29,110 bases of DNA. It comes from a virus. The DNA is taken from positions 1 through 29,110 of the IMG/VR virus record IMGVR_UViG_3300042881_001585. One strand, given 5' to 3'. The translations under genes and the position numbers were made by a program. Below the pieces are notes generated by a model that worked only from the letters and a program-made list of their open reading frames with translations, was not told the DNA's origin and ran no database searches. Below are positions 1 to 29,110 of this stretch, in pieces. Positions within the stretch are counted from its first letter, which is position 1. The number at the start of each line of letters is the position of its first letter.

Positions 1-116
1 AAGTTAAAGGTGCCAGTGTGGAGGGTGAGTTCTTATTAAAGTTCTACAAACAAGATTTTACACAAGAAGACATTATACTTGATGATATTATTAACATATT
101 GAACCAAGTAAAATAG
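1..116 (+). CDS. Head fusion protein, C-terminal end (partial)
   Basis: The window opens inside a reading frame. Bases 1-2 complete a Lys codon and the frame runs from GTT at base 3 to TAG at 114-116. The encoded tail (VKGASVEGEF at the start, ILNQVK at the end) is the same as the last residues of the 921-residue protein ending at 28385, apart from a few substitutions. It includes the VKGxSxEGEF motif typical of the end of XkdF-like prohead proteases. This is therefore a second, slightly diverged copy of the end of that gene, most simply explained by a circular genome assembled past its own start. The rest of the gene lies outside the window on this side. Confidence 0.9.
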   Translation, partial: VKGASVEGEFLLKFYKQDFTQEDIILDDIINILNQVK

Positions 117-136
117 TTGTGTTTTTATATCACAAC
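116..136 (+). other. Hairpin after the head fusion gene
   Basis: GTTGTG (116-121, sharing the G of the TAG stop) can pair with CACAAC (131-136) around a 9-base loop. The copy at 28385-28405 keeps the stem and has its only substitution in the loop. No T-tract follows, so it is not a typical terminator. It could be a processing or stability element between the protease and scaffold genes. Confidence 0.4.
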
Positions 137-170
137 AAAACAAAAGTATATTTATTATACATAAACAATA

Positions 171-189
171 AATTTAAATAATTTAAATT
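171..189 (+). promoter_or_regulatory. A/T palindrome abutting scaffold start codon
   Basis: AATTTAAA (171-178) and TTTAAATT (182-189) form a perfect inverted repeat around TAA and end on the base before the ATG. It is unchanged in the second copy (28440-28458). It may be a weak hairpin, an A/T-rich ribosome entry region of Bacteroidota type, or both. Confidence 0.4.
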
Positions 190-792
190 ATGAACGCAAA
201 ACAAGCAATTGATAAAATCGCAGAATTGTTAAAATTTACATTCAAGGCTGAAAAATTCTATACAACAAAATTAGAAGATGGAACTGAAGTAACTAATAAC
301 CTAGACGAAGATTTGAAAATTGGTCAAGTATTGTATGTTGTAGGTGAATCAACACTTACACCGGCACCCGCTGGTTCGCATATAACTCGTGAAAATCTTA
401 AGGTAACCGTTGATGCTGAATCAGTGATTATCGCAATTGAATCAGGTGACACCATCGCAGAAGATGCTGTTGAATCAAGTGCTGAAGAAATGGCAGAAGT
501 AGGTAGTCCTGAATCAGGAATTACTGAAGAGCCAGCATCAGGAGTTGAAAGTGAAAACGATGGACTAGACAGATTATTAGGATTACTAGGTCCAATGATT
601 GAGGAAATGACGAAAATGAAATCGGAAATGGAATCAATGAAAGGAAAAATGAGTGCTGATTTATTAGCATTAAAAAATGATTTCAATAGTTTTAAGAAAT
701 CACCAGAAAAGTTTTCTGTAATTGAAAAGAAAACTATGACTGAAACTTTTGAAGATTATAAGTTAGAACTTATTAAATCATTAAGAAAATAA
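190..792 (+). CDS. Putative capsid scaffold protein, short allele
   Basis: This 200-residue acidic protein lies directly upstream of the major capsid gene and directly downstream of the protease-containing fusion, the usual place for a scaffold. Residues about 30-85 form a small domain containing TLTPAPAGSH followed by a beta-like stretch. Residues 86-125 are rich in Glu, Ser and Ala and probably disordered. Residues 130-200 have a heptad-like pattern rich in Met, Glu and Lys (MIEEMTKMKSEMESMKGKM), as expected for a coiled coil that would bind the capsid protein. The start follows an A/T palindrome with no Shine-Dalgarno sequence. The related frame at 28459 has 66 more codons in the middle. 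The scaffold role is inferred from position, composition and coiled coil, not from a catalytic motif. Confidence 0.7.
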   Translation: MNAKQAIDKIAELLKFTFKAEKFYTTKLEDGTEVTNNLDEDLKIGQVLYVVGESTLTPAPAGSHITRENLKVTVDAESVIIAIESGDTIAEDAVESSAEEMAEVGSPESGITEEPASGVESENDGLDRLLGLLGPMIEEMTKMKSEMESMKGKMSADLLALKNDFNSFKKSPEKFSVIEKKTMTETFEDYKLELIKSLRK

Positions 793-823
793 ACAATAAA
801 AAAAACAAAAATTAATAAACATT

Positions 824-1765
824 ATGGAAAAGAAAAAGTTTTCATTCAATTACGATTTAACAAACCTTCCTACATATAACTCATATGGTTCGGATATGTT
901 AATCAAGGCAATTTTAGGATTAACATTACCTAAATATGCTACAATCAGACCTAACTTAAAAGGAACAACTGAAAAAGTAGGTTTTGTAACAAACGATGTT
1001 ATCTTACAGGATTTATCTTGTGGATTTGACCCAACAGGTGATACAGTTCAGAACTTGGTTACCGTTGACTTATGTAATAAAAAAGTGAATCAACAATTAT
1101 GTCCTTATAGTCTCTACGATACATACTTGAGTCAGTCATTAACTAATGCTAACTTTCAAGAAAATGTTCCATTTGAAGAAGTTATTTTAACAGATATTTC
1201 AAATAGAATTGCTAATCAAGTAGAAAAACAATTATGGCAAAACACAACTACAACTGGTGGAACTTATGGTTCGGCTTGTTTCGCTGGTGTTGGTCAATTA
1301 GTTACATCAGGTAATGGTGCTACTCAAATCGCTTACACTGCTGCTACAGCATCAAACGGTTTAGATGTATTTTCTGCTATCTACCAAAACATTCCTGCGA
1401 ATGTATTACACAGAGACGATTTAGTTATCTTCTGTTCTTACGCTAACTACAGAGCACTTGTTGCTTCTATGAGAAATAGTTCATTCGTGAATTTATTTAC
1501 ATTAGATAGTGCTGGTTCTACTAGTGGTGAAGAATGGTCATTAATGTTACCAGGTTCAAATGTAAGAGTAATTCCTACAGTTGGTCTTGATGGTGTTAAT
1601 GCTTATTACGCAGGACCTGCTGGCTATTATATGGTTGGTATGAACAGCGAAATTATGACCGTTAAATCTATCTATGACCCATTTGAAGACATCGTTAAAA
1701 TTCAAGCGCATGTTACTTATGGTTTAGGTATTTTTGATGTGGCATCTTTCTGTCTTTGTAAGTAA
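824..1765 (+). CDS. Major capsid protein (HK97-type fold inferred)
   Basis: This 313-residue protein has no signal peptide or transmembrane segment and sits between scaffold and tail tube genes. Sequence features match the Bacteroidota siphophage capsid family as I know it. There is a basic N-terminus, a mid-region with a helix (NVPFEEVILTDISNRIANQV, about residues 112-131) followed by a Gly/Thr-rich loop, and a C-terminal part with a DDLVIFCSYANYRALV-like strand-helix and a late GMNSEIMTVKSIYDPFEDIV stretch. These are typical of HK97-like A- and P-domain elements. The length fits a capsid protein with little or no cleaved delta domain. It would form the icosahedral shell, with the upstream scaffold and protease guiding assembly. 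The start follows an A-rich leader. No competing capsid candidate exists in the window. Confidence 0.85.
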   Translation: MEKKKFSFNYDLTNLPTYNSYGSDMLIKAILGLTLPKYATIRPNLKGTTEKVGFVTNDVILQDLSCGFDPTGDTVQNLVTVDLCNKKVNQQLCPYSLYDTYLSQSLTNANFQENVPFEEVILTDISNRIANQVEKQLWQNTTTTGGTYGSACFAGVGQLVTSGNGATQIAYTAATASNGLDVFSAIYQNIPANVLHRDDLVIFCSYANYRALVASMRNSSFVNLFTLDSAGSTSGEEWSLMLPGSNVRVIPTVGLDGVNAYYAGPAGYYMVGMNSEIMTVKSIYDPFEDIVKIQAHVTYGLGIFDVASFCLCK

Positions 1766-1771
1766 TCAATA

Positions 1772-1785
1772 GTGTCGTAAGGCAC
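1772..1785 (+). other. Small GNRA-loop hairpin between capsid and tail tube genes
   Basis: GTGTC (1772-1776) pairs with GGCAC (1781-1785), one pair being G-T, around a GTAA loop that fits the stable GNRA class. An A-rich run follows, not a T-tract, so it is unlikely to terminate transcription. It could stabilise or delimit the abundant capsid mRNA. Confidence 0.4.
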
Positions 1786-1817
1786 ATAAAAAAATAAAAT
1801 TAAAATAAAAATATATT

Positions 1818-2369
1818 ATGGCATCTTGTTATATTCAAACCGGATACACTTTAGATTGTAGAACAAGTTCTACAGGTGGTTTAAAAACTGCTTGGTTCTT
1901 GGGAGGAGTTGGAAGTGAAATCACTGGTTATACTACATCAAATGGAATGGTAACTGCTATTGGTGGAACTGGAACTTGGTTTCAATTCCAATTACCAAAG
2001 CAATCTGCTTCATTAACAGAAAACTTGGGTGTAAATACTACATCACAGTCGGTAACATTCCAACCTGAATTGGTTCTGAACTTACCGAAATTAGACACAA
2101 CATTACGAGATGTTGTGGTGGATTTAGTTTCACAAAACGAAGTATATGCTCTTGTAGAAGACAACAACAACCGTTACTGGTTAGTGTTCCTTGATAATGG
2201 AGGAATTGTTTCTGCTAGTTCATTACAAACTGGTATGGCTTACACAGATTTAAATGGAGCATCTGCTCTTACTATTTCTGGTGGTGAACCTACATCAATT
2301 AGAGAAGTAGATGTAACTACTACTATCGCAGCGGTATTCACTGCGGGTGGTTTTACATTCCAATCTTAA
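1818..2369 (+). CDS. Major tail tube protein
   Basis: This 183-residue protein follows the major capsid gene. Its pattern matches tail tube proteins of Bacteroidota siphophages. There is an early Cys-containing start (MASCYIQTGYTLDC), a GGLKTAWFL strand, a repeated Gly/Thr-rich beta pattern, a mid helix-strand section (PKLDTTLRDVVVDLVSQNEV, about residues 91-110) and a C-terminal TMAYTDLNGA-like turn followed by the ISGGEPTS motif. Such proteins polymerise as hexameric rings into the tube around the tape measure. A strong terminator follows directly, so this gene and the capsid gene probably end one highly expressed late transcript. The assignment rests on pattern and position; a decoration protein is the main alternative. 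Confidence 0.75.
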   Translation: MASCYIQTGYTLDCRTSSTGGLKTAWFLGGVGSEITGYTTSNGMVTAIGGTGTWFQFQLPKQSASLTENLGVNTTSQSVTFQPELVLNLPKLDTTLRDVVVDLVSQNEVYALVEDNNNRYWLVFLDNGGIVSASSLQTGMAYTDLNGASALTISGGEPTSIREVDVTTTIAAVFTAGGFTFQS

Positions 2370-2379
2370 TAATTAAACT

Positions 2380-2410
2380 TAAAGGGGGAGTTAAATGCTC
2401 CCCTTTTATT
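2380..2410 (+). terminator. Rho-independent terminator after tail tube gene
   Basis: AAAGGGGGAG (2381-2390) pairs with CTCCCCTTTT (2398-2407) with one bulged G, around TTAAATG. The 3' arm runs into a T-tract. It separates the capsid and tube genes from the adhesin-like genes. Confidence 0.85.
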
Positions 2411-2429
2411 AGCCAAAAAAAAGTATTAT

Positions 2430-3524
2430 ATGATTAAATGGGGAGGTAAAAATTGGAGACCTGGTAGTCCTGCTAAAAGACAACCAATCAATCAATCTAT
2501 TGAAGAATTGATGAAACCTTTGGGTGAAAAACTACATAAGGGTAATGTGTGGCAAGTAATAATGAATGTCCCACAAGAAGAACCTATTGTTCCAAGTCCT
2601 ACACCAACAAATACAAATACTCCAACTCCTAGTATTACACCCACTACTACTGTAACTCCAACGAATACATTAACACCGACACCTACTGTTACTCCAACAA
2701 ATACTCCAACACCAAGTTCTACACCATTACCAAGTGGAACAACTGAAGCAAATGCTTATTTATCTGCTGTTGTTGCTGCTGGAGGAACTGGTGTAACATC
2801 TACTGTTTCAGCAGCGACTGTAACATTATTTACATCATTAGTTAGTAATGGTTTATATGATAAAATTATTACGATGTATCCATATATTGGAGGTGTTGCT
2901 GCTTCTTGTCTTATTGAAGGAAAATTACAAACAGCATATAATATGACTTATAATGGTGGTTGGACTTTTAACGCATCAGGTGCTACACCTAATGGAACAT
3001 CAGGTTGGGCAACAAATAATATGTTTGCTAATACAGGTGTAACATTAAACGATAATAGTATGTGGACTTATGTAGGAACTAATCCGGCAGTAATAGCATA
3101 TCAGGCTGAAATTGGAACAAATGATTATAGTGCCACTAATAAATTATTAACTATGGTTGGTGGAACTAATACAGCGGGTGATACGGGCACTTATTTTGAT
3201 AATTGTAATAGCACTAGTAGAATCATTATACCTTCTGCGACAATTCCAACAGCATTAGGATTCTTTGGAAATAATAGAACATCATCAACTGTATTTAATG
3301 TTTGGAATAAAGGAGTTAAATTATCAACAAAAACTGCTACTAATACTAGCACATTACCATCGGATAAGTTCCAATTCCCTGTTGATGGAGCAACATTAGT
3401 TCAATATAGCTCAAGAAGACATCAATTTGATATTATAGGAAAAGGATTTAACGATACTGAAGCCGTGGCATTATCAACAATTATAAACACATTCCAAACA
3501 TCATTAGGAAGAAATGTATATTAA
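2430..3524 (+). CDS. Modular virion adhesin-like protein with Pro/Thr linker
   Basis: This 364-residue protein has three parts. Residues 1-51 are a short conserved-looking head (IKWGGKNW, then IEELMKPLGEK) that resembles stand-alone small proteins next to tail genes in related phages and probably anchors the protein to the virion. Residues 52-103 are a Pro/Thr/Asn linker of TPT-type repeats. Residues 104-364 are a Gly/Thr/Asn-rich beta-type domain starting EANAYLSAVVAAGG and ending [13 protein letters not shown]. The same C-terminal module, with a near-identical end, closes the protein at 3953-5875. The layout suggests a tail-surface or receptor-binding protein. No enzymatic motif is visible. 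The gene follows a terminator, so it may have its own promoter, which I could not identify. Confidence 0.6.
   Translation: MIKWGGKNWRPGSPAKRQPINQSIEELMKPLGEKLHKGNVWQVIMNVPQEEPIVPSPTPTNTNTPTPSITPTTTVTPTNTLTPTPTVTPTNTPTPSSTPLPSGTTEANAYLSAVVAAGGTGVTSTVSAATVTLFTSLVSNGLYDKIITMYPYIGGVAASCLIEGKLQTAYNMTYNGGWTFNASGATPNGTSGWATNNMFANTGVTLNDNSMWTYVGTNPAVIAYQAEIGTNDYSATNKLLTMVGGTNTAGDTGTYFDNCNSTSRIIIPSATIPTALGFFGNNRTSSTVFNVWNKGVKLSTKTATNTSTLPSDKFQFPVDGATLVQYSSRRHQFDIIGKGFNDTEAVALSTIINTFQTSLGRNVY
2594..2738 (+). repeat. Pro/Thr-encoding low-complexity tract
   Basis: This degenerate run of ACN/CCN codons encodes TPT, TNT and VTPT units in the 2430-3524 gene. Related tracts occur at about 4229-4645, 5044-5100, 16975-17005, 18455-18512 and 18930-18955. 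Confidence 0.8.
3480..3508 (+). repeat. 29-base direct repeat, copy 1
   Basis: Bases 3480-3508 are identical to 5831-5859. Both lie at the very end of adhesin-like genes and encode [10 protein letters not shown]. This could be a recombination point for exchanging the C-terminal module. Confidence 0.85.
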
Positions 3525-3530
3525 AAAGAT

Positions 3531-3752
3531 ATGAAAGTAGTATTATTAACAGAACCAGAAAAAAATAGTTTAGTTGGACAATTAGTTCAACCAAATTGGT
3601 ATTTTAATCCAGTATTAGATTGTAATAATAATTGGATTATATCAACAGAAGAAGTTGAAAGTTCAATTTATCCTGAACACGAATGGATTAAATCTATGCC
3701 ATTAATTGATTGGTGTGCCCCTGAAAGACCACCATTTGAACCAATAAACTAA
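3531..3752 (+). CDS. Small conserved phage protein, unknown function
   Basis: This 73-residue protein begins MKVVLLTEPEKNSLVGQ. It continues with an FNPVLDCNNNWIIS stretch, a EV pair and a C-terminal LIDWCAPERPPFEP. The order LVGQ, FNP, NNWIIS, EV, PLI looks like a small family I recognise next to tail-fibre genes in Bacteroidota phages, where its function is not known. It starts seven bases after the preceding adhesin gene and is followed one base later by the next gene, so all three are likely cotranscribed. There is no signal peptide or membrane segment. A role at the tail tip or as a fibre assembly helper is inference from position only. Confidence 0.65.
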   Translation: MKVVLLTEPEKNSLVGQLVQPNWYFNPVLDCNNNWIISTEEVESSIYPEHEWIKSMPLIDWCAPERPPFEPIN

Positions 3753-3753
3753 T

Positions 3754-3960
3754 ATGTATTTGGTTGATGGGATTGCCTTTGATGAATATTATGTTGAAAG
3801 TGTTTTATTAAACCTTATCAGTTGTGTTATTACATTAAATGTTATTTATCATAAGGACCAAAAAAGAATAACAAGAACAAAAGAGTTTATATTTCCAACA
3901 ACTTGTGATGTTGATATAAATGAATACATAAAAAAAGTAGAGACGATAATAAATGCCTGA
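3754..3960 (+). CDS. Small hypothetical protein
   Basis: This 68-residue protein of unknown family has an apparently hydrophobic stretch at residues about 15-31 ([17 protein letters not shown]), then a charged middle and a C-terminal helix. The hydrophobic stretch is short and contains polar residues, so a membrane segment is possible but not convincing. It starts one base after the previous stop and overlaps the next gene by eight bases, which supports it as a real, translationally coupled gene in the adhesin cluster. Confidence 0.5.
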
Positions 3961-5875
3961 AGTATTTTATAGAAAAAAGTTTAGTTATTATTTAGGGGAA
4001 CAAAGAGCCATAGATGATATCGTATTAGAATTTATTCCATTTCCAAGTCCTACTCCTACGCCGAACTATTGTATGTCTGGTCTTACAGATTTTACATTAT
4101 GGTTTTATACTGATTGTTGTGGAACTTATGTATCAGGAACTACTATGGGTTTATCTATCTGTTATGATAATAGATTTGCCAAAGATGGTATTGCTGGACC
4201 TTATGGTCCTTGTTCAACAAATTGTATTACGCCAACACCGACCCCTACACCGAGTATTACTCCAAGTGTGACTCCTACCCAAACTCAAACAGAAACCCCA
4301 ACCAGCACCCCTACAAATACGCCTACGACAACAATAACTGCTACTCCTACTAATACTGGAACTCCAACGGTTACGCCTACCAATACTCAAACGACTACAC
4401 CGACCGTAACTCCGACTAATACTCCTACAACAACTTTAACTGCTACTCCTACACAAACAGGAACACCTACTACTACGCCTACCAATACTGTTACTCCTAC
4501 CAATACTGTTACTCCAAGTATTACACCAACATCAACACAGACACCTACACCTAGTGTTACTGCTACACAAACAGCGACACCAACAAAAACCCCAACTAAT
4601 ACTCCGACACCAACAGTAACTCCAACTGTGACTCCAACTAATCCTATATGTGATACACTTAATGTTGCTTGGGACGGAGCACCTGATATGAGTGGTTTTA
4701 GTGGAACATATATTCAAGTTAATAATGGAGGTCCTGCTTATCTTAATTATAACTTAACGGGTGGAACAATCTTTAATATAACTTGTTCTACATTAAGTGG
4801 TGTAAGTTATACTGCTTGGGTTCAGACAACTGGATATGGATTAATTATTTATAGTCAATTAAATAATCAGTGGTTTATAACTAATCAGTTCGGAGCAAAA
4901 ACTTGTGGTATAGGACAAAATAGTGTTGTTAGTTCTGATTCTTGGAGTGGTGGATTTACTTATAATGGACAACAATATCCACCTTCAGCAACTGGAGATT
5001 TTGGTGCGGCAACAATATCATACCCTGATTGTCCAGGTTATGTAACACCGACACCAACAACTACTAAAACACCGACCCCTACTCCAACAACTACTCCATC
5101 ATTTGATGCTGATGCTGCGGCTTATTTATCAGCAGTATTACTTACTGGTGGAACATTAAGTCCTACAATATCAGCGGCAACCAATACATTATTCACTCAA
5201 TTAAAATCAAATAGTTTGTATAATGATATTGATGTTTTATATCTAATGGTTGGTCAAACAGCGGCATCAACAGCATTAAACGCTAAAAGAACAAAGAGTC
5301 AATTTGATATTACTTGGAGTAATGTTGCTAACTTAACATTTAATACTTCTGGTGTAACCAATAATAGTAATGGTTATGGAAACACAAACTATAATCCAAG
5401 TGTAGAAGCATCAGCAACAAATACATCGTGGGGAATATATCATACCGCAGGTAATATGGGTGGTGAAACATATTCATTTGGAGCAATAAGCACATCTGGT
5501 GGTGTTCGTGTAATTAACCATTATTTTGTTGGAGGTAATAATATGACCGTATATGGATATACTAATAGTTTTGTTAGTATGATTGCTACTGCTTCTGCTC
5601 AAGGTTCTTGGATAGGAACATTTAATTCATCAAACTTAAAGAATTTAGCAAGAAATGGTGTTAGTTCTACCGCTGTAAGTGCTATTGGAACAGTAGCATT
5701 ACCAACCGTAACAAATTATCTATTTACCGCTAACTTAAATAATTCTGCTTATAATCCTTTTACAGGAAGGATACAAAGTTTCTTTATAACAAAGTATTTA
5801 ACACCAGCACAAGTTACAACTTTTGATACTATTATAAACACATTCCAAACATCATTAGGTAGGAACTTTTATTAA
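3953..5875 (+). CDS. Large modular adhesin-like virion protein with long Pro/Thr stalk
   Basis: This 640-residue protein is built from modules. Residues 1-30 are a short start ([12 protein letters not shown]). Residues 31-38 are a small PSPTPTP linker. Residues 39-91 are a Cys-containing domain (DCCGTYVSG). Residues 92-231 are a 140-residue Pro/Thr/Asn stalk with a higher-order period of 34 residues. Residues 232-363 are a second Cys-containing beta-type domain. Residues 364-383 are another PT linker. Residues 384-640 are a C-terminal module ending [13 protein letters not shown] that is shared with the protein at 2430-3524. The design suggests a long extended spike or fibre with exchangeable domains. 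Catalytic motifs are not visible. The start overlaps the preceding gene by eight bases. Binding to a host glycan or protein is inference. Confidence 0.6.
4229..4645 (+). repeat. Long Pro/Thr stalk-coding repeat tract
   Basis: About 140 codons of TPT/TNT/VTPT type. It includes an exact 18-base tandem repeat (4478-4495 and 4496-4513) and a higher-order period of 102 bases: [11 protein letters not shown] at residue 120 recurs as [11 protein letters not shown] at residue 154. Slippage or recombination could change stalk length. Confidence 0.8.
5831..5859 (+). repeat. 29-base direct repeat, copy 2
   Basis: Identical to 3480-3508. It lies at the end of the 3953-5875 gene. Confidence 0.85.
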
Positions 5876-5894
5876 CAAATATAAATAAAATAAT

Positions 5895-6332
5895 ATGGTT
5901 CAGATAGAGTCAGGAACATTTAATGAGGTGGTTGCCACTTGTTCAAGAAACAAAACCCTAACAGGTAATGTTACTTACTTGTGGTCAATGACGCACAAAT
6001 TAACAAAGGAGAATTGGAAGTTTATTCCATTTAGAATTGTCCCTTCAGTTGATTATGCTCCTTCATATGATTTATTTACAATGAATGTTATAGATACCTC
6101 ACCTGAAGTATTTACAGCATCAACATCTGCTAACACGGTAAATATACACTTGATTCCTGGTCAGTATTTTGTTAAGATATATGAGCAGTGTTCTACTACA
6201 AACTTAAACCCTATGTTGTCTTATGATGTGGTATATGAAGGAACAGCAACAGTAAATTACTCTGGTTCACCACAAAATGAAATAGTTTCATATAGCGGAA
6301 ACACAAATATATTTAAAGTATACAACGGATAA
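5895..6332 (+). CDS. Hypothetical virion protein near tail-fibre cluster
   Basis: This 145-residue protein is rich in beta-type residues. It has an IPFRIVPS stretch at about residues 45-52 and a late motif IPGQYFVKIYEQ (about residues 102-113) followed by a YDVVYEGTATV strand. The GQYFxKIYEQ...VYEG order resembles small proteins often found near adhesin and neck genes in Bacteroidota phages. Their function is unknown to me. The stop TAA shares its last A with the ATG of the portal gene (TAATG), implying translational coupling to the portal and perhaps a neck or connector association. No signal peptide or membrane segment is visible. Confidence 0.6.
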   Translation: MVQIESGTFNEVVATCSRNKTLTGNVTYLWSMTHKLTKENWKFIPFRIVPSVDYAPSYDLFTMNVIDTSPEVFTASTSANTVNIHLIPGQYFVKIYEQCSTTNLNPMLSYDVVYEGTATVNYSGSPQNEIVSYSGNTNIFKVYNG

Positions 6333-7402
6333 TGATTAAAATAGAAAACTTAAAATTCAACAAAGCAACATTATCATCTTTTAGTGAGGTGATAAGTAAG
6401 AATGTGCCATTTATTAGTTGGGGTATGGATAACCAATTCGTTAATGAATTATATCTATTAAACGATGCCTCACCAATACAAAACGCTTGTGTTAGAAGCA
6501 AGGTAGATAATGCTGTTGGTATGGGATACATTACGGACTATAAGATTAACTTAAAAGAAAATCTTAACGATATATCCAAGAAAATATTCTATGAGTTTAT
6601 AACGACTGGAAATGTGTTTTTGGAAGTAGTGTGGAAACAGGATAGAAGCCAAGGATTAGCAGGTATGTATTTAATCCCATCAAGATATATCAGGTTACAC
6701 AAACCCGAAGAAATGGGTGGTGATGTTACCAAATATCTTTATTGTCGTGACTGGGCAAATTGGAGAAAAGCAGGTATGGTTGAGTTCAGTGAGTTCAACC
6801 CATTAAACTTTACAGACAGACAGATTATTCATATTAAGAATTATCAATCAGGTTATGATTATTATGGAGTTCCTGATTGGTTATCAGTAATCAACGATGT
6901 AAGATTGAACCACGAAATTACTGTTTATAATTTAAGCCATATTCAGAATGGACTTAACCCATCATTATGGGTTCACTTTAATGTTCCTGCTCCTGATTCA
7001 CAGAACGAACAGAATCAAATCCTTCAAGGAATAGAAAGTCGTTATGCTGGTGCTGAAAATAGTGGTCGTGTTATTGTATCTTATGGTGAGTCAGAACAAA
7101 AGCCAGACATTACTCAAATCGCATCAACAGTAGAAACAGGTTATTTTTCAGGGATATTTGAATTGGTTCAAAAACAGATATTGGCTGGTCATAAAATTAT
7201 TGATGGTTCGTTAATTGGATTACCAAATCCTGGTGGTTTTACATCATCAGCAGACCAATTGGAAACAACATATAAGTTATTTATGAATACATCAATTAAA
7301 CCATTACAAAACTTTATCAATAGAGAATTGAAACCAGTTATTCAACTTATCTATCCTGACCAAGAAATAAGTTTAGTGATAGAACAAAACCAAATATTAT
7401 AA
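6332..7402 (+). CDS. Portal protein
   Basis: This 356-residue protein matches the phage portal (PBSX-like) pattern. There is an early SWGMDNQFVNELYLL stretch, then PIQNACVRSKVDNAVGMG (the common start of the portal core), a FITTGNVFLEVVW strand pair, and LIPSRYIRLH. Further on come IIHIKNYQSGYDYYGVPDW, with the tyrosine-rich GxPxW turn, and a C-terminal helix-rich part that would line the channel. Portals form the dodecameric ring at the capsid vertex through which DNA is packaged by terminase. The gene is coupled by TAATG to both neighbours. It lies beside the adhesin cluster and far from the large terminase (14523), an uncommon order. Confidence 0.88.
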   Translation: MIKIENLKFNKATLSSFSEVISKNVPFISWGMDNQFVNELYLLNDASPIQNACVRSKVDNAVGMGYITDYKINLKENLNDISKKIFYEFITTGNVFLEVVWKQDRSQGLAGMYLIPSRYIRLHKPEEMGGDVTKYLYCRDWANWRKAGMVEFSEFNPLNFTDRQIIHIKNYQSGYDYYGVPDWLSVINDVRLNHEITVYNLSHIQNGLNPSLWVHFNVPAPDSQNEQNQILQGIESRYAGAENSGRVIVSYGESEQKPDITQIASTVETGYFSGIFELVQKQILAGHKIIDGSLIGLPNPGGFTSSADQLETTYKLFMNTSIKPLQNFINRELKPVIQLIYPDQEISLVIEQNQIL

Positions 7403-8046
7403 TGAATAAGGTATTATTAATTTCGGAGAACACATTAAAAACTTATACTGCGATAAATGAATCTGTTCAGTCAGATGAGTTAAGATTTTGTATATTACAG
7501 GCTCAAGCAATATTTCTACAAGAAAGTTTGGGAACAAATTTGTATGAAGAGATGTTGCGTTTGGTTGATACTGGTGATATCTTACAACCAGGTTATGCTA
7601 TCTATAAGAACTTATTGGATACCTATATTCAACCGATGTTGGTTACTTATTCATATTATCTTGGTATGGATAATTTCTATGTTAAATGGATTTCTGTTGG
7701 TTTAGTATCAAACAGAAGTGAGCAAGGTGAAAAGATTGACCATAGAACATTTCAGTATCTTAAATCAAATTCCAAACAACAGGCAGAGTTTAACGACAAT
7801 TTATTAAGAAGACATTTAATATTTAGAAGTGGATTGTATCCTGAATATACATCAGGTAACTTGAACTCGGGACAATTACCTCCAATCCCTGCGACACCAT
7901 TCCAATCACCAATTACAGTTCCAACATCAGCATTTGCTTGGAGTAGTAAATGGAGAGCAACTAATGGTAATTGTAATAACGCTATGGGACCGTTATGTGC
8001 GGGTAGTCCTTTTCCAACTTGGTATGGTCACACCACAAACTCTTAA
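7402..8046 (+). CDS. Putative head-tail connector protein (DUF6712-like)
   Basis: This 214-residue protein directly follows the portal gene with a one-base TAATG overlap. Its helical first part (ISENTLKTYTAINESVQSD, then FCILQAQAIFLQESLGTNLY, then a long LLDTYIQPMLVTYSYY helix) matches the DUF6712-type connector family as I recall it. The C-terminal part (about 150-214) is Pro/Ser/Thr-rich and probably extended. A connector would attach below the portal ring and join head to tail. Its stop codon overlaps, in opposite orientation, the stop codon of the first early gene on the other strand: the TTAA at 8043-8046 serves both. Confidence 0.6.
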   Translation: MNKVLLISENTLKTYTAINESVQSDELRFCILQAQAIFLQESLGTNLYEEMLRLVDTGDILQPGYAIYKNLLDTYIQPMLVTYSYYLGMDNFYVKWISVGLVSNRSEQGEKIDHRTFQYLKSNSKQQAEFNDNLLRRHLIFRSGLYPEYTSGNLNSGQLPPIPATPFQSPITVPTSAFAWSSKWRATNGNCNNAMGPLCAGSPFPTWYGHTTNS

Positions 8047-8342
8047 ATAAGATTGTGCCTCATAAGGAACTGCTCGTGAACACTAAACTCACCTTCAAGT
8101 TTGTATCCAAGTAATTTTATTACATCTAATGAAAATTGGGTTTCATCAACTATTCTTCGGTCTCTAACATCACGAGCAATCTTAAATCTATCTGGCTTTC
8201 CAAGTTTAACTCCGTTCTTAAAGTTCTTGGCATAGAGGCTTACGCACTCCTTACATTTATTTGAGTATCCATCTCTATGACCTTGCTTCCTATGGAATTC
8301 ATCAAAATCTTTTTCAATATTACAGGTTCTACATTTTTTCAT
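8043..8342 (-). CDS. Zinc-finger (HNH-like N-terminus) small protein
   Basis: This 99-residue protein has Cys4, Cys7, Cys30 and Cys33 in a CxxC-(22)-CxxC arrangement with EFHRKQGHRDG between them. This is the start seen in many phage HNH endonuclease-like proteins. The catalytic HNH core itself (paired His with a following Asn and His) is not evident, so nuclease activity is doubtful. The C-terminus (VIKLLGYKLEGEFSVHEQF, then RHNLI) is shared in pattern with the protein at 10964-11293, so the two look like paralogs at the two ends of the early block. The ATG follows directly after the T-tract of a terminator hairpin. It may act as a DNA-binding or regulatory protein. Confidence 0.6.
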   Translation of the reverse strand: MKKCRTCNIEKDFDEFHRKQGHRDGYSNKCKECVSLYAKNFKNGVKLGKPDRFKIARDVRDRRIVDETQFSLDVIKLLGYKLEGEFSVHEQFLMRHNLI

Positions 8343-8374
8343 AAAAAAAGGGTATAGTAATAAATACTACACCC
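8343..8374 (-). terminator. Terminator hairpin abutting a start codon
   Basis: On the - strand, GGGTGTAGTA (8374-8365) pairs with TACTATACCC (8359-8350) with one mismatch, followed by seven T (8349-8343) and then directly the ATG of the gene at 8342. It would end transcripts of the upstream early genes or reduce expression of the zinc-finger gene behind it. Confidence 0.75.
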
Positions 8375-8395
8375 GATTTCTACGAAACACCACAC

Positions 8396-8602
8396 TTATT
8401 TTTTTGATTCCAAATGTTCTTCAATAGTATCTAATCTTTTACCAATTTCTGATGAATACCCCATTTCAACATAATCAACAATTACATTTGTAATTGCTAC
8501 TAGTTCTTTAAGGGTTAAACATTTACCACAAGTGTGTGACCACTCGTTGATTAATTTCAAACTTGATTGTGCTGCGATTTGTCTTTCTTTTGATTGTGCC
8601 AT
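8396..8602 (-). CDS. Small hypothetical early protein
   Basis: This 68-residue mostly helical protein begins MAQSKERQIAAQSSLKL and has a CGKC pair at about residues 26-29, with no second pair to complete a zinc site. The start at 8602 is chosen over an in-frame ATG at 8629 because the leader before it (AAAAAAGAAATT) matches the leader of the neighbouring early genes. The upstream region (8618-8647) resembles the early promoter module but its -7 box is degenerate. Family and function are unknown. It is followed by the terminator at 8343-8374. Confidence 0.6.
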   Translation of the reverse strand: MAQSKERQIAAQSSLKLINEWSHTCGKCLTLKELVAITNVIVDYVEMGYSSEIGKRLDTIEEHLESKK

Positions 8603-8648
8603 AATTTCTTTTTTATTAAGTATAATCAATTATTTTGATACAATCAAA

Positions 8649-8867
8649 TTATTCTTCATCAAATAAATCAATTTCCCATTCTTCAGCAACAGCCATAAAA
8701 TCTTCCCAAAGGTTATCACCCATCAAACCAGATGTGGTCCAATTTTCAAGGTAGTCAGTAATACCGTCCCAATTATTTTCAATTTGTTCTACGGTAAAGT
8801 TTTCATCAAATCTATCGTTTAAGTGATTACAGATTGTTTCAGGTGTAAATGTGATTGTGTGTTTCAT
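8649..8867 (-). CDS. Small, very acidic early protein
   Basis: This 72-residue protein has 19 Asp/Glu and only two Lys/Arg, with several Trp, ending EWEIDLFDEE. It begins MKHTITFTPETICNHL; the TFTP start is shared with the other acidic early protein at 9847-10152. There is no Cys cluster, signal peptide or membrane segment. The ATG lies five bases after the stop of the gene at 8873-9211, so the two share a transcript. High negative charge, small size and early position are typical of DNA-mimic or anti-defence proteins, but no specific family is recognised, so this role is a hypothesis. Confidence 0.6.
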   Translation of the reverse strand: MKHTITFTPETICNHLNDRFDENFTVEQIENNWDGITDYLENWTTSGLMGDNLWEDFMAVAEEWEIDLFDEE

Positions 8868-8872
8868 AATTT

Positions 8873-9211
8873 CTATTTTTTAGACATTAAAGAAATAATT
8901 TTAATACAGGCTTCTTCAAGTTGGTTGTTTTTAACACAAGCCAATTCATCTTCTACTGGTTGAGTTGAAAATGATGTGAAGTATCCAAATACCTCTGTAG
9001 CATCTTTTGCTCTGTTAGAAGGTTTAAGAACCATAGCGTTGTCTGTTTTAATGTTTTCAATGATAAGTTCCCATACACCATCAAATCCCATATCAAAACC
9101 AATCTTGATGTTAGGTGATTTAGAATACTTTTTTGTTAATTTAGAAGCCAAGTCATTTAAGGTTTTACTTCCTTTAATACCATTCGGGGTATTGATTACT
9201 GCGTAGTTCAT
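8873..9211 (-). CDS. Hypothetical early protein
   Basis: This 112-residue protein of unknown family begins MNYAVINTPNGIKGSKTLND. It has a basic stretch (LTKKYSKSP, about residues 25-33) and a FDMGFDGVWELIIENI strand-like segment at about residues 39-54. It looks like a small alpha/beta cytoplasmic protein with no visible catalytic motif. It is the first gene behind one of the four strong early promoter modules (9237-9266) and is cotranscribed with the acidic gene at 8649-8867. Confidence 0.6.
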   Translation of the reverse strand: MNYAVINTPNGIKGSKTLNDLASKLTKKYSKSPNIKIGFDMGFDGVWELIIENIKTDNAMVLKPSNRAKDATEVFGYFTSFSTQPVEDELACVKNNQLEEACIKIISLMSKK

Positions 9212-9233
9212 AAGTTTTATTTTTTAAGTGTGT

Positions 9234-9788
9234 TTACAAAGATACTAATTCTTTTGATACTACCAAATTATTTTGAATTGGTTGTGGTGAGTTTCTATCT
9301 CTTTTACCATTAAAAATTGGATAATCTAAAGATTGGATAAGGATATGGGTATCAGGGATATTATATTTATCCGCAAGTTCCCACATCAACTCTTTTATTT
9401 GAATTAAAGATAAATGTGATGGTGCTGCCAATTTACCTTTGTGTGATTGTTCCCAAGAGTGTGATTGTTGGAAACTATCAAACATAATGTCTTCATTGTT
9501 TTCACTACAATGGAAGGCAAATCTAAAGAAATCACAAGGGGCTTCAGCACGGAAGGTTAAGAACTGAAACTCTGGATTACCACACAATTCTTTTTGTTCT
9601 TCAATAATTTCACCATACATAAATGGTTTCAATTTCTCAATCGTAAAATAATCAAAAAAACTTTTGTATTGAAACTTGTAAGGTAATATAGAATATTTTT
9701 CACCTTTGTATGTTACAACTACTGATACATCTTGTGGAAGGTTAGAGAAACGATTTACGATGTTTTGGATAATGTCTTGTTTTTTCAT
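9234..9788 (-). CDS. Hypothetical early protein
   Basis: This 184-residue protein of unknown family is mixed alpha/beta in appearance with a Cys, Phe and Trp-rich middle (APCDFFRFAFHC, about residues 108-119). There is no membrane segment and no recognisable active-site motif. It has its own promoter module (9815-9845). Its last residues (NLVVSKELVSL) are encoded by DNA that is at the same time the promoter module of the next gene, which shows that the reading frame runs into the promoter. The C-terminal extension may therefore be incidental. Confidence 0.6.
   Translation of the reverse strand: MKKQDIIQNIVNRFSNLPQDVSVVVTYKGEKYSILPYKFQYKSFFDYFTIEKLKPFMYGEIIEEQKELCGNPEFQFLTFRAEAPCDFFRFAFHCSENNEDIMFDSFQQSHSWEQSHKGKLAAPSHLSLIQIKELMWELADKYNIPDTHILIQSLDYPIFNGKRDRNSPQPIQNNLVVSKELVSL
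9237..9266 (-). promoter_or_regulatory. Early promoter for the gene at 8873-9211
   Basis: On the - strand TTG (9266-9264), 19 bases, then TATCTTTG (9244-9237) match the Bacteroidota -33/-7 consensus TTG-N(about 19)-TAnnTTTG. A short leader ending AAAAAATAAAACTT precedes the ATG. It lies inside the 3' end of the gene at 9234-9788. Confidence 0.8.
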
Positions 9789-9814
9789 AAGTTCTATTTT
9801 TTATTTGTGTCCTA

Positions 9815-9845
9815 CAAAGATACTAATTATTTTTTAATCTACCAA
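9815..9845 (-). promoter_or_regulatory. Early promoter for the gene at 9234-9788
   Basis: TTG (9845-9843), 20 bases, then TATCTTTG (9822-9815) on the - strand. This is the same module as at 9237, 10178 and 10775, with a leader ending AAAAAATAGAACTT. Confidence 0.8.
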
Positions 9846-9846
9846 A

Positions 9847-10152
9847 TTATTCTTGAAACTCTTTTAATTCTTCTTGTATTTGTTCCAATATTTCTTTGCC
9901 TTGTTCTATCCAATCATCAAATCCTGTTGGTTTATTACCAGTTAAAACATAATAATATGCTTCAGGTCCAAACTCATAATTGAATAAATCGTCCCATTCA
10001 CCAATAAGGTCTCCCCAATTTTCTCCAAATATTTCTTTTAATATCTCATCATAAATTGGTGAACTATCAGAACTACCTTGATAATCAGATAAACCATTTG
10101 TAAGTTCCATAAATTGAGATAATTGTGTGGGGGTAAATGTGTAATTTTCCAT
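9847..10152 (-). CDS. Very acidic early protein
   Basis: This 101-residue protein has about 23 Asp/Glu, four Lys and no Arg. It begins MENYTFTPTQLSQFMEL and has a Trp/Asp-rich middle (IGEWDDLFNYEFGPEAYYY). The C-terminal third is a Glu/Gln-rich helix (EILEQIQEELKEF). It has its own promoter module (10178-10207). The TFTP start resembles the acidic protein at 8649-8867, suggesting distant relation or parallel composition. The charge and early placement make a DNA-mimic anti-defence role conceivable; nothing in the sequence proves it. Confidence 0.6.
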   Translation of the reverse strand: MENYTFTPTQLSQFMELTNGLSDYQGSSDSSPIYDEILKEIFGENWGDLIGEWDDLFNYEFGPEAYYYVLTGNKPTGFDDWIEQGKEILEQIQEELKEFQE

Positions 10153-10177
10153 AATTTCTATTTTTTAAGTGTGTTTA

Positions 10178-10207
10178 CAAAGATACTAATTATTTTGATA
10201 CTACCAA
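10178..10207 (-). promoter_or_regulatory. Early promoter for the acidic gene at 9847-10152
   Basis: TTG (10207-10205), 19 bases, then TATCTTTG (10185-10178) on the - strand. The leader ends AAAAAATAGAAATT before the ATG. The -33 box and part of the spacer encode the final LVVSK of the upstream acetyltransferase-like gene. Confidence 0.8.
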
Positions 10208-10750
10208 ATCTTTTTTAATATATTCTAACATTTTTAAGTGGTCTAAAATCATATGGGTTGTCTTATTAGAATCTATTCTATCTACAACAAATCCAAACTT
10301 ATTAAAAAACTTAACTTGTTTCCATACAGGTGTAGTTTGAAGATTTTGACCTACTCCAACTGAACCAGTTGTTTCAAGAATAATTTTTGGTAATGTATGT
10401 GTTTCAATAATAAATTGTCTAATAGACGACATTACTAAAGACATAAGAAATGAACCATAACCTTTACCGTGATTATCAGGAGTAATCCATACACGAGTTA
10501 TGTCTAATGATTTTGCTCTACTCTTAATACGAAGGTGACTACCATCAGGTAATGATATTGTTGTTGCTTCACTTTCATATGTAAAATCACAGATATTAGA
10601 TATAAAATTATTTGAATCAATATCAACATATTCAATGTCTTTAGCAATATTATTTAGTTCGTTTTTAATAAACTTGTAAATATCGTTTTGTTGATAAACT
10701 TTATTAATCTTTTTGATTTTCATTACAGGTATTCCGTTGATGTTTTTCAT
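10190..10750 (-). CDS. GNAT-family N-acetyltransferase
   Basis: This 186-residue protein carries the acetyl-CoA binding pattern of the GNAT fold: a strand ITRVWITPDN followed by HGKGYGSFLMSLV (residues 84-106, the R/Q-x-x-G-x-G/A site as HGKGYG), then a FFNKFGF motif at residues 148-154 typical of the last helix and strand. The family transfers acetyl groups to amines on small molecules, RNA or proteins; the target here is unknown. The start at 10750 (MKNINGIPVMK) is chosen. A longer frame from 10804 would translate the promoter itself, giving the spurious peptide MVVSKLFVSLL. A phage early acetyltransferase could modify a host or defence protein, which is speculation. Confidence 0.75.
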   Translation of the reverse strand: MKNINGIPVMKIKKINKVYQQNDIYKFIKNELNNIAKDIEYVDIDSNNFISNICDFTYESEATTISLPDGSHLRIKSRAKSLDITRVWITPDNHGKGYGSFLMSLVMSSIRQFIIETHTLPKIILETTGSVGVGQNLQTTPVWKQVKFFNKFGFVVDRIDSNKTTHMILDHLKMLEYIKKDLVVSK

Positions 10751-10774
10751 AATATCCTTTTTGTTTGTGTCCAA

Positions 10775-10804
10775 CAAAGATACAAATAATTTTGATACCA
10801 CCAA
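10775..10804 (-). promoter_or_regulatory. Early promoter for the GNAT gene
   Basis: TTG (10804-10802), 19 bases, then TATCTTTG (10782-10775) on the - strand. It is placed immediately after nested terminators, so it starts an independent transcript. Confidence 0.8.
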
Positions 10805-10824
10805 AAAAAAAGTGAAAAAAGTTT

Positions 10825-10907
10825 AAAAAGGGGTAAAAAACCCCCTCCAACCCATAAAAAAGAAATAGCAATATACGGTAACAAACCAGTGGGTATGGAA
10901 GGGGGTT
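10825..10907 (-). terminator. Nested, mutually exclusive terminator hairpins
   Basis: This lies in the gene-free stretch 10805-10963. On the - strand a large stem pairs 10907-10890 with 10854-10839 (AACCCCC with GGGGGTT, plus inner pairs) and is followed by six T. A second small hairpin pairs ACCCC and GGGGT (10840-10844 and 10830-10834) and is followed by five T. Both use the same C/G block at 10841-10844, so only one can form at a time. Upstream, ACAACA-GTTCT-TGTTGT (10925-10909) can form another small hairpin. The unit ends the transcript of the zinc-finger gene at 10964. Confidence 0.7.
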
Positions 10908-10963
10908 ACAACAAGAACTGTTGTGTCTTATAAATATACAAATAATTCTTTAACGAATAAATC

Positions 10964-11293
10964 CTATATCTTGTGTTTCCTGTTGAATTGTATGTGGATT
11001 GGTATATCAGTATCAAATCTATATCCCATCATCACCAGGAGTTCCTTTGCCATCTTAAAATCGTTTTCTGTGAGGGGGTTTAACTTGAGGTAGTTCATTG
11101 AGGGGTCATCATCTTTTTCTTTCTTGTTAAAATGGATTTTACATCTTGAATCTTTTCCAAAGGGACTATTCTTTTTATTGTAGAATTCTGTTTCTGGTCT
11201 ATGCTTACCACACGAGCGACAGAACAAATACCAATGCCCATCATCACCAATATATCTTCTTGATAGTTGGTCCTCAAATTTACTATTTTTCAT
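10964..11293 (-). CDS. Zinc-finger small protein, paralog of 8043-8342
   Basis: This 109-residue protein has Cys25, Cys28, Cys51 and His54 (CRSCGKHRPETEFYNKK between the pairs), a treble-clef-like start common in phage HNH-type proteins. A full HNH catalytic core is not seen. The C-terminus (AKELLVMMGYRFDTDIPIH, then QFNRKHKI) parallels that of the protein at 8043-8342 in its GY, H, QF and final His/Ile positions. The start at 11293 (MKNSKFEDQ) is preferred; an ATG at 11326 would add a hydrophobic YFYFNIF peptide encoded by the A/T-rich intergenic region. It is transcribed away from the + strand block and is a candidate early regulator. Confidence 0.6.
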   Translation of the reverse strand: MKNSKFEDQLSRRYIGDDGHWYLFCRSCGKHRPETEFYNKKNSPFGKDSRCKIHFNKKEKDDDPSMNYLKLNPLTENDFKMAKELLVMMGYRFDTDIPIHIQFNRKHKI

Positions 11294-11383
11294 ATCTATA
11301 AATATATTAAAATAGAAATAAATCAAATATTATTTGACTTTTGTGATAAATTAAACTATTTATTATGAACAACAGGACACATT
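11294..11383. promoter_or_regulatory. Divergent early intergenic region
   Basis: This A/T-rich stretch separates the - strand zinc-finger gene from the + strand block, so promoters for both directions are expected here. Near-matches to TAnnTTTG occur on both strands (for example GACTTTTG on + and AATATTTG on -), but I see no convincing TTG at the right distance, so no exact promoter is claimed. Confidence 0.4.
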
Positions 11384-11521
11384 ATGAAAGAAAAAAAGAA
11401 AGTAATTATTACCGAAAAGGGTAAAACAACAAAGGATTATCTAATAATCAAAGATTGGGAGTTCAATCGTGAGCGTTCAATAGAAAAACAAATAAACAAA
11501 TATTATAGAATCAAAGAGTAA
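11384..11521 (+). CDS. Small basic protein (45 residues)
   Basis: This short frame runs MKEKKKVIITEKGKTTKDYL to a TAA at 11519-11521, two bases before the ATG of the helix-turn-helix gene. It is rich in Lys and Arg, with an N-terminal KEKKK run and a C-terminal RERSIEKQINKYYRIKE helix-like end. Tight spacing to the next gene and consistent codon use support it. An alternative ATG at 11365 gives only 19 codons and is not favoured. It may be a small nucleic-acid-binding protein at the start of the + strand early block; no family is recognised. Confidence 0.5.
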   Translation: MKEKKKVIITEKGKTTKDYLIIKDWEFNRERSIEKQINKYYRIKE

Positions 11522-11522
11522 A

Positions 11523-11705
11523 ATGGCTAGACAAAAATTAACTGAATGTAAAATTCGTAAGATTAAAAAAATGTTATTAAGTGGGGATTATACCAAGAAA
11601 CAAATTGGAGACATCTATGGAGTTACACCTTCCCACATCTGTAAAATAAATAAGGGGTTAAATGAACCTAATCACCCACACGCTCGTTGGAGTGATATAA
11701 ACTAA
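11523..11705 (+). CDS. Helix-turn-helix DNA-binding protein
   Basis: This 60-residue basic protein has one clear helix-turn-helix: CKIRKIKKMLLSGDYTKKQI, then GDIYGVTPSHICKINKG (residues about 9-46). The second half matches the pattern of a recognition helix following a GV turn (YGVTPSHICKI). Proteins of this size and type bind DNA as regulators or support homing nucleases. It starts one base after the stop of the 45-residue gene and ends one base before the next gene, so all three are cotranscribed. It may switch between the divergent early blocks on either side of 11294-11364. Confidence 0.7.
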   Translation: MARQKLTECKIRKIKKMLLSGDYTKKQIGDIYGVTPSHICKINKGLNEPNHPHARWSDIN

Positions 11706-11706
11706 T

Positions 11707-12534
11707 ATGAAAAAGAAAAGAATAGGAATAATGATTTACCCTGAAATTTTAGATTCTTTAGAATCACTATCAAACGATGAAATTGGACAGATGTTCAGAT
11801 TGATTATTAAATGGAATAAGGGTGAAGAGGTAATACCTCAAAGTTCGTTGGAGAAATTTGTATGGGCAACCATCTATCCAAAGTTAGAAGAAAACAAAAA
11901 CGCATATAATGAAATATGTGAAAAAAGAAGAGATGCTGTTAATAAAAGATGGGATAAAGAAAAGAATACAAATGAATACAAAAGTATTCTTGAGAATAGT
12001 AACTCTAACTATAACTATAACTCTAACAATACATCTAAAGATGTATTGGTAGATAAAGGGATTGAACAACAAGAATCCCCTGTCGGTGATTCTGTTGTGT
12101 CCAAAGGACTTGAAAGTTTGGAGAGTATTTTCCCTGAAAAGAAAAGGGATATTGGTATCAACGAAATAAATCGTTGGAATACCCTATTACAACCCCAGAA
12201 ATCAAATGTAATTAAGAAGGCGTCACTTTATATCAGAAGTGAGAAAAAGAACGAAGGAGGGAAGTATATTAAGAAATTGAGTAAATGGTTCAACGAAGAA
12301 TTTGATAAGGGGATTGCGGAGGAACTATTACCAAAGAAAAAACCTGACTCAAAACAAACATTCAAATATACTGATGGAAATGTTTATTCAATTTTACAAG
12401 AAAAACTTGGTTCAACGAAAGAAATTGATTATATTTATCATATCCTAAACACATCAGGATTGAGTAAAGAAGAATTTACCAATACCGTAAAAGAATTAAA
12501 CTCGGAAGAATTATTAGAACTAGCAAAAAGTTAA
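11707..12534 (+). CDS. DUF6291-like protein, possible replication initiator
   Basis: In this 275-residue protein residues 1-80 match the DUF6291 pattern found in phage replication modules: IMIYPEILDSLESLSNDEIG, then FRLIIKWNKGEE, then FVWATIYPKLEENKNAY, ending EKRRDAVNKRW. Residues 95-112 are an Asn/Ser/Tyr-rich linker. The C-terminal part (about 135-275) contains NEINRWNTLLQPQKSN and KKASLYIRSEKK helices, a layout like DnaD-type or replisome-organiser proteins. It is the only gene in the window with a plausible replication role. Its family function is not established, so the assignment is tentative. The gene follows the helix-turn-helix gene by one base. Confidence 0.6.
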   Translation: MKKKRIGIMIYPEILDSLESLSNDEIGQMFRLIIKWNKGEEVIPQSSLEKFVWATIYPKLEENKNAYNEICEKRRDAVNKRWDKEKNTNEYKSILENSNSNYNYNSNNTSKDVLVDKGIEQQESPVGDSVVSKGLESLESIFPEKKRDIGINEINRWNTLLQPQKSNVIKKASLYIRSEKKNEGGKYIKKLSKWFNEEFDKGIAEELLPKKKPDSKQTFKYTDGNVYSILQEKLGSTKEIDYIYHILNTSGLSKEEFTNTVKELNSEELLELAKS

Positions 12535-12538
12535 AACT

Positions 12539-12814
12539 ATGAATGTATATCAAAAAACTTACAAAGAAGAATTCATCAAAGAATTACCTGTGAATTTTAA
12601 TAGAATTAAAAATATGGATTTAACATCTATACCTGAACATTTTAGAGCCTTGTTTACGACAGATTGGAATTGGGGTAAACATTCAACTATGAAGATGGAA
12701 GACAGAATCTTTTTACAAGAAATATGGAATGATTATAACCGTTGGGATATTCAACGAATGATTGATTCAAAGAAAATAATTATTGAAGAAACTATTGTCG
12801 GTTTCATTAAATAA
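12539..12814 (+). CDS. Hypothetical protein after the DUF6291-like gene
   Basis: This 91-residue protein of unknown family contains many aromatic residues, including TTDWNWGKHSTMKMEDRIFL (about residues 40-59) and IWNDYNRWDIQRM. There is no Cys cluster, membrane segment or known motif. It starts four bases after the previous stop and is the last gene before two + strand terminators, so it closes the short replication-like operon. A partner role for the DUF6291-like protein is inference from position. Confidence 0.55.
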   Translation: MNVYQKTYKEEFIKELPVNFNRIKNMDLTSIPEHFRALFTTDWNWGKHSTMKMEDRIFLQEIWNDYNRWDIQRMIDSKKIIIEETIVGFIK

Positions 12815-12872
12815 TTGTATATTTATTTACAGATTAGCTGAAAAATATTCTGTATGTTTTGTTTGTCTTGAA

Positions 12873-12902
12873 AGCCCCTACACTGCTCCCGTAGGGGTTT
12901 TT
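12873..12902 (+). terminator. Rho-independent terminator 1
   Basis: CCCCTAC (12875-12881) pairs perfectly with GTAGGGG (12891-12897) around a 9-base loop and is followed by five T. It ends the 11384-12814 operon. Confidence 0.9.
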
Positions 12903-12937
12903 ATATTTATAGTAAACTACCAATTTACATATCAATT

Positions 12938-12973
12938 AAAAACCCTTATATTTATATTTTATGAGGGTTTTTT
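12938..12973 (+). terminator. Rho-independent terminator 2
   Basis: AAAAACCCTTAT (12938-12949) pairs with ATGAGGGTTTTTT (12961-12973) through a stem containing one G-T pair, with a T-tract. It is a second terminator 35 bases after the first and only 20 bases before the packaging genes. Those genes must therefore have a promoter close to 12900-12993, which I could not identify. Confidence 0.75.
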
Positions 12974-12993
12974 ATTTATTAAACTTTGATTAA

Positions 12994-13245
12994 ATGGAAC
13001 TAAAAGAAAAACTTAACAATTATTTCAAGTTATCAGATGAAGAAAAATATGATGTCTGTGCTGAAATAATAAAAATCTATAAAGAAGATACTCAATTTGA
13101 TGGATTAAACGAATTGAAATTCATTATAGCAGTTGATATATTAACATACGAACAACAAGAAGAGTTTGAATTAGTTCAAGCCCTGACCGATATAGAAAAA
13201 ACAATAAAAGAAGTAGAAGAAGAATTAAAAAATGGCAGGCTGTAA
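12994..13245 (+). CDS. Small acidic helical protein
   Basis: This 83-residue protein of unknown family is mostly helical, with a C-terminal Glu-rich coiled-coil-like end (IEKTIKEVEEELKNGRL). It is the first gene of the packaging and tail operon after two terminators. It overlaps the next gene by 14 bases. It may be a late-operon regulator or a terminase accessory; the sequence gives no decisive motif. Confidence 0.55.
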   Translation: MELKEKLNNYFKLSDEEKYDVCAEIIKIYKEDTQFDGLNELKFIIAVDILTYEQQEEFELVQALTDIEKTIKEVEEELKNGRL

Positions 13246-13495
13246 TTGTAAAGGAAAGAAACAAATAATGAATAACTTAAACTCACCGGACCATATCCAA
13301 TATGCGAAAGATGTATATGACCGAGTGATTGCTCCAAATACAACACACGAGTTTTCCAATGTTGATAGGGTAGAAATTATTGGTGCCTATTCAACTCTAT
13401 ATCCGGCATCATCAAGTGTTCCAAGTATTGATGACGCGATAAGCAAAATAAAAGAAGGCATTGAACTATTCAATGTAAAATACAATAGAAAATAA
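13232..13495 (+). CDS. Small protein with CNCKGKK start
   Basis: This 87-residue protein begins MAGCNCKGKKQIMNNL. Such CNCKGKK-type starts occur in small proteins just upstream of terminase genes in related phages. The remainder contains a DHIQYAKDVYDRV helix and a VEIIGAYSTLYP stretch. The single CxC pair is not enough for a zinc finger on its own. It overlaps the previous gene by 14 bases and shares one base with the small terminase start. Function is unknown. Confidence 0.55.
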   Translation: MAGCNCKGKKQIMNNLNSPDHIQYAKDVYDRVIAPNTTHEFSNVDRVEIIGAYSTLYPASSSVPSIDDAISKIKEGIELFNVKYNRK

Positions 13496-13920
13496 TGGAA
13501 GAAAATAAAAGAGGTCGTGGAAGACCAAAAGTAGAAACAAGATTACCTGAAGGTTGGAGACAAATCATAATTGATTCAGGAAGACAAGGTCGTCATATAA
13601 CAGATTTTTTAATCATATTAGGTATTAGCACAGATGCTCATTACAAGATGTTAGAAAGAAATAAGGAATACTCATACGCCGTGGGTGAGTATGAAAAATA
13701 TTGTGAGCAGTATTGGTTCAATATGGCATACGCATCTATGTCCTCAAATGGTGGAGCACAATTCAATTCAAGATTGTGGTCGTTAATTGTTCGTAATAAG
13801 TTTCCTAAACATTGGAGTGAATCAACAAAGGTTGATGTTACAACTCAAGGTGATAAGATTGGTGATGATAAACAAATCACTATTGAAATTGTAAAACCAA
13901 AAGATAATGGCGAAAACTAA
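13495..13920 (+). CDS. Putative small terminase subunit
   Basis: This 141-residue protein has a basic start with an AT-hook-like KRGRGRPK (residues 5-12), a helix-turn-helix-like region (HITDFLIILGISTDAHYKML, about 34-53), a helical core and a C-terminal WSLIVRNKFPKHWSE segment. The last is typical of small terminases of this type. It would bind packaging-site DNA and pass it to the large subunit. It lies two genes upstream of the large terminase. It overlaps the next small gene by 14 bases. Sequence families of small terminases are weakly conserved, so position is an important part of this call. Confidence 0.7.
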   Translation: MEENKRGRGRPKVETRLPEGWRQIIIDSGRQGRHITDFLIILGISTDAHYKMLERNKEYSYAVGEYEKYCEQYWFNMAYASMSSNGGAQFNSRLWSLIVRNKFPKHWSESTKVDVTTQGDKIGDDKQITIEIVKPKDNGEN

Positions 13921-14032
13921 AACATTAAAAACAGGTAGAACATCTTTTGGTAAAAAGAAAAAAGGGGTTCATACAAAGAAGGTAAATAAAAGAACACCAC
14001 TTACAAACAAATACAGAGGACAAGGTAGATGA
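13907..14032 (+). CDS. Very small basic protein (41 residues)
   Basis: The frame MAKTKTLKTGRTSFGKKKKG onward ends with TGA at 14030-14032. It is extremely Lys/Arg-rich and has no acidic residue. It overlaps the end of the small terminase gene by 14 bases and the methyltransferase-like gene by ATGA, so it is very likely translated by coupling. Such small basic proteins next to terminase genes could bind DNA or the terminase, but no family function is known to me. Confidence 0.6.
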   Translation: MAKTKTLKTGRTSFGKKKKGVHTKKVNKRTPLTNKYRGQGR

Positions 14033-14517
14033 AAAGAACAATAGCAAAAAATACATTATCATTTACGACATCAAAAACTATGATGTATTTAAGAACCCCA
14101 ACTGATATATGGGAATCAATATCAAAAGAGTTTAATTTTACATTAGATGCTTGTGCTTCAGATGAGAACCATTTGTTAGAAAAATATTACACAAAAGATA
14201 ATAGTTGTTTAGATAAAGATTGGACTGGAGAAGTAGTTTATTGCCACCCTCTATTTGATATTTACATCGGCAAGTTTGCTGAAAAGTGTTATAAAGAAAT
14301 GATAGAACACGATGTTACATCTGTTATGTTAATTCCATCATCAACTCACACAAGATATTTTCACAAATACATTTATAAAAAACCAAATGTGGAAATTAGA
14401 TTTTTGGAGAAACCTGTTAAGGGTTTTAGATTTTTACACGATGGGGGTATTGAAGATGACCCAACAAAAATAGGATACATAAAACCACTAATGCTGGTAA
14501 TTTTTAATAAAAAATAA
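14029..14517 (+). CDS. Phage Dam-like N6-adenine methyltransferase with altered motif
   Basis: This 162-residue protein follows the phage Dam-type pattern: RTPTDIWESISKEFNFTLDACAS (residues 22-44, with the DACAS that replaces DxGxG), then LLEKYYTKDNSCLDKDWTG (49-67), then a strand leading to the catalytic tetrad. At that position family members have NPPY; here residues 72-77 read CHPLFD, so the Asn and the second Pro are absent. The rest (VTSVMLIPSSTHTRYFHKYI, VEIRFLEKPVKGFRF) is well preserved. It may be inactive, have another role, or use an altered chemistry. It starts in an ATGA overlap and is followed by the large terminase. Confidence 0.7.
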   Translation: MKRTIAKNTLSFTTSKTMMYLRTPTDIWESISKEFNFTLDACASDENHLLEKYYTKDNSCLDKDWTGEVVYCHPLFDIYIGKFAEKCYKEMIEHDVTSVMLIPSSTHTRYFHKYIYKKPNVEIRFLEKPVKGFRFLHDGGIEDDPTKIGYIKPLMLVIFNKK

Positions 14518-14522
14518 TATGA

Positions 14523-15674
14523 ATGAACATACAAACAACAATAGTATTTGAGGAATTATTAAAGTCAGATGAACTTGGAAAACGAATTGTTGTTGCTGTT
14601 GGTGGTTCAAGGTCAGGCAAGACCTTTAACATTTTAATCTATTGGATTAGTAAATTACTACAAGAGAACAACAAAACTCTAACCATCGTCAGGAAAACAT
14701 TACCAGCACTTAAGAATTCTGTATTGAAGGACTTGATGGTTGTGTTGGAAATGTTCGGTCAATATGACCCCAACAAATGGCACAAACAAGAGGGGTATTA
14801 TGAACTTGGAACAAATATTATAAATTGGATAAGTGTTGATGAACCACAAAAGTTAAGAGGTAGTAAAAGGGATTACCTGTATTGTAATGAGGCGAACGAA
14901 TTACGAATTGAAGATTGGAACCAGTTAATCTTTAGGACCACAGACAAAGTCATCTGTGACTTAAACCCATCAGAGTTATCATCGTGGGTTTATGATTTAG
15001 ATAACAGGGACGATTGTTATTACTTTAAGACAACTTGGAGGGATAATCCATTTATAGAAGATAGTATCATTAAAGAACTTGAGTCACTCAAAGACAAAGA
15101 TGAAAACCTTTATCGTATCTATAACTTGGGTGAACGAGGTATTGCCACACAAATGGTCTTTACCAAATACAACACAATAGAACATATACCTCAAGGATTA
15201 AAACTACTTGGTAGAGGAATGGACTTTGGTTATAATTCACCCACAGCATTTGTTGAGGTCTACAAGGACGAAGACACCCTCTACATCAAAGAACTATTGT
15301 TCGTTAGGGGTATGACTATGCCAGATATAGTTCATCGTTTAGAAGGTCTTAAAATCGATAAGACAGATGTGATATGGTGTGATAGTGCTTCACCCCAAAA
15401 CATAGAAGAACTTAAACGAAATAGATGGAATGCCAAACCAGTAAATAAGAAAAGTATATTACACGGTATAGATTTGATTAGAAGACATCATATCTTTATT
15501 GAACAGACATCAAAGAATATCTTACAAGAGTTTGGTTCTTATAGGTTCAAGGAAGATAAAGATGGAAACTTATTGGACACACCAGAAGATGATAACAACC
15601 ATACGATAGATAGTATCAGGTATGTATTAGAAAGCACAATAAATAAAAAGTCAGGAAAGATTACAATAGTATGA
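14523..15674 (+). CDS. terL: Terminase large subunit
   Basis: This 383-residue packaging motor protein has Walker A at residues 27-34 (GGSRSGKT), Walker B ending in the catalytic Glu at about 117-123 (RDYLYCNE) and a DLNPS motif at 146-150. The C-terminal RNase H-like nuclease shows acidic residues at Asp234 (GMDFGY), Asp287 (VIWCDSASP) and Asp363 (HTIDSIRYV). The N-terminal ATPase pumps DNA through the portal and the nuclease cuts concatemers. The length is slightly short for the family but all motifs are present. An earlier ATG at 14519 gives a short out-of-frame peptide and was rejected. The stop overlaps the next gene by ATGA. Confidence 0.95.
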   Translation: MNIQTTIVFEELLKSDELGKRIVVAVGGSRSGKTFNILIYWISKLLQENNKTLTIVRKTLPALKNSVLKDLMVVLEMFGQYDPNKWHKQEGYYELGTNIINWISVDEPQKLRGSKRDYLYCNEANELRIEDWNQLIFRTTDKVICDLNPSELSSWVYDLDNRDDCYYFKTTWRDNPFIEDSIIKELESLKDKDENLYRIYNLGERGIATQMVFTKYNTIEHIPQGLKLLGRGMDFGYNSPTAFVEVYKDEDTLYIKELLFVRGMTMPDIVHRLEGLKIDKTDVIWCDSASPQNIEELKRNRWNAKPVNKKSILHGIDLIRRHHIFIEQTSKNILQEFGSYRFKEDKDGNLLDTPEDDNNHTIDSIRYVLESTINKKSGKITIV

Positions 15675-16485
15675 TAGAGTTAATTGTAGATAATGAAGTG
15701 GTTAAAGTTCCAAATGAAATAAACATTGGAATGTATAGACAGATAAACTTAAATCAAGTGAAGTATAAGAACCCACTCCAACTGATTAGTTTATTTACCA
15801 ATATGACGGTTCACGAATTAAAGAACTTAAGGAAAGACCAAATTGATTTATTAGAATTATTCATATCGGATAAGTTGGTATTACCTGATGGTTCAAAGTT
15901 AGTGATGACTTTTGAGCACGATGGAATTGAATATGGATTGGAGAACGATTGGTCCAAGTTGGCTTGGGGAGCGTGGGTAGATTTTGAGGTATATTGTGCT
16001 GATGATAAAATATATGATAACCTACATAAGATAATGGCAATACTTTATAGACCTGTAATATCAAGGGATAAGAAGAACCCATTAAAATATAAGATTGCTC
16101 CATACAAATCAGAAGAGATTGAAGAACGAGCATCAATAATGGAATTGGTGCCAGTATCAATTTGGTTGGGAGCATCGGTTTTTTTTTTGGAAATCGTAAC
16201 CATATTTATAAACTCTATAAAGAATTCTTTGGAGTTGAAGATGAAGAGTCATCAAATGATAATAAAGGGTTGGAAGATGATGCCGAAGATGATACAAAAG
16301 GTTCTTCCTCTAGATTTTATTTTACCCTCACTTACCAACTCGCAAAAGAAGATGTTACAAAGTTTAGCGAAGTAGAAAACACAAATCTATATTTATGTTT
16401 AAACACAGCATCGTTAATGAAAGAACAGGCTGATAGACAGAAAGAAGAAATAAGGAAGATGGAAAAGAAAAGTCAGATGAAATAA
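15671..16485 (+). CDS. Tail assembly chaperone, read through a -1 frameshift
   Basis: The 0-frame runs from 15671 to a stop at 16375 (234 residues), but after about residue 172 its sequence becomes Lys/Met-rich and unlike a real protein. The -1 frame gives FFFGNRNHIYKLYKEFFG, an acidic linker, then YFTLTYQLAKEDVTKFSEV and LYLCLNTASLMKEQ, which look like the known second part of this family. The merged protein would be 271 residues. The change of frame lies in a run of ten T (16179-16188), where GTT TTT TTT TTG permits a -1 slip. Siphovirus tail chaperones (lambda G/GT type) commonly use such a shift, with both products needed for tape measure folding. A missing T in the assembly would give the same picture. 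The start overlaps terL by ATGA. Confidence 0.75.
16179..16188 (+). promoter_or_regulatory. T10 slippery site in chaperone gene
   Basis: Ten consecutive T. Read in the upstream frame as GTT TTT TTT TTG, it fits a -1 slip into TTT GGA. A true eleven-T run would restore one continuous frame, so this is either a programmed shift, transcriptional slippage or a homopolymer error. Confidence 0.6.
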
Positions 16486-16506
16486 AACAACCATTATTTA
16501 TACAAG

Positions 16507-17013
16507 ATGAATTACCAAAACTATACACCACAATATATTACCTACCATAAGATTATTGATTTTATGGAATCAGTTCAACAAGCATCACCAAGATTAAAAT
16601 CATTTGGTCACGGCGATGTTGTTTATTTTTCACAGACATTAACTGGTGGGACGGCAACATATCCATATATGTTTGTAACTCCAATGAATATTGCTTACTC
16701 TGAAAACACAACTCAATACCAGTTGAATATAATCTTTGGTGATATAGTGAATACAGATTTATCAAATGAAGTAGATGTTGTTTCTGATATGTCGTTGGAA
16801 GCAAGAAATCTATTATCACAAATATACAGAGGTTCATTATTTAATGATGTTGCTGATGTTCAATTGCCAACAAGTGCTACACCATTTCTTGAAAGGTTCA
16901 ACGACCATATCGGTGGTGTATCATTAGATTTAGTTATAACGGTTATGGAAGATATGAATGCGTGCGAACAATACCCGACACCATCACCGAGTCCAACACC
17001 AGTTTGTATCTAA
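16507..17013 (+). CDS. Putative tail terminator protein
   Basis: This 168-residue protein has an N-terminal helix (YHKIIDFMESVQQASP), a GHGDVVYFSQTLTGG turn, a long strand NTTQYQLNIIFGDIVNTDL, then NEVDVVSDMSLEARNLLSQI. The order matches proteins that cap the tail tube at the head end in Bacteroidota siphophages. It ends in a short Pro/Ser/Thr tail (YPTPSPSPTPVC), an unusual addition for such a protein and a small version of the Pro/Thr linkers seen elsewhere in this genome. It lies between the chaperone and gp10-like genes, as expected for the head-tail completion set. Confidence 0.6.
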   Translation: MNYQNYTPQYITYHKIIDFMESVQQASPRLKSFGHGDVVYFSQTLTGGTATYPYMFVTPMNIAYSENTTQYQLNIIFGDIVNTDLSNEVDVVSDMSLEARNLLSQIYRGSLFNDVADVQLPTSATPFLERFNDHIGGVSLDLVITVMEDMNACEQYPTPSPSPTPVCI

Positions 17014-17014
17014 T

Positions 17015-17566
17015 ATGGACTTTAAGATATTAGGTGAGGTTGCTGATTTATTAACTAACTCATTTAAGGAGCAACTGAATATTCCAAGAAGACCAACAAC
17101 ATATGGGGGTCAAGGAAAACCAGGAGCACCAAAGAAAACAAATGTTCAATCAAGACCTTATGCGTCTGGTAATTTATACAGGAACATTAAAGTTGTTGTT
17201 GTTGAAAATACACAAACAGGTTTTCCTGAACTTGTTTTGGAAATGCCGATTGAAGGACAATTTGTTAATGATGGTAGAAGACCTGGCAGATATCCACCAA
17301 TAGCACCAATAGATAAGTGGGTAAGACAGAAGGCAACAATTCAAGGGATAAGAGATGCCAAGGGTAGGTTTATATCAAGAAAATCTTTGGTCTTTTTGGT
17401 TAGACGCTCAATAGGAATATATGGTTATGGTGGAAACGATTTTATAATGAAAGGATTAAACGAATCATTACCACAAATAATTGAATCATATGGAGAAGAG
17501 GTAAGTGCCTATATCTATTTTCAAGTTCAACAAATTATAGATAAATTAAGAAACAAAAATGATTAA
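17015..17566 (+). CDS. HK97 gp10-like head-tail joining protein
   Basis: This 183-residue basic protein contains SGNLYRNIKVVVVEN, a central GQFVNDGRRPGRYPPIAPID, then KWVRQK and FLVRRSIGIYGYGGNDFI, in the order typical of the HK97 gp10-like/tail completion family (a GRRPG loop followed by a PPI...W segment). The start is placed at 17015 (MDFKILGEVAD), one base after the previous stop. A longer frame starting at 16958 lies inside the preceding gene and was rejected. Such proteins lie at the junction between connector and tail tube. The stop overlaps the next gene by eight bases. Confidence 0.75.
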   Translation: MDFKILGEVADLLTNSFKEQLNIPRRPTTYGGQGKPGAPKKTNVQSRPYASGNLYRNIKVVVVENTQTGFPELVLEMPIEGQFVNDGRRPGRYPPIAPIDKWVRQKATIQGIRDAKGRFISRKSLVFLVRRSIGIYGYGGNDFIMKGLNESLPQIIESYGEEVSAYIYFQVQQIIDKLRNKND

Positions 17567-19316
17567 CTATACACATACCCCACCAAAGTTTTCACCTGTT
17601 TATACAGATGGATTATTCTTTACAGTATCAGCAGATACAAACCATTTCAAGTTTAGATATGTTTATGATATCTATGCTGATGGAAATCTAATCTTTCAAG
17701 GTAAAGCCACACCAAACCCATTTGACTTGGGTGTAATTGATGTATCAAGGATATTAAAATCTTATGTTAGTAATATTCCCGTTTCACAATGGGACACAAC
17801 ACCAATATACACACACCAAACATTCCCTTTTTCAAGACCAAATAATCCTGAAACAATAAACTACCAAGTTTATGTTGGATATGAATACTCTTCAACAGAG
17901 TTAGGTCAAGTAACTGGTTTCACTGGTAATGGTGATGATATTGGTGAGCCAGCAGTAACAGAAGGTTTATACAAAACATTCCAATCAACGATGGGGGTAA
18001 ATGGTAAATCAAATATCCAAGATTTTAATATAGGTCAATTCGTATTATCAGGAACTCCAACAGGAACAAACCCAACAACTGATTGTTTATACTTAACAAA
18101 CTCACCTCGTAATAGAGACCTTGATGAATCAGAATATTATACATTAGGTTTTACAAACTATTATTTGGCTGATGATATTTTATCTGAACCATATTATGTT
18201 CAATATAATTTTTATGATATTGATGGTGTGTTAATCACCGGTGTTACCGTTGATAACATTACGACAAATGGTGGAGGACCAAGAACAGATTGTGATTATG
18301 TTTATCAATCAACAACACTAATAAATCCAACAGGAGACACAGGATACAATACTCTATATGTTGGTGCTGGTCCAATGAACCTTGAACCAATTATGCCAGT
18401 TGGTGCTGTTCAATATACAATTCAACTATTCGGTAAGTTTACAGGCTCAACATCACCAATACAACCATCGCCTACCCCAACTCCCACCCCAACCCCAACA
18501 CCAATACCAGGACCTTGTAGTGGTGTTTGTAATTCATATTCTGTAACAAATCAAAACTTTAACCCTATTGAAATATCATATTGGGATTGTCCAACAAGTA
18601 GATATATTACAGCAATTGTTGGTGGTCAAAGCACATTTATTATAAATTGTTCTTGCTTAAATGGTATTGCGTATGAGGGTGAATTAATTATTACATTAAA
18701 TGGTGATTGTATTTCAGACATACCTTGTTTAACTTGTTATGATATTACAATTTATAATGAAGATGCTGAATCATCTTGTTCATACACTTATTATGATTGT
18801 GATACACAAACATATGTTACGGTAACTCAAGCACCATTAACAGGTAGAAATATAGATTGTGCTTGTCCAACAATACAAGAATCGTGTCCCGCATTATCGG
18901 TTACACTAAATTCAATTTGTTCAGGACCAACTCCGACCCCTACACCATCAAGACCACCAAATACTTTGAACTGGTTTTTCAGCACACAACTTGGAGTGTA
19001 TAATGCGAATGTAACATTACCAACATTACAAATCGTTCAACAATCGACTAGCACAACATTAGTTGGAACGAATAGTTTCGGTAGTGGTGTTGTGTATTTC
19101 TTTTCAGATTACTTGGATATAACATCAACATTCACATACCAAAATAATGTTGGTAGTATAAACGACTTGGCTATTGTTGCTGGAACATCATTAGGTGATG
19201 ATACCTATGGAAGATTAGATATTCCTGCTCCAACTCCAGGAACAACATACACATTAACTGCTTCACCATATATTCCCGCATCTGGCAACATATATGTAAC
19301 AATTATAACATCTTAA
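17559..19316 (+). CDS. Tail structural protein with inserted Cys-rich domains
   Basis: In this 585-residue protein residues 1-298 look like the N-terminal part of a Bacteroidota phage tail protein (FDLGVIDVSRILKSYVS, then YYTLGFTNYYLADD, then AVQYTIQLFGKF). Residues 299-319 are a Pro/Thr linker. Residues 320-390 and 391-455 are two similar Cys-rich domains (a YWDC or YYDC core and a later CSC or CAC). Residues 457-466 are another short Pro/Thr linker. Residues 467-585 are a beta-type C-terminal domain. In related phages, as I remember them, the N-terminal part continues directly into the sequence now encoded by the next gene, so an adhesin-like cassette may have been inserted here. Confidence 0.6.
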   Translation: MINYTHTPPKFSPVYTDGLFFTVSADTNHFKFRYVYDIYADGNLIFQGKATPNPFDLGVIDVSRILKSYVSNIPVSQWDTTPIYTHQTFPFSRPNNPETINYQVYVGYEYSSTELGQVTGFTGNGDDIGEPAVTEGLYKTFQSTMGVNGKSNIQDFNIGQFVLSGTPTGTNPTTDCLYLTNSPRNRDLDESEYYTLGFTNYYLADDILSEPYYVQYNFYDIDGVLITGVTVDNITTNGGGPRTDCDYVYQSTTLINPTGDTGYNTLYVGAGPMNLEPIMPVGAVQYTIQLFGKFTGSTSPIQPSPTPTPTPTPTPIPGPCSGVCNSYSVTNQNFNPIEISYWDCPTSRYITAIVGGQSTFIINCSCLNGIAYEGELIITLNGDCISDIPCLTCYDITIYNEDAESSCSYTYYDCDTQTYVTVTQAPLTGRNIDCACPTIQESCPALSVTLNSICSGPTPTPTPSRPPNTLNWFFSTQLGVYNANVTLPTLQIVQQSTSTTLVGTNSFGSGVVYFFSDYLDITSTFTYQNNVGSINDLAIVAGTSLGDDTYGRLDIPAPTPGTTYTLTASPYIPASGNIYVTIITS

Positions 19317-19319
19317 ATT

Positions 19320-19850
19320 ATGGCAATAAAACCACAACCAGTCCCTACTACCTATGTGTTAGGTAATTGTTCAGGATACACACCAGTATCCGAAATATTC
19401 ACAATAAACATTCAACCTGTTTGTAATAGGTCGGGTGTTACTATGTATCAATTTATGTGGAAAAACAGATATGGTCATTACGATTATTATTTGTTTAGAG
19501 CAGGTAAAGATGAAGGGTTAGATATTTCAAGAGAAGTGTATAAGGAGTGGAGCGTAAATTGGGGTGGTGAAGACCCAAGCAAAGAGCCATACTCAAGAGG
19601 AACGGTTGATGCGACAGTATCTATCGTTGAAACACATATCGTCAACACAGGGTTTCTAAATCAACCGGACTTTATGTTCTTGGAAGAACTTTATACATCA
19701 AACGAAGTATATGAAATCCAACAAGATGGAAACTTAAGACCAATAAACATAGTCAATACAGAGTTCATTAGAAAAAACAAAGGTAATAGAACAATTACCA
19801 ATTTAGAAATGACTTATGTGTATAGCAATAACATTGCGTTAATGAACTAA
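19320..19850 (+). CDS. Tail structural protein, companion of 17559-19316
   Basis: This 176-residue protein contains IQPVCNRSGVTMYQFMWKN, then RYGHYDYYLF, a pattern that I recognise as a conserved C-terminal part of Bacteroidota phage tail proteins. In those the section usually follows the equivalent of the N-terminus of the preceding gene. Later it has TGFLNQPDFMFLEELYTSNE and a NIVNTEFIRKNKG strand. It begins three bases after the previous stop and ends one base before the next gene. The split, with an independent ATG, suggests that one ancestral tail gene has become two. Confidence 0.6.
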   Translation: MAIKPQPVPTTYVLGNCSGYTPVSEIFTINIQPVCNRSGVTMYQFMWKNRYGHYDYYLFRAGKDEGLDISREVYKEWSVNWGGEDPSKEPYSRGTVDATVSIVETHIVNTGFLNQPDFMFLEELYTSNEVYEIQQDGNLRPINIVNTEFIRKNKGNRTITNLEMTYVYSNNIALMN

Positions 19851-19851
19851 T

Positions 19852-22401
19852 ATGGATACCAGTTTAATTTTATACTTAAATGGCGAGTGGAAAACTGTAG
19901 ATTTATATGAGGACTTACCAATTTCTGTCGTTATTCAAGAAACAGATATTACAGATTTTCAAGGTAGGAAATCCCCATACTCAAAACAATTTTCTGTTCC
20001 TGGAACAAACAATAACAATAGAGTATTTGAAGAATACTTTGAGGTTAATGGAATTGACTTTGACCCTTTAACAAAAATATCATCAGTAGTTCAATACAGA
20101 GGAACAGATATATTCAATGGAACATTAAGATTACAAGCAGTTGTTATCAACGATAATTTTATTGAATATGAGGTTTATATTATTGGTGAGGTTGGTGATT
20201 TCATTTCAGAGATTAAAGATTTAACATTACAGGACTTAAACTTTTCTGACTTACAACACGAATTAACTTATGATAATATCGTAACATCTTGGGCTGCCAA
20301 GAACAATGATGTTGATGGATTGTTTGGTGGTAAGATTGTTTATCCAATGGTGAATCAAGGATTACCTTATCAAGCAGGAGTTCCTGATTTTAGTTATAGT
20401 TTTAGTTCAGCAGATAATGGGTTTGCGTTTTCAGGAAATCCAATTAGTCCAAAGTATTTCAAACCAGCAATAAGATTGCGAGAGGTTATAAATAAAGTAT
20501 TTGCCCAAACAAGTTATAATATAACATCACCATTTTTTGATACAGATTATTTCAAGTCCATTTATATGGATACATTCCAAAATGGTGAGTTATCACTTAA
20601 TGTAGCATCAGCAGTCACAAACCAAAACTTGTTTTTATCTTATGGTGGAAATAGAAGTATTAAGTATGAAGGTGGAAGAAGATTACCATTACCATTTACA
20701 CTCAACTTACCAGGAACATACGATTACTTAAATAACTTTTATAATGCCGATGGTGGTAGATTTAGAGCACCATATACAGGACCATATTCTTTTAACACAA
20801 GATTCAATTATACATCAAAAGATATTCTTCAAGTTAATGGTTCGTTTAGAGTTGTAGCAATGACTGGAACCAGTTCATCAAACTTAACTACTGTTGTTTG
20901 GCAAAGTCCCGAATATAATGTTGGTTGGAGATTAGTTGGTGGATTACAAAATGGTTCGGTAAATGAATTCTTTACATTAACTATGGCACCAGGAACCTTT
21001 GTTGGATTATTTATTCAAGAAGAAGATGATGTTATTTCATTTAGTTCTTCCCGTAGATATGTTTTAACTCCATTTAATTCTGGTGGTGTTGTTGACCCAT
21101 ACATTAGATGGGACTTATATTATTCACCACCATTAACAGGAACTCAACTTGTAGATATTAAACTTGGAATATCAAATCTTAATTGCGTTGATTTATTGAA
21201 GGCGATAATCACTATGTTTAACTTGGTTATTGTTCAACAACAAGGTAGTAGAGAAATAAAGATTGTTCCTTATAACGAATATTATAATGAGCCAGACCGA
21301 GTTGAAAGAGATTGGACACAAAAATTAGATTTAACATCATCATATAGAGTTGAACCATTATCTTTTGAGTTACCAAAGGAATTAATCTACACATACGCTC
21401 AAGGTTCAGAAGAATACTTGAATAAGATATTTGAGGACATCAACGAATATAACTTTGGTAGATATAGGTTTGTTTCAACATCAAACTTATTGACCTCAAC
21501 ACAAACATATGAATTACCTTTTGCTCCTTTACCAACATCAGGTCTTACATCAGCAATAAATTATGTTATACCTCAAACATATCGTTTATTAAATAATCAA
21601 CAAGCAGCATATACAGCCAAACCACATATATTCTTTTGGGCTGGTAATAGATTTGCTTACAAAGACGCACTTAAACAAGTCAAAGGTTATTGGTATATGT
21701 ATGATGATGATTTAAATGTTGTTCAAAATACAACTTATCCTTGTATTTCACATATGTCTTCATTAGACATTTATGACCCAAGATATGTTTCTGATTTAAG
21801 TTTTGGTAGTCAGTTTGATTTCTATAGTCAGAACAATCCATATCCCGTATCAACGACCCCTTACACACTCTATAATTCTTTTTGGAGGGATTATGTAGAC
21901 AACAACTATTCAAATGAAACCAGACGATTTACAGGTAGGTTCTACCTATATCCTTTGGACTTATACGAGACAAAGTTAACAGATAAAATATTTATCAAAG
22001 ATTCGTTCTATCGTATTGAAAAAATAAATGAAGGTAATTTAATTGAACCATCATTAACTGAAGTGTCTTTGATTAAAGAACGAGGTGGATATTATACAAT
22101 CAACCCACCAGCACCATACTATTTTATAACACCAAACGCACCATACCCATCATTTGATGATATAAATGTATTCACAAGTTTTGTTAGTTTGGATTCGTTC
22201 TTGGTGTGTAATGGAACAGCACCAGTCACCAGCCTTTTTAAACAAGGTAGTGGACCATTCCAAGATGGAACAATAGTATACACATATAATGGAACAACTT
22301 ATGTTCCTGTTCCTCAAGGCACATTTGTAAGATGGACCAGTTCCGTAAATACTTATGTAGTAATAAACAATATAGGACAAATAATCCAAGCAACTTGTTA
22401 A
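19852..22401 (+). CDS. Large tail structural protein
   Basis: This 849-residue protein has a start pattern conserved in Bacteroidota siphophages: a strand LILYLNGEWKTVDLYED, then ISVVIQETDITDFQGRKSPY followed directly by SKQFSVPGTNNNNRVFEE, then GTLRLQAVVINDNFIEYEV. The SKxFxVPGT motif (residues 44-52) is the most recognisable part. Such proteins are virion components near the tape measure, probably of the distal tail or baseplate-like tip. Their exact role is unknown to me. The C-terminus (about 745-849) is Pro- and Tyr-rich and contains a Cys (SFLVCNGTAPV), which could be a separate receptor-facing domain. It is followed by the tape measure gene one base later. Confidence 0.65.
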   Translation: MDTSLILYLNGEWKTVDLYEDLPISVVIQETDITDFQGRKSPYSKQFSVPGTNNNNRVFEEYFEVNGIDFDPLTKISSVVQYRGTDIFNGTLRLQAVVINDNFIEYEVYIIGEVGDFISEIKDLTLQDLNFSDLQHELTYDNIVTSWAAKNNDVDGLFGGKIVYPMVNQGLPYQAGVPDFSYSFSSADNGFAFSGNPISPKYFKPAIRLREVINKVFAQTSYNITSPFFDTDYFKSIYMDTFQNGELSLNVASAVTNQNLFLSYGGNRSIKYEGGRRLPLPFTLNLPGTYDYLNNFYNADGGRFRAPYTGPYSFNTRFNYTSKDILQVNGSFRVVAMTGTSSSNLTTVVWQSPEYNVGWRLVGGLQNGSVNEFFTLTMAPGTFVGLFIQEEDDVISFSSSRRYVLTPFNSGGVVDPYIRWDLYYSPPLTGTQLVDIKLGISNLNCVDLLKAIITMFNLVIVQQQGSREIKIVPYNEYYNEPDRVERDWTQKLDLTSSYRVEPLSFELPKELIYTYAQGSEEYLNKIFEDINEYNFGRYRFVSTSNLLTSTQTYELPFAPLPTSGLTSAINYVIPQTYRLLNNQQAAYTAKPHIFFWAGNRFAYKDALKQVKGYWYMYDDDLNVVQNTTYPCISHMSSLDIYDPRYVSDLSFGSQFDFYSQNNPYPVSTTPYTLYNSFWRDYVDNNYSNETRRFTGRFYLYPLDLYETKLTDKIFIKDSFYRIEKINEGNLIEPSLTEVSLIKERGGYYTINPPAPYYFITPNAPYPSFDDINVFTSFVSLDSFLVCNGTAPVTSLFKQGSGPFQDGTIVYTYNGTTYVPVPQGTFVRWTSSVNTYVVINNIGQIIQATC

Positions 22402-22402
22402 A

Positions 22403-25400
22403 ATGGCAGAAAAAGTAATAGGTCTTCGTATTCAACTAAATGGTTTTGATGGTGTAGTAACCAGTATAAAACAATTAGAGGAAGAATTAAAGAAGGCAAA
22501 AGAAGACCTCAATCAATTAGAAATTGGTAGTAATAACTTTAAGGAACTACAAACTCAAATATCAAATACCGAAGGAAAATTACTTGGGTTAAAGAAAGCA
22601 TCCGAAGGTATTGGACTTGAAAAACAATTAGAAGGTTATGGTAAGTTAGCCGGTGGTATCACATCATCGTTTGCTGCGGCACAAGCGGCAGTATCTTTAT
22701 TTGGTGCTGACTCTGTTGCTGTTGCTGAAGCGGCTGCCAAAGCCCAAAGTATTTTAACATTAGCACTTGCCGCTCGTGGTGTTCAGGAAACATTAGTTGG
22801 GGCAGAGATTGTTGCCAGAACGATTGCTGAAAAAGCAGCAACTGCTGCGACACTAGCAACCAACAACGCACTCAAATTATTATACACAACAATCGCATCA
22901 AATCCAATAGGAGCATTAGTTGCTGCGTTAGGATTATTAGTTGGAGCGATGATTGCCTTCAACTCTGAATCAGAACAAACTATTGATACACAAAAAGAAC
23001 TTGGTAAGGTAACATCTGATGAAGCAGTTAAATTAAAAACATATGGTCGTATCCTTCAAGATACCACCTCAACGAACAAACAGAGGAAAGAAGTTATACA
23101 GGAGTTGAATAAAATCTATCCTGGTTTTAATGCTTTAATCGGTGCTGAAAATAAATTGAATGAAGATGGTAAAAAGTTTTTAGATGCCAAAGTTCAATCA
23201 TTAATATTAGAGGCACAGACAAAACTTATTATCCAAAAGATTGCTGAAAACAATAATAAAATTATTGAAACAGAAAACAAAGCACTTGAAGATAATGTAT
23301 CCTTTTGGGAAAGTTTTGGAAATACAATTACAAGTTTTGGTAATGGTGTTCAAGCACAAGTTAAAGATGCTCAAACTGGTCTTAAGAATCAACAAGAAAC
23401 CACAGGTAAGATTACTACTGAAAATGAAAAGTGGTATAACTCATTAAAAAAGGTATTTGAAACATCAGGTAATTTAGATGATATATTAGACCCTATTACC
23501 AAAAAGTTATTGGCTCAAGCAAAAGCCGAGGCTGATTTGGCAAACAAAACAAACGATGCCAATAAAGCAACAGACGCTCAAATCGCAACACAAAAAGGAT
23601 TAGAAAGTCAGTTAACACTAACAGAAAAATTATACCAAAACACATTAGACCAAATTAAATCTTTAGTTGATATTGGTAAAGTTGATATTGCTGTTCCTGA
23701 TATTATAAAAAAATTAGATGAAATTGTTAGTGGAAGAAGAGCATTAGTTCCAAATACATTAGTAGATGTCTTTGATAAATTAGGTTTTTCTATTATTCAG
23801 GTTGGTGGTGAAATTATTGGATTAGAAAAGATTATTAATAGAGAATTAAATAAAGGTAGTGAAAAACTTTCAAGTGCGACTGGTGATAATATTGATTATT
23901 TACGAGACACATTTGGTGAATTTTATGATGAGATTAGAAATGAATTAACAACACAAACATTAGCACAGGGTGTGGAAGATTTTTCATTAACTGTTGGTAA
24001 TATTCTAAATAGAGCAACAAATTTATTGGCTAATGAAAGTATTACCAAAGAAGCGTTTGATGCTTTAGTAAAGATTACAGACCAATATAGAAGTATAAAT
24101 AAAGTCATTAAAGAAATACCTGGTCTTGAAAATATATTAGGGACTGGTGAAATTGAAAAGTTTTTAGACACCCAAAGAAAAATTAGTATTGCTGTTAAAG
24201 GTATTGGATATGATTATAATGATTTAACAAAACAAGTTACAGAAACTGATTTATCAACAATTAATTATGCTAAAGAATTAGAAAGTCAAAACACTCAAGT
24301 AGAACAATACACTAAAAAATTGTATGACTATTATCTTGCTCAATATAATGAGGAAACAAAATTATTTAAGAGAAGTGTAGATAACGCAAATTTAACTAAA
24401 GACCAACGAAAACAATTACTTGAAGCAGCGGGTGACGCAACAAAAGTAAAAGAAATTATACGACAAATATCAGTAGAAAGTGCTAATGGTATAAAGAATA
24501 TGGTTCTTACTGTGGTTGAAGAAGAGAATAAAATTAGAGCATTCTTATTTCAAGCACAAGAGTTAAGAAGTGAAGCAAGAGCACTTGATGCTGTTTCTGT
24601 TAAAGAAGCATTACTCAATAATCTTAAGTTAGTATATGATGTTACCCAAAAAGAAAATAAGATTATTATTGATACTAAAAAAACAGAAGCAGAACAATTA
24701 ATCGCTCTTGAAAATGATTTAGCACTTAAGGGTATAGACATTTCTAAATACTCTGAAGAAGAAAAAATAAAGATATTAAAGTATTATTCAGAAGAACAAG
24801 TTAAGGTTACTGATGAAACTGAAAAGAAGAAACAGGAAAAGATAAAAGATACAATAGATAAACTACAATTAAGTTTATCTACGATATCAAAAGGTTTAAG
24901 TGATATAGCATCATTAACAGCACAATCATTCCAAATCCAATTAGATAGATTGGAGACATCGTATGGTAATACTATGGACGGGATTGTTGGTGATACTGCT
25001 GAAGCAAATCAAAAAAGAGTTGAGGCAGAAAAAGCATACCAACAAGAAAAGGCGGCGATTGAAAGAAAGGCGAGATTAGCATCGTTGAAATTTACATTAG
25101 CACAAACCATAGCAAGTGGAGCACAGGCAGTTGTTTCAGCATTATCATTACCTCCACCATTTAGTGCGATTATCGCAGGTCTTAATGCTGCTGTTACATT
25201 ATTACAAGTTGGTATTATTCAAACACAGATTAACGATGTTCAATCACAACCATTAAGAAGAGGTGGTGTATTATCAAATGGAATATTAGCAGGTGGGGGA
25301 TTAGTATCTGGTCCATCACACGAACAGGGTGGAGTTTATGCCGGTGGTGGTTATACTTTAGAAGGTAATGAAGCAGTTATCAACAGACAATCAACATTAC

Positions 25401-25597
25401 AATACTCTGGTTTATTAAGTCAAATAAATCAACAAGGTGGTGGTCGTCCTATTATGGTTCAATCAGCAATGGATTCAAGATTAGTTGAAGCACTGGCAAA
25501 ACAAAAATCAGAACCAATTAGAGCGTATGTTGTTGAACAAGACATCACCAAGGCTCAAGGAATAAACAGAAGGTTAGAACAATTAGCATCGTTTTAA
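22403..25597 (+). CDS. Tape measure protein
   Basis: This 1064-residue protein has an N-terminal coiled coil (IKQLEEELKKAKEDLNQLE, about residues 20-40) and an Ala-rich region. A hydrophobic stretch follows at about 170-195 (ASNPIGALVAALGLLVGAMI). The long helical middle ends in an Ala/Leu/Ile-rich section (AIIAGLNAAVTLLQVGIIQT) and a glycine-rich C-terminus with GPSHEQGGVYAGGGYTLEGN and EAVINRQSTL. These are hallmarks of siphovirus tape measure proteins. The protein lies in the tail lumen, sets its length and assists DNA entry. At about 0.15 nm per residue the tail would be near 160 nm, as an estimate. The chaperone gene is six genes upstream and not directly adjacent. Confidence 0.9.
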   Translation: MAEKVIGLRIQLNGFDGVVTSIKQLEEELKKAKEDLNQLEIGSNNFKELQTQISNTEGKLLGLKKASEGIGLEKQLEGYGKLAGGITSSFAAAQAAVSLFGADSVAVAEAAAKAQSILTLALAARGVQETLVGAEIVARTIAEKAATAATLATNNALKLLYTTIASNPIGALVAALGLLVGAMIAFNSESEQTIDTQKELGKVTSDEAVKLKTYGRILQDTTSTNKQRKEVIQELNKIYPGFNALIGAENKLNEDGKKFLDAKVQSLILEAQTKLIIQKIAENNNKIIETENKALEDNVSFWESFGNTITSFGNGVQAQVKDAQTGLKNQQETTGKITTENEKWYNSLKKVFETSGNLDDILDPITKKLLAQAKAEADLANKTNDANKATDAQIATQKGLESQLTLTEKLYQNTLDQIKSLVDIGKVDIAVPDIIKKLDEIVSGRRALVPNTLVDVFDKLGFSIIQVGGEIIGLEKIINRELNKGSEKLSSATGDNIDYLRDTFGEFYDEIRNELTTQTLAQGVEDFSLTVGNILNRATNLLANESITKEAFDALVKITDQYRSINKVIKEIPGLENILGTGEIEKFLDTQRKISIAVKGIGYDYNDLTKQVTETDLSTINYAKELESQNTQVEQYTKKLYDYYLAQYNEETKLFKRSVDNANLTKDQRKQLLEAAGDATKVKEIIRQISVESANGIKNMVLTVVEEENKIRAFLFQAQELRSEARALDAVSVKEALLNNLKLVYDVTQKENKIIIDTKKTEAEQLIALENDLALKGIDISKYSEEEKIKILKYYSEEQVKVTDETEKKKQEKIKDTIDKLQLSLSTISKGLSDIASLTAQSFQIQLDRLETSYGNTMDGIVGDTAEANQKRVEAEKAYQQEKAAIERKARLASLKFTLAQTIASGAQAVVSALSLPPPFSAIIAGLNAAVTLLQVGIIQTQINDVQSQPLRRGGVLSNGILAGGGLVSGPSHEQGGVYAGGGYTLEGNEAVINRQSTLQYSGLLSQINQQGGGRPIMVQSAMDSRLVEALAKQKSEPIRAYVVEQDITKAQGINRRLEQLASF

Positions 25598-25619
25598 TTA
25601 CAACAAATATTTATAACTA

Positions 25620-28385
25620 ATGGCATTAAGAATTATTGATTTAGATATTGACGAATCCCTATCAGCAGATACAAGAGTATCGGAAATTGGTTGGGTATTA
25701 CAACCAGCAATAGAAACAGAGTTGATGTTTTTTTCCAACGATAGAATGGACGAAGCATCACTTAAAAAGGTAAAAGATTATATCTTGGAATATCAACCAG
25801 GTATGTTACCAGGTTATGTGAATTATGCTACTGGTGATACCAAAGATGATATGTTAATTAAACCTGTGTTGTTTGTTGAAAGACAAGCAGGTGAATCTGC
25901 TGATGAATATATTAGTAGATGTGTTGCTTATCACATCAACAACGAAGGTATGGAGTCAGACCAAGCATACGCTATCTGTAAATCAAAGAGTGAAAACTTT
26001 TATAAAGGACAAAAAATATCATTTGACTATGATGATACATTATCAACTGCTCGTGGTATGGGATTGGCTCTACACGAGAAATTTATGGGTGCCGAGTTAT
26101 ACATTATTTCTGCTAGAAATAATAAACAGAGTATGTTAGAAACTGCTGATAGGCTTGGAATACCACACAATAGAGTATTCGCTACAGGTTCTAATTTAGC
26201 AAAGATACAAAAGGTTAAAGACCTTAACATATCAAAACATTACGACAATAACGAAGATGTTATTCAACAACTTGGTAATAGAGGTATTCAATTTAGTTGT
26301 TCTTGTTTGGACGATATAAGTAACACAGGACAAGAAATCTTTGCCATAATGGAAAAGTATAGCCTGATAGGTTTTATTGATGGTAACCCCGTATTTTCAA
26401 CTCCTAATGAGGCAGAAATCTATGGTGAATCACTTGGTTGTAATGGACATCATAAACATATTGATGAAAATGGTAATGAGGTTTATATGGCTTGTGATGT
26501 TCACCCTAAAAAAGTTGAAGGTGAAATGTCTTTTGTATCAATTACAGATTATCCTCAATACATTACCGATACTGCTATTAGAGCAAAGAATTGGGTAGAT
26601 GAAAATGGATATGGTAGTTGTATGACTCCTGTTGGAAAATCAAGATTGAACCAACTTGCTAATAGAGAACCAGTATCATTAGACACCTTGAAAAGAATGA
26701 AAGCATTCGGTTCAAGACATAAGAAAGATTGGGAAAGTTCAAAGTCATTTGAAGATAATTGTGGTTATCTTGCTCTTGCTTCTTGGGGATTTGAACCATC
26801 AACTTATGATGATGTTATGAATTATTTGGATAGAGTAATAACTCGTGAAGAAATGTCTATCAACATAGAAATAGTTTGTGAACATTGTGGTTGGGAATGG
26901 GATTATAAAGATGGTGGTAATGACCCTTATGTTTGCCATAAATGTGGTTATGATAATAGAGAAACATTTGCTGAAGTAGGACCAAGAGGTGGTATTAAAG
27001 AAAGTGATAAAGCACCAAAATCAGATACACCAAACAAAAACCCCAAAGGTGAAGGTAGTGCCAAAGGTGATGCCTCAACAACAAGAGGTGCTGAAGTATC
27101 TAAAAGAGTTGAAGAAACATTACAAAATAAGAGTGATGACTTTAATGAAAAATACAAAGACAAACTTGGTTATGGTGTAAATCTTGGTATGTTAAAATCA
27201 GTTTATCAAAGAGGAGTTGGAGCCTATAACACATCACATTCACCAGCAGTTAAGTCAGCAGAACAATGGGCTCTTGCTCGTGTGAATGCGTTCTTATACT
27301 TGGTTAAAAATGGTAGACCTGAAAATCCAAAATATAATACTGACTATGATTTATTACCAACTAAACACCCAAAAAGAGAAGAATTATCTACAGAGTTTTC
27401 ATTAGAAGAATATTCTTTTGAGGAACTTGAAACGGTAAAGATGTTAAAGTTTTTATCTGAAACAGATTATGAAAAGTTTGAGGCAATTGTTGGTTCAATG
27501 CGTGGAGCAACAGAACAAGAAATCTACAAAAGAAATCACAAGTCACCAACAATATATTTCAAGTATGAACGAGTATTATCAGGAGCACCTGATAGAGAAT
27601 TCTGTTCATCAATAGAAAACAGATACTTTCGTAGATTAGAAATTGATTTATTAAGGGATACAAATGTAGAGTTTGGACACGAAGGTCAAGCATACTCAAA
27701 GTGGTTGTATAAGGGAGGACCAAATTGTGTTCACGCTTGGAAGAAATACTTATTCCAAAACAAATCAAAATCAGATGAAGGGTTCGCAGAAGGTAAGGCA
27801 GGTATGCCACCAAAGTCAATGCCGAATAATGGATACTACTCACCAGAAACAAAAAGAAAATCAGAGGTTGCTTATATCGTATCCCAACAGAATATGTCTA
27901 AACAAATGTTTAAGGCAGACGATGAACAACGAATGATTTATACTCCACTTATGTTACCAAACATTCTTATTCCAAGAATTGAAAATGATGAAACATATTT
28001 CGTAAGATTTAAACCAGAAGTAATTGAAAAGATTAGAAATAAGTTTATGATTGAGGGTAGGTTAAGAGCCTCAAACCTTGAACATAGTGACCAAAAGTTT
28101 AACGATATTGTTATGGTTGAATCGTGGATTGTTACTGGTCCAATGGACAAAGTATATCAATTAGGATTTACAGAACAACAAGTTCCATTTGGTTCTTGGA
28201 TTGGTGGTTATAAGATATTAGATACAGAAGAAGGTGATATGATTTGGAATGATTATATTAAGTCAGGAAAAGTTAAAGGTGCCAGTGTGGAGGGTGAGTT
28301 CTTATTAAAGTTCTACAAACAAGATTTTACAAAAGAAGACATTATACTTGAGGATATTATTAAGATATTGAATCAAGTAAAATAG
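25620..28385 (+). CDS. Multidomain head protein: HAD-like, zinc ribbon, DUF5824-like, Mu F-like, XkdF-like protease
   Basis: This 921-residue fusion has several parts. Residues 1-125: a head-morphogenesis-like start with DEYISRCVAYHIN and QAYAICKSK. Residues 133-215: a HAD-like phosphatase part with SFDYDDTLST, SAR (164-166) and a later HYDNNEDV. Residues 300-405: a segment with GSCMTPVGKSRLNQLANRE seen in other phage head proteins. Residues 420-442: a zinc ribbon with four Cys in CxxC pairs. Residues 488-585: DUF5824-like (VYQRGVGAYNTSHSP, QWALARVNAF, DLLPTKHP). Residues 640-715: Mu F-like minor head signature ending KGGPNCVHAWKKY. Residues 770-900: XkdF-like prohead protease with His822, Ser835 and KVKGASVEGEF. 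It sits just before the scaffold gene, where a protease is expected. Whether the chain is cut into pieces is unknown. Confidence 0.75.
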   Translation: MALRIIDLDIDESLSADTRVSEIGWVLQPAIETELMFFSNDRMDEASLKKVKDYILEYQPGMLPGYVNYATGDTKDDMLIKPVLFVERQAGESADEYISRCVAYHINNEGMESDQAYAICKSKSENFYKGQKISFDYDDTLSTARGMGLALHEKFMGAELYIISARNNKQSMLETADRLGIPHNRVFATGSNLAKIQKVKDLNISKHYDNNEDVIQQLGNRGIQFSCSCLDDISNTGQEIFAIMEKYSLIGFIDGNPVFSTPNEAEIYGESLGCNGHHKHIDENGNEVYMACDVHPKKVEGEMSFVSITDYPQYITDTAIRAKNWVDENGYGSCMTPVGKSRLNQLANREPVSLDTLKRMKAFGSRHKKDWESSKSFEDNCGYLALASWGFEPSTYDDVMNYLDRVITREEMSINIEIVCEHCGWEWDYKDGGNDPYVCHKCGYDNRETFAEVGPRGGIKESDKAPKSDTPNKNPKGEGSAKGDASTTRGAEVSKRVEETLQNKSDDFNEKYKDKLGYGVNLGMLKSVYQRGVGAYNTSHSPAVKSAEQWALARVNAFLYLVKNGRPENPKYNTDYDLLPTKHPKREELSTEFSLEEYSFEELETVKMLKFLSETDYEKFEAIVGSMRGATEQEIYKRNHKSPTIYFKYERVLSGAPDREFCSSIENRYFRRLEIDLLRDTNVEFGHEGQAYSKWLYKGGPNCVHAWKKYLFQNKSKSDEGFAEGKAGMPPKSMPNNGYYSPETKRKSEVAYIVSQQNMSKQMFKADDEQRMIYTPLMLPNILIPRIENDETYFVRFKPEVIEKIRNKFMIEGRLRASNLEHSDQKFNDIVMVESWIVTGPMDKVYQLGFTEQQVPFGSWIGGYKILDTEEGDMIWNDYIKSGKVKGASVEGEFLLKFYKQDFTKEDIILEDIIKILNQVK

Positions 28386-29110
28386 TTGTGGTTTTATATC
28401 ACAACAAAACAAAAGTATATTTATTATACATAAACAATAAATTTAAATAATTTAAATTATGAACGCAAAACAAGCAATTGATAAAATCGCTGAATTGTTA
28501 AAATTTACATTCAAGGCTGAAAAGTTTTATTCAACAAAACTAATAGATGGAACTGAAGTAACTAATAATCTAGATGAAGATTTTAAAATTGGTCAAGTAT
28601 TATATGTAGTAGGGGATTCAACTCTTACACCAGCACCGGCTGGCTCACATATAACTCGTGAAAATCTTAAGGTAACCGTTGATATTGAATCAGTGATTAT
28701 CGCAATTGAATCAGGTGATACCATCGCAGAAGATGCTATGGAAATGACTGAAGCAAGAGATGCTCAAGGACAACTTTTAGAATCTACTACTTTTGATGTT
28801 GGTGAAATGGTTTATCAAATTATGGAAAATGGTTCAAAAGAACCAGCACCAAATGGTGAACACCAAGTTGTATTAAAAGACGAATCTGGTAATGAAAATA
28901 AAATTAGAATTCAAGTTAAAGATGGTATCATCACAGAACGCTCAAATGTTGAAGAAATGGCAGCAGTAGGAAACCCTGAATCAGGAATTACTGAAGAGCC
29001 AGCATCAGGAGTTGAACGCGAAAACGATGGACTAGACAGATTATTAGGATTACTAGGTCCAATGATTGAGGAAATGACGAAAATGAAATCGGAAATGGAA
29101 TCAATGAAAG
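28270..29110. repeat. Right copy of diverged terminal repeat
   Basis: Aligns with 1-643 but carries 198 additional bases inside the scaffold gene. The window end corresponds to base 643 of the left copy. Most single-base differences lie between 28330 and 28740. The final stretch from about 29022 is identical to 555-643. Confidence 0.9.
28459..29110 (+). CDS. Putative capsid scaffold protein, long allele (partial)
   Basis: This frame is open from ATG at 28459 to the window end (217 codons). Residues 1-94 match the scaffold at 190-792 with several substitutions. About 66 extra residues follow, containing VGEMVYQIMENGSKEPAPNG and then a DGIITERS strand. The protein then returns to the shared EEPASGVE and coiled-coil start. 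The extra part repeats the layout of the first domain (G-x-V-Y strand, PAPxGxH turn, then a beta-like end). The 3' end is outside the window, so the total length is unknown; by analogy it would be about 266 residues. This is either another strain's allele or a second copy of the gene. Confidence 0.8.
   Translation, partial: MNAKQAIDKIAELLKFTFKAEKFYSTKLIDGTEVTNNLDEDFKIGQVLYVVGDSTLTPAPAGSHITRENLKVTVDIESVIIAIESGDTIAEDAMEMTEARDAQGQLLESTTFDVGEMVYQIMENGSKEPAPNGEHQVVLKDESGNENKIRIQVKDGIITERSNVEEMAAVGNPESGITEEPASGVERENDGLDRLLGLLGPMIEEMTKMKSEMESMK

Follow-up and report, generated by a model that had tools for sequence, protein, structure and literature searches.

The open frame and its surroundings

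The stretch of viral DNA analyzed here (29,110 nucleotides, referred to as the window) encodes a 921-residue protein in one open frame, at the position given by a preliminary description of the same DNA. That description called the product a head protein, and its location in the head-gene region agrees with this. Homologue comparison, profile searches and structure prediction divided the chain as follows; the last three lines give the neighboring head genes.

25620..28385 (+), whole gene: XkdF-type protease of 921 residues with inserted modules, single open frame
25620..25754 (+), residues 1-45: segment A, the constant N-terminal segment of the protease subfamily (IIDLDID...VSEIGWVLQPAIETELMFF), from homologue comparison
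25872..26003 (+), residues 85-128: short helical motif (SRC...AYAIC), usually directly 5' of the HAD module, from relatives and the model
26004..26327 (+), residues 129-236: capless HAD phosphatase fold, from the predicted fold and catalytic residues
26358..26510 (+), residues 247-297: DUF3721-like Cys/His module (GCNGHHKH...YMACDVH), PF12518 below threshold
26532..26804 (+), residues 305-395: phrog_2859-like helical module, phrog_2859 at E 2e-11
26539..27392 (+), residues ~307-591: exchanged cassette, with another phrog_2859-like module in L008, L009, L013 and L014
26865..26960 (+), residues 416-447: zinc ribbon (C420, C423, C439, C442), from sequence
26967..27389 (+), residues 450-590: DUF5824 module, PF19141, helical from ~495 on in the model
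27465..27854 (+), residues 616-745: Cys/His domain of the portal C-terminal type (earlier "Mu F"), phrog_33693
27900..28304 (+), residues 761-895: catalytic body of the XkdF protease, from PF14550, alignment and hhalign
190..792 (+): probable scaffold gene, following the protease gene when the contig ends are joined, with a variant copy at 28459-29110
824..1765 (+): probable major capsid protein, SU10_MCP below threshold and phrog_1623 (virion structural protein) at E 0.002
6332..7402 (+): portal protein of 356 aa, PF04860 at 43.7 bits and phrog_33693

The probable scaffold is weakly similar (E 0.025) to the C-terminal part of gp01 of Nonlabens phage P12024S. The two ends of the contig repeat each other (1-643 and 28270-29110, 94-95% identity), and one copy contains a 198-nt insert at 28744-28941. 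The genome is probably circular or circularly permuted, with a length of ~28.3 kb, and its ends are strain variants of the gene for the probable scaffold, one variant encoding an additional domain of ~66 aa. Elsewhere in the window, other genes contain diverged internal direct repeats (4229-4638 and 9207-10219, with ~65-69% and 85-91% identity), and a Dam-type adenine methyltransferase (PF05869, 66.7 bits) is encoded at 14029-14517, immediately 5' of the large terminase gene.

Since the contig ends represent two strain variants of one region and the frame is broken in the near-identical contig L007, we considered that the long frame might be an assembly chimera of separate genes. This is contradicted by long unbroken versions on independent contigs (L006, L024, L052 and others) and by purifying selection along the measurable length. 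L006 repeats the module order of the window protein, except that its zinc ribbon is undetected, and dN/dS is 0.07-0.2 for most modules. On these grounds the frame is no artefact, and a chimera is extremely improbable.

A single insertion site in an XkdF-type protease

Head maturation proteases, the annotation given to XkdF-type proteins, are mostly small enzymes with one purpose, which are incorporated in procapsids together with the scaffold. Our searches agree with the XkdF-like protease proposed earlier: PF14550 matches residues 762-893 with 40.4 bits, above its cut-off of 24, and an hhalign comparison of the protease body with the head maturation protease of psiM100 gives 98.4% (E 5e-15). 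In an alignment of 22 homologues, H822, E834 and S889 are invariant, so that E834 is a possible third catalytic member beside H822 and S889. The window protein thus resembles the Peptidase_S78_2/XkdF family (PF14550), exemplified by ORF12 of the Methanothermobacter phage psiM100 and by Nonlabens gp01, both in its head neighborhood and in the His, Glu and Ser that are invariant in its body.

The preliminary description placed the protease at the C-terminus. This holds for the catalytic body, but the first segment of the enzyme is N-terminal and everything else is inserted between the two. Segment A starts at residue 1-19 in 132 of the 140 complete relatives that have a protease body, and it is also present in Nonlabens gp01; at least three of the eight complete ORFs lacking it are broken or split genes. 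Among 132 non-redundant complete relatives, the gap between segment A and the body is 6-9 aa in 68 and 112-812 aa in 64, with no intermediate value, these counts being taken over related phages and inflated by kinship. When bare proteins are aligned with the relative L085, the alignment gap falls exactly where the HAD insert sits. Given this bimodal spacing and the position of the gap, we interpret the window protein as a single XkdF-type protease, in which residues 1-45 and the final 160 residues probably belong together. Nonlabens gp01 carries segment A directly before the body, without insertion, whereas ~700 residues separate them in the window protein. The protease therefore has a single insertion site, occupied here by ~700 residues of exchangeable modules.

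Proteins with segment A and the protease body display 31 module arrangements, the commonest single one being the bare form (~200 aa, 29 distinct). Module order is permuted in many relatives, the HAD module for instance lying 5' or 3' of the phrog_2859-like module, and some relatives carry modules after the protease body rather than inserted. Exchange is directly visible in L008, L009, L013 and L014, whose flanks are 98.6-99.4% identical to the window gene: the match ends at gene nucleotide 920 and resumes at 1773, and the cassette in between contains another phrog_2859-like module. The viral collections searched are mostly metagenomic, and scans of bacterial and archaeal genomes found no relatives at the sensitivity used.

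In three contigs (L067:6918-9395, L068:489-2966 and L125:2402-4874), the protease gene is divided into three abutting ORFs encoding segment A with the portal-type domain, a DUF5856 protein, and DUF3721-HAD-phrog_2859-protease body, in that order. There, the protease body and segment A would be made as separate chains that need to come together. In L230 (psiM100 ORF12, 252-263) and HK97 gp4 (141-156), a motif resembling segment A (ISxVxxPA) follows the catalytic Ser. This resemblance hints that the protease might be circularly permuted with respect to HK97 gp4 and psiM100, but the scores of the look-alikes are not significant.

The predicted structure of the full protein has a pLDDT of 76 and a pTM of 0.35, and this model does not fix the relative placement of the domains. 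Linkers with a model pLDDT below 50 lie between the modules, at residues 39-43, 62-84, 294-305, 445-489, 582-593 and 726-767. The helical motif consists of two helices in the model, 94-109 and 113-127. The match to phrog_2859 in PHROGs covers residues 312-385. PF12518 (DUF3721) reaches 17.1 bits in the window protein, under its cut-off of 27, and 37.1 bits in the homologous module of L067. No significant zinc-ribbon match was returned by a Pfam search of the window protein; the four cysteines of the ribbon proposed earlier nevertheless form a CxxC...CxxC pattern, and a homologous stretch occurs in phages L049 and L050. The DUF5824 call also stands, with 29 bits for PF19141 against a cut-off of 25. 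In deposited phages, DUF5824 is found on other proteins, one of them annotated as major capsid protein, and in the metagenomic relative L056 it is found on a lambda-type portal. Four parts of the chain had been overlooked: the N-terminal protease segment (1-45), the helical CxxAIC motif (85-128), the DUF3721-like Cys/His module (247-297) and the phrog_2859-like module (305-391).

The HAD module

A HAD phosphatase had been proposed at residues 133-215. Profile searches do not find it, as neither Pfam nor NCBIfam gives a HAD match in the window protein, while a fold search with the predicted structure does, and the catalytic residues are kept. The profile Hydrolase_3 reaches E 0.032 in one relative. 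Since single-sequence profiles do not detect the fold, structure prediction was required for this call. Sequence searches of the PDB with profiles of the HAD, the protease and the portal-type domain turned up no convincing relative, so that the HAD assignment rests on structure prediction and motifs.

The best PDB matches of the L085 model (342 aa, pLDDT 83) are KdsC/YrbI phosphatases, with a Foldseek probability of 1.00. This model also matches phosphoserine phosphatase (PSPH; Z 9.8, 2.3 A over 88 residues) and the 3' phosphatase of T4 Pnkp (Z 8.1). KdsC/YrbI phosphatases rank high again with the full-protein model, where the matched part is 128-242. VIA-align on the same model returned a mixture of HAD and Rossmann-like folds of other kinds, universal stress proteins among them, which cover only 128-242. 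HAD matches take up the list of the structure search, and the protease fold did not appear in it. The module is a minimal fold without a cap domain, and motifs I-IV are D136, D138 and T140; S164; K195; and D209 and D213, the first three being the DxDxT residues named previously. It therefore shares fold and motifs with capless HAD phosphatases such as KdsC/YrbI and the T4 Pnkp 3' phosphatase, but it differs from them in that no Pfam or NCBIfam family is detectable for it, in its size of ~108 residues and in its location inside a head protein. The chain thus does combine an XkdF protease with a phosphatase fold of the HAD type, as had been proposed.

The five residues scored (D136, D138, S164, K195 and D209) are all kept in 126 of 130 non-identical HAD modules, the four exceptions being two copies on XkdF and two on HK97-type proteases. 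One of these four, at L052:8970-9260, lacks motif I (FDW-RVLE) and is apparently a dead copy retained in the protein. Compared with close relatives, dN/dS of the module is 0.10-0.17.

In the collected viral contigs, the HAD family comprises 146 distinct proteins. Its carriers are mostly XkdF proteases; the others are HK97-type head maturation proteases (phrog_80), portals of the families phrog_33693 and phrog_12, and stand-alone genes of 97-148 aa. The HAD-module tree suggests ~15 changes of carrier, although with 97 columns its resolution is too poor to count independent transfers. In L283 and L310, a stand-alone HAD gene lies directly 3' of a bare protease; fusion is therefore not required. 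Among the deposited phages (50,697 records), no HAD of this family was detectable. Taken together, the conserved catalytic residues, the low dN/dS, the carriers and the neighboring genes support the view that the HAD would be an active enzyme placed in or near the head.

The wide variation in order, number and identity of the modules, and the exchange of cassettes between near-identical phages, would also fit a permissive loop in which neutral or selfish passengers are spread by phage recombination. We regard this as quite improbable, given that dN/dS is far under 1 in every measurable module, that the HAD catalytic residues are so widely kept, and that modules recur on two classes of head proteins, the same ones each time.

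The HAD and its companion modules might instead act only in head assembly inside the producing cell, without being delivered, for example by editing a phosphate carried by the scaffold, the capsid or DNA ends, or by binding metals or partners. Where the HAD is fused, its carrier is almost always a protein of head assembly, either the portal or the maturation protease, and a separate HAD gene beside a bare protease fits an assembly enzyme. However, many related phages have the HAD on neither protease nor portal, so that a core role in assembly is unlikely for this enzyme. We consider the assembly-only explanation a real possibility, though not the probable one.

The portal-type domain and the function of the inserted modules

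Residues 616-745 had been assigned to a Mu F-like minor head protein. This assignment fails: 13 family members gave no Pfam match, and hhalign to phage Mu gp30 reached 0.3%. The Mu F/SPP1 gp7 minor head protein (PF04233) was accordingly rejected by Pfam, PHROGs and hhalign. The segment matches positions 448-512 of the portal family phrog_33693 (E 3.8e-4), and in relatives the domain occurs at the C-terminus of recognizable portals, with C, G, C and H invariant and W nearly so. Judged by these matches, the "Mu F" segment is a portal C-terminal Cys/His domain. Some portals of phrog_33693 also bear HAD, DUF3721-like or phrog_2859-like modules. In the phage of the window, unlike these portals, the domain is in the protease and is absent from the short portal (356 aa, 6332-7402).

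Across 36 phages (50% non-redundant, both genes readable), the portal alone carries the portal-type domain in 19, the protease alone in 8, neither in 9 and both in none (Fisher's test without correction for relatedness, p=0.0008); one of the nine phages with the domain on neither has it on a third ORF. This pattern is another point in favor of a role restricted to assembly, and it points to an undescribed head function that either the portal or the protease may supply.

The preliminary description saw the whole chain as a head polyprotein that processes itself and has at least five activities, a Mu F minor head protein among them. The HAD and the protease do share one chain, and the flexible linkers could be cleavable. 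The number of activities was overstated, because only two segments are plausible as enzymes and the other modules are non-enzymatic. With the Mu F assignment lost, and with bare and adjacent-gene forms making the fusion optional, the polyprotein proposal appears unlikely. Its remark that such a fusion of many modules is unusual for phage heads does hold at this scale.

The closest known concept is that of the polyvalent proteins of phages and conjugative elements, in which fusions to portal and MuF are described and an assemblin-like peptidase, where present, is always at the C-terminus (Iyer et al., 2017; PMC5512222). As in the window protein, many unlike domains are joined in one phage chain. 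The window protein differs in that the protease itself is the carrier and the modules are inserted into it, and no zincin or other hub domain of the polyvalent type was found in it. A text search of PMC5512222 returned neither XkdF, HAD as a domain, nor phosphatase. Polyvalent proteins are packaged and injected with phage DNA; for the window protein, we infer this from the head-gene context.

In our view, the window protein is probably a procapsid protease, and exchangeable modules, the HAD among them, would be brought into the head at its insertion site. Residues 1-45 and 761-895 (His822/Glu834/Ser889) would form the head-maturation protease of a tailed phage, and one site between segment A and the body accepts insertions, here the helical motif, HAD, DUF3721-like and phrog_2859-like modules, zinc ribbon, DUF5824 and portal-type C-terminal domain. 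The protein would enter the procapsid through its role as protease with the scaffold, perhaps also through its portal-type domain, and the inserted modules would thereby be carried into the head. The protease presumably acts on head proteins and probably also on the disordered linkers of its own chain, which neighboring copies could cut as well; such cuts would free the modules as the head matures. Most likely, the HAD is active as a phosphatase, acting on its substrate in the head or after release into the next host cell, and its packaging or ejection is plausible from the gene context.

A more far-reaching form of this proposal, which we rate as rather unlikely, is a cargo port: the fixed protease site, and in an equivalent way the portal C-terminus, would take shuffled modules into the procapsid, where they would be freed and later ejected, the HAD being an injected phosphatase. 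If so, the injected HAD would undo host defence or repair nucleic-acid ends early in infection. 

A protease that accepts several hundred residues at a fixed point, with modules shared with portals, would amount to a natural head-loading system, and the exchangeable insert would offer a testable route for early-infection effectors.

The insertion site and the HAD module were found nowhere described in the literature and databases searched, and the open-access literature contained nothing on HAD or phosphatase domains fused to head proteases or portals. Such mosaics are nevertheless already in databases, since similar XkdF proteins are present among the BFVD predicted structures of uncultured phage proteins; other BFVD matches bear the names of HAD, zeta toxin, ParB or Dps domains.
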